Assembly (NCBI RefSeq): GCF_963678975.1
Contig: NC_089281.1
Location: 25,400,765 to 25,464,764, forward strand
Origin: Dysidea avara
Lineage: Eukaryota > Porifera > Demospongiae > Dictyoceratida > Dysideidae
DNA length: 64,000 bases
Reading direction: 5' to 3'
The position numbers and the translations under genes are program-made. Positions 1-64,000 of this stretch are shown piece by piece (within the stretch, counting starts at the first letter, position 1; each line of letters begins with the position of its first letter). The notes under the pieces are model-generated. The model had not been told where the DNA came from. It saw only the letters and a program-made list of their open reading frames with translations, and searched no databases.

Positions 1-1224
1 AATGACTACAAACGATCTACAAATTAACCTCCTACTAATCAGGACTAGGCACTAGTTTTCTCACTGCCATCATGGAATTCCTGGTCGTGATAAACTGTAT
101 TAATGGTTAACTACTTCTTGATTATAATTCCAGATTCCAGTTAAAGCACTGCATATGCTCGTGCACTACAGAAAATATAGCAGTAGGGTGTGGTCTCGAG
201 CCAAATATAACACTCGGCTTCATCTTGTACTATATTTGTCTCTCGACCATACCCTGATGCTATATTTCCATATTGCACTCATTGCAGTATTTTTAACCAA
301 CAGACATCATGGCTCATGTTAATAGCAGACATCATGGCTCAATGTATCCTGTATACACATATACTTGTTTACCTGTAACAATTTTGGTTCCAGTCAAATC
401 TCCTGTTGATCTGATATAAAATGTTTTTAATCTGTTGATAACAAATTAAGTATTCCCTGCCAGTGTATAGCAGACAACATGGCACATACATAGCAGACAT
501 CATGCCTCATTACAATCACAGTTATTACAGTCACATACTATTAGGTTATGTAATACATGATAAGTTGTATACAATTACTGCTCTGGACTAGGTGGTCTGG
601 ACTACTGGACTCAGGTTGTTGTTTTTTCCTTTTTACCAAACAATTATTTGGGAGTGTGTAAACAGTGGAAAGGACTACTGGAATGGTGGAATGAAATTTT
701 AATATCATTCATCCAAATAATAAGTACAGCACTTCCCCCCTTAAGTAAGCAATTAAATAGGATTTTCCTTGAAGTCACCTCTTTTAACATACTTCACCTC
801 ACCATAATACTTTTATTCACTTGTATGACTTATAACTCATTACTTTATCACTTGTCTGAAAACTTATAAAAATTTATAGCTCTACCATGCATGTATATTC
901 TTAACAAATTGTCTTAATGAAGGTTCAGTTCAGTGTGCAATGTGGCACCACCATGCACAAAGAAGTTTGGCTTAAATTTTATTTTCTGATGTAACTGTAG
1001 ATGGCTCATTGTAAATGCTTATGAGATACTTCACAATACAGTGCATGTACTTTTACAGTGCATACATGTCAGCTAGCTAACATTTTTGTTGTTGATTTCC
1101 CATTGGGAACAGGGTTAAGTCAAAAGTCTACTTATTGGCATTCCTATAATGTTAGATGAACTGCTATTGTGACTTTAAAGTACATTACATTGGTAAACTA
1201 TGCATCAAGTTTTCTACGTTGGAG
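1..1224. other. gene-free repeat-rich stretch
   Basis: No supported gene. Bases 140-300 carry a degenerate palindrome related to the better preserved one at 1229-1374. Bases 300-510 hold several scattered copies of a short motif reading agacatcatggct. Bases 640-800 are repeated in inverse orientation at about 3120-3270, so the 73-codon ORF there is repeat sequence and not a gene. Confidence 0.5.
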
Positions 1225-1228
1225 TTAA

Positions 1229-1374
1229 AGCACCGCCGCGTGTGTGTACGGAAAATATAGTACAAGGGAGTGTGTCGAGAGGCTAATACAGCACGAGGCG
1301 AAGCCGAGTGCTGTATTTGCCTCAAGACACCCCCCGAGTACTGTATTTTTCGTACACACAAGTAAGGCGGTGCT
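1229..1374. mobile_element. TTAA-flanked palindromic MITE
   Basis: A 146-bp near-palindrome whose ends read AGCACCGCC and GGCGGTGCT. TTAA lies directly outside each end (1225-1228 and 1375-1378), the target duplication used by piggyBac-type elements. No coding capacity. A decayed relative lies at about 140-300. Confidence 0.55.
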
Positions 1375-1378
1375 TTAA

Positions 1379-4300
1379 GTGTTATATTGTACTTCCTGGT
1401 CTCGTCTGGCTTGGAGCGATTTTCTCTAGTACTCAAACCACTGCGATTTTCGGTGATAAGGATATCAGTAAGTGTTCATATAATCTATTTCTAGTCGTAG
1501 AACAAACTAATAGGATTAGTTTGGCTAGTTTTAGTGATTTACAATGTCACGCACATGATCAATCGTGCTGTCTTAGTGGAGTCATGTTTAAAAGCTTCGT
1601 GATCAGACGATCAGTAAGTGTTTATACAATCTATTCCTAGCCGTAGAACGAACTCGTAGGATTAGTTTGGCTGGTTTTAGCGATTTACAGTGTGTTGTTT
1701 ACGTAACATTCCTTAAATAAATTCTCCGCATAACTGTACTGTATTTTCCCAAGTGTGCTGTATTTGCCCAATTAAGTGCATAACTGTACTGTATTTGCCC
1801 AATTAGCTGCATAACTGTACTGTATGACTCGTACAGTACAGTTATGCAGTTGATTAGTACTATATGGACAATACGATTCCCGGAATCGCTTTGATCCTCC
1901 CATGCAAAGTACAATATGGTGAGGTGAAGTATGCTAAACAGAGTACAATATAATGGTCGGCCCTCGGCCATTTTCCGACCAAGTGATGCTGTTGACCGAT
2001 CAATGTAGCCGTTGGTCGGCCATTTGTGCCGATCAAATTTTTTAACTGTAATTCTTTATTATTAGTCTTTATAACATGTAATATTATAGTTATTATTATT
2101 GTCGTATCGTTAACTTTCCTTACCGAAGCTATTTAATCACTAAGTGAAGTCTCGATCCCGTCGAAGCATCGACTCGATGCGCATGCGTAAGCTAGAGTAC
2201 TGCACCTAGTATTTACCCAAATTATCGATTGTGGGTTACTGTCGATGTTGTGAAGAAGCGATCACTACAATGACTACACGAGTGGCGCCTTCCAAGAGAA
2301 GAAAAGAAAGTAATGTTTGCGAAGTGGAGGTACGATATTAAGTATAAGATGGCCATTTCGTGGTTATAATCTGTAGAGATGCAGTGGCTGGAGAAAGTGG
2401 AATGAAAGTCACGTGATAAAAGTATTCTGCACACGGAAAGTTCGAGAGTAAGTTTTGATCTATTGCTATTCAGAAGAGAAACTTTAGCAATAGCTAGTTG
2501 ATAATTCAATCTGTGCTGACTCAGCACCACCTGTAACAAAGCATTCAGAGGAGCACACTCCCACAGTGGCTGCCCGGCCAGCCATAGGGCTGTTCTGATA
2601 GAAGATCAGGTGCCTTTCCCTTAATCCAATAAATTTTTTAGTCTTTCTTTTGGCTAGCATGCATGCACTTCAACATACATGCACTTCAACATCTAGTGCT
2701 AGGGGTGCTGGATACCCTGGGAAAAAAACAAAGCATTTAGCCTAGCTAAGTCTACAAACTGGCTGTACAATACATTGATTCATAGTTTTTTTTGTAAAAT
2801 ATGTATGCAGCAACACAAATTGTGTACATGTATTACGAATAAACAATTAATTCTCTGTAAAATGTATGTGCATAAAGTTCAGTGATAAGTAGCTGAAAGT
2901 GGTCTCAGATTCAATCTCAGAGTGATCCTTTTTCAAAAATTTCCTGGGGGGGGGGCATACCCCCAGACCCCCCTAGAAGGCTTGTGCTTCGCACTGCAGG
3001 GTGTGCTTCGCACACTAGGATAGTACACCTCTATTTTATGGCCATGCAATTTCAGAAATGGCCAAATCAAATTTACTTTTGATTGGCCATTCTGTCCGAG
3101 CAATAATTTTCCCTTATATTGTACACTGCTAAAAGAGGTGACTTCAAGGAAAATCCTATTTATTTGCTTGCTTAAGAGGTACTCATTTGTAAGTAAAAAA
3201 TGATGTTGAACTTTTAAAAATTTCATTCACCATTCCAGTAGTCCATTCCACTGTTTATACACTCCCTAATTATATGGAAAGCTATGCTAATCTCATGTAG
3301 TTTGACCACCCCCTCCCCTCCCCACACACACACGCACGCACGTACACACACACACACACACAAAGGAAAACAGTTGCAGACTTGTCAACTTTGCCTAGCA
3401 GCAGCTGGATGGAATAGCAAGGTAGTCAACTGTCACTACTGGTAGTCACTCAGATGACCACTACTTGTATGTATTAGGATGCATGGTTACTAGTGCTGAA
3501 TGATAATATCGATAGTTCGATACTCGCCATCAAAAAATCATTATCGCAATACGATAATTATGGCTTACTATCGCGATATTGCTGTAAGATTACTAGAAAC
3601 ATTGTTACCAAGTTTATTTAACTCTTTTGTAACTCTTTAGGCTTGCTTAATGAAACGTTTGGTTGTAGGCCTATAACAAGCTATGTATATTTATTTATTG
3701 GACGTCCTCGCAATTAGTAGATTACTTCGCGAAGGGTTTAGAATCCCACTACAATTGCTGCTTGAGAAGCTGGCTTAGCTTTTTATAACTACTTGGCTTG
3801 CTTTATCATGAAAAGTTTGGCTGCAGGGCTGTAACAAAAATTGTAGAAACAATGGCCCCCCACACAATTAATTACCTAATTGATGAGCTTGCAAGAAAAC
3901 CAATCTATGATGGCATTAATCATGCTTAGCATGTTTATTTATGCATTGAATACTTGGAACTTGACTGAAGGTGTAATTATTGTGATATTATCGTATCGTG
4001 AATAATACTTCATATACATTATTCTCAGCCGGTACTCCTGTTGATGGTCAGTAACTTCAGACTTGGCTTGTACTCCAATATATTCGAGACATCACGTGCC
4101 CTCAACATGTGACAAATAAACAAACCATTCATCAGGTAAATATACATTAATTGTTCACAGTTTGTGCTAACGTGACACATGTATAACACGACCACTCGAG
4201 TTTATCGCAACTGCTGCCTTGTAATATGTCTCAACCAACCAACAGTCCCTCACCATTTCTGCCATGCATCACGTGCGCAATTGATCATGTGATGCAATAG

Positions 4301-4740
4301 ATCTCTATGATTTGCAATAGATCAGCATTAATGCAATGTGACCGTCAAGAGTAGTACAGAGGAGCACCAATGTGCAAGTAGCTACCGGAGAATTCCAGAG
4401 CTGTAAGATTTGATTCTGCCTCAGAAAGGGGGGTTAGTCCGAACCATCCGAACCCTCCCTGCCTACACCCTTGCAAGTGAAAAGAAATGGGACACAAAGA
4501 AGCACAAATGTAAGTCCATGGTGTGTGCATTGTATGTACTGTGGTATGCCAAGAGGAAACTTTGAGAATGTCTAGCAGTGAAAACATCAAGCCCTCAGCC
4601 TTATCCATTATGAAGTTACGCTTGAAGACATTAGTAAATTAGTCAGTCAGGGAGTAGACAATTCCACTAAATAAAAAATTTTAAATTTCATAGCAACTTA
4701 TTGGAACGTTGTTGCACTGAAATTGACTGAATACACTTTT
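1379..4740. other. intergenic stretch with repeat debris
   Basis: I recognise no gene. The stretch holds a direct copy of an eleven-base motif with aacatgcatgcact near 2660-2690, a CA microsatellite at about 3321-3362, an inverse copy of the 640-800 repeat at about 3120-3270, and the start of a family reading actagtgctga at 3491 that is also seen at 9271 and 19938. Bases 4470-4700 belong to the repeat family described at 15225. Confidence 0.4.
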
Positions 4741-6040
4741 GGCCTTGGTTATATATCTCACCAATCGCTGTTATGTGAAGGTATTGTGAGGTTGTTTTCT
4801 GGTAAATGATTTTTGTGAGAGTGAGTAAACCTACATGATTTCTAAGATACTGTACAGTTACAGTGCTACTGTTCTGTATGATTTACTAACTTATTTATAA
4901 AGTGTAAGATGGTGTGGAGGCAGGTCATATTCAACCTGAGTCAGACCATCTTCATTTTGATCTGGTATCATCACATCATGTAAGTCTGTGAAGGTTACAT
5001 TGTCACTAACACTACATCATCATCACCTGTAATTGAATGTTCCTCAGGGTATAGTTTACCTGCCTGAGTGCTTAATACAGGCTCTATACAGCCTTCATGT
5101 CTCATACACCATAAGTTTCTAACATTCAACTGTTTGCTCGCGTGGGTTCATACAGACATACACACACACAATTTTTCCAAAATGAACCAGGTGCATGCCC
5201 TGCTACTGGCCATAGTAGATTAAAATGATTACAACTGTAATGCTAAAACATGAAAAATTCCACATATAATAGGTGTTTTCAGGGGTCTAAATGTTTGTAC
5301 ACTAATACAACCAGTCATAAACCAGTTACCTGATCATCAAGGTTTCCACATTTCTTTAATGGGTTCTGTTGTATGCAATATCGAATTTGTACAGGTTGCA
5401 GCAGAACAGTTTTTGTGGTACACACATAATACACATGATGGTGATACTGTTGATTCACTACTGACTGTGAGGCAGTTGTTGGTCACAGTTAAACAATCCT
5501 CTACCATGCCCAGTACAAGATAGTCTTCACTCCTCACTGAAGACTAGTGTGGATAAGGCTACCAGTTAAGTGAAGGTCAGTCTATAACTTGTATTGACTT
5601 GATGTTTATCAGGCTGGGTCAGGTCGCATTTTGTCCAGTTCATCCTGGTCTGCTTATAGAATATCCGGGTCTGACCCACTTTCAATTGATCACATACTGT
5701 ATGAAACGATTTTGACGATGTGGAAGTGTATTAATCCATCTTGTAGCAGCCAATTTCATTCATGAGCCATATGAGGAGGTAGGATACTCTCTGTAGGTAT
5801 ACGTGGAGCCACATATATTTATCAGTAAGGTGTGTTGGTATGTATGCACAAAACCATGCCCATTTATAGGAAATCTTGCGTGGAACCATGTCCACTAACC
5901 AATTGTTAATTACAAAACTTTCCTGTGTGGCTATCATGTAGCTACCTGCTTGTATCCCCAGAATGTAACTCTTGGCGCATACCTTGGTTTTAATTTAGTG
6001 GGGTCAGATCTGAGTCTGACCTGGATTGTTATCCACATCA
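4740..6040 (-). repeat. segmental duplication copy 1, possibly exonic on the minus strand
   Basis: About 1.3 kb that matches 18131-20350 with many substitutions but long collinear blocks. On the minus strand both copies can be read around 5130-4990 as a stretch ending in GDDDVVLVTM followed by a stop, with MRHEGCIEPVLSTQAGKL upstream. The same residues and the same stop appear in the second copy. This may be an old terminal exon of a family I do not recognise, or a repeat that has kept a frame by chance. Confidence 0.4.
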
Positions 6041-6156
6041 GTGACCCAGTTTTAATCCTAATCTTTGTTACATGTTTGTATATGCTTACAAACAAAATCA
6101 TGCTATACCTTTTACACAGTTGGTACCACATGATAGGAAGTAATCCAATCAGTTTA

Positions 6157-6450
6157 AAATCCATTCCACTTATCTGAGGAATCATGCTATTTGTTGTGGT
6201 CTGATGTGACAATGCCCTAAAATTCCCCTGACCACATATCACAGAGTGGTTATCACAGAGTGGTCAGGATAATGAACTCTTTGACATAACATACTGAGTT
6301 TGTACCACAAATCTGTATGTGATCAGGGGAATTACCCTGTCCACGATAGCCACTCTGTGATATGTGGTCAGGGGAATTTTAGGGCATTGTCACATTGGAC
6401 CACAAACAAATACTGTAGCATGATTTCTCAGATAAGTGGAATGGATTTTA
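6157..6450. mobile_element. inverted-repeat (hairpin) element
   Basis: Two arms of about 95-100 bp, 6157-6252 and about 6349-6450, are near-perfect reverse complements. They share atccattccacttatctgag, the gccctaaaattcccctgacc block and the ccactctgtgatatgtgg block. About 100 bp separate the arms. There is no transposase. It reads as a non-autonomous foldback or MITE-type element. Confidence 0.6.
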
Positions 6451-6474
6451 TATGTTATGAACTCACATATATGT

Positions 6475-6840
6475 TCAACTTGGACATATTACAATTGACA
6501 CAACCAGTTTACAATTCAAAGCCAAAGAAGTAGTTACACAACAGTCTTTCCCAGTCACTAATTGTTCTGTTAGATGTGTTTGCTCTTGTACTGATAGAAC
6601 TACAGTAGTCTCAGTGTACTCCAAATAGTCAAACACTTTGTGTTCCTCTAACTGTGATGAGTTGTTGTGTACATGTGGTCCTAATGGTACCTCCCTGAAC
6701 TGGTAAATGGAAATTGGTGAACTGATCAGTTCCGAATAGACTGGAACTTGTAATGGAATACTTTTTGTTGTCATCAGTGAAGAAGCATCAGCAATCATAA
6801 GATTAGTAACTTCACAACTATAAATACAATCAAATACAAA
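6475..6840 (-). CDS. putative terminal exon, unknown multi-copy family (copy A)
   Basis: Read on the minus strand, an acceptor-like tttatag near 6820 opens a frame of about 115 codons ending at 6475. It contains CEVTNLMIADASSLMTTK, PLQVPVYSELISSPISIYQF and REVPLGPHVHNN. Copies lie at 13894-14265 (open, with one whole-codon deletion and many substitutions) and 22560-23240 (broken). Keeping the frame between diverged copies A and B argues for coding selection. The tail has a YxxL motif (YSEL) and a hydrophobic C-terminus. I do not recognise the family. Upstream exons were not identified, so this may be a gene fragment carried by a repeat. Confidence 0.4.
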   Translation of the reverse strand, partial: FVFDCIYSCEVTNLMIADASSLMTTKSIPLQVPVYSELISSPISIYQFREVPLGPHVHNNSSQLEEHKVFDYLEYTETTVVLSVQEQTHLTEQLVTGKDCCVTTSLALNCKLVVSIVICPS

Positions 6841-7124
6841 GTTCTAAAGCAATGCCTGAAATATTACTATATATAGTCGTGCATAATTTGTGCTTTCTGA
6901 CTTGTCTACTTTGCATCAAGATAAAACAGTGAAGAAAGCCTCAGTATAGGCATCATTATGGTGTACTTTTTAGCATACCTGAGTAAGACTGCAAATGTTC
7001 AAAGTTATTCAGCTACCTATCTTGTTTGATGTAATGTCACTATACTGAAGATCCAACTAATGATTTTGCAGTGATTATTCCCTTTTATACTGTAGATTAT
7101 GACATCATTATGGGCATGTGACTT

Positions 7125-7214
7125 GCCCTTAAATGGCACAAAATATGTAGGTATGCCCTTAAATGGCACAAAATATGTAGGCATGCCCTTAAATGGTACA
7201 AAATATGTATACAT
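7125..7214. repeat. 30-bp tandem repeat, three units
   Basis: Three head-to-tail copies of a 30-bp unit beginning tgcccttaaatggcacaaaa, with one or two changes per unit. The reading frame through it on the minus strand (repeated FVPFKG) is a product of the repeat and not evidence of a gene. Confidence 0.75.
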
Positions 7215-8450
7215 TCCCAGGTTTTCTAATTCAATTTTCTCAAGTTATTATGTATTGGTGTTGATCATCCAGTTGTACATGTCACATGTGTTGCTACTTT
7301 TCCATGGTAAACTGCATTCATTACAAGTTGATAGCTCCAAGCACAAAATATATATGAGATATATATAGTTGTTGTGTTGTTCCATTTATGTAGAAAATAT
7401 AAGTTAGTTGTACAGTTTGGGGATGTGCAATATAGTGATATACTGTAAGGCAGAAAATTTTGGTGGGGGCGAATATGCATGGATTTGCCAAAATTTTACT
7501 CGCCATTTTTCTAATGCTGTTCATCAGTGAGTGAATATTGGTTACAGTGGTGAGTTGTTAGTCTTCCGCAAGTATCCCATTGAATACAGTATGGTTTTAG
7601 ACTAATAGCTCAGGCATCAGTTCGAGCGATTCAGCTCAGTGCCCATGCACATGCCTTGCCTTGCTTGCCACACGTGTTCCAGTCTCGATTACAGACTTAG
7701 CGAGCTAGTGCATGTTGTTTTTATTACAGCTAGCTATTTGCATAAGAGCATGTCGATTCGAATGAGAGGCATTGAACTGTAGTACTTCATCCGTAGACAT
7801 CGCAAAGCTTTGTCGCCAACACTGTCAGATTAAAATTGCGTGGGCAAAGTAATGTCATGCATTCGCCAAAATATTATTCACCAATTTCTGCCAATGATCA
7901 ACTCACCAAAAATTTCTCCTGCCAAAATTTTCCGTTATACAGTAGCGACATAAAATTTGCTATCATTTAAAAGTTCATATATGCATGATTTTAATATTTT
8001 TTGGCTGTTAAAACTTAGTCGACAACTAGTGTGTGTGAGTACCTATACTGGATGTCTCAAGATATGTACCCACCCAGTGCACATTTAATAGGCAAGAAAT
8101 ATCTACTGCTTATACACACGAATATTGTTTAACTTAACACACGAATATTGTTTAATTTAACACACGAATATTGTTTAATTTAACACACGAATATTGTTTA
8201 ACTTAACACACGAATATTTTTAACTTAACACACAAATATTGTTTAATTTTGCACACGAATATTGTTTAATTTAACACACGAATATTATTCGAAGTGGCTA
8301 TATTACAGGCCCGTAACGTAGGATTTTTTTGCTATATTTACGGCATTCCTAAGTGCGCATGTGCGAGCATCTTGTGACTTAGTCGGTCACGGTGCAAATA
8401 TTTATTTACCTGGTCGTTTGTTGTAGAACTCGAGTATCAAACATACTAGT

Positions 8451-8577
8451 TGTATGAAGGTAAGTTTTTGGGTGAGTTCGAGGCGAGCTAGGGTTGGCCC
8501 GGCTTCGCCGGGACGCTCGCTTCGCTCGCTCCAACCCTAGCTCGCCTCGAACTCACCCAAAAACTTACCTTCATACA
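8451..8577. repeat. perfect 47-bp-arm hairpin
   Basis: Arms 8451-8497 and 8531-8577 are exact reverse complements. The loop itself contains a smaller hairpin, cccggcttcgccggg at 8498-8512. It is far more GC-rich than its surroundings. The lack of any mismatch suggests it is young or kept identical by gene conversion. Confidence 0.85.
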
Positions 8578-8743
8578 GACAGTGAAAGTCATCATTGTGT
8601 TTAACAGGCAAACGTCAGGTTAACGTTAGGGTTAGGGTCGGGTTCGGGTTGGGTTCAGCTTTGGTTTCTTCTTCACTGGTTTGGGTTAGACTATAGATTT
8701 GTAGCTAACATTTAAATAGTACAAAAACAAGAAAAATAGCCAG

Positions 8744-8822
8744 CAAGCACCGATGGTACAGTGGTAGAGCATGGGTACTCCAATCCTGGATGTGTGGGTT
8801 CGAGCCTCGATAACATCGCACT
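8744..8822 (+). other. tRNA-like sequence (SINE module or degraded tRNA)
   Basis: Contains a good A-box (TGGTACAGTGGTAGAGC) and B-box (GGTTCGAGCCT) at tRNA-like spacing, followed by a T run at 8821 that could end pol III transcription. The acceptor and T stems pair poorly, so a functional tRNA is unlikely. It lies inside the terminal-inverted-repeat element at 8290-8986. Confidence 0.45.
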
Positions 8823-9683
8823 TTTTTTCTTCATTTCTTATACCTTTTTGTGTCACGATTTTATCTAAGTTTTTTTAAAAAATAGTAACAAACTAAGTCA
8901 TGAGATGCTTGCACATGCGCACTTAGGAATGCCGTAAATATAGCAAAAAAATCCTTTGTTACGGGTCCGTAAATATAGCCACTTCCAATATTATTTAACT
9001 TAACACGAATATTGTTTAACTTAACACACGAATATTGTTTTAACTTAATTACTAACTTGTAACTCAATTTCATGAAAAGATACATGTTTATATACCAGAG
9101 CCTGTGTTAACAGTCATCTGAATTAAGTGGTCACCTTTGTATAATGGCTATTGTCATGTGGTCCCAAATATTTTCTAATATAAATGTATTCATTGTGGCC
9201 TGGTCACCTGTCTAATGTGTATATATATAAAGGCCAGTCAGATTAAATCTTCACACATCACCATCAACTAGTGCTGAGCGGTTTTGATATTTCATAGATG
9301 GTGCGGTATTGTCAACTTGATATTGCGGTATAACTAAATTATTGGATACCTTAGTATGATGCTATTTTAGACCTATAGTACTAGATTTAGACACAGAAAT
9401 GACCCTAAAAATTTTCAGTTAACAACAGAATTGTGTTGAAAGCCAATTGCAACAAGTACACAGAAAATTTTGGAATTTTCAACTAGAGTAGGGACCATAG
9501 CACATTGATATAAAGTACTGAAACAAGTTGGAGTATAGTGCACAATATTAAATCACAGTAAAACAATAAGAAGTGTTATATCCTTACTGTGCTTAGGGTA
9601 CATTTTGAAGCCTTTGTTCTCACAGCTGAGATTTGTATTGTTGACAGATTTGGTATATACTATGTCCAATGAATTTTGATAGT

Positions 9684-9805
9684 CTATGTGTACGTGTGCG
9701 CGTGTGTGTGTGTGCGCGTGTGTGTGTGCGCGCGTGTGTGTGCGCGCGTGTGTGTGTGCGCGTTTGTGTGTGTGTGAGAGAGAGAGTGTGTAGTATAAAT
9801 TAGTG

Positions 9806-9891
<86 letters not shown>

Positions 9892-9892
9892 T
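9684..9892. repeat. long TG microsatellite with CG-interrupted left part
   Basis: About 100 bp of mixed (TG)n with periodic gcgcg steps, followed by about 90 bp of uninterrupted TG from 9806. The alternating purine-pyrimidine tract could adopt Z-DNA. The ORFs through it (poly-HT, poly-VC) are not genes. Confidence 0.9.
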
Positions 9893-12335
9893 GTGGGTGG
9901 GTGGGGCCTGTGCTACTGTGTGCATAGTGTAGTATGTGTATTTGTGGTATGTGTGTCATTCAGTAGCCACAGTTGCCCACCAATACAGTAATAACATTTA
10001 GTCATTGTCAATAAAACTTTTTTCTTGGGGCAGTTATTATCAGCCACAGTGGCTCTTCCCTCCACCACTTATTTATGAAAAAACAGTTATGAAGTCACAA
10101 AGCAGACTAACTGTGTTGGCTAGCCACACTCCACACTCGAATGATGATCTTATCTAACCTAGTGGTTTACCTGTACTTTAATTTATTTGCAACACATTGG
10201 TCAACCAGTGACTACCTCTCAATAGAGACCAATTTCTAACCACTACTCACAAGCACTAAATTTTTCCCAAACACTTTTAATGAGTAGGTTTGGTTGTAAT
10301 TAGTTTAGGACTTGACCAATCATCTACCATGTCCTAAAGAACACAAACTTGTTATTGTAACAGAGACTCCATTCCTTGCTTGCCATCTGTGTTCACTTAT
10401 TTTTATCAGTTGAATGTGTGGCTCTCTAGTTTGTTATTCCTCTTGATAAGCCATCAGCATTCCTAACATTAGTGTAATGATAATTTGAAGTTTATTAGTT
10501 AACATTAAACCAGTGTAGAAGTGCTCTGAAGCCTTCAGATATTTGTTTTGTCCCATTAGCCAAGTGTTCCAGTGTAGCCATGCATTAGATGAAAATGAAA
10601 CTGTACGTGTGTTTCTATAGTGTTTTAACTGATGTTAATCACCTACCACAGTTATCCAAGTGTTGACAAGGTTTCTTTTTACAATTTGGTGGTAAGTTAT
10701 ATAGCATTGCACAAGAAGCCTTTCGTTGCTCAGGACACTTGCGCTATCAAAACTCGTATCATGGCTTCTAGCAAAGATATGGCTTGGATAGCAAACTGGT
10801 GGGTCAGGTATTTTGTTTGACTTTAAACAAGTGCATATAGTTGGAACTTAGTGTTCCATAAATAGTTAAAAGCATGATCTCCTTGGTTAGTCTAAGTTAG
10901 CCATGTTCTGCATACATGGAATGAAAGAGTACACAAACACAGTGTCAGAAAAAAGTTTTTTTGGAGGGATTTTTATGTTGTACCTAAATCTAATGCCAAC
11001 GTGTAGCTAGCTTTGCCACAATCACATCTGATGATCTGATGTGGCTGGCAGTGATAATCTCTTAGCTCACTTGTGGGTGTTCACCTATTATGTCTTTTGT
11101 GACCAGCAGGTGATTTGAGGTTGGTGGTAATCCAATCAGGTCCTCTAAGCTGAGACCAGAGTAGACAATGGGCTGTGCGGCTAATTCACCACCATTCATG
11201 AATACATTTACTACATTGACAGATCTCATTCTGCTTCATTGCCAATATGTGGGTTGGCGGCTGTCCAAACAAGACCATAGTACTGTAAGAGAGGCCATAT
11301 CATACTGACCGGAGAGTGAATCATGTTACATCCTCTATAAGTGTAATACCTTTAGTTTTGATAGCAGCCATTGTATGGTGTGTGTGTACCAATGGACCAT
11401 ATGCCTAACTGTTTGTCATTGAAGCCCATTATGTGCTCCACTCATGTACATTAGATGAAAATCACTTACTATCCCTTTGTTTGAACTACTGTAGTCTTAC
11501 AAATACAGTGAACTGCTTAAGAGCTCAACTGTTTGGAATGTGATTTGAGTTATTGAATTATCTGTGTGTCTTTATGGACCATTGACACAATCTCTGAATT
11601 GAACACCGCCAGCAAGGTCAGCAGACATCAAGGATGCTGGGCAATTTACAAGGGCCCCCTTGCATGATTCCTCCCCTATGTTGCTTCATTGCTTACTATC
11701 GACACAGGTTACAAAATAATAGGCCTGGATAAAAGACATTGGCAGACCAAGCGATACACACAATTTGCACATAAAACTTGGGTCACTGTTAACTTGTTTG
11801 TTGAGGTTTTTTGGTAAAGCATGTGATGATATTGCCATGCAGAACAATGAAATTGCTGACTCTAATAACTACATGGTGAATAGCTCACTGGCCTGTGGGA
11901 TGCGTAAGCTGTTTGTAGCCAGGGAAAACAAGTAATAAATATTTTTTCATGCTCTATTGAGAATTCTAATGGCGGAGAATGACATCGTAGTGTAGAAATT
12001 AGTACGTCCATTACAAGCAAATGTCAATCGGAATGCTATTTTTGTATATGATGTGTTGTGTCCTGGTAGTCATCCATAGGTAAGCCTATCTTCCATATTG
12101 GATGACTGTTGTGCCTTCTGTGACAATTACTTATCTCATTTTTGATTACCCCATTTTAACAGCAGTTTTACCAACACAGATTTTTAACCCAATGTGTGTG
12201 TACCATGTCACATGCTTTTCTCACATGTTATATTCTTATACTTGACCTGTGGGACACATGAAAGGGATGGTATATGATTTGTGTATGTAGCTGCTGTGAG
12301 GGTATGGCCTTGACATACCAACCCACATGTTCTGG
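9893..12335. other. intergenic stretch, nothing identified
   Basis: I see no domain, long ORF or clear element. A short segment at about 10665-10702 is bounded by acag and gtaagt and could be a small exon, but its translation (YPSVDKVSFYNLV) matches nothing I know. Confidence 0.35.
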
Positions 12336-12351
12336 TTAGTGTGGTTTGGAC

Positions 12352-12584
12352 AATAGTTGACTGTGGTCAGCAATGGACAGATGGGTCAGGCTTCTGTCTG
12401 CAACCATAGCAGTGATTTTGATATTCAAATAGTTGACTGTGGTCATAGCAATGGACAGATGGGTCAGGCTTCTGTCCGCAACCATAGCAGTGATTTTGAT
12501 ATTCAAATAGTTGACCGTGGTCATAGCAATGGACAGATGGGTCAGGCTTCTGTCCGCAACCATAGCAGTGATTTTGATATTCAG
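12352..12584. repeat. 78-bp tandem repeat, three units
   Basis: Three units of 75-78 bp, each containing caatggacagatgggtcagg and ccatagcagtgattttgat. Units 2 and 3 are almost identical and unit 1 lacks three bases. The array ends about 80 bp before the first exon of the UBOX5-like gene, so it could lie in its promoter or 5' UTR. Confidence 0.9.
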
Positions 12585-12661
12585 TGACCACTTGAGTAAA
12601 CTGTGCAATTGAGGTATTCACTAATGCATCAATTACCTTTACAGTGTCAGGTCTTTATGAA

Positions 12662-13321
12662 ATGGAGTTGGTGAACCTTGCTAGAGAGGACCTAGGTACT
12701 ACCATTACCTCAAGCTGTGTGTATGATGACAATTATCCTCCTTCTAACCTCATTGCTACCAATCGATCACTACATTCTAGGGGATATCGGGTTGAACGTT
12801 TTATCTGTCCACCTATCCAGCTACAGGTAGACTTTGCTGTTCCCATTCGCTTACAGTCAGTCTGTATTCAATTGGGTAAACTTTCTGAGTACTCTACCAC
12901 CATCAACTTGTTCCTACCTAGAACCACAGTGCCTATGAAGATATGTAGTGATATTGTTCTCAAAGGGAACTCGGTGATTAGATTAATTAATCGAGACTTA
13001 TCAGATGAACTTATTAAACCACAGACAGCTCTTTTAAAGTTTTCTTCAATCTGAGAAGGAAGAAGGGAAATTAAGTAACCCGCACACACTACTAGGTGTA
13101 ACCTCACTCATACTGAAAATAGTACATTCTTCCAGCTACCAGCCTCCAGCTGTTAAGAACCTTGAAGTGTGGGGGTTGTTTGACCACCAGAGAAGATATA
13201 ACAAAGAGAAAATACAGAAATATTATGTTGTGGTCAAAACGTGGCAGAAGGTAGAAAGGAGTGAAGAATACTTTGTTTCCTCTATGTATATATATATCAA
13301 TTTTAAGGCATTTTCAAGCCT
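12662..13321 (+). pseudogene. UBOX5: UBOX5/RNF37-like N-terminal region, frame-broken
   Basis: RNF37/UBOX5 is a U-box E3 ubiquitin ligase with an N-terminal beta-sandwich domain ahead of its U-box. Here the first Met (12662, after an acceptor-like tttacag at 12644) opens MELVNLAREDLG and then GYRVERFICPPIQLQVDF. That corresponds to the human segment where a GFRTEYFIKPP run precedes a beta-strand. This frame stops at 13054. The next conserved block, AVKNLEVWG (near 13149-13175), matches the family's IKRLEVWG motif but lies in another frame, which stays open to 13321. Joining them needs one frameshift or a micro-intron. I found no U-box or C-terminal RING exon in the window. Either a decayed copy or the 5' end of a gene with a sequence error. 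Confidence 0.6.
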
Positions 13322-13893
13322 TTAAATTGCAAATATTCTGCAGCTCCTGGGGGTTGCACCCCCTGACCCCTTTGAACTTCTAATTGCTCAAGCTAACTGT
13401 ACACTAGCTGAGCCATATAGCAAGTTTCATGCTGTGTCTCTTGTATGTCAGGTCTACAATTATCTACCTATTATACATAGTATAGAAAGTCTGAAGAACA
13501 ACAGATAGGCTTGAGCATATTTATATAGCTAGTTAGCAGTGAAATATCACTAAAATGGCATATCTGAGTGTCTAATTTTCAAAAATTTCCCGTGGGGGCA
13601 TGCCCCCAGAACCCCCTAGAATGCTTGTGCTTCGCACTTCGCAGCAACTCCTCTCACACTGGCAACATCATGTATATAGTAGCAATTTCAACATATACAA
13701 TGGCCTGACCAATTCAATTTTCCTTCCTCCGTCCCTGGTACTAAAGTGTGTTGCCTGAATTGTACTTAATTGTCTAGTAATACAAAATGAGGTATCATCT
13801 TCAACAACAACTTTCCTTATAGTGAGACCTTTAATTTAAGGGTAATTGTCCCAGCTATCTTTTTCATTTAAAAAATGATAGAAATAATATATT

Positions 13894-14265
13894 TTAATAG
13901 TCATATTTTACAACTGACATGACCAGTTCACAATTCAAAGACAAAACAGTAGTAATATAATTGTCTTTCCCAGTTGCTAATTCTCCTATTGGACATGTTT
14001 CCTGTTCAACTGGTACTACAATAGTCTCAGTGCACTTCATGGACATGTTATGTTCCTCCAACTGTGATAAGTTGTTGTGTACATGTGGTCCTAATGGTAC
14101 CTCCCTGAACTGGTAAATGGAAATTGGTGAACTGATCAGTTGGGAATAGTCTGGAACTTGTAATGGAATACTTTTAGTTGTCATCAATGAAAAAAGCTGT
14201 GTAACTTCACCACTATAAATGCAATGAAGACAAAAGCTTAAGACATGACCTGTCACTAAAGTCAT
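13894..14265 (-). CDS. putative terminal exon, unknown multi-copy family (copy B)
   Basis: Minus-strand open frame of 123 codons beginning near an acceptor-like atttatag. It shares SLMTTKSIPLQVP, YSQLISSPISIYQF and REVPLGPHVHNN with copy A (6475-6840). The C-terminal half is well diverged at the amino-acid level (TETIVVPVEQETCPIGEL) but still in frame, with one codon deleted relative to copy A. Upstream on the minus strand, near 14391, both copies retain a CAG/GTAT donor-like site. Function unknown. Confidence 0.4.
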   Translation of the reverse strand: MTLVTGHVLSFCLHCIYSGEVTQLFSLMTTKSIPLQVPDYSQLISSPISIYQFREVPLGPHVHNNLSQLEEHNMSMKCTETIVVPVEQETCPIGELATGKDNYITTVLSLNCELVMSVVKYDY

Positions 14266-14889
14266 ACACAGATTCTAATGTAGTGTCTAGAGTGTTACTA
14301 AAATATTTGTGCATAATTCGTACTTTCACACTTCCTTATTTGTCAACATAGCAAAGCTACATAGTAAACATTATTATATTTCACAATACCTGAAAAGATT
14401 GCTGGTGTTCACAGTTAGTACTGTCTACTATAATGGTGATACAACTGATATTTTGTAGTGATTTTCCTCTTCTTATATATGCAAATATGATGTCATTGTT
14501 ATTATATGGCTTTATGAGAGTAAAGCCATTTATTTACTCCACTGTAAATTCAAATGGGTACAAACAACACAAAGTTTTGGGTGGTTCTGCAATTCAAACG
14601 ACCAATGTTTTGGTAGTAACAGGAGCTTATGGTAGAATTGACCCAAAGATGTACTTGTTTATTTTAACTTTGTAAGATATAGTCATATTACCCAGATGCT
14701 CTGTAGTCTCTTCAACCTCTAACTAAGTGGTTGAAATAACCTTGTCATCATGGTCATTTTAACCATCTGTTGGTAAAATTAACTCACGTCACAAAATATT
14801 TGTTTATTTGTTTGTTTGTTTGTTTATGTTAATTAATGAGTCAGTCATCATTAGTAACAACATGCATTAATCTATACAAGTACACATAT

Positions 14890-15146
14890 AAAAATTTGGA
14901 AATTTCAACTAGAGTAGGGACCACAACACATCGATAAAAAGTACTGAAACAAGTTGGAGTAGTGCACGATATTAATCCACAGTAAGAAGTGTTATATCCC
15001 TACTGTGCATTTCCATTATGGTATCTTGAGCACAGTAGGGATATAACACTTCTTATTGTTTTACTGTGAATTAATATCGTGCACTACTCCAGTACTTTTT
15101 ATCGATGTGTTATGGTCTATACTCTAGTTGAAATTTCCAAATTTTT
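14890..15146. mobile_element. palindromic MITE
   Basis: Two arms of about 115 bp are reverse complements around about 15015. They start aaaatttggaaatttcaact and contain gtgcacgatattaat and aagaagtgttatatccctac. A single arm of the same family lies at about 9465-9600, which shows it is mobile or was once longer. Confidence 0.65.
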
Positions 15147-15193
15147 CTGTGTACTTGTTTGTTAACTTTTTTTGTAAATAATAATTATGACTG

Positions 15194-15960
15194 GTGAACC
15201 CACACATACCGCATCTGAAATTGCGCCACGTGCTCCAATTATCATCTGAAAAGCAAAGTATCCATTACACTTCGTTGTCAGCTGTGTTCAACCCATTATG
15301 CAGCATTTCAAATCAAGAACTGTTCGAAAAGCACCTCTGCAATCCACGCATACCGAAAGAAAGAAATGGTGTCACACGTCCCAGTTATATCAATTATCGT
15401 CTGAAAAGTAAAGTATCCATTACGCTTCGTTGTCGGCTATGTTCAACCCGTTACACAGCAGTATGAATCAAGAACTGTTTGAAAAGCACCTCTGATATCA
15501 AAATAGCCACTATGGATGATTTCCGTTTTGAAGGGAAGCCATCATGTGCTATTGCCAAATCGACACTTTTCACTGTCAGCAAAGATGAATGGGACACAAA
15601 AGAGGACACTAGTAAGTCCATGAAGAATGCATTGTACGTACTGCGGTATGCCAAAAGGCACCTGTCGGGCCAAAACGACGTCAAACAGTGAAAAAATCAA
15701 ACCCGTAGCCTTAGCCGTTATTGAGTTACGCTTGTCTGAAGGCATCAGTCAGTTACTTACTTACTCAAGTCAGTAGAAAATTCCGTTAAATAAATTATTT
15801 TTAAAATTCCATAGCAACTGTTGAAAAAACGCTTCGGGTCAATCTGAAAGCTTGCTTGGGCTTAGTTTCACCTAACCAATACTGCCTGATCGTCGTTAGG
15901 GGAAATTGGGCTGTTTTTTGGGTGATATTATTTTGTGGACCACGCCTACTCCTTTGTGGT
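15194..15960 (+). repeat. interspersed repeat family with ORF-like core (copy 2 of 3)
   Basis: Copies lie at about 4470-4710, here, and at 20690-21270. Shared blocks include gaatgggacacaaa, aagtccatga, ttgtacgtactgc, gttacgcttg and ttccatagcaac. The 5' part here is internally duplicated, with the aaagtatccattac and aatcaagaactgtt blocks each present twice about 190 bp apart. The read-through (KDEWDTKED, KSMKNALYVL) recurs between copies but none is a full gene. Probably a lineage-specific retroposon or decayed gene family. Confidence 0.55.
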
Positions 15961-16590
15961 CACTACTATCGTATTGTATGATATTTCACAATAATTGTTA
16001 CATACTGCATCTTAATACTTTAAACATACCTGATCTTATAGAGTTTTCAAATTGTATATAAACCTATGTTCTCCATGTTCACTTTTGATTGTGGGATGTA
16101 ACACAAATGTTATAATGGCCAGTGTACTGTAAATTTAACCATGTAGCTGGTCATCTAATGTTTACCATAGTAGACTTGACCATACACACTGAAAGTACCC
16201 AAATATGTTATTTCAACATCCTAAGTGAACAGTTATATTGACCCTCCCTAGTTATTTTGACTGATTTAGTTCAAATGCCTACCCTAGTTACAACCACCTT
16301 TAGATGGCCATTTTAACCAAAATTTCTGTAGTTTAAATTTATCCATAGAGGTCGAATTGATCCATTTGAATTTTTTTATACCTATTCTTTATATGGTATT
16401 TTTTTATTTAGTAGGATGGCTTCCTAATATGAAGTGAATGGACCCTAGCTGAGGTCATAGAGCTTCTTTCTTAATTATTAACTCTTGCTAAAACTATTAA
16501 GAGTATAGAATTACACAATGTGTTGTGATGTTGTCACATGTTGTGTATATGTGCCACAGACTAAAAATAGCAACTGTTTTTGACCATTTA

Positions 16591-16732
16591 GGAAGTAATC
16601 AAGCCTGGTGTAAATTTCTCCCAGAGAAACTTCACAGAGTTTAAAGAAAAGTTATATTCAAAAATGAATGATTGTAACGTTGTTGGAGTTTGTTCTGGAC
16701 ACTACATCAGTAAATGACTGGTAAGTGTTAGG
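16591..16732 (+). pseudogene. decayed copy of a VPS51 exon
   Basis: About 140 bp align to the VPS51 exon at 23797-23912. They share aggaagtaatcaa, a 24-bp stretch including tttctcccagagaaacttca, and ggacacta[c/t]atcagt. Small indels destroy the frame, including a deletion after cacagagttt. The aggtaatc-type acceptor and the donor region are recognisable. The copy lies 7.2 kb upstream of the better exon on the same strand. Confidence 0.7.
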
Positions 16733-17374
16733 AGTCTTCACTAGTATGTGTCTGTATCTGCAAGACAAGACAAGACAATATGTGTTGTGTATGTATGTTT
16801 GTTTTGCTAATGTGTGTTTGTGTGTTGAGGAACTATAGTACCCATGACCCCAACATTGCTATGCAGTATGCAAGCCATAAGTAGTTGGGAATTTGTTATT
16901 ACCAGGTCACTACATAGCTAAGTAATTTGAATGTTCTAAGAAACAACAGCAACTGAGCATCACTCAGTTCTTGTGTGGATTACTGGTCCTGTTCTAGGCT
17001 GCACCATCTCAAGTTCCTAAGTGGTGCATGTATAAGTATGGTTCACTAGGTAGCAGTAGCCTTTTTATGCGACTTTGTTTAAACTGTGTGTGTGTTTGTG
17101 TATTGTTTGTACTGTTAATATTGATTATGACAATATCAGTTGATGATTTTGGATCACATTTTTGATTGAAAACTTGTTGCAAAGGATCTTGATAAAATTT
17201 GTATCTTCATACATATATACTAAAATTTCAAAAGGCCAACACATTAGCCTGGTTATCTCATGGAGGTCGACACCCAGTGTTGGAGATAACAAATACCATA
17301 TTTACTGGTCAATGCTGCAATTTTCCAGCTAACATACAAAGGCGGCCATGTACTTGATCATGCAAAAAATGCTA

Positions 17375-17944
17375 CAGTGAAACCTCGTTAATAGGGCCAC
17401 CTATGGGACCCATGATAAGTGGCCCTATTACTGAGGTGGCCCTATTACCGAAAACCTTATTAATGCAGCCATAAAACAAAATGGCCTTATTATTGAGGTT
17501 TTCAACAAACCAGCAACTGTAACATCAGTATACAATTGATCTAACTAAACACACTATATAGAGTTTATCACAGAGAAAGGTAGGAGCATACGATGTACCA
17601 ATTATTCCAGCAATACTTGAGACATAATGGCTGGAAAAGCATGAAGTATACTGCCAGAATAATGGGTACCACTTCCAGTAGTTAAAATGTGCACTTAAGA
17701 GCAGCAACTTTTGCAGTGATACCTTGACTGCCTGCTCAGCTGGCCTCTTTACTGAGGGAACATTGTATTAGTTTTACCAGTTTGGTCCAGTGGTATGTGG
17801 CCACTGGCCTTTATAATGAGGTGGCCCTATTAACGAAAATTAAATAAATGTAACATAATGGAAAATACGTTTGGACTTGCTGGACCTGGCCACTATAATG
17901 AGGTGGCCTCATTACTGAGGTGGCCACTAAGTGAGGTTTCACTG
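17375..17944. mobile_element. pogo/Tigger-like MITE
   Basis: 570 bp with terminal inverted repeats CAGTGAAACCTC and GAGGTTTCACTG flanked by TA on both sides, the signature of Tc1/mariner-pogo elements. The interior repeats ggccctatta and gaggtggcc many times. No transposase ORF. Confidence 0.7.
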
Positions 17945-18130
17945 TACTTTTTTTTGCCTGTTTTTTGCTTCAAATGTGTCTGATCAACACTTGCATCAGC
18001 ATATTCAGATAAAAGCTATGGCCCTTATTCAAGGGTGGCTCTTGTGGTAATACTATATAAGAACTTATAATACTTTCCTTGAATGCTCTGTCAGCAGCAC
18101 TTGCTGTCACCAGGGAGGTTGCTATACTGT

Positions 18131-20350
18131 AATGTTTATATATCCCAACCATCGCTGTGTAGATATTGTGAGGTTGATTTCTGGTCAATATTTTTTGTGA
18201 ATAAGCAAACATACATGTTCCTAAGATACAGTACTACTGTACTTTATGATTTACTAACTTATTTACAGTGTTGGGCAAGTTACTTTGTAAAAGTAACTAG
18301 TTACATATTACTTGCAACTGAACTATTTAGTTACAGTTACATATTACCCATAAAATAAAGTAACTGTAATAATATTACATATTATATTACTTTGTATCCA
18401 CAGCCTTAAGCTGTCATATGTAAAACTACCACTTTATCACGTGACATGATTGCGTTGTTGGACAATGTGCAAATCTTGGTTATAAGTAAGAAGCTGGTGA
18501 ATAAGCTTCATTCATTAGGCTTCGTTACTTCGTTGTGGCTAGGCGTTACTCAGAGGATAACTAACGATATTAGTAACTTCGTTACTTGTAGTAATAATAT
18601 TACGTAATATTAGACTTGTTACAGTAACTATATTACTTAGGTAACGCGTTACATTTGTAAGTAGAGTAACTTGAGTTATATTACCCGTTTTTATAGCGTA
18701 TTTCGTTATATTACTTAGTTACCACAAAAGTAATAATATTACGTAACGCGTTACGTATGTAACGTGTTACTCCCAACACTGCTTATTTACATATAGAAAA
18801 TTCAAAGTGTAAGATGCACACTACTGGTATGAAGGCAGCTTATATTCAACGTGAGTCGGATCATCTTCATTTGATCTGGTATCATCACAACATGTAAGTC
18901 TGTGAAGGTTACATTGTCACTAACACTACGTCATCATCACCTGTAATAGAATGTTCCTCAGTGTATAGTTTACCTGCCTGAGTGCTTAATACAGGCTCTA
19001 TACAGCCTTCATGTCTCATACACCGTAAGCTTCTAACATTCAACTGTTTGCTCTCGTGAGTTTGTACAGACATACACACACAATTTTTCCAAAATGAACC
19101 AGGTGCATGCCCTGCTACTGGCCGTAGTCGGGTAAAATAATCAAAACTGTAATGCTAAAACATGAAAACTTCCACATACGTATAATAAGTATTTTCAGGA
19201 GTCTAAATGTTTGTACACTAATACAACCAGTCATAAACCAGTTACCCAATCATCAAGGTTTCCACATTTCTGAGTATCTTTTTAACGGGTTCTGTTGTTT
19301 AAAATAACCAATTTGTACAGGTTGTTGCAGAACAGTTTTTGTGGTACACACATAATACACATGATGGTGATACTGTTGGTCTCTCTTCAGATTCGTGATC
19401 GAGGCAGTCATTGGTCATAGTTAAACAATCCTCTACTATGCCCAGTACAAGGGAACTGTGTAACAGTCTTCACTCCTCACTGAAGACCAGTGTGGATAAG
19501 GCTACCAGTCAAGTGAAGGTCAGTCTATAACTTGTATTAATTTGATGTTTATAAGGGATAAAACCCTCAACTGGGCTACATTTTGTCCACGTCATCGATG
19601 AACTGTTTTATGGAATATCCGGGTCTGACCCGGATTGGATAATGACTTTGATAATGTATAAAACTAGTCCTACAGCAGCCCAGCTTCTTTCATGAGTAGC
19701 ACCTACTTATTGGGAATGTGTGATACTGTCTGTAGGCATACATGGGGCCATGCCTATTTATCAGTAAAGTGTGTTGGTATACACAAAGCAATGCCCACTT
19801 ATAGGAAATGTGTTTTGCTGTCTGCATAGAACTCTATCCACTAACTGATTGTTAATTATCTAAGTTACCTGTTTGGCTATCATATAGCTACCTGTTTAAA
19901 TGCACTAGCAGATCACCCAAAATTAGTGCTGAGCAATATACCAAGTATTTAATTAAACAGGGATATCTGTTTTTAATGCTGTCTTATTTCTTAACACCGC
20001 AATACCGTGGATTTTAATTAAACAGTCTTTTAGAGTTCACTATTTGAATGAAAAGTGTACATGAGAAAGGATATGACTGGTGTACAACAATATACTGGGA
20101 AAAGCTTGCTAAGCAATTCTGTCCTGAGTAAAAATGTTAAGAAACTGTACTTTTGTATCTGGATCTAGTAGTGGAAATCTAAAATGACATCTAACTAAGG
20201 CATACCAGCTGTATAGCTATACTGCAATATCAAGTAACAATATCGTATAGTCTATGGAATAACAAAACTGCTCAACACTACCCGAATTGTAACTCTTGGC
20301 ACACACATTGACTTTAAGTAACCAGGTTACATTAGGTCAGATCTGAGTCT
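18131..20350 (-). repeat. segmental duplication copy 2, with two nested insertions
   Basis: Collinear with 4740-6040. It is interrupted by a hAT-like element (18266-18781) and by a second element at about 19938-20280 whose ends read agtgctgagca and tgctcaacact. Its minus-strand reading keeps the MRHEGCIEPVLSTQAGKL and GDDDVVLVTM-stop segments of copy 1. Substitutions and small indels are spread over its whole length. Confidence 0.6.
18266..18781. mobile_element. hAT-like non-autonomous element with perfect 8-bp TSD
   Basis: 516 bp bounded by CAGTGTTGGG and CCCAACACTG. It is flanked by a perfect 8-bp duplication, CTTATTTA (18258-18265 and 18782-18789). The interior is rich in short gtaac/gttac palindromes (for example aacgcgttac), as in hAT elements of other animals. 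No transposase. The undisrupted target is seen in the paralogous segment near 4890. Confidence 0.8.
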
Positions 20351-20689
20351 GACCCAGTGATAATGCTGACCCTTGATCTTTATTCTGTGTTTGAATGTGC
20401 TTAATCAGAAGATTATACGTGGTAATAATAAATTGTGGAAAATTGCACATAATTATCATGCACTTTATAAAAACGTTACCGATGGCCTTGGGCAGAGTCC
20501 ACAGTATGGTTTAGTGTTTGTTTAGTGTTTGATGTGCCCTAGCAAGAGTAAACTTAAAAGATAACCAAGAGTATAGAACAGACAGTGAAAAACTAAATTT
20601 TTTTCTTTGATCTGTAAAATTCCTAATTTTTCCTTCTACTTGTTTGTTTACTTTTTTAATAACATAATTATGACAAATGAACCACATTA

Positions 20690-21270
20690 AAAGAAAGAAT
20701 GGCACCAGGAATGCCATAAAAGTAATTTTGCATCAAAGCACACACCCCAACAATCAGTTACGTAATGGAAAAGGAGGTGGCCATTATGTTTAGTTTTCAG
20801 CTATGCTACGTCCATTACACAATGTTACAAGTGAAGAACAGTACGAGAAACATCTCTGCAATCAATCAAGTTGCTATGGAAAGTACGGACAATAAGCATA
20901 ATATCCAACACATCCACAAGGAAGCCACATCATGCTATCATGAATCGACACCTTGCGTTGTCAGTGAAAAGGACTGGAACACAAAGGAGAACAAAGACAA
21001 GTCCATGATGCATGTATTGTACGTACTGCAGTTGGCAAAAATGCACATCTTGGGATGAAGCGACATCAAACAGTGATGAAGAAATCAAGCCCATAGCCTT
21101 ATCCATTGTCGAATTGTGCTTGGCTGGAGGCATCAGTTAGTCAGTCAATTCTGTTAATAAAAAGTTCCATAGAAACATTTTGGAAGGGTTTGGGGTTGGT
21201 CTTGAAGACATTTTTGGGCTTGACTATGCCCAACCAATGCTGCCAAGCTGTTACGAAGGGAAATTTAGTA
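20690..21270 (+). repeat. interspersed repeat family with ORF-like core (copy 3 of 3)
   Basis: Matches 15225-15800 over aagtccatgatgcat, gtattgtacgtactgca, acatcaaacagtga and aaagttccatagaaac. It includes an ORF-like core (SEKDWNTKENKDKSM) parallel to that of the copy at 15194. The frame then breaks at the same kind of position in both copies. Confidence 0.5.
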
Positions 21271-21760
21271 CTACCATACTGTATGATAAGCATGATCTCC
21301 AAAAGGTGTTCTGAAAATGTGAAGGAAATGAAAGATCCTAGTGACTTTGAAGATATGGGATATAGCACTAGTCACCTGCAGCATATTTTATTTCAATTCC
21401 AACAATACAAATTATTCTGTCTCTTCCAGCAGCAGTTACTGTAGAAATAATTTCTTTTGAGGGTTTTCATTTTTAAAGTATGTCCAGTGTACCAGCCTTT
21501 ATTTTAGCTGTTATCTTATAAACACTTGATAGGAAAGACTGTATGGATTTTGATCCTGGCTGGTATGATTCCTTCTATTTTCCTCTTACACAGAAAGCCC
21601 ATTTTGTGGCACCTAAACATGCCAGTTCTATTATAGAGACTGCACACTTGCATGTGCATGTCTAGTGGATAGGCAGTGGAATATAATGTCAATTGTCAGT
21701 GACATTGTCACTGTAAAAACTGTGGAAATTCCCCTAATAGCACAAAAAATGGGCATTTTG

Positions 21761-22367
21761 TGCACTTTGTGATACAATTATGAAACTCTCCACACAAATT
21801 GTGCTCCTCGTCACATATGTTTTTTGATATAGAGCCATCACAGATTTGACCTTTGGTGACCTTTAGAGCCATTTTTCACTAAAAATTAATCATTTTTGTC
21901 TTTATCTCCCTGAGGCATTATTTTACACTGTTAAAACATGGTATCAAATTAAAGGTGTTGACCTAAGAACTATATTGACTTATGTTTGAAGTTCATATCC
22001 CATTCCACTACAAAGTTATGATCATTTTTGTAAGTCATAAAATTCTTTGCCCTTGGGGTGTAAATTACTAATGGACAAGTAATTCATAGAATTTCATGAT
22101 TAATATGAATGATCATAACTTTGGAATGCAATCACCTATTGACTTCAAATAAAAGCTGAGTAGTTCGTTTTAGCAGCAACTTTAATTTGAAACTGTGCAA
22201 AATGATGCCTGAGGGAGATAAAGACAAAAACAATGAAATTTTCAATACAAAAATGGCTGTAAAGGTCACCAAAGGTCGAATATGCAATGGCTCTATATTC
22301 AAAAAATTATGTCACAAGGAGTACAACATATATGGAAAGTTTCATAGTTGTATCAAAAAGTGCACAA
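21761..22367. mobile_element. 607-bp long palindrome
   Basis: The first half is an imperfect inverted repeat of the second, centred near 22065. Outer arms are tgcactttgtgatacaatta and its partner ttgtatcaaaaagtgca. Inner matched blocks include gacctttggtgacctt and tctccctgaggcat. No TSD could be fixed. The 72-codon ORF inside lies in the arm and is not a gene. Confidence 0.65.
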
Positions 22368-22559
22368 CTATCATGCTATGCCGCTCTACTATAAAAAGCC
22401 CCTAGCATTCTACACTAACCAAGAGTTTACACAAAAACCAATCCATATCATAACATTAACAGTCCAAATGTTTGTGCAGTTATAATCCTGTGTGATTTTT
22501 GCACAGTAAAACATATTTATTTAGTGAATGTCTTGTTTTATTGTATTCTAATGATCAAC

Positions 22560-23240
22560 TGGGACAATTTACAATTGATACAACCAGTTCATAGTTCAAA
22601 GCCAAAGAAGTAGTTATGCACCTATCAATGTATTGCCCCACTACCCCCCCCCCCCCCCCCCCCCCTCGAGCATATATGGGGCTATAGTGGGGATTTGACA
22701 CAGCCGAATGTCAAATTCCCCATAGTAGGGCAAACCTATCGTGTCAAATCCCCACCGTTGGCCCCAGTTGCAACGTGGGATTTACTCGGGATTTGACATA
22801 GCGAAGGAAGTTACAACAAAAAATATTTGGGTGCTTACTGAACGATCGTCAAATGCCCCATAGTGGGGCAGCAGTTTCGTGTCAATTCCCCCTGTAAAGC
22901 CCCACTTACGTCCGAGGGGGGGGGGGGTGGTGGGGCAATACATTGATAGGTGCATTACACAACAGTCTTTCCTAGTCACTAACTGTCCTGTTAGATGTGT
23001 TTGCTCTTGTACTGGTAGAACTACAGTAGTCTCAGTGTACTCCAAATAGTCAAACACTTTGTGTTCCTCCAATTGTGAAGAGTTGTTGAGTACATGTGGT
23101 CCTAATGGTACCTCCCTGAACTGGTAAATGGAAATTGGTGAACTGATCAGTTGGGAATAGTCTGGAACTTATAATGGAATACTTTTTGTTGTCATCAGTG
23201 AAGAAGCATCAGCAATCATAAGATTTGTAACTTCACAACT
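22560..23240 (-). pseudogene. broken copy C of the unknown terminal-exon family
   Basis: Same minus-strand exon as at 6475-6840, nearly identical in DNA but with an in-frame stop (IPL then stop where copies A and B have Gln). It is split by a 338-bp transposon at 22617-22954. Downstream flank 23240-23490 is also collinear with 6840-7085. Confidence 0.65.
22617..22954. mobile_element. PIF/Harbinger-like MITE with TTA target duplication
   Basis: 338 bp with 25-bp terminal inverted repeats that match exactly, starting TGCACCTATCAATGTATTGC. TTA flanks both ends (22614-22616 and 22955-22957), typical of PIF/Harbinger. The intact target is visible in copy A (agttacac near 6534), so the insertion site is directly confirmed. 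The interior carries a C23 tract and several gtcaaatcccc inverted motifs. No ORF. Confidence 0.8.
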
Positions 23241-23796
23241 ATAAATACAATCAAATACAAAGTTCTAAAGTGATGCCTAAAGTATTACTATATATAGTGG
23301 TGCATGATCTGTGCCTTCAAACTTGTCTACTTTACATCAAGATAAAACAGTGAAGAAAGCCTCAGTATAGACATCATTATGGTGTACTTTATAACATACC
23401 TGCATATGTTTGCAATAATTCAACTACTCATCTGTTTGATGTACTGTCACTATACTGAAGATCCAACTAATGATTTGCAGTGATTATTCCCTTTAATATA
23501 TGTATGTTAGTTTATGTAGCTAGCATTGTTCAACTTTATATGGCGAACATGTTTATATAGGGGAGGACATTAGTTTGTGGGACATGATGTAATGTAACAA
23601 AAGTTGTACTCCATGCACGGTGAACATGTTTATGTGGTGAACATGTTTATATGGGGGTGGGATGTGGGTTATGATAAAGGATGTTGTTGTCCCATCTATA
23701 TTGACTAAGTGCCTTGACACTAGTACAAGTTAGTTGTACAGGTTCAGTGTGTATGTTTCACATTGTAAAATAACTGCTGCTTTCAAACCATTTTAG

Positions 23797-25997
23797 GAAG
23801 TAATCAACCTTATGTGAATTTCTCCCAGAGAAACTTCACAGAGTTTTACTCAAAGAGTGTACGACAAGGAATGATTGTGACACTACTGGAGTTTGTGTTG
23901 GACACTGCATCAGTGAGTGATTGGACAGTGTCTTGTCTGTAACATGTGTATTGTGTGTAGTGATAGGTTCCATGTTTAGTGATGTAATTGATGTAATTGC
24001 TACTGTTGATGGTGTTTCTTTGAGCATTAATAACCTTTAATTGTTGTTTACATTGCTCCAGTCTACCCAGCTGTATAATGAGACCTGGTAGCCTAGTGTC
24101 AACTAGGGAAGCAAATGCATAGCAATGGTTATGTGGTTATGAAACTTTGAGCTCCTTGAACTCTATCATGACACATTCCTCTTGTGTGGGCTACCCCAGG
24201 ACAATTTGCCTGCACACACTGTAGTACCCATGTTATTATTAATGGGGACAGTCTCTACCGGTCTCTCTTGCTTTGTTTGTGTGTAGTGCGCATCTGCGTG
24301 TAGTAGTACTAGTAGTTCTGAAATGATTATTCAGATATTTTGGTTGGTCCGATTCATTAACACGCTATTCAAATATTCACTAGCACTGTAGTAAGTTGTG
24401 ATCAGATGAATAAAGCCAACCTTGAAGCTTGAGATTGTGAACAAAGTGACATATTCATACTGAAAATTTCCGTTTTAGAAGAGACAGAAATAGCTCTTGC
24501 ACTTACCTTACTGCACAACAAAGATTTCAGTACTTGAAGAATAATCGATCATTTTGTTCACAACTATTTGAATAGTAAAAAATTTCTGTTCATTTCAGCA
24601 CAAGTGTGCGTGCGTGTGTATGTGTGTGTGTGTGTTGTAGCTTTTTCAAGCAGACAAATGTCAGGACAATTTCTAATACATGTGCAATGCCAACCAACTA
24701 AGATAAGAATGTTGCCAGCAATTATTTTCTAGTATCGAAATAGATTTTTAGTGAGGAAATAGCAGGTATGGTTGCTATGGAAATGCAAACTTTTTCAATT
24801 TGGCACACTATATGTGTATTCATAGCATCTAATGGGAGAGAGTATTCATTTCAAAGAAGCCCTGTGAGTTTTGACAGAAGCCTGTTAAGCCCTTTGACAC
24901 CTTTCATGGTAAGGCTTCTTTGAAACGAGTGTGTACAATACCAATGGAGCTATTAGCAAAATACCATTCAGTCCTTATAGGTACCATAGACAGTTCTGTG
25001 TTAGTGTGCTTTTTTGGTAGACGTTTTTGTTGAGTTTCAAAAAGTGATTCTGTGTAATACATCCTACACAGAGTTACACAGAGGCGTCATATGATGGAAA
25101 CGCTCCCCACCCCCCTCCCTCTCTGGCGCTGATCCTCTCCAAGTTGTCGCATGATCTCTCCAGCTCAGCAATCAATCAACTGGTAGGTGTGTCAGGATCA
25201 CATGATCTCAACTATCACCATTTACTAGGTTGGCATCACTGATGAAAGATTTCCCCTCACTGAGCTTGATCATCCAATAAAAACAGAGACTAGTGATCTA
25301 CCGATCTACTGAGCAAAGCCAGGAGAACTGCACAAGTTAGCCAAACTATTTATGTCTGCAATTGTTACATGCATGTAGCACTTTAGGCTGGTGTAAGGAA
25401 ATAAAAAAATATGTGAACGTCAGAAAATATCTCCATTTTGTTTCCGCCCAACTTGATCACAACTGCCTAATGCATATATGTCCTGTCATCACATGTGCCT
25501 GTGATCTCTCTTCTTCAGGTACTGCTCAATCACTATGTGAAGGTACAAGGACTGGTAGTGGCCCAAGTGAGTTTGAGATAGTTTACTACTAAACTGTAAG
25601 ATCACATGATGTATTGTGAACAGATGATTCGTAAAAGTGTGGAGACACATGATTGGCTCAATTCATTAGAACCAAGAAATGTCCGAGCTATCATGAAACA
25701 TGTTGTGGAAGAAGTTACGATGATTGACAAACAAGTTGGCCTACTGTATGTGGAGGGACAAAGAAAGAGACAATATCAGGTGGGTGTGGCTGATAGGCTG
25801 CACAGATTAGTTGGGGAGTGGTCAGCTCTTGTATAGAGACTGCTTGTGTAGTATTGTGTAAATGGGAATATGTTGTGTTAAAATTGTTTATCTGTTACAT
25901 TTTCAGAGGGAAGTAGACACACTTATTCTCATACACAAAGAAATTATGGTGTAGCTACCAGGTGTGTTGTGTGTGTGTGTTTGTTTGTGTGTGTGTT

Positions 25998-26033
<36 letters not shown>

Positions 26034-29000
26034 TTCGTGCATGCATGTTAAGTGCATGCATGCAATTTGGCTTGATCACAGGTTATGTACTTTTATGGCT
26101 CTCTGTAACAAATTTGTGATGAAAACTTTGATAAAGTGCAAATGAAAAGATTTTCAAGTAGTACTGCAAATGACTCTGGCATTAGCCAAATTTCAATATC
26201 ATGTGTAATTCCATCCATGAGTTATTAAAAGTTGTCTTTGCTCATTCCACCCCAAGTTGTCATGTTGTTTTTTTTTGTTTTTTTTTCCCTTATGTAGAGA
26301 TTAAAGTATCTGTATTGTACACTTAAGAATACTCATATACAGGGGCGTAGGAAGCATGGGTGCCATAGGTGCTTTGGCACACATAAATATTTCCAGTGGC
26401 ATAACTAACGGGTTCAGCACACTGTACTATATATTACTGAAAAGTTTGAGATTCTCTAATAGAGCAGTCAATGACTCTAATAAAGCAGTCACACTCGAGA
26501 CTTTTTTTCTTGGTCTTCATCTTTACCACTGGGCACCATGAAATATCTTCCTACGCCCCTGATATAGTAGAACTTCAGTTAACTAAACTGACCAAAACCA
26601 AATTGACTGCTCTATTAGAATAGTGAGTGTTTTATTAGAGTAGTTGAATACTGTATGCAAAAATGTTTAATACGTTGTTATTAATCCTTAAACCACATGA
26701 ACTTTTGAGGAACGTGATTGGTTAAAATATGAGTAATGCAGAGTGGGAGCATGCATGCATTACAATATTTGTGGGTACCTTACTGTCTGGGTTATTAATT
26801 GAGGCACCACAGGCAACCAAACATTGCCAGTATTTGTTAGCAGTGGCGTAGCTAGCCCTGAAGGATTGGTTGGGCACAGCTAGATTTTAGGTGAAGACCA
26901 AAAAAAAAAAGAAAAGAAAAATGTCAACATCTTATTGCTAGGGGCATCTGGGGGCAAGGAAATTGTTTTAAGTCAAACCCTATAAAGTTGAATTTTAGAA
27001 CAATTTAAGCAGTTGATCATTTATTATCATGCTAATAATGCTTGACTCTTGTATTAGGGTGACTGCTCTATTAGGGTATTTCGATCGCGCTTGAATAGTT
27101 TCTTCAAATTGAGTTGGTAGGGCACTAAAGCTGATTGGTTGGGCCTGTGCCCTAGCAGTCCCCACCACAAACAGTCGCCTCTGTTTGTTAGCACTTTGAA
27201 CTTAAATAGCAAGAAATTAAAATGTTAAAAGTTCCCTGTGTGGTTTCCTCCAAGCTAAATGGCTACACTTTGTTATATCAGTATCAGTGTTAAGACTCGG
27301 TATATTGGATTGTATCGGATTGGTTTAAAATTTCTCTATCGGTGCACCTCTTAACTCTTTTAGTATATGAAAAAAAGTTGTTTCATATGTCCCATTGTAC
27401 AGGGTAGTGCTCTGCCTATAGCTATAATACACACTTATATATTATCAATTAATTTGAATTTTAAGGTGATTTTGCACACTGGCAACTTCATTATGGACTT
27501 TTCAGTTATACGGTGGTCCCCAACAATTTGCATAACTGAGGTTTCACTACACTGTGTATCAACTACTATTAATATAACACCAGTAGCAATATGGCATCAC
27601 TGGCTGTGCCTTGCCCTTGTCCTACAGCAAGTGTATTAACCCTTAAACCTGCAGCCGTTTTGCAAAATGTAAGCACTGAAAATGCATAATCCAGAAAACT
27701 GGATTTTACACAAGCCTTAATATAGAACAAGAACTGTTAAAGCTGTCTAAAAACTACAAATGCCATGTTGCTCACCGTTGAATCTTGGTTTAAATAGGTC
27801 TATCCTTCGTCACATCCTTTCATCCCAGAACTTCACTTTGTGCCTTTAAAGTACAAAAGAACTATCTCTTCATCTTCTTTCTTCGCATATCGATACACCA
27901 AAGGCCATAACTCGGCCATGCTGCATCGTAGAAACATTTTCTTGGTGTCATCTTGGTCGTCACATGATGGCGATTCCGTTGATATACAGCAATCACGTGA
28001 TTGACAAAATGGCCAGCAAGAACACTAACGATACAGATGTGAAACGAAACAAACTGATTCAATGCTTTGTAGTGCATGAGTTCCTTGTTGTTTGTTAAAA
28101 GTTTGTATACTATTACAAAGGGTAGGCCTTCCCAAGTAAGAAAATCTCTATTTCTAAGAGATTGGATAAACGCTTCTCAAGATATGCCTGTTTAAAACAG
28201 TGTATGTAAAATGGCAAAAATATTGTGCGTTTTTGTTCGTGTTTTATCAAATCCAGTTTTCTGGATTGTGTGGGTTTAAGGGTTAATGTAGGAGATTGTT
28301 GTTAGGGTAATATATGAAAGAGTGATTTTATGGCTGAGTAATACTTTTGAAGTAGTTTATCGGAATAGCCAAACACAACATGATTAAATTTTAAAACATT
28401 ACCACAACAACATGCTTGCCTTCCACTTAATGTTTTGTGTATTCTTAAATGCATATTTATGAACAGAACTAGTGTAAGGGGCCATAAGTCATGCACTTTT
28501 TGCATTGCTACTCATATTGTCATCGTACATCATTCACACTTGTCTCACATGATTATTGCCTCCACTACTATGAGGTGTTATTACAATCTGTGGGTCATGC
28601 AGTAATACATTAAGATTAAGTCATATGGAGTGATTTCTCAGAACATTAGTTCAAGCTGTTGTGCTACCCAGATGAGTGGTTGTAACAGGTATGTGCTAAT
28701 AATGGCACTTACTTGGCATAATAGAGCACACATCAAGTTGCACAGTTTTCTTGGCCTGCTTTTTAGTCTGTAATTTTTCATCACAAGATAGCATCTTTGA
28801 TGTGTTTTACCACCCATCAAATGGGGTCTGAAGGCATTAACCAACAGCTGTAACTCTGATGTATTTTTATGGCACAAAAGTAAAGTGGGTATTGTGGGAG
28901 TTAATGTGGTGCATTCCCAAATCCACAAAAGTTTATATCTAGCAGACATCAAAATATATCACAGTTCATATTGTTCATGGTTTACTGTCTATAGGCATTA

Positions 29001-29322
29001 TTGGAATGTGTTCGTATGAGAACATTTGGCAAATTTGGACTACAACAAATGCAGGTAGATGTGCACTACCTACAGACCTACCTGTGGAGATTTGTATCAG
29101 ATGAGAGGTAGTTAGTTGTTAACAGTGTTCACTATTGATCACCTCACAACATCCTACAGAGTGGTAAGGATGTTACTGGATGAAGTGGTGTCCAGTACTA
29201 TACAAAGATGTGTTGATCCAGTACTGATGGAACCAAAGGTGATAACAAGCTTGACTATATTGTAGTTTATGTACTTGTTGTTTTGTTTTCAGGTGATTGA
29301 GGTTATCTGTGAGAGAAACTGA
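23797..29322 (+). CDS. VPS51: VPS51, C-terminal exons (frame broken in one exon)
   Basis: VPS51 is a subunit of the GARP and EARP tethering complexes for endosome-to-Golgi retrograde and recycling transport. Exons read: 23797-23912 ([19 protein letters not shown]), 25072-25182 ([15 protein letters not shown]), 25229-25335, 25519-25566 ([13 protein letters not shown]), 25624-25779 ([20 protein letters not shown] then [12 protein letters not shown]), 28995-29107 ([18 protein letters not shown]), 29160-29238 and 29293-29322 (VIEVICERN, stop). Each aligns in order with the human C-terminal region. Phases fit except 25229-25335, where an 8-bp tandem duplication shifts the frame. I could not find the exon expected between 25779 and 28995, nor the N-terminal half. 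AATAAA follows at about 29387. Either a damaged copy or a real gene with a sequence error. Confidence 0.8.
25966..26044. repeat. TG/TTTG microsatellite
   Basis: Repeated tgtgtg with tttgtttg interruptions, followed by gcatgcatg steps. It sits in the VPS51 intron after the exon ending at 25779. A similar gtgcgtgcgtgcatgcatg tract lies in the paralogous piece near 34482. Confidence 0.8.
26341..26563. mobile_element. MITE with CAGGGGCGTAGGA termini
   Basis: Ends read CAGGGGCGTAGGAAG and CTTCCTACGCCCCTG, with ATATA on both sides. It belongs to an abundant family here; related termini are seen at 39859-40676, at 33403-33737, and in single-ended form at 26846, 35028 and 58303. It lies in the VPS51 intron. 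Confidence 0.65.
27640..28282. mobile_element. piggyBac-like MITE flanked by TTAA
   Basis: 643 bp with ends CCCTTAAACC and GGTTTAAGGG and TTAA outside each (27636-27639 and 28283-28286). Sub-terminal inverted blocks read aatccagaaaactggatt and aatccagttttctggatt. No transposase ORF. It lies in the long intron of VPS51 from which an expected exon is missing. Confidence 0.7.
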
Positions 29323-29399
29323 TTGATCACCTCTAAAATTACTGCATACAGAACTTCATGTTGAGCTCTCTATAGCTGTAAAACAATAAATGATATGTC

Positions 29400-32280
29400 C
29401 AATTGATATAGCCAAGCTAGCCTATCAAAGTGTGGGGCATGCTTGCTAATGATAGTTTGTACTTGATTTTATGTAGTCTAATTTTCTTCATGCAATAGCA
29501 CTGCATGGGAAGATGAATAGAAAAAGTTCAGACAGTGCTTTACTATTATTGTAGTATGTTTGGGTTGAGCTGATACAAAAAAACAGGTAAATACCCATTT
29601 GATGATTAGTGATGACAGAACAAACATAATACTCTCTTGATTTCAGCTAGAGTGTACCTACCTGTATACCCCAAAACTGACTGTGTTTTTCCTTAAAGTA
29701 CAAGTACTTTATGCAGACTTGTGCAAAAATTTTTACTCCACTAGTATATTACAGTACATTATAAAGTTATGAAAGGTGAGAATATGTTAAATAATGGAGC
29801 AGGTATAAATTTAACATATTAGTCTACAGAATGTGTAAACATTAGCTAGCTATTATTCAAATCTTAGATTAATATCAGGAACCTACAGATAATGCAGCCT
29901 ATAGATACAAAAAGGAACTCATTCGGCAACTAATGAAAAAATCTGTTAGACCAGCAGGCACTAGCATGCATTGTCAGTGGCATCGTTAGTTATTCTGGTT
30001 GCAATACAGTCACTACAATGTGATTCTGATAGAAAACCCAGAGATGTCTAGTACTTTCTCACTTAGAAGTATATTAGAAAAAATATGTATATTTGAGCTC
30101 ATGCATTATATGTCTGGTGTGAAGAGCAAATCGGCTCCATTACAAAAGTGTATATCAGACTGTGCACTTTGTGGATTCTCTAGAAGAAAAACTTTGGCAT
30201 TACAGACAGATTTTTAATATTTTTGCAGGTAAGGAAGTACTACAAATTTCAAGGTCTTGTGTAGCTAATTTCTTCCATGAATAATGATCAGAATAATTAT
30301 GTATTTTCAGGTATCAGCTCAACATGACAGTATTGAAGACTCCCTAACTTCTGATATCACAGTAGTACTGTGCAGTAGGGATGACAAAGCATTGTAACAG
30401 CCAAAAAAAATCCACTAAGCACCAGTGCTAGCCTTACAAACTAAATACAGGGCACTCTGGATTCTCTGAAAAGGGAATTGGGTACATAACTCATCCTGTA
30501 GCCCTGTCTACTGAACACAATAGTTAGTGAGTCAGTCAGTCAGTCATGACTTCCATGGTTTTACAAAAACATAATTCTTAGCAAAGTGCTGTGATCTTTT
30601 GGATACTTCAAGTGACTCTATATTTAATTGGATTTTAGTGAGCCACCACTTGGCATTGAATCATAAAATGTAGTGATTGCTCTATTAGATAGTTTTGCTG
30701 TAATTTGAAAGTATCTCTTCAGTGTACCTGGTCCTTAAACAGTAACTAACTACCAAAAGCCCATGAAATCCTTGCAAATGTTGAATCTATTCATATCGTT
30801 TTCGAGGAAGCATTATGTTAGTGTCTATAACTTTATTAGCACATAATACTATAATATAACCCACAATAAAAATAATAGTTATGATCATGATGACTTAACT
30901 GCAGAAATCAAGAAATCATGGATCTAATTTTAGTGGTGCTAATGGACATTGTCAACCTTTTCTTTTGTATGGTAGCAGACACTTGCAAATTTTAGAGGTG
31001 CTATAGCTACCATACAAAATGTCTATGATTGTAGTTATTTGTTGTGGGAAGGCTGATATGTTTTCTTCCATTTAGCTACAGCTTGACAGTGCATATATAT
31101 ATGATACATTGGACTTAAGAGAGTGTTAATTGTCAAAATTGTTTTATGCAAAGTTCCATCCTTACAGTCTACACACATAAAGATTAGTGAATGCATGTGC
31201 ATGTATATATAGACATTGTACCATAAGGAGACCTGACCTGGTAAGACAATGATGCATATATAATACAGACCTGTGTAGCTACATCTGTAATATCTGAATT
31301 ATATCATACTTATTCTGCTTGTGAACATGCATTAGTGAATGTATTAAGCATTCAGTTCTGTGGAGTTTTCAAAGACATCGATTGCATAGCTGGAGCAATC
31401 AATATCATGCTTCAGGTACCTAGAATATTTCAACCATGTATCTTTGATTGAGTTGACAGATTAATTAGAGTAGTTTTAAGTTGACTCTTCAACAAGATAA
31501 TTTTTCTGTATCAAAATTCCTTATCTCAGGGTTCAAAGCAGTTCTGCCCAAGGTTGCCACCTTTCTCCTGTCCATGATTTCTGGTAAGGTTTTAGTGGTA
31601 AAACTGCCTCCCTTATAAATTATAAACTCATTTTGAGATTCATTGTAGTGAGTTGTGTGGCCAAGAAAGTACAAAGGCAATCTGATTATAAAAACATTCT
31701 GGGAGTTTTTACAATGTATAAATCAGGTACATTGACTACATTCACCATATTAATTGAATGAATACTATATGGTATATATGGGAAGCACCTTTGAATAGGC
31801 TTTGTCATTTGGTGACACTCTGTCTTGACAAGTGAGATAAATTACAGTATGCTAGTACTGTATAGCTAATAGGGATTGTGGATACTGATTCATGCACCTT
31901 CCCATGAAATATGTTTACCAGAAACCATGCAGCCTCACAATGCCTTCATGGCACCTTGGATGTAATAATAATAGTGGTGCTTAGGGTATATACGGCTGAA
32001 TCATCCTTTATTCTTACCATGTGTTGGATTATATTGGAAGGAATTTCAGGGTAAGCATATAGGCAATGAAAGGATGGAAAGAGCAAGCTAAGGGGACCAT
32101 TTATATAATTTCTTTACAGCTACAAACTTGATGTTTGCTGGGCTGCAATATTTCGAATTCCATTTGAATTTACTACAATTGTTAGCAATTCTATGTACGT
32201 ACAGCACTGTACCCCAGGTCCCTTGCTACTAGTAGAGATTCTGCATTGCAAGCTTGAGAGTAATCAATGGAGCAGAAATG
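29400..32280. other. intergenic stretch, nothing identified
   Basis: Low-complexity AT-rich sequence with no ORF above about 70 codons that I can support. A short gtcagtcagtcagtcat tandem lies at 30530-30546. No element with clear termini was found. Confidence 0.4.
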
Positions 32281-32284
32281 ATAC

Positions 32285-32560
32285 TAAAAACAGTCAAATT
32301 CATTTTCATTTCATTTTTATTAGTTAGCAAAGCCCCTATAGGGTAAAACACTAATACAAAATTATTAAATTAGTTAATACACATTTAAAATCTGCAAGGG
32401 ATAGAGGTTATCAATGTTATTGATTTGAAGGTTATTCCATTCAGGTATCGTTCTGGGGAAGGAGAATCTGTGGTATTACCAGAGGTTTGAACATCGTGTA
32501 GTGTATTGGAAGAGGTGAGAAGACTAAAGCGCCTGTAGCTGGGAGTATATCAATGTTGTT
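32285..32560 (-). mobile_element. LINE 3'-end fragment
   Basis: On the minus strand bases 32470-32400 read FSFPRTIPEWNNLQINN, the C-terminal signature of CR1/L2-like non-LTR reverse transcriptases (FPRTIxxWN). The reading continues through a stop to an A-rich end in minus orientation. Only the tail of the element remains. Confidence 0.6.
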
Positions 32561-32639
32561 TGTCAACAAAAACAACTACTGCATACCACTATACAATATA
32601 AAAATCAAACTATATCACATCACATTAATTTTTTGCTGT

Positions 32640-32935
32640 TCCACCCCTGGATATGGTCTCTACTCTGATGGCTCCGTATGTGAATTGTGAGGCCCAAAGT
32701 TGATGTAAATTCTCTCTGGTAGATCTCACATTCATACGTGTCTTCTTTTTTCAGAGTGAACCCTTATGTGGGTTGAGAGGCCTGCAAGATGTAAACTTTC
32801 TCTGTACCTTCTTGTTTAGAGTGAACCTTCATGTGGGCTGAAAGGCCTAAATAAGATGTACGCTGACCAGAAGAGATTGAAAACTCTCTCTGACATGCTT
32901 CACAAGTGTATATAGGTTTTATTAGAGATGTGGTG
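32640..32935 (-). pseudogene. degenerate C2H2 zinc-finger fragment
   Basis: Minus-strand reading gives YTCEACQREF then LGLSAHMKVHSK, and further on YECEIYQREF then LGLTIHIRSH. These are recognisable C2H2 fingers with a lost Cys, an internal stop and an expanded spacer. It is probably related to the zinc-finger ORF at 38927-39556, whose first finger reads YSCEVCHRDF. No intact ORF. Confidence 0.6.
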
Positions 32936-33402
32936 CATGAGGTTAGATGGCAATACCATCTGGACTAGTCACTAGAGTCCATGATATGTGACTGGGACTG
33001 TGAAAATGGGGGGTGTGGACATGTTAATTAAATTTGCTTACTTTTTAAACTTGTGCGTATGCTGTTGTGTTATGACCATGCAATTTTCTACTCCTATTAA
33101 ACAGCTAAATGGCATCGTATTACAAGTTACAGAAAGCAGATATTTCATTCCAGTAATGAATTATATGATGGGATGTAGTTGGTGTGTTCACACATACCAT
33201 ATATTTTATAAAAAGTTGAATCATAATAATCATGTGCCTAACAGTGAGAGAAACATTTTTGGGCATACCTACATGTATCTGCTATACAGTAGAGTAGATA
33301 CTGTCAAGCATTTAATTGAACCCATTTGGCTTATCACAGCTATAGATTAAAGTATCATATTCACCACTCAGTACTGGAATGTTGTCACAGATCACCCAAA
33401 TG

Positions 33403-33737
33403 CAGGGGTGGATCTAGGGGAGGGGCTATGGGGGGTGAAGCCCCTCCCCCTTCACTTTAGACTTTACCTGATCAATATGCTGAAGATTATAATGAATTTT
33501 TGTCTTACATAACATTGTTATAATGATGGCTAATAGTACAAATAAAAGGTAGTATACAAAATATTTTATAGGAAAATTATTTTGTATGATGGAAATGTCT
33601 CCAAATTGACATCCATTTTAAAATTTCCTAGGGGGGATTCCCCCAAACATCCTTAGTTTCAGCATGCTCACATGGGAGATTAGTACCTTGAGTTATTCCC
33701 CCACACTCCTTTTGTAAATCCTAAATCTGCCCCTGCA
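33403..33737. mobile_element. MITE with CAGGGG termini
   Basis: Ends caggggtggatcta and aatctgcccctg are inverted repeats, and CAAATG flanks both sides. The interior holds gaagcccctccccc and ggggggattccccc tracts. It is of the same general class as the element at 26341-26563. Confidence 0.55.
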
Positions 33738-34134
33738 AATGTACAGTAACCCCACCCTTAAAAATGTGTAAAGCCAGTTCAGTAGTCCATTCCAGTGATT
33801 ACTGGTGAAAACTTGCATGAATCAGCATGATTTCATAATAATGACCAAATTTAGGTGGTGAAATATAGTAATGTGGGAAGGAGATCCGAAACATAAAATT
33901 AGCAAAAAGTGGCCTTGTGATAATCTTGACATTGATATAATCATATGCATTGCAAACATATAACTACACAAAGCAATGTTGGTTGAAAAGATGGTGCATA
34001 CTTACTCTCTCTGGTCAACCACAATCTATCCAATTGTCACATATGATACTGCATGAATAGTGTGTATAGCACTGCATGGTGTACTAATTAGTTGCATTAG
34101 ACAGACACAATGTGTTATATGTTTGTGATGGAAA

Positions 34135-34510
34135 CCAGTCAAGAACTACATGAAGAAGATACTTCTAGTGTGTCATGAAAGGAAATGAAACAAATTGGAG
34201 TGCTCTATGTAAAGGGAACTAAGAAAAAAAGCATTATCAAGTAGTGAGTGGGGGCTAAGAGGAGCCAAGTGGGTAAACTGAGTGGGTGGGGCTGTTTGGA
34301 CTACACAGTCACAGATTAGGTGGGAAAAGCTATTTTGGATCAGCTAACATATTGTAGAATTGTGTATGTAAGCATGCATGTACTGTGTGGTATATAATTT
34401 TGGTTATCTGCTGAGATTATTATTTTCACTGACATACAAATAAAATTACAGTGTAGTTTCCAGGTTCACGCATGTGTGTATGGGCGTGCGTGCGTGCATG
34501 CATGTGTATA
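34135..34510 (+). pseudogene. decayed duplicate of a VPS51 exon and its downstream intron
   Basis: Bases 34135-34235 align with the VPS51 exon ending at 25779: atgaaa.aaacaaattggagt.ct.tatgta.agggaac.aagaa matches its gtttgcctactgtatgtgga block. The next 270 bp match the following intron (gggtggggctg, cacagattag, gtgtag.t.ccaggt, gtgcatgcatg). Frame is lost through indels. It lies 8.4 kb downstream of the source exon. Confidence 0.55.
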
Positions 34511-37500
34511 GTGATGGTACATTTGTGATGCGGTAGCCAAAGTATTTTTCATATCTTGTACCTTTGGGATATGGCATCAGTTTCACATGCATCATGCAAA
34601 AACTTTTAATTGAAGTTGGAAGTTCTGTGGGTTTAATTTCTCAAAGAACAAAATCACACCTAAGATAGGTTGAATAGATTTCAACCCTGGAACCTTGTTT
34701 GAGTTTATTGTTGAATTAGAGCTTTTTATGGTGGATACACAATCTAATGAATATTTTTACACTGTGCACTATAAGTAAATCATCAGTGACTGGCAGTGTT
34801 ACATTACTTGTTGCACTTTAGATGCTACAACAATAAAGTGTATGTTCTATTAGAATAATTAAGTTATTGTCTTCTAGTCTTGAAATATGAAAACATAATG
34901 CTGCTATCAGCATGTTTTTCAGATTTTGTATCATTTTACTTGTGACCTTGATCATTGGTATGATGCTATATAGCAGACATCATTGTGCATGACTGATAGA
35001 TGTCTCATGTCATCAATAGGCATTGCAGGGGCGTAACCAAGGTTTCCAACAGAACACAAAGTAACAAGCAGTACTGCAATGGGGGATGGGTGCACAGCCT
35101 GTGCCCAGTCACTAAGGGATCTTGAATATTTTAATTAATGGTCCAAAACTTAACAGATTGCTATATCCATGTGATGGTCATTTGTATAACCCCTAACTGG
35201 GAATATACAGCCACCTCAAGTTTTGTGTATCATGATACCGGCCATAGTTAATGTATCATAATATACTTTATAGCAGAGTCAATTATTACTGCCTGACATA
35301 GGCCATTTGTCAGGCAAATATCATGCATGGCCGACCATATTGGAACCTGCCTGACAAAATGTCAGATCAAAATAGAAGGAAGTTGTAGAGTTATAATAGT
35401 GAATCATTGTCAATAATAGCAAACACAACTTGACAACAATGATTGTATTATTATTTTAGGTTGAGTCACTCTATTCTGTCAATGTATTGTAAGGATTTCC
35501 CTATTATGACGAATTGTGTAAAACAGTAGCATATCAATGTCAGATAATGTTTTAGGTTGCCTGACATTTTCACTGGGATTTGAAAAAAATTATAATTGTC
35601 TCTGCTTTATAGGTATTGATACTACACATATATGACTAACACATAGCTAATATGCATATAAAATTTGGTCTTTTCATAATTTAGTACGTGTGCATTCAAA
35701 CTTTATTTCAGTATCCTACACAGCAAGTTTAATAATTGATTCAAATATCAATTGAAATTGTGACCCAACATCATCAACAATTTGATTATATAGCATAATC
35801 AATACCTGCGATACCAATACTTGGAGTAGGTTCATTACCACTTGGTATAATACTGGGTATAGTATCGATAGAATTGCACAGCTGTAACTAGCACAAGCAG
35901 TAGGAGCTTATACTCAGTTTTGCATCACTCACATTTACAATGCTACAGTGCCTAGAAGTATATACAAGTTTACACTATAATTATGGATAGGTGGTATTTT
36001 TATCAGTGGCACAGGGCTGGAGCCCTGGAATTGGAACTCAATCTGTCAGCAGAATGTGCCCCTTGTGGTGAGAGTCACTGAAAAGTCCTGACAGCCTGGC
36101 TAAATTGACAGCCTGGCTATGCAAGTCATGAAATTAAAAAGCAACAATCAGGCAAACCATTAAAGTGTTAGCCAATGAATCACAGCACTAAAAAGATTTT
36201 TTGCCACATGAGCAAGTCTTCCTCAGTGCTGGCAGTTGAAAATATGCTGCCTTCTGTATAGTATTGCCCCCACACAAAAGAAAAAAGACATATAGAATAG
36301 CTATTTTCAACTGTACAGTAGTAAACATGTCATGATTCCTTGCAAGCAAGAAGACCAAACTGCTAAACTATAAGCTTGCCTCTTAAATTCAATGCTATGT
36401 GTTCGCCTAGTTTTTTTTAAGCCCATGCATGGTAACAGAAACTATGCATTTAATATCCCTCACATCTATTATAGGTTGATGGGGCAAGCCTATATAGTAT
36501 AGGTATGCACAGATAAGAATAGGTACTGGTATCCACCACTCATCCCTTGCTGAATGCATCGAAAATAAAATTAAATTAAAAACAAGATAGCTAGCTGGTG
36601 TAAGGTGTCATAATGATAAAGGTATCCACATGAGGGAGTGTGTAGCAGTGGCTCCAGCCTACATCACTAAAGTGGCTAACCACAATACATTAATATTTTA
36701 TGCAGTGTTATAATGCATATATATTTGGAAGTGATGTTAAAAGAGAGGCTATCATAGATGGTAGGACAGACTTTTAGCTATGTCTGGTTAAGTTCTTTAG
36801 ATGAAAAAGTGAACCATTTTGTTTAATTTCAGTGCGGATACAGGATTACATCAGAGTGTGCCTTCATGCAAAGCTAAGCAGTGGTGAATTAAAGGTTTCC
36901 ACAGAAACCCCAGGCAACACAAGTTAACAATGTGCAGTGTATTCTGTGAATGCTATCTCACCAGAGACTAGAGCATGAAACATATAATGAAGACTGCAGA
37001 AAAAAATCCTATTTGTGATTAGCCTATTGTTAATTGTATTTGTTGATCATATGTAACAGGCCTTAGGTCTTCTGGTGATAATAAAATACTAATAGCTAAT
37101 TATTTTAATTGAATTTTGAGTGGTGTGCCTAAATTAGCTGTCAGTTCTCCACAAAATAGACATATACATGAAGCCTTACACAATGATGAATTGGCTAATT
37201 GAGTAGTTTACACTAGATTATAACCTCTCAGCACCATGTAACTGTTGTATCACAGCCAAGTATACTGCTAAGTCACCCCATAAAAATAGACAGATTAGTA
37301 GAATTGATAGGCTAGTACTGATCAACAAGTTACCACGTACAAACATGTGTACAGGTGCTGTTACCTGTGTAGCTATATAATTTTACACTAAAACAGTTAC
37401 CAAATGCAGTCTCAGAGCATCTATATTTCAAAATTGGGTCATGCCCCTAGACCCTTGTAGCTGTGCTTTGCATGCATGGTGATTCACACACTCAGTACAT

Positions 37501-38900
37501 GTCAACCTTATGGTTACACTTGAAACCCCCTTTACAAATTTCTACTGAATGACTGCTAAAAAGGTTGACATTTCCAGTTACTGTACAAAATTTTAGTAGC
37601 ACTACAAAATTAGGTTGGACTTTTGCTACTAAAGTTTTGGATTTTTATACTGACCTTTTTTCAAGAGGGGGCTAGAATTCTCTGAGTCCCCTTGCACATG
37701 GGCCTGTAGATGGACGCATTAGGCTCCTGGTATATGTATTGTTGATTAGCACTGTAGCCATCAATAGCTATAATTAGCAGTTTAGTAGTTGAAATTTGGC
37801 TTACACTTCCCCAAAGAGAGATGGCTTATGGTCCATGAATTGAACACAACTATACTCTTATACCATCGTGGGGCTCACTATAGTTAGAAGAACAATAACT
37901 GCCAGTGAATTCCCATGTAGTGCTTGATCTATTGCAACCTCCCAATAGTTACAGCACCACCAATATTTTTAGCCGTCACTATTTTATTTCGTGTATAGAG
38001 GATATGCATGTGTGTTAAGTGCATTGGAGGAGACAGGGTGGCATGTGCAAAGTGCGTGGCATGCTCAGCTAGAAGGGTTTAAAGGCATGTCTCATGTGCA
38101 CCCCTGACCCATGATTGAATCTGGAAGTGGAAGCAATTTTAAACCAAATGTTGGAGCCGGTGAAAAATGGTTATAACAAGAGTGAACTGAAAAAGGAAGC
38201 TTATAATTAGCCATACCAATTGGCTTTAAAATGAAAAAAAAATTTTGAAAACACTTTGCATCATTGATCTTCAGGCAATTAAGCTTGAAGTTGACACTAA
38301 AATTAATACAACTTCACTTTAGTGTCAACCATGTGTAGAAAACATCGGTCTTCCCTGTTCCCTCACCTCCTGGCTAGTTGTAAAAATCAAAAGTTCTTGT
38401 CTAGTTTATCACTGTCTCATAGATAATAGTATCAATAATCATCTTATGCAGTGTTGCAAGGTGCCTTATAATGTCCTGGTAATATAGATGTTGTAGCTAC
38501 TACAATTAATTTACATGCTCACTTCAGTATTGTCCCTAAAAATGTGCTTTCCATAACATTAAGAAGTGAGGGAGTTAAGTAACACCTTATTATCAGCAGT
38601 TTTTTATTACTATTAAACTGATCATTGTGTTATATTGGCAGTTAGATACTCTCCCCACAAAATTAAACTCTATAGATTTGTGGAACAGAACTATACATAC
38701 TCATTACAATGCTAATGGAATCAAGCTTATCCATGGCATTAATTGAGCTCCAAATAGGTACATTCTGTATGTTGCATGCACTGTATTTTACGTAGGGGTT
38801 TGTCAATATATTGCCATATAATACATATATAACAATCTAAATGCACTATATCATGTACATAGTTACTTAGCTACAAGGTTCAGGAGGTGAATCCTCTTTA
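34511..38900. other. intergenic stretch, nothing identified
   Basis: No ORF, domain or well-bounded element found. A tgcctgacat motif recurs in both orientations at 35290-35570, suggesting a decayed palindromic element. Bases 35027-35050 begin with the common caggggcgtaac terminus. Confidence 0.35.
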
Positions 38901-38926
38901 TCCAATGAGTTTGATTTATTCCTGGG

Positions 38927-39556
38927 TTAATGTAGTCTTAACATGTGACCATTAAGACGACGTTTTGTAGTAAGCCTTGATCCACAAAGATGACACTGAA
39001 ATGGCGAGTGAGCTGTTTTGTGGCCAGTCAGTGTGGAAAGTCGAACAAATTTCTTGTAGCAAATATTACACTGATATGGTTTTGCATCAGTATGAGTTTT
39101 CATGTGGCTGGTCAAACAGAAAGCTGTTGTGAATAGTTTATGGCAGACAGCACACTGGTACGGCTTCTCTCTAGTGTGCAACTTCCTGTGTAACCTTAGG
39201 TAACTTGAAAATCTGAACTCTTTAAAGCAGATATCACATTTGTGAAGTGCCTCTCCTCTTGGCTCATGGATACTCTGCATTGGTGCCTTATCACATGATG
39301 GCCGTTGCTTATGAGCATGCAAGTGCCATGAGAGAGTACCGGGTGTTAAAAAGTCTCTATGACAAACTTCACAAGAGTAGGTTTTACGTGACTGAGTCAT
39401 GTCAAATGTGAGACTAGTGGAAGATGGATGTAATGCTGTCTGGCTGTTACTTGGCTCCTCAACATCATAAAAACGCATGTGAAGTTTGAGGCCAAACTGA
39501 ATTGGAGGTTCAAGTGGTATGCCTTGTCCATAATTGTGATGATATTGGTAAAACAT
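38927..39556 (-). CDS. C2H2 zinc-finger ORF with LINE-derived N-terminus
   Basis: 209 codons read on the minus strand. Residues about 60-83, 105-127, 133-155, 161-183 and 187-209 form five C2H2 fingers, with TGEKP-like linkers (HTREKPYQC, HTDAKPYQC), so sequence-specific DNA binding is likely. The first 22-24 residues (MFYQYHHNYGQGIPLEPPIQ) are not zinc finger. They are the C-terminal part of a non-LTR reverse transcriptase, and the frame stays open upstream through QLVKYHAVCI into the LINE at 39557-42090. So the Met is probably not the true start. Either a zinc-finger exon abuts a LINE by chance, or the ORF is a chimera. No upstream exon of a host gene was recognised. Confidence 0.6.
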   Translation of the reverse strand: MFYQYHHNYGQGIPLEPPIQFGLKLHMRFYDVEEPSNSQTALHPSSTSLTFDMTQSRKTYSCEVCHRDFLTPGTLSWHLHAHKQRPSCDKAPMQSIHEPRGEALHKCDICFKEFRFSSYLRLHRKLHTREKPYQCAVCHKLFTTAFCLTSHMKTHTDAKPYQCNICYKKFVRLSTLTGHKTAHSPFQCHLCGSRLTTKRRLNGHMLRLH

Positions 39557-42090
39557 TATACATACAGCGTGGTACTTAACTAGTTGTGAAAAAGGTAACC
39601 ATTTTTCACTACGATAGTGGACTGTAACATGATCAAAAACTGTAAATGATACAATAATCTAACAGCCCTGTTCTGAAAACGTTGTAATCTTTGAACTGAT
39701 TTGTTTGACTGATGGCCCCCAGACAGACAGAGCATAAGCTAAATGTGAAAAAACTAGACTATCAATTAGTAACTTGGTAATATGATGGTTAAGAACCTTA
39801 CCATGTGACTTAATAATATGTAAATAATATGACATTTTCTTACATACATTAGAAACCCAGGGGCGTAGGGACGGGGGGTTCCGGGGGGTTCAGGGGGGTT
39901 CAGGAACCCCCCTGTAAAATTTAGACTTCTGCAAGCAGGATCCTAACACACCATTTAGTGTGGCAGGACAAAATGAGTGAACAATATAGTGTAATGGCAC
40001 AGCACAACAATTGATAAAACTTACATTCATCTCTCAGGGAAGGATTTACAGAGGTAACATGAGCCCTCTTCATCAAAACTTGCTAAAAAGATCGATATAC
40101 TCTAATAGAGCAGTCAGGTATATACTCTAATAGAGCAGTCAGGTATACTCTAATAGAACATGCATGTAAATATCCATGTCCATATGAAGTTTTTCAGACA
40201 TTCCAACATTAAATGCAAAACTTAGCATGACCTTATACTGCTATAGCTTTGGTGTGCAGTGCATGTTTAAAGATATAGAGCTCCAGTAATTTATCACTTG
40301 TGTTATGCAAAATGAATTCATGCTATGCATATTTGTATAGTTATATTGTTTTGATTGTCATTTGTATCAATGGATTCATGGCTCCTATACCACAGTGAGA
40401 TATAACCATCACTTACAGATTACTATATGTGTCTCTATGTGTTATGCTGTCTGTTTCCACTAGGTGACTTTATCTAGTACTACCTTCATTCCAGGGGCAC
40501 TTAATGCATCATAATTAATGTACTTTTTGCATAAAATATAGCAATTTGCTGAGTTTTGATTTATTAAAATATTGAAAGTCTCTCAGCGGCTGGGGGCTGT
40601 GCCCCCAGACCCCTGTTTCTAGTAACTCAATGCTGGTGCTGGAACCCCCCTTCAAAAAATCCTGGCTACGCCCCTGGAAATCTGATGATCCCATGACAAA
40701 CGACTATCAAAAACAAGGCCCAGATACTTTTGTTTCTCGGTAGTTTGTAAACTAACATCATTGATAGAGATATTTGGATATGGCTGCTGCTTCTTCTGCC
40801 TACCAATATGAAACCATAAAACCGGAGACTTCTGTACATTCAATGACATTCTATGCTTAACCAACCAGTCATGTATCAAAGTTAGTTGTTGATTCATCAC
40901 ATTTGCAGCAACTTCTGGAGTGGACCCAGTGCATACAAGAGTGGTATCATCTGCATATTGTAATCATTAACTACAGAAGGTAGTGTATTTACATAAATTA
41001 AGAAAAGTACGTAGTGGCCCTAAAGCACTTCCTTGAGGAATTGCGGCCTTCATCTGTGCCCAAGATGAAAACTGTTGATTAGATTTCACACGGTGAATTC
41101 TATTAGATAGATAATTCTGAAACCATCTTAATTCAGCATTAGACAGTCCTAAACTTGATAGTCAAGTCAGCAAGATACAGTGATCAAGGGAGTCAAATGC
41201 TTTCCTTAAATCCAAAAATGCTGCACAAAGAGACTTCTTGTTATCCAAGTGGTGAACAATAGAATCAACTGCAACTATTAAAATGTCTCAAGTTCAGTAC
41301 TTTTGCCATGCCTATAGGCACCTTGATGAGGATGGAGCAATTGATGATCTTCCAAATAATTATGATGATAACTGTGCTGACACAATTATCTCCATAATTT
41401 TGGCTACGACAGATACAACAGAAATTGGTCTGTAATTTGATGGATCATCCAAGTTACCCCCTTTGTGGACAGGAGTAATATGGGATTGCTTCCATTCTTG
41501 TGGAATAATACCTTGTTGTAAGGACATATTATTATATAGGTGAGTCAGTAAGAGGTACAGCAATTTCAACTGCAATCTCCTTTAAGTACCGTGCTGACAA
41601 TCTATCTGGACCAGTGGATTTTTGAAATTCTAGAGATGATAAAAGCTTAAATACAGTATCCACAGGAACCTCATTAAAAGAAAAACTAGAGTCACTCAGT
41701 ATCATCAACAGGAAGTGAAAAACTACTAGCAGGCTGATGAGAGGGGGTAACAGCAACATTTTGAAAAAAAATGTTTAGCACATCAGACGAGATATTAGCT
41801 CTTGTTGGTGAAGTAGATCTATTAAGAATACCATTAATACGAGACTACAATTCAGCAGCAAATGCTGGCTGAGATTTGGCCCGAAGAGATGAACTTTGTA
41901 AATAATCAAGCTTAGCTTGACGAATAACAGATTTTAGTTCATTTTTATATTGCTTATAGAAACATTTGATCGTTGTGCTTTCCTTTTTGCCTTATGTTTC
42001 AATTTGATTAAATCTGAAATTTCTTTTGAAAACCATGGTGTGGGTCTTATACAAACATAGTGATTTGTAGCTGCTTTAATTGAAATTTTG
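39530..42090 (-). mobile_element. non-LTR retrotransposon (LINE) fragment, broken
   Basis: Minus-strand order from 42090 down: TPWFSKEISDLIKLKHKAKR (linker before the polymerase), then around 41570-41400 SHITPVHKGG and NYRPISV (reverse-transcriptase motifs), PQGSALGPL near 41030, the catalytic YADD at 40957-40946, NVQKSPVLWFHIG, and KYLGLVFDSRLSW. The element is interrupted at 40676-39859 and resumes with VCKKMSYYLHII and SHLAYALSVWGP. Several frameshifts and stops make it inactive. Motifs fit the CR1/L2/Jockey-type LINE group. Confidence 0.8.
39859..40676. mobile_element. insertion within the LINE, CAGGGGCGTAG termini
   Basis: Begins ccaggggcgtagggac and ends ctacgcccctgg, splitting the LINE coding frame directly after the FDSRLSWDHQI segment. 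Near both ends are gggggttcc / ggaaccccc blocks. Internal atactctaatagagcagtca units repeat three times at 40087-40160. The same unit is seen near 57829 and 56716. Confidence 0.6.
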
Positions 42091-42318
42091 GTCTATCACT
42101 GTGTCCGCCTCCACACAAAAGAACTGTATGGGCACGAGACTAAGAGTGCATCTCGGAGTGCATCTCTACTTATGAAGCTTCCGGAATTTTTCCGTCACAT
42201 GCATGCAAAGTGAGGGCGTTACTTAGTCTGGAGGTTCCCGCCCCTTCCCATCGTTACGCATAGATCTAGAGGAGCGCGTAGTGTTAGACAGTGAACAAGG
42301 AAGGGTAACTTACAACAA

Positions 42319-44712
42319 ATGGACAAGGAACTTTTTCGCTTAAGTATCTGCGATCACGGTGATGTTGACATCGTGGATGATTCACCAGCCGATACTCGGT
42401 CAACAACACAACCGCGTGATTTTGGAGGATACGGATACCAGTTTGTAGATCCTCCACCTAATGGGTCAGATGTTTTGTGTAAGATATGTTGTCTCCCTAG
42501 TAGAGACCCTTATCTCAGTCAGTGTTGTGGTCACACATTCTGCAAGTCTTGTATTGATGGCACAAAGGAGACCTCAACAGTCAGCAGTGCCTGTCCAATG
42601 TGTCGTACTGAAGAATTTCCAACAGTACAAAACAAACAAGTTGATCGTGCCATTAGAAGCCTCCATGTGTTCTGTAATAACAAATCAGAGGGTTGTGATT
42701 GGGAGGGTGAAGTGAATGATATAACTAAACACTTGACGAGTTGTTTGCATGAAGATGTGACGTGTGACAATAATTGTGGGCTAAGTGTACAACGACGACA
42801 CTTGTCTGATCATCTAGCAAACGGTTGCTCACATCGCATCGTTGAGTGCCAACACTGCCACACAACAGGTCAACATCAGTTGATAGAGGGTGAACACAAA
42901 GATCAGTGTCCTAAGTTTCCAATACAGTGTCCCAACCATTGTACCATTGGAACTGTTTGTCGTGAAGAGTTAGACGTACACCAGAGAAGTTGCCCTCTTG
43001 AGATGATATCTTGTGAGTACTATGATATGGGATGTGAAGTGATGTTGGCTCGTAAGGACATTAAGGAACACAACAAGGAGAATGTTGATGAACATTTGAA
43101 CTTGGTAAAAAGTGAACTAGCAAGTACTAAAATTGAATTACTGCAGGCTAGAAAAGACACAGCAGCTGCAGAGAAAAAAATAATTCTGACAGAAAAGCGG
43201 ATCATGGTGAAAGTTATAGCACACGTTGGTGAAGTATTAGCTGATTTGACTGACAAACTTGAAACAAAAATTGAAGATGTGGAATTTGATGGTAGAAAGA
43301 TGGTAAAGAATTTAGAATCACAGCTCTATAATTCGATGAAACAAATTCACAGAGATTGCAACCCTTGGATTATTAAATTGAATAGCCTGGATGCAATGAG
43401 CAAATCAGGGGACCAGGTAGCACCTGTCGTTTTGAAGATGTCTGATTTCAGCAAGTACAAGAAAGACAAGGAATGGTGGCATAGTCCTCCATTTCATGCC
43501 AACAATAAAGGTTATGTAATGTGTATGACAGCTTGTGCTGCAGGCTATGACACTGGGAAAGGTACTCATCTTTCGGTGTGCCTGTTCCTTATAAAGGAAC
43601 CACAACATAACCAAGGATGGCTATCAAATGGGGAATTCAAAATACAGCTACTCAACCAAAATGCTGATGGGGAGCATCATGTTGTCATTCAAGCGTTTAG
43701 TGACCATACTACAATTAATGATAAAGTTAGCAGCAAGTTACAAGCATTGAAATGCTGGAGAAATCCCCAATTCATTTCATATGAAAACCTTGGTGTAATC
43801 TCTGCTAAATGTAATTTTCTCAAGTTTGATTCCCTATATTTTCAAGTACACGTCAAGTGTGTGCCAGAAGTTTGTGACTCACCCTACATGCAGATGCCCC
43901 CACTTACAACTAACATACCATCTTCATTGCCTATTGCTATGGTAAGCCAAATACTGCATTGCACATGTCAAGTGCTATGATATGCACATAATAATTAATA
44001 CAATTTATTGTTACTGTTGATATGTACAGGCACCTCACAATGAGGAAGTATTGGAAACTAAAAAGAGAACTCAATCTGGTGAGCAAAGTTTCTGTCACTT
44101 GTGTCATTTCAAGGTATCATCAATGTTTAGTTAATACCATCCGGTCACCGCCAAGCAAGGAACAGTTGATTACAGGTGTCTGTGATAATTGTGAAGTATC
44201 TTTTTCAAAACTCTTGAAGAGAAAGGTAAGTCAAATCAAGTCATAATAATACAGTACCGCTGAAATGTAACGTCGTCTCACGAGAGTGCGAGCAATTAAA
44301 AAACGAGCTAATTAAAGGGTGAGGCACCTCTTTCACCTGTAAGTATTCATCTGGGGTGAACACTTGGGAGTGACAAGGGTGCCACGCCCTTTAATTAGCT
44401 CATTTTTGATCACTCGCATGAGATGATATTACATTTGAGCAGTACCGTATTAAAGCAATTTATAAATTGCTTCTTACTTTGATTTTATTAGCACTACTGT
44501 AGCCATTGTGGAGGAGTATTTTGTGGCTCTTGTACTACTAAAGTTAAGAAGGCTCTACTTGGAGCAACAGGTGAGCCCCGCCTATTATATGGTTTTGTGA
44601 TTTAGCCCCACCCTTTTCAGCACCTAATGCACACTCAGAAGCAGTACAAGTTTGTGTGGCCTGCAAAATGTCACTGGAACAGATGAAAAAGGAATCCTTG
44701 CCTAACAAATAA
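42319..44712 (+). CDS. RING-TRAF-MATH protein with C-terminal FYVE finger
   Basis: TRAF-family E3 ligase adaptor with an unusual tail. Exons: 42319-43941, 44030-44078, 44176-44225, 44492-44570, 44621-44712; total 630 aa. Residues 54-95 are a RING finger (CKICCLPSRDPYLSQCCGHT ... CPMC). About 116-250 are TRAF-type zinc fingers, 255-345 a coiled coil, and 370-513 a MATH domain (VLKMSDFSKYK, then FKIQLLNQ). After the splice at codon 541 (phase 0) the exons encode CDNC, KRKHYCSHCGGVFCGSC and VQVCVAC: eight Cys in FYVE spacing with a basic KRKHYC patch, then GATAPNAHSEA as in protrudin. Reading through the first donor instead gives a 553-aa protein without FYVE. The first exon is one uninterrupted 1.6-kb block. 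The MITE at 44250-44449 fills most of intron 3. Regular TRAF-like genes lack FYVE. Confidence 0.85.
44250..44449. mobile_element. TA-flanked palindromic MITE in an intron
   Basis: Inverted arms start tacagtaccgctgaaatgta and include gagctaattaaaggg with its partner ccctttaattagctc. It accounts for nearly all of the 266-bp third intron of the TRAF-FYVE gene. Confidence 0.6.
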
Positions 44713-45170
44713 ACTTTGTAGTAGTTCATCATGTGATGCCACTTAACACTTTGTTTATTGTAAACTATGTAGCTTGGCCAACACCATATGCAGCTACAGA
44801 TATTTTATAAAGTATGGTGTCATGATCAATAATATGACCCTACAGGAATAGACTAGTTTTTTTCAGTTTCGTGATTCAGAAGCACGATGCAGTTCCTTTT
44901 TTGAGTGATGGTCGGCGGAAGAGTTGTGATAAAACACTTTATTTTCTGTTGACCATCACTCAAAAAGCAGTCTGGCCATGCGAGACTAGCCTTTTCTAAT
45001 GTACATGCAGTAATGGTGTGAGTGTGAAAGTAGAAAGTCATGCCTGTGTGATCAAATTTACTATGATTCTTTAGTGTACTATATGCAGGTAAATTTGATC
45101 TGTATTCATGCATATAGTATACCAAAGAATTAGATCTCTATTTGCATACACACAGGCATGACTTCCTTAA

Positions 45171-45257
45171 AGAGCCCCCCTGGCCATTGCTGTACCTTCT
45201 AAAACCACGCGGCAATATTGTGGTTTTAGAAGGTACAGCAATGGCTAGAAGGGCTCT
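45171..45257. mobile_element. TTAA-flanked hairpin MITE
   Basis: An 87-bp hairpin with arms agagccc...cattgctgtaccttctaaa, flanked by TTAA at 45167-45170 and 45258-45261. Just upstream, 45030-45170 contains a second weaker inverted repeat around aagtcatgcctgtgtg. Confidence 0.65.
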
Positions 45258-45689
45258 TTAAGAAGACTGAAAGTCTCACTTCTATTAAATAATTGTGAGA
45301 TGCAACTAGTTTCATGGGTATGTACTGATATTATATTTATATTTATTACTGTGCAGCAATCAAAAGATTATAACGCACAGGTGTGATCATAAAAGTTACT
45401 TAAGTTATTACAAAACTCATTAGGGGTAGATATAGTCTATATCAAAGAAATTTCATTCAATGATGATTTAATTAAAGATGATTATACACCACACAGAGAA
45501 AACTATCCCATATAACTGCAATACCAGCTAGATTGTATTCATACACTGCAGTCACAAGGGAAATAAAAGTCATGACTATATAGTCATTATATTTTTCAAG
45601 ACATGAAAGAAGCCTGTAGCATTTAAACATATAGTGTTCCTTTGCTTATAAAGGAGGTGGTCATGATTTCATAACAGGATTGCTCTGCA

Positions 45690-46720
45690 GTACTCGCTTC
45701 GCATTGTTGACTGCCAACACTTCCACACAACAAGTTGACATCAGCTGATAGAGGCGAGGCCAGGGTGAACACAAAAGATCAGTGTCCCAAGTTTCCAAAA
45801 CAGTGTCCCAGCCATTGTACCATTAGAACTGTTTGTTGTGAAGAGTTGGGAAATTTGAGGTGGTATCTTGTGAATACTATGATATGGGATGTGATGGCTT
45901 GTAAGGACATGAAGGAACACAACAAGGAGAAAACTGCAGCTTAGTAAAATGTGAACTAACAAGTGCTAAAGATGAATTAGTACAGAGAAGCAGGTAACAC
46001 TTAAAATTATAGCATATGTTGGTGAAGTGTTGGCTGTCTTGAGAAACAATCCAAGATAAGAATGTTCAATTAACTATAATCACAACTCTACAATTTGATG
46101 AAGTTACTACACTAAGAGTGCAACTTGAGAATTAGCAACTTAGCTACAATGAGGGGACCTGAGGATGTCAGATTTCAGCAAATACATACAAGAAAGACAA
46201 GGATACTATATATAAGTAGTTAAGTACCCAAGCTATTACTATGATCTCCTGGGTACACGCGTACAACTATATGTATCCCAGAATCAGAGGACTCTGTGCC
46301 ACAAATACCATTGTAGTCACTGTGGAGGAGTGTTTTGTGGTTGTTGTACAGGCTAAAAATTAAGTGTTGTTGCTGTACACTTCGCCCACAATTATTGTCA
46401 CACGTCACATCTTGATATAAAGACTCGTCAAGTGTTTAATTATATCATTCACTTCACCCTCCCAATCACAGCCATCTGATTTGAGGCTTCCACCAACTTT
46501 GTTTTTTACTGTTAGAAATTCTTCAGTATGACATATTGGACAGGCACTGTTGACAGTTGATATCTCCTTCATGCCATCAATACAAGACTTGCAGAACGTG
46601 TGACCACAACACTGACTGAGATAAGGGTCTCTACTAAGGAGACAACATCTTACACAAAACATCTGACCCATTAGGTGGAGGATCTACAAACTGGTATCCG
46701 TATCCACCATATACTTACCA
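45690..46720. pseudogene. rearranged dead copy of the TRAF-FYVE gene
   Basis: Plus-strand 45696-45945 matches the TRAF zinc-finger region (42830-43135) with frameshifts. Bases 46130-46200 match the start of the MATH region (43400-43475). Bases 46302-46352 match FYVE exon 4, reading KYHCSHCGGVFCGCC before a stop. In inverted orientation, 46715-46375 match the RING and first TRAF-finger region (42430-42790), with a 2-bp deletion after GTTTTGTGTAAGAT breaking the RING. So the copy once had the same RING-to-FYVE layout and was later inverted and eroded. Confidence 0.75.
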
Positions 46721-48960
46721 GTTGTCCTTGAGGTTGCAGTGCTGGAAATTGGTGGCACCTCATATGAATTTGATCTATGGGCTCGTGCTAAAACACTTCT
46801 TCACTTTTCAACTCATATTTTGCACACATCCTTGGATCAGTCTGTCAAAATTGAGGTCAAAATTCTGCATGCCTGATAGTACATGTCTTGATTCGGTAGC
46901 TGACAGACAACCTGAAGAATCACATTCTCCAGTGCACTAGGAATCTTAGACAAAATTAATCAATACTTTTCAATTTTAATTAGCATGGCAGGCTCATGTG
47001 ATGAATAAGGTACCCCACACTGAAGGACCTATTGTACAGGTGTCAGTTATCTCTATTATGACAACCAAGATATGGTACACGTTACACCTGCTTTCAAGCC
47101 TGCTTACTTGGTGCTTAGAACCTTCTTTAGATTACTGGCAGTATATATGTGCACTACATGAGTGTGTGCACACTTTGTACCATATATCCATCATTATAGC
47201 TATTATTTATAATGATCATGTGATTATAGAGCTGTGGAGTCCTGGATCAACTGTACATAACTGATTCACAGCCCTATATATACATGTGATATATACCAAC
47301 AAATAAAGTGCCACCCAACATGTGAGCATGTTGCCTCCAGGACTAGGTCTGCTGCATAAGTGACCATATCTACAAAAAGGGGTCTTATAGCCTTTCCAAT
47401 TGCATGTACAGTTGAACCTCTCTAATCCAACACCTGCGTAATCCAGAACCCTCACTAATCCAACCAAAATGTCATTCACCAACAATAACCTCTGTAATGT
47501 GATGCCTCTGTACTTCATAAGCTGACACAAAATTTGATGCCCTATACTTGGAAATACATTGTTTTCAACCTTTAATTGTAATCTGACAGAGAATAATAGC
47601 AGCATTAAAAATAATCACAGAAAATAATTTTTAAGCAACCAAAGTATTTAACTGCATGGTTGACAGTAACAGAATAAAAACTGTAATACTTGCAAATTCT
47701 AAAATTAATTCATGTTAAAAACATTGTGTGATCCATTTTACCTGTAATTTACTGCATAATCTGACATAATTCTAGATATTGTATAATGTCGGATTATTAC
47801 AGAGGTGACTTGATAATCCAACAACCTCCTTAATCCAGCAATATTCATAGCTCCCATTGAGTGTCGGATTAGAGGGGTTCAACTGTACTTGGCAATCCAT
47901 AACCTGACTTGTGTGTATGGTACCAGCCTGAAATTTGGTCACCTTACACTCCTAACACAGCACTATTCCTGGATGTAATTTTAAGACAATTAGTTAAACA
48001 AATGATGAGTTATGACTTGTCAAACTTGTAATTTGGAAAGGCTATATGACCCCTTTTTGCAGATCATCACATGACTAGCGATTAACTGAAAATAAGAAAT
48101 GGATGCTATACTCAAATCTGCAAGGGTTGTCAATAACCAATTAATATCTGACTATCAGATGTACCCCTCTATTCCACAGCTGCAGGTCACTGCACAAATG
48201 TTGAAATTGTCTCATCTGCAAGCCAAAGATGGTATCATGATTGAGTAGAAATATAAGTATATACAACACCAAATACGTTGTTTTAAAAATTCACTAAAGA
48301 AATTACTACACTATAGCTATAATTTGTCCAAAGACGAGTAGTTATCTAGAAAAATGTCCAACTTTATTTTTCCGTTAAATATTTATGCACTATATAAAGC
48401 AATTTGCAACCACCTGCATATTACAAGAAATTTCAGTCTGAAGGTGACTGGCTTAGACAGGTTCATCGACTGTATAGGGTAATAGTAGAACAAGATTCTT
48501 CCATTTTAAAACCTCTGTGTTGTCAACTGCTTCCAGCAACTAAATCTGTATTACTCAGTCAGTAACTCAAAATAGTATACAGTGAAACTTCACATAGTGT
48601 AGAACACCTAATATATAATAGTGACCACATCAAGTAGGTCATGTCCTCACTAAGACCACATTTTTAGTCTCATATCCCAAGTTTCACTATAAGAGTGTAA
48701 ACTGCATTGGGACAGGTAACACGTAAAGCATTAAATTTCCAATACTTGAGTATTTACCGTTGGTTCCATCAGAAATGTGAGACCAGTTTAGACAGGTGAC
48801 CTTACCAAGAGTTCAAAATGAACTCTTGACCTTACTATATGTACAGTAATGAGGTTTTAGTGAGTGTGCATCACTTGGCTTTAACTTCCAAGTGAAACAT
48901 GTATCAAAATTGCTTTAAATAAAATAATATAAAAATTCAATAATTTAATCACACCACTTA
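46721..48960. other. intergenic stretch between TRAF copy and protrudin
   Basis: Apart from the pogo-like MITE at 47409-47885 I see no gene. A short element beginning acagtgaaacttcacatag lies near 48580 and may be another pogo-type end. Confidence 0.4.
47409..47885. mobile_element. pogo/Tigger-like MITE
   Basis: 477 bp with CAGTTGAACCTCTCTAATCC at the left and its complement (ggattagaggggttcaactg) at the right, flanked by TA. The interior repeats taatccaac and aatctgacat-type units. No transposase ORF. Confidence 0.7.
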
Positions 48961-48966
48961 TTATTA

Positions 48967-51455
48967 TTATTGAACTGAGGCTGGGTTGGCAGTTTGGTGC
49001 AATGACAGATGTTGTTGTAGTTGGTAATTTGTAAGTTCTTTTTGCATTGCTTCTAGCAGTATATTACAGTCATTACACACCCGCACCATCTCAGAGTAGG
49101 CTGCGGGTGCTGCAATAAGAGAGAGATAAGATAGTCAACACATATGTAATTCTGTACATTACTTACAAGTTGCTCCAAGTAGTGATTTTGTGACTCTGAC
49201 GGTACACGAACCGCAGAACATTCTGCCACAGTTGTTGCATTTATGCTAAAATATAATTATTGGGGATACACACAATAATAAATCTATAAAGATTTGTTAC
49301 CTTTCTCTTTAAAAGCTTGGCAAATGAAACACCACACTTGTCACAACAGCCTATATTTTCTACCCTCTTTCTTTTGGGCTCTGGTGATGCCTCTTCTGAA
49401 AAGGGAAAATAAAAACTTACCCAGAATGATGAAACAATTTAATCCATATTACCTCGTCTGTGTTTGTCATCTTCAGTTTCCGACACTGGATGATCTTGTG
49501 GAACCTGAGTACAACAAAATAGTGTATCAAATTATGGTACCATAATTCTATAGCATCCATACCAAATTACTAAGACAACAATTCAAAAGCTCTACTCACC
49601 TCTGGAGATACAGAGGGCGATGATTGAGTAGCAGAGGCTGCTGCTTGATCATGTGGTTGTGGTTGCTGTTCTTGTTGCTTCTGTACAGTTGATCGTCTAA
49701 AAATATTTGAAGACAATTTCTGCCTTAGCCATTTCCAACTAGTTATGGTCCACACATGAGCCCCTATAATTGTTCATAACAACATTGTCATCATAGAACA
49801 AGCCTTACGCACATTCCAGGAATTCTTTGTTAGCACAAAATATAAATACGACAACAATTATTAGTAAAGTTCTCACAGGAACAACAATGGACGACAAACA
49901 TAGAACACACAAAGCAACAAGAAGACTAGAAAACAAGAATAATAACAAATACGTCTTTTAGAAATAATGAACTCAAACCTGACTGAATACAAAGGTTTTT
50001 TCCATGCAAGAATTCTGCATAAAAATAAATCAAACAAGCTCTTATTTGATAAATATAACATACCCGTAAAAACTAACTATAGCCGTGTTGGCTTGTACCA
50101 TTACATTATTAGCCTGTAACAACCTGCAACAGAGGAAAAGCATAAATGTTTAAATAATATACGTGCTCTTGAAAGCTTACATTTTTCTATATTCTTGAAT
50201 AATTTTCTGAATGTGTTTTTCCTTTACCAATGACTTTTCCTATGACAAATACAAAGAGCAAAATATTCAATACTTATGCCTTTTCTTTTATTTAGTAAGT
50301 GTTTGGAAGCAGGTTTGGTATTGTATATCATAGTAGTGAAAGCTCTTTTCACAATTTCTTGCAAAGGTGCAAAGTAAAAGGTCACAATTTGCAGACCCAA
50401 TTTGTTGTCTCAATTAAACAGTTGTAATATAAGATTTTAAAAATGGAATTCTGGAAAATTGGTGATGCATGTTTAACCAAGAGTTTGGTATAAAGTTTGC
50501 TGCAGTAACACAGTTTAAAACTACACAGTTACATTGTTGTCTGCAGTAGTGTATATGTAAATTATCGCTTTGCCCTTTTACCACCACGTAGTGTGAAAAA
50601 CTTATCAATTGATTTGTTGGAAACAACTAGCAATGATAAATGATGGATATGACAAGCTTAAGAATCATGAGGTCACTCCTACACTTGGTTTATGACAAAA
50701 ATGGTTGTTATGCATAAGGGATATACCCTCTAAGTGTTGCACTAGTAATTCAATATGCCGGTACAGGCTAAATCACTTGTAATTCAGTACAGCAATGTGA
50801 TACATATATAATACCCTCAATACTGCCATACACAAACCAAAGAATACAATAATTCTAACAAACATAATCAGTTTAAATATTATGAATGCAAAGTAATCAC
50901 TCAGCTATTTGACAATAATTCTGCTCACCAAATAATGAATTTACAGTAGCACAATTAGCTACACTTACTAAGTGAGGATTATTAGGGTGAATATACTTAA
51001 GTGATTCTGTGGCATCTGCTGCTTCCATCTTCCGATGATGCTGCATTATAAAATTCTGCCTGCTCAGCAGTAGACATATTGCTCCAATGAGGCATAGAGT
51101 AAATAACAATGTTTCTATTGTAAACACAAACATAATATTATATAACTGCAATACACGGCAGAATTTATAGTGCCTTACCAAAGCTATATACAGCAAAGAC
51201 GCATGCAATGAGCGCTCCAATACTTAGTAAGTCGTTTTTCCATCTGCAAAAGAAATTTCACACTTAACACAGCCTATTTCACAATCAGCGAAATCATCAA
51301 GTACGCCGGGTACCAGAGAAAATAGGGAAACGCTTCACTCACGATAAAGAGTAGGATGCAACACGTAGGCAGACAAGCACAGGACGCATCAACTCCAACA
51401 ACTGCTTATAATTGTCGACTACATCAGCGATGTCAACGGAGGTAGGTCTGGCCAT
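48967..51455 (-). CDS. ZFYVE27: protrudin-like FYVE protein (ZFYVE27)
   Basis: Protrudin is an ER protein that shapes membranes and meets late endosomes through its FYVE domain. Eleven minus-strand exons with consistent GT-AG sites: 51455-51343, 51243-51179, 51114-50969, 50239-50181, 50123-50064, 50014-49979, 49696-49600, 49504-49453, 49395-49301, 49245-49167, 49109-48967. They give 314 aa (human about 411). Residues about 42-76 hold two close hydrophobic segments (IGALIACVFAVYSF, LLFTLCLIGAICLLL), like the reticulon-type hairpin. Residues 109-147 are helical and coiled-coil-like, 160-200 Gln/Ser-rich, and 227-290 FYVE (CDKCGVSFAKLLKRKHKC, NNCGRMFCGSC, VRVCNDC). GATSPAAYSEMV matches human GATAPEAQRETV. 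A basic PKRKRVE precedes the FYVE. I see no clear FFAT motif. It shares a promoter region with GUF1. Confidence 0.88.
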
Positions 51456-51548
51456 TTAATTTCATCCCACAATCGCTTGCATCTCGGTCACGTTGGGTCA
51501 GTAATCTATGCGGATTCTTATAAATCCGGATTTCTGAACCCTCTACTG
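51456..51548. promoter_or_regulatory. bidirectional promoter, ZFYVE27 / GUF1
   Basis: Only 93 bp separate the start codons of two divergently transcribed genes. The interval is relatively GC-balanced and has no TATA box that I can see. Regulatory elements must be here or inside the first exons and introns. Confidence 0.6.
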
Positions 51549-54500
51549 ATGCTAGCTGTACGGATATTTTCAATATTTCGGAGAAAGTTTCGTGTTGGAT
51601 ACACTAGATGCTATTGTACTGAGGTATGATATACGTAAGATGTACATGTTAATAACGTTCAACATGTACAGACGTGGTGGTCGGTGCCACAGGAGAATAT
51701 CCGGAATTTCTGTATTGTAGCTCACGTGGATCATGGAAAGAGCACCCTAGCTGATCGGCTAATGGAATTAACAGGTACCTTATGCTATACATGAACATTT
51801 AACTGGTACAGGCGTGCAACATATCTGTAACTGTGGTCTTGCATAGCCAAACTGCTTAAATTTAATATGTTTGAGTGGGAAAAGAAAGAGTCTAGCATAG
51901 CTCTGTTGCTCTGCCTAATTTTGGGGATTCTGTTGTACATAGGCTACAGTAGAAATGCTCAAATAGTGGAATGGTGTGCATAATGCTGTTTAAGCCTTTT
52001 TTGCTACAGTTTATCAACAATCAGAGGCTGCACAATAGCCTTGAATTCCGTCGGAACAACAGTGCTGAGTTGTGTTTATCAGTCCTTTTATTTTCATGGC
52101 TACATACACATGTACACACACACACACAATGAAATGGACTGGCTATGCGAGATCAATAATTACATGTCTTGTTCATTAATGATGGTTTTATCTCTTGTAG
52201 GCTGCCTCTCTAGTGATGCAGAGAATCAGCAAGTGTTAGATCAGCTACCAGTGGAAAGGGCTAGAGGAATAACTGTTAAAGCACAAGTGAGTTTCAATAA
52301 TAAAAATTTTAAAAACTTGCTGGATCAACGTTTTAGACAGTTTCGATGCCTTACACACTTCATGGGGAGAAGTACTTACTGAATTTGATTGATACTCCGG
52401 TAAGTGATGTGTTGTCGCAATTTTTAAAAAAAAAACAGTCATTTTCTACCAGGGTCATATTGACTTCAGTTATGAAGTGTCAAGATCATTGGCAGCTTGT
52501 CAAGGTGCACTGTTGTTAGTTGATGCTCACGAGGTATGTGACAATGGATCATACAATGAAACCCCACTCAGTGATGACCTCCGTAATAAGGTCACCTGTC
52601 ATAGTGACCATTTAAGTCCAACACATAGCCAAGTGCAATACCCTGCCTCCATATTTAGGCAATATCTGTATACACAAAGGAACAATGTTGTGTGTTATCA
52701 TGTAAGGAAAAAATTTGGCAGGAAGATGAAGTCAAACTGCTAATTGTGTGTGAAGTAATGTTGGCAGAGTTAGTATTACAAAGTGAGAGTAGGAAATTAT
52801 TATTTTTATGGAAGTAGATACATCTTAATAGACTACTGTGATTGATTGTGTAGTAAATTTGTCTGGAAATTAACAGGAGAGGCTAGTTAATTGTAGGTAT
52901 ATCAGGGATGTGCCCATTGTGGTCGGCATTGGTCAGGACCAGCCACCACTCAACTAAAACAGCCACCACTACCACTCATCAGCCACTACAAATTCACTTC
53001 TAACTTATGCAAATTAAGGTCTTGCACGTTCTATCCTAAATCTTCTGGACTTATCCTTATAGCTACCACTACTGGGCACATCCTTGGTATATGGATGGAT
53101 ACTGTCATTTTCTACCTTTCCCCTGACTTGACTAAACTATGTTCCAGGGTATACAGGCACAGACAGTAACCAACTATTTGTTAGCAATGGACTCAGGCTT
53201 GTCTGTGATACCTGTGATCAACAAAGTGAGTTGTATTCTACATCTGCTGTTTAGATACTAACTTTTCTCTAGGTTGATCTTAAAAATGCTCAAGTTGATC
53301 AAGTCAGTGAACAGATTGAAGAACTGATTGGACATCATCCAGTACACAAGGTGGGTGTGGCTCTGCTGCACAATGTGATGTACTGACCTAGTGTATGCTG
53401 AAGGTGTCAGCCAAATATGGTGAAAAGGTAGCCAATTTGTTACCAGCAGTTATCTCTGAAATCAGCTGGTAAGATTGAATATTTATTAGAGACCTCCTTC
53501 CCTTTACAGTGGAACCTCTCTCTAATAAACTACACATTAATTTTTTTTTTCTGTTTTGCTTCCACACAGATTTTCCCTTTTCAGAGGTAAAAATGACCTG
53601 TGTGGAGAACTGGAGGAACCAAATATTTTGTGAAACTCCTTTATTTAGAGAGTGTGCTATACTGTAATACCTATGTACATACATATACTCAGTTTTAACT
53701 CCAATCATTACAGCTCATTCATATTGATATGCTACAGGGTGAACATACACTATGTGTGTGCCATATTCCCTCACTTTTTTTTGTTATGGAAAATTAGCAC
53801 ACCTTGATAATCAGGGTACTTTAGGACAAGGCATCCACAGTACAACTCTAGACTGCAATGCAATTAAATGGTTTTATATCTGTTGTTCGTTATTTCTAGT
53901 CCTCCTGGAAACAAAGATAGTCCATTACGGATGCTACTGGTTGACTGCTGGTATGAGAGGCATCGTGGAGTTGTCTGTCTGTTTGTAGTGTTAGATGGGA
54001 ATATATCACAAGGTGGGTATACAAGTAATTTTTTTCAGCTTCAAGTATTTTCTTTCCAGGGAGCAAGTTGGAATCCTGTCATACTAGCAAAAGTTACACT
54101 ATTAATAGTATGGGGCTGTTGACGCCTCAGAAAACTCCTGTTTCTATTCTGTAAGTTAAAACCTGTTTGTCTGTCATCATGCATTGTCGTTCTTCCTCAT
54201 TTCAACCAGTGCAACAGGTCAGGTGGGTTATATCACATTAGGCATGTATGATACCAAAGAGGCTTTAATTGGAGATACATTCGTGAGCCCTGGAAGCAAT
54301 GCTAAGCCTCTACCAGGGTTTAAGCCTTCTAAACCAGTGGTGTGTTTGATTTCAAAACTGACTTGTTATTTAAGGGAACCACTGCTACAGGTGTTTGCAG
54401 AAATCTACCCTATTGAAGGATTGGATTTTGCACCACTCAAATCAGCTGTAGAAAAGCTAATTCTAAATGATGCCAGTGTCCACAAAGAGGCTTGCACTAG

Positions 54501-57500
54501 GTCTGTGTAAGCATTGTAGTACTTCTTGTATTGTTTTTTTTTTTTTTTTTTGTGAATTCAGTTCCAGTCTTGGGGTTGGGTGGAGACTCGGGTTTCATGG
54601 TCTCCTTCACATGGACATATTCAAGCAGAGACTAGAAGAGGCTAGTATTATGGTATTGATGATGGGATCATAGTTAACTTGAGTGTGTACATTTAGGAGT
54701 ATGATGCTTCAGTGATCTTTACTGCTCCGGCAGTGTGTTATAAAGGTTAATATTGTAGTTCTGTTAACAATATAGTTGACATTCAGCAATTTTAAATGCT
54801 TTAGGTATTTGTGGGATGCTTAGCAAAAGATTAATTCGTCAAGTGTTATAGGCAGTGTGTACATGTGTAGGTATTTTACAGATGAACTATTGTTATTATT
54901 TCCTGGGATTGTTATTCCCTTATTAGCATTGTGACTTGGTTTAAGGTAGTATTACATTCTTTTGTGACTTGTGTAATTTTGCATGTAAAAAGTTTTAGGG
55001 CACCCGCTAACATTAGTAAATCATTCAGGTAACTGTTATGCATATACTGTTTAGTTAACAAGACCAGCGTCAAAGCTCCATATGCAGAAATTGTAAGACC
55101 TTGTTTAAACATGCCATACTTCCTGTGTCTGCTGCTATAGCCAAACTAAAGAATGGATCAGAGATTGTAGTCCATACTCCATCCCAGTTTCCTCAGAAGG
55201 TTGACATGCTGGAGTGTCTTGAGCCCATGGTGATGGCCACTCTGACATTTCCAGATCAGTATTTGGGAAAGATGATTCAACTTTGTATGGTAAGTGATAT
55301 GCTGTAAACTACCCTATTAGCGCGCATGCGCGCGCACACACACACCAACTGTTTAGTATGTGCATTAGAGGTGCACTGATACGGAAATTTTCCAATATGC
55401 TGATAACCGATATATTGGCTACAAAATTACCGATTCCGATACCGATATCTGGACGTAAAAGGTTTTCAGTATGGACACTACAATAAATGTTTTAAAAAAT
55501 GTGGCAAAAGCTTAAAAGGTGGTCACTAAAACCTGTGTCAAGAAAAGAAAAGGTGATGATAAAATAGGTGTGTAAAATAGAGTGAAAAAATAATGTGACA
55601 AACTCAGGAATTGAATCCCTGGCCATTATGAAAACCTTTAACCTTTGAAACTATTAGAGTCGTGCTTTAACCATTGTGCTACCAAGTCAACCGTAAGATA
55701 TTTTGGACAATTATAGTACTTACGTGTAATATCTGCTAAAAAGTCAACTTTTCATTGATACTGATATCGATATCGGTGCACCTCTAATGTGCATCACTGT
55801 ACCTACTGTTATGGCACTGAATGGTCATATTTGGCTGACTATTTTATTAGAATTCAGTAAAATCTTGCCAAATACTTGATTGTTAACTAAATATGTGTGC
55901 TTGTATGGTACATATTTCATCATGTCTCTAGGACTATCGTGGCCAACAGAAGGACATAAGGTACATCAGTACCTCACAGGTGATAATGACAGTAAAGCTA
56001 CCACTAAGTGAAATGATTGTAGACTTCTTTGATAAACTGAAGACTGTCTCATCTGGATATGCCAAGTGAGTAATGAATATTTGTGTATTAGTCTATCTAT
56101 CCTGAGAAGGGATGCTTTGAATGTAGTTTATGGGTGCCTTGATAATCATGACACTTGTCTTAGTTTGTTAAACAGAAGCCCTATAGCTTATGTAGAAACC
56201 ATAAATAATTCTACAAGGTTTCCATTTTCAAAAGTCTTTGTACACAAATTTCACAAAATGTTTTGTCTTATTAATATGGTTTTGTGCCATAGAACTGGTG
56301 TTGGCTTACTGAGAAGATGTATGTTCTATTAGAGTATTTACCAAATTGTACATCCTCACTGTGTATAAATTTTGAAGCTAGTACTTTTCAGTAGTACTGA
56401 GGATGATGATCAGTCATATCTGAAATGCCTTATTGTGAGCACAGAGGTAACCTTCATGTTTAAGAACGAAAACTACTGCAAAATATTGTCCTCAGAGATT
56501 ACATTTTTAAAATCCAATTATGGTAGAAATAATGTCATTAACAAGGATGGAGATAACAGTAGGTTTGGCTCCATACATACTTTAAATATACTTTTTAACA
56601 GTGCAGCAAACATCTACAGTGAAACTTCAGTTATCCGAACCCTTGTGGGACCACCAGCAGTTCAGATAACTGAAAAATAATGTATTTAAAATTTTATAAA
56701 TTTAACTACTCTAATAGAACACACACTATTCTAATAGAGCAATCAGTTTTGGAGGAAAGTTTGGATAACTGAGGTTCCACTGTATGTGCATTGCACAGAA
56801 ATAGGCTACTAAAAGTGTAAAGGAGTATATTCAGTGTATTATCTTAAACCATCAGTTATTGATTTATTTAGTTTAGATTATGAACATTGTGGATATGAAG
56901 TAGCAGCTGTTGAGAAGGTACACAATACAACCCATATAATAATTATAGTGTTGTCATCTATATATGTTATAGGTTGAGATCCTTATTAATGGCAAGCCGA
57001 TGGATGCCATGGCAACTATTACCCACCAGGATAAGGCTCGTTCTGTAGGAAAATCCATCTGTCAAAAACTGCGTAAATCAATTCCCAGGTATTGTTGAGT
57101 GTGGTGTCATTATTATTGGTGACATTTTTGTACATCACCTACCAGGCAATTGTTCGAGATAGTCATTCAAGCTTCTATCAACAACAAAATCGTTACTAGA
57201 GAAACGTGAGTGAATTTATAGTGGAATTTTAAACACATTGACCAGAAACTACCCTCACAATGCACCTTGGCAGTATTGGTTAAGTATAACCAAGCCCAAA
57301 TGATGTGTCTTCAGTGTAACCCGAATAAGTTGCTATAAATTTTTATATAATTCTTATTCAGTGTAATTTTCTGCTGACTGACTGACTGATATACAAGAGA
57401 TTAGGGTAGCTGCAAATGACTGATTTGCACAACTCACTGGTACTAACAGCCTATGACAGTGTACCAAATATTAGTGAATAATAACATAGGAATTAATGGG

Positions 57501-58970
57501 TAAAATTTTCCAGAATATCAATATCACGTTCATGAAAAATTTCCCCTTATAGTATTTTCACGTTGAGCTAATAGCTGAGAAAACAGTCAAAGGGGACAAG
57601 TGGGATACAAATAGCATTTCAGCCTATTGAGTATTGAATGGTGTGAAGAGCACACATGCATGTGTGGTTTGTGGTTTTACACTCTTATGGCTTCCTTCAG
57701 AAAATGTATGTTGAATATTTATAACAGGTCAAGTAACAGTGGCGAATCTGGGGGCAGGCATAGGGACATTCCCCCCATCCCAGTAGAATAAAATATATAT
57801 CCATTCACTTACAAGATCGAGATACTCTAATAGAGCAGTCAGCCCAATACTCTAATAGAACGGTCACCACATGAATCCTCCATGTGCATTTAATTTACAA
57901 AAAAAAAATCCTAGCAGGCTATAAAGCTAAGTGTGCACATAAAAGTTTTCAAACTCAGATATAACTGTGGAGGTTCTTTGTATATGACAATAGGTGCATA
58001 ATTGACTGTCACTGTCCCCCTACACTTTGATCAATGTAGGCCACTTATGCATTATTTAGATATTTGTGCGTAAAACCACTTTACATCAAAACTTTTAGTC
58101 TTGAAACATAAAATACCTTTAGTCAGCTCCATGTACCTACTACCACCACCCCCCACCCCCCCCCCCCCCCCCCCCCCAATCAGACCCTGGATCCGCCCTT
58201 GTGTAATGCTACAAATAAGCTAAATTTCAAGTGGTCTCATCATTTCCCAACCAATTTAATTTAATTTGCTCAATTTACATGTGTAGTAGCACCTGATGAT
58301 TACAGGGGCGTACCATTCTAGGGCCCACCAGTGCAGAGGTAACCTACTTTTAAATTCATTTACCAATAAAAATTTGCAATAACTTATGTAGTTGCTTATG
58401 CCAATACAAGGTCTTGATATTATTATTAGTGCTTTACAGTGACCAGCACTGAAGGTCTGACAGCAACATGTACTGCATCCTTAGGATTACCTAACCTAAT
58501 TGCAAGGACTTAGACTTAGTGACTTATAGCTGAAAAGGTGTAACAGAAGAAAAGGGGCCAAAGTAAGGGGAAAAAAAAATCCCTCCAACCCCAGGATTCA
58601 AACTGCAGGTCATATGGGTTGCACTACTATGTTAGTACTGTACATATTGCTGCTATTATCAGATTTTCAAGACCCATGTCACATCAAGATGTGTCCAGTC
58701 ACTCCCACTGAATTCCAACAGTGCGTATGTATTTCACTTCTACAGAATTAAAGCCCTTCGGAAAGATGTCACTGCCAAATGTGTAAGTAACAAATTCATA
58801 ATTTAATAGTTATACACCGAGTATTAACATTACAGTATGGTGGAGATATTACAAGGAAAAGAAAGTTACTGGAACGACAGAAAGAAGGCAAAAAGAAAAT
58901 GAAACAAATAGGCAGAGTAAACATTCCTAAAGATGTGTTTCTGTCATTGTTACACCGTGATGAATCATGA
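51549..58970 (+). CDS. GUF1: GUF1, mitochondrial EF4/LepA GTPase
   Basis: GUF1 is the mitochondrial form of the ribosomal back-translocase LepA. 21 exons: 51549-51623, 51672-51774, 52201-52286, 52337-52399, 52453-52533, 53148-53225, 53273-53350, 53404-53468, 53900-54012, 54060-54150, 54210-54339, 54391-54500, 54562-54640 (or 54652), 54697-54745, 55141-55289, 55932-56065, 56872-56917, 56973-57088, 57146-57205, 58746-58782, 58836-58970. All phases agree, giving about 625 aa (human 669). The Arg-rich N-terminus ([20 protein letters not shown]) looks like a mitochondrial presequence. GTPase motifs: AHVDHGKST (42-50), RGIT (81-84), DTPGH (107-111), NKVD (161-164), SAK (190-192). The C-terminus has the LepA-specific [20 protein letters not shown]. 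Introns 5, 15, 16 and 19 carry MITEs. AATAAA overlaps the stop region. Confidence 0.93.
52907..53093. mobile_element. hAT-like MITE in GUF1 intron 5
   Basis: Ends cagggatgtgccca and tgggcacatccttg are inverted, with GTATAT on both sides. The interior repeats gccaccact. No ORF. Confidence 0.6.
55366..55786. mobile_element. hAT-like element with perfect 8-bp TSD in GUF1 intron 15
   Basis: 421 bp with ends TAGAGGTGCACTGATA and TATCGGTGCACCTCTA. It is flanked by an exact 8-bp duplication, ATGTGCAT (55358-55365 and 55787-55794). On the minus strand the interior (about 55700-55600) carries a tRNA-like A-box (TGGTAGCACAATGGTTAAAG) and B-box-like GGATTCAATTCC. Confidence 0.8.
56617..56782. mobile_element. 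short pogo-like MITE in GUF1 intron 16
   Basis: 166 bp with ends CAGTGAAACTTCAGTTATCC and ggataactgaggttccactg, flanked by TA. The interior carries the ctctaatagaacacac unit seen in other elements of the window. Confidence 0.7.
57738..58203. mobile_element. MITE in GUF1 intron 19
   Basis: Begins cagtggcgaatctggggg and ends ccctggatccgcccttg. The ends are imperfect inverses of each other. Contains a C-rich tract (about 58148-58177) and the tactctaatagagcagtca unit twice. Target duplication unclear. Confidence 0.5.
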
Positions 58971-59373
58971 TAATAAATATTCTAGGTGTGACATCAATTC
59001 GGTCTTGCATCATAAAAACCACACGGCGCTATAAAAATAAACGCGCTTAAATTACAGATACAATCTCTGCATTAATTTGTACCTAAATAATGTAGGCTGT
59101 GGCATTCCGGGTTCAGAGCAGCCACGTTTGATGCCTGCACGGGATTATAACACTATTACAACATTGTTTTATCTGTTAGCCTGGTCTTACCGAGCCATAG
59201 GATTAATGGGATCCAGCCCCACTTGGCTAAAGTAGTTCCCCATCCCATTGCAACGATTAATCTGGAACGTACTCCACTCTTCGCTTTCAATGCTTTTACC
59301 ATCTTCACCACGTTTCTATCCACGTGAGCAGGAGTTATTGTATTCTTTTATTTTGCTGCATATTTCACGGTCC

Positions 59374-59920
59374 ATGAATCTCAGGCCTCGTATTAAATAT
59401 TGTCGCATCAAGAAGGCAGTTGTACAAGATTTATGTAGATCTCTTGTAAGAGATGAACGGATTGTGACTACACTAGCGAAAGCCAAATGGATGCAAAAAT
59501 TCGGTGATCGCGTGAGTTAGAATTGGTGCATTAAAAAAAATTTTAAATTATTTTCTATAGATGATAATTGTAGCTAAACGAGGTGGCGTAGACAACGAAA
59601 AAAAGCTAGCAAATTTTCTAATGGTAAATAACATTTACAACGCACACGTACACACTAAAATGACTTCACAGGATAAGAAGCTAGCTGCAAAGGTTGTTGG
59701 ACTATGTGATCGCTACAAGAACCGACAACACAGCTACACCAGACTGTTCAGGATTCCTAACAGAGAAAAGGATCAAGCCAAGATGGGCATCCTTGAATAT
59801 GTTGACAATCCTTATCCTCCACTGCCACATCCTAGTGTCAGAAAACCTCCAGCAAAAATTCCAGAGCCACCATCTCGATTCTCATCAAGCGAAGTTCCTG
59901 CAGAAGGGACTCAAGTGTAG
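59374..59920 (+). CDS. MRPL17: mitochondrial ribosomal protein bL17m (MRPL17)
   Basis: A structural protein of the large mitoribosomal subunit near the exit tunnel. Two exons, 59374-59511 and 59561-59920, joined in phase 0, give 165 aa (human 175). I chose the Met at MNLRPRIKYC because bacterial L17 starts with a similar basic stretch. An in-frame Met at 59248 would add 42 residues, which could be a presequence. Conserved blocks: LCRSLVRDERI, then YTRLFRIPNREKDQAKMGIL and EYVDNPYPPLPHP, very close to the human C-terminal half. Its stop is 10 bp from the stop of the convergent ankyrin gene. Confidence 0.92.
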
Positions 59921-59930
59921 CCATGTATAT

Positions 59931-60450
59931 TTATTCAGATTGTTTCTTAATGATTGCCATCTCACAGTCAAAGTGTCCATATATTTGAGCAACTCTTGCT
60001 GCTGTATCACCATACTTGTCCCTGTATAGTTCAGCTTTTTTTTTTTACAGCAATAACTAGTAATTCACCTTAAACTGCAATTGGCATCAGCAGAAAGAAG
60101 TGCTTGTACACATGAGAGGTGTCCGCCCTCGCACGCACTGTGTAGTGGTGTCCACCCATCTTCTTTTCTTACATTCACACTGCAAAAATTACCTCATTAC
60201 AAAAGCACTGTATTTTGTGTGGGTTCTGTTGTAGGTGATAACGCTTGCGTTTACTAAATGAGGACACTTACTCGGCGTCGTATTGTAATAACAGCAACAC
60301 ACAGGTCTTGTCGCCTTTTGAAGAAGCTATGTGCAGCGGTGTGCGACCACCCCAGTCACAGTCCCTTTCATCTGGGTCCAGCCCCTTCATCAGACAGTCT
60401 TCTAAGAGGTCCGCGTCCCCAAGAGATGCGGCTTCGTGTAAAGTACTCAT
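59931..60450 (-). CDS. ANKRD66: ankyrin-repeat protein, ANKRD66-like
   Basis: A small ankyrin-repeat protein, function unknown. Exons on the minus strand: 60450-60272, 60179-60069, 60021-59931; total 126 aa. It begins MSTLHEAASLGDADLLEDCL and holds three repeats: DWGGRTPLHIASSKGD, EDGWTPLHSACEGGH and DKYGDTAARVAQIYGH. The D-x-DW-x-x-RTPLH and GDT-x-x-x-AQIYG signatures match human ANKRD66, which is longer at its C-terminus. ANKRD66 is only the nearest family I recall. The 3' end overlaps the transcript end of MRPL17, and the 5' end is head-to-head with the PCGF gene. Confidence 0.8.
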
Positions 60451-60546
60451 CGTAACCGAGTGCGCTTTAATAAGAAGAGTTTGGTGGTTACTTCACCCGA
60501 GTCAGTTTCTTCTATTATTGGCGATTGGTAATGGAGAGAATAAAAC
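60451..60546. promoter_or_regulatory. bidirectional promoter, ankyrin gene / PCGF
   Basis: 96 bp between the two start codons. Includes cttcacccgagtcag and aagaagagttt but no TATA box. The second such arrangement within 10 kb. Confidence 0.55.
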
Positions 60547-63500
60547 ATGCAGGTACGTTTATATGAGACTTGATAATGGGTAGTTTTAAATGTTCGCTTC
60601 TTGTTCAATGTGCATAGACGGTAGTGAAAATCAGTGAAGTGAATCAGTACATAACGTGTCGCCTGTGTGCTGGCTATCTCGTTGATGCCACTACAATAAC
60701 GGAATGCCTTCACACGTGTGAGTTTTCTTAAGGCTTCTATTGGTTGCCTCCCCAACTGTCACCTCACTCTAGTTTGTAAGGGTTGTATTGTCAAGTACCT
60801 TCAGAGTAATGCCCAGTGTCCAATATGTGGCACCATGGTGAATGAAACACATCCCATTACAAGCCTGCGTGCTGATCGAACAATGCAGGACATTGTATAC
60901 AAGATGGTACCAGAGCTGGAAATCAGTAAGTCTAAATTGAGGGCATGTTTGACTGTAAATTATGATGCTGGTTAGGTGAACAAGAAAGGAAAAGAAAATT
61001 TCTTGAAGAAAGAGGAGAGAAAGGACCTGGTAAAGCTTTGCTTATTTCAATGGTAGTGATTATATCAATTTACTTTTAGCTGCTGTTATACCTGAAAAGC
61101 CTGTAAAGGTAGAACGTGCACAAGAGCACTTTCATAGAGATGATGAAAAAATTCAACTACAAGTAGAACCACATGGGTAAGGACAGTACTTACTTGTTTA
61201 ACCATTTCCTATACTTTGTGTGTACTGTGTAGCTCCCTGGATGAAGGCAAGGAGTTATTACAGCCATTAATGAGAAAATATATGAGGTGTTCGGCCAAGG
61301 TGACCATCTACCACCTCAAGAAATTCTTGGCTAGAAAATTGGAAGTGCCTCCCACACATGAAGTAAGGATTAATCTATAGTTACTGTATATCCAGAGTTG
61401 GGGGTAACTAGTTACTTTTGTACTTAAGTTACGTAATGGACTACTTTTAAAGTAACTAGTAATATAACTAGTTACTTGCTTTGTAACTAATAACTTGTAA
61501 CTAGGAGTAATTGTCTGAAAAGTAACCAAGTTACAATGGTAACTAGTTTTGTCTTAAAAGCAAGAGCACTTCAATTTTTGTGCCATATATGCTATAGCCA
61601 CATTAAGTAGACAGATTCTGTGTACTGTTCTCTATGATTCAACTTGAGTAACAGACATAGCATTAATTAAAACTGACCTGAAAGAGCAACAGAATTGTTA
61701 TTTTAAGTGCACATATGTATTGCATCCCTTAATGATACATTTTTGAGCAAAATTCATGTTACAAAAGCTAAAAACAAGTCATAATTTATACTACGACAGT
61801 AACTAGTAACTAGAGTACTAAGTTACCTTTTTAAAAGGAGCTGTAACTAAGTTACATGGGATAAAAGTAACGTGTAACTAGTTACTTTTCTGAAGTAACT
61901 TCCCCAACTCTGCAGATTACATAGGGACATAACTAAAATACAGAACAGACTGGAAAATGGACTCACAAATAGACTTGCTTGAAAACGCTTATTTTCCATA
62001 GAAACTTAGTGATAACTGCTAGAAAAAAAATGATAAGAGTTGTGTGTTTACACAATATGGGCACGCATGGTGACACTAGTTGGGGTAACTTGATTATTAT
62101 AGCCTACGATAACACCTGATAAACAGTCTGTTCACTGGGCTACTTTTGAGAAGGTTAAATGAACACTAAATATAGCAGCTTGCAAGGTGATAAGGAGCAA
62201 CCACCATCGAGTTGTGCATGATTTTATAAAGGTATGTAAAGGGTTTGCATGTTTTCCTACCAAAAAGTTACTTACACAGCTAGTTTTGGCCTTACCATTT
62301 AGCGTTAGGGTAAAACCTTAGGTATCATTATTTTTACTCCTTGTTATACCACAAGTAGAATGTAGCAAATTGCGTAGCCATAGGACTGGAACTTTGAAAG
62401 TTACAGCACTTTGTGCAAGGCATGCATGTTTACTTAGATTAAATCCAGTTTTCTGGATTACGTAGGTTGTAGTAGCCAGCGCCTTGCCAGCTGACTAAAA
62501 CACAACCTGGTCCTAACGTGAAGTCTACCCATCACCTGTAAAACTGAAGAGCAGGTGCAAAACTAATTTCAGCAAGTTAACCAGAAAACGAAGTCCAAGC
62601 AACAGCATGTGTCTTTAACAGCATTGTGACTTGCCTTGTTTACATCTGAAACAGGAAGAATGCACTTTTAATTAAATGCAAAAAGAACCATATCTAAGTG
62701 CAGGGCTTAATATAACTTCCAAGATTGTATTCAAAGGTTGGCGTTGTTGTGTTTTATATTCTAGCAGCTATACACTGAGTTTCTATGGCAAACAAATGTT
62801 TTCAAGCAAGTTCCTCTCAGTCCATTTGCGAGTCCATTTTTCAGTCTGTTTCGCATTTTACTCATGTATGATTACATAGTAGACCAAAGCATCACATGAT
62901 TCTTGTTGTAACAATCAGCCTTATGCGATTCTTTGCTAAAACCAATGCCAAGGAACTATTTACAGCACTCTCTGGTAATGGTCATTTTGTGCATCTAGAC
63001 GTTCCATCATCTATCTACTGCTGAGATTTATTCCTTTGCATACTCCTCACACACACTCCCAGCTTGTGTCACACTTTACTAACAACAGGATTGTAATTGT
63101 TGACAGATCTTACCCTTTGTGCATCTGCTATAATTAGAGTTTAAGCATAGATAATACGCAAACCTGTTTGTGTATCATCTATGGTATTAGTGCATAATTT
63201 TATGCAACTGAAAATGAAAAACAAAAACCAACACATGCTGTTTTCAGGTGCCCAGAAACCACTAATACACTAAATAGACAATTGTATATATACTACAGTA
63301 TACTTCCTGTCCATTGTACAGGTTTATGTTCAACTGTCCACCGTCCAGAAAACTGCATACTATTTTTGTTCTGTAGTTAGAGCTACTTTGTGGAACATCA
63401 ATACTTCACAAAGACAACAATCTTAGATTTGTTTGGTTACAACATTGGTTGAAGAAGGTACAGTAACTATGACATATAGAAGAGTCTTCCATTACATGTC

Positions 63501-63557
63501 ATCACACAGGAGTCACCATTGTTACTACACTACACACTACGCCGAAGGATTGGTTGA
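60547..63557 (+). CDS. PCGF3: Polycomb group RING finger protein, PCGF3/5-like
   Basis: PCGF proteins pair with RING1 in PRC1 to mono-ubiquitinate H2A on chromatin. Exons 60547-60552, 60618-60717, 60773-60925, 60976-61029, 61080-61176, 61233-61362, 63377-63457, 63510-63557 join in phase to 222 aa (human PCGF3 242). The first coding exon is only MQ. The RING (residues about 14-53) reads [31 protein letters not shown] and CPIC, followed by [14 protein letters not shown], the PCGF signature. The C-terminal RAWUL domain contains [20 protein letters not shown] and [11 protein letters not shown]. It is closest to PCGF3/5, and I cannot tell which. Intron 6 is 2 kb and holds a hAT-like element. Confidence 0.9.
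61393..61912. mobile_element. hAT-like non-autonomous element in PCGF intron
   Basis: 520 bp between CAGAGTTGGG and CCCAACTCTG, filled with gtaactagttac palindromes and clearly related to the element at 18266-18781. The flanking 8 bp do not match well (TGTATATC and CAGATTAC), so the duplication has decayed or the boundary is shifted. Confidence 0.65.
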
Positions 63558-64000
63558 TGATACTGTCACATGTACATATACCAACTGAAGTTCAAAGCTA
63601 CACTGTGTATCATTTCATTTATCATTAATTATCATTATATGAATGGAATGCACTATTTGGTGTGGGTTACTTATGACCTGTAGTGCTTCATATGTAATCA
63701 TGTCTCATGGTGAGATGTCATTAGGGATTATCCCTATGCTGTGTAACCATAGTAAATTAATGGTTAATTAAACCAATATACTTCCTGTCTTAATAATGTA
63801 TAAATACTGAGTGCAAAGCTGTTTATACTGTTACAGTAACTTTGTGGGCTTGCCAACAGTTTGATTTGGATTATCTCTGATGTGTGAGTGTGTTAACCTA
63901 CATTATGCATACAAATAGTCATTGGTATTATACTTACAAACTCTGAAACATGAAGAGCTGGCATGTTATAGCTAATGAATCTATGTGTGATATTTGTGTC
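63558..64000. other. 3' flank of the PCGF gene
   Basis: No further gene seen. Possible 3' UTR of the PCGF transcript. No clear AATAAA near the stop was noted. Confidence 0.4.

Follow-up and report, generated by a model that had tools for sequence, protein, structure and literature searches.

Textbook members of the TRAF family end at the MATH domain, and the question raised by the window analyzed here, a stretch of 64,000 nucleotides from the sponge Dysidea avara, is whether a TRAF-type gene within it continues into a FYVE finger. A preliminary description had proposed such a fusion, with a complete eight-cysteine finger encoded by four small exons downstream of a TRAF-type exon. The locus is probably a single gene for a TRAF-type protein ending in a protrudin-type FYVE domain, whose FYVE exons would derive from the adjacent protrudin gene and whose product would be a membrane-held ligase. 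Within this reading, the intact frame, the splice signals, the domains and the long-term constraint on the tail are demonstrated at the level of the sequence.

The predicted five-exon gene model (42319-44712, plus strand) was confirmed, with every exon boundary exactly as first proposed. Exon 1 (42319-43941, 541 codons), which is supported by splicing, Pfam, PDB sequence matches and a structure model, covers a putative RING, the TRAF zinc fingers, a probable coiled coil and the MATH domain and ends in a phase-0 donor. Exon 2 (44030-44078), placed by splicing and with weak similarity to protrudin linkers, encodes a basic linker that carries the frame into the FYVE domain. The finger itself is encoded by exon 3 (44176-44225; Cys pair 1, ending in KLLKRK), exon 4 (44492-44570; Cys pairs 2 and 3) and exon 5 (44621-44712; Cys pair 4, C-terminus and stop), each supported by splicing, Pfam and codon comparison. 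Joining of the exons results in 1893 nt, i.e. 630 codons and a stop in an intact frame. All four introns are of the GT...AG type, and their lengths of 88, 97, 266 and 50 nt lie inside the intron range of the neighbouring protrudin gene (49-729 nt).

The splice sites were scored with a matrix built from the 11 introns of this neighbouring gene, and the donors were ranked against all GTs in the window. The four donors were found at the 99.5th, 99.5th, 100.0th and 99.7th percentile. The acceptors reached 80.5, 94.1, 91.4 and 74.9 in comparison to 94.4-100 for the protrudin gene's own acceptors; they are weaker than those of the neighbour, and two are mediocre. Exon 2 is required, because direct splicing of exon 1 to exon 3 leads to a stop codon. 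When exon 2 was compared with protrudin linkers, the score of P0127 was equalled in 109 of 5000 shuffles and that of P0124 in 365 of 5000, with worse results for the other five. A correspondence of exon 2 to the linker KPHPHEEQVC found in the sister clade was rejected, since there the linker precedes the donor and lies inside exon 1. Intron 3 consists mostly of a palindrome (44247-44472), an inverted repeat of about 71% identity with a 20-base exact piece, which resembles a small mobile element.

The predicted 630-aa product carries, in this order, a putative RING, TRAF zinc fingers, a probable coiled coil, MATH and FYVE. In the Pfam scan, zf-TRAF (58.6 bits vs. a cut-off of 27, in two stretches), MATH_2 (51.9 vs. 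32), TRAF-mep_MATH (32.6 vs. 27.4) and FYVE (43.6 vs. 27.8) exceeded their thresholds, and the tail alone reached 49.5 bits (E 4.6e-13). Together with all eight zinc-ligand cysteines (CDNC, CSHC, CGSC and CVAC), this bears out the complete FYVE finger of the preliminary description. Every Pfam RING model stayed under its cut-off (best 22.2 vs. 25.2), although by visual inspection the full set of C3HC4 ligands is present and RING-zinc-finger chains of TRAF6 and TRAF5 in the PDB match the exon-1 product by sequence. A structure model of the 553-aa exon-1 ORF, computed from a shallow alignment of nine sequences and of low confidence (mean pLDDT 52, pTM 0.27), contains a zinc-finger array, a long helix (245-346) and weak MATH strands. 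TRAF and SPOP MATH structures were among the matches of a fold search with this model, which lends weak support because model confidence is low and the MATH strands lie largely around or below pLDDT 50.

The FYVE tail is of the protrudin (ZFYVE27) type, as judged by its sequence relatives. Its best PDB match is ZFYVE27 (E 1.2e-12); HRS comes next (6.8e-6), and another 13 entries match with E-values no greater than 1. The tail has the stretch GATxPxA..E.V.VC in common with protrudin FYVE domains. In the protein search with the tail, P0121 (FYVE and Pex24p) was the sole match among 25 candidates. This search considers only proteins of about 347-1102 aa that have 5-residue words in common with the query, and P0126, the D. 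avara protrudin, was not among its matches, so a fused relative could have escaped it. When the P0121 FYVE served as query (lengths of about 219-698 aa), 8 of the 22 candidates matched, and the Pfam column lists no TRAF domain for any of them. To the FYVE domains of P0121-P0128 the tail shows 57-67% identity over 60-63 residues, with 63% for the neighbour (P0126) and 67% for P0123 and P0127; no branch of the FYVE tree is well supported. All seven of P0121-P0125, P0127 and P0128 also match the first 265 residues of D. avara protrudin, i.e. outside the FYVE domain, with E-values from 2.6e-88 (P0127) to 5.8e-4 (P0128) and 2.2e-24 for P0121. With an E-value limit of 10, the tail matched the D. avara genome 15 times in a six-frame search. 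The gene's own exons account for four of the matches and exons of the neighbouring protrudin gene for two (E 7.6e-5 and 0.63, because introns divide the match); the other nine are located at different places in the genome. Of these nine, the strongest (E 5.0e-5, 42% identity) and others read as ordinary FYVE domains lacking the GATxPxA stretch, and the last three look unrelated or RING-like.

The protrudin-like gene (48967-51455, minus strand) is located tail-to-tail with the TRAF-FYVE gene at a distance of 4.3 kb and is the likely source of the FYVE exons; the preliminary description did not mention this related neighbour. It was modelled by hand with 12 exons, and its product of 374 aa is identical to the NCBI protein 'protrudin-like [Dysidea avara]' (P0126). 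Its FYVE domain is encoded by exons 10-12 (49395-49301, 49245-49167 and 49109-48967, minus strand; hand model and codon comparison). Both genes have the same intron positions and phases in the FYVE domain, KRK|H in phase 0 and GAT|xP in phase 1, and the TRAF-FYVE gene has one extra intron just before the first Cys pair.

Between the two genes, a decayed copy of the TRAF-FYVE gene could be detected by tblastn and blastn (45673-46350, plus strand). It comprises zinc-finger, coiled-coil and MATH-start pieces followed by a piece of FYVE exon 4 (46288-46350). An inverted part (46343-46711, minus strand), with 85% DNA identity over 381 columns including 33 gaps, covers the N-terminus, the RING and the first zinc finger. 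As the TRAF and FYVE pieces of the plus-strand part are kept in the order of the intact gene, it seems that both halves were copied together. The simplest history would be an old capture of the last exons of the adjacent protrudin gene by a TRAF gene. Since the FYVE tree is unsupported and the tail is not closest to the neighbour, this origin is argued from gene structure and proximity. A local inverted duplication of the convergent protrudin gene would have supplied the FYVE exons, which could then have been spliced onto a TRAF exon having a phase-0 donor after MATH.

Over 74 aligned codons, the tail and the FYVE domain of the neighbour are identical at 74, 78 and 36% of the first, second and third positions. 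With pS at 0.857 (dS saturated) and pN at 0.235, pN/pS amounts to 0.27 (bootstrap 0.18-0.40), a pairwise value that cannot apportion constraint between the TRAF-FYVE tail and the protrudin FYVE. The tail is coding, because synonymous sites are saturated while the protein is conserved, and the FYVE E-value and the codon-position conservation place the gene model above chance. Frame, cysteines and introns are still intact after saturation, which argues that the TRAF-FYVE copy was held under constraint as well. On these comparisons, long-term coding constraint on the FYVE tail is demonstrated.

A protein search found 240 homologues, of which 120 were used. FYVE is absent from the precomputed Pfam column of all 120 homologues listed, which says little because many of them are unspliced ORF calls. 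In the tree of these 120, the TRAF-FYVE gene, represented by its exon-1 ORF P0001 (553 aa), falls into a clade of 15 with a support of 100, inside which it groups with P0002 and P0003, the three being sister to 12 proteins from other records. The motif V[SRG], which is what read-through of a phase-0 donor would give, occurs in the last 32 aa of 12 of the 14 clade proteins with a readable end (absent in P0041 and P0114; P0079 unreadable). By shuffling, 5.7 of 14 were expected and at least 12 were reached in 3 of 5000 trials, a figure that overstates the signal because the motif was picked after viewing the tails and the sequences are related. Among the 105 proteins that do not belong to the clade, the MATH end could be placed by a rough regular expression in 49. 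No more than 6 residues follow it in 32 of these, 9-17 in 6 and at least 60 in 11.

Within D. avara, 19 paralogue loci (L025-L043) were inspected, and all 18 with a readable MATH end stop no more than 4 codons past the match (L039 is unreadable). A search for the FYVE tail over the 19 loci, with about 1.5 kb downstream of MATH covered at 14 of them and 435-909 bases at L037, L038, L041 and L043, revealed no FYVE and one RING-like match, in L043. TRAF-like sequences are numerous in the assembly, with at least 148 matches to exon 1 among the best 80 scored of 851 candidates. Relatives of the TRAF-FYVE gene were found neither in viral contigs (exon 1, alignment A1) nor in genome contigs (alignment A1). 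It may be speculated that the whole clade of 15 sponge TRAFs, in which FYVE itself is seen in one member and the others end at the donor-like motif, has acquired a protrudin FYVE by capture, placed downstream of a conserved phase-0 intron, and comprises phosphoinositide-gated trimeric ligases on phagocytic or plasma membranes. We regard this extension as rather doubtful; if true, it would mean a lineage-specific coupling of membrane state to immune ubiquitin signalling.

The same locus could be read as two genes, a TRAF gene that stops shortly after exon 1 and encodes 553 aa, and a separate small FYVE gene starting inside intron 1. The frame at 43995-44246 is open, has an ATG and runs into the first half of the FYVE domain, to be followed by exons 4-5. 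The spliced 630-aa protein was also missing among the matches listed in the protein searches (candidates of about 347-1102 aa), although the database searched does contain D. avara protrudin. Against this, alignment scores show no clear resemblance to protrudin in the upstream part of the small ORF, and in the relatives the exon-1 ORFs end at the donor-like motif. Beyond this motif, VSQ is all that P0001, P0002 and P0003 have in common before they stop after 7-12 residues. Two separate genes are unlikely.

Alternative splicing would yield both a short TRAF and the TRAF-FYVE protein, with FYVE as a switchable membrane anchor. Intron 1 is short and has an in-frame stop after the donor, and a weaker alternative donor at 44113 (92.6th percentile), with which the extended exon 2 would end in GEQSFCHLCHFK, joins exon 4 at 44492 in frame and skips exon 3. 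This skip would leave CHLC six residues before HYC..C, presumably too short for a normal FYVE, and we give such a switch little credence. That the FYVE exons are an unused remnant of a duplicated protrudin beside a TRAF gene is very improbable: the decayed copy next door demonstrates that copies do decay here, and constraint on just one of the two compared lineages could explain part of the low pN/pS, but saturated synonymous sites in a conserved protein, eight of eight cysteines and four usable introns speak against it.

The proposed fused gene can be compared with several known systems. With the TRAF family (TRAF2/4/6 and sponge TRAF-like genes) it has in common the RING pattern, the TRAF zinc fingers, the probable coiled coil and MATH, by sequence and, at low model confidence, by fold; it differs in continuing into FYVE, while the 18 readable D. 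avara paralogues end at MATH. Protrudin is similar in FYVE sequence, GATxPxA..E.V.VC stretch and intron positions. Its N-terminal transmembrane/hairpin region was not found in the TRAF-FYVE product, in which Pfam places TRAF domains and where the putative RING, zinc fingers and MATH are located instead. RFFL/CARP2 and RNF34/CARP1 likewise combine an E3 RING with a FYVE-like finger; unlike in the product described here, this finger is N-terminal, and TRAF zinc fingers and MATH are lacking.

RFFL is described as endosomal in PMC12211564, and a reference cited there treats CARP-2 as an endosomal RIP ligase in TNF signalling. The TRAF-like E3 TrafE of Dictyostelium is recruited to damaged endolysosomes according to PMC10181826; it is similar as a membrane-recruited ligase and differs in that recruitment depends on the RING and that the word FYVE is absent from the main text of that paper. 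Membrane-recruited TRAF-like and RING-FYVE ligases thus exist. The preliminary description had called RING-TRAF-MATH-FYVE an apparently new architecture and knew of no TRAF-type protein with FYVE. The architecture remains the best reading of the sponge gene, and the novelty is softened by a 2010 survey, a table of which contains zf-TRAF among the FYVE-associated domains (PMC2837644). This pairing has hence been tabulated already, and the sponge gene would add RING-zfTRAF-MATH-FYVE with a likely traceable origin. A term search of the main text of the D. avara genome paper (PMC12909245) found neither TRAF nor FYVE.

Canonical PI3P-binding FYVE domains contain the motifs WxxD, R(R/K)HHCR (RRHHCR) and RVC. 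In the tail, no W precedes the first Cys pair, RKHYCS replaces RRHHCR and VQVC replaces RVC, and the lipid-binding residues are thereby more reduced than in the neighbouring protrudin (VQVC vs. VRVC). For the protrudin FYVE, a review states that PI3P residues are not conserved and that PI(4,5)P2, PI(3,4)P2 and PI(3,4,5)P3 are bound (PMC7769939). Due to the absent canonical motifs and these other lipids, PI3P binding by the predicted tail is doubtful. The earlier proposal of a TRAF-like E3 or adaptor on phosphoinositide-bearing membranes, for example endosomes, is accordingly weakened in its PI3P and endosome part. In its favour, the protrudin FYVE is said to allow interactions with both the surface membrane and endosomes (PMC7645621), and the FYVE-like fingers of RFFL and RNF34 are reported to bind PI3P together with palmitoylation (PMC12211564).

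In the proposed mechanism, the RING would act as a ubiquitin ligase, the coiled coil would trimerise the protein and MATH would bind receptor or cargo peptides, while three FYVE fingers per trimer would give avidity for a phosphoinositide-bearing membrane. The first candidates for the lipid would be PI(4,5)P2, PI(3,4)P2 and PI(3,4,5)P3 of the plasma membrane or phagocytic cup, with endosomal PI3P as the second. As TRAF domains themselves bind PI(4,5)P2 and PI(3,4,5)P3 (PMC3848981), FYVE would add to an existing tendency. If true, a module dedicated to membrane lipids would here be part of a TRAF-family protein and tie an immune-type adaptor directly to membranes, and the gene would clearly exemplify how a new animal protein is built from the 3′ exons of the gene next door. 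With it, one could test whether ubiquitin signalling by TRAF proteins is directed to particular membranes in sponges, e.g., during microbe uptake.

In the surroundings, reverse-transcriptase-like ORF pieces (YADD-like, by eye) are located on the minus strand just upstream of the TRAF gene (40652-40963 and 41532-41774), and an open frame at 38927-39658, also on the minus strand, encodes what look by eye like consecutive C2H2 zinc fingers. ORF pieces on the plus strand from about 51639 onwards look by eye like a LepA/GUF1-type GTPase and are arranged head-to-head with the protrudin gene.
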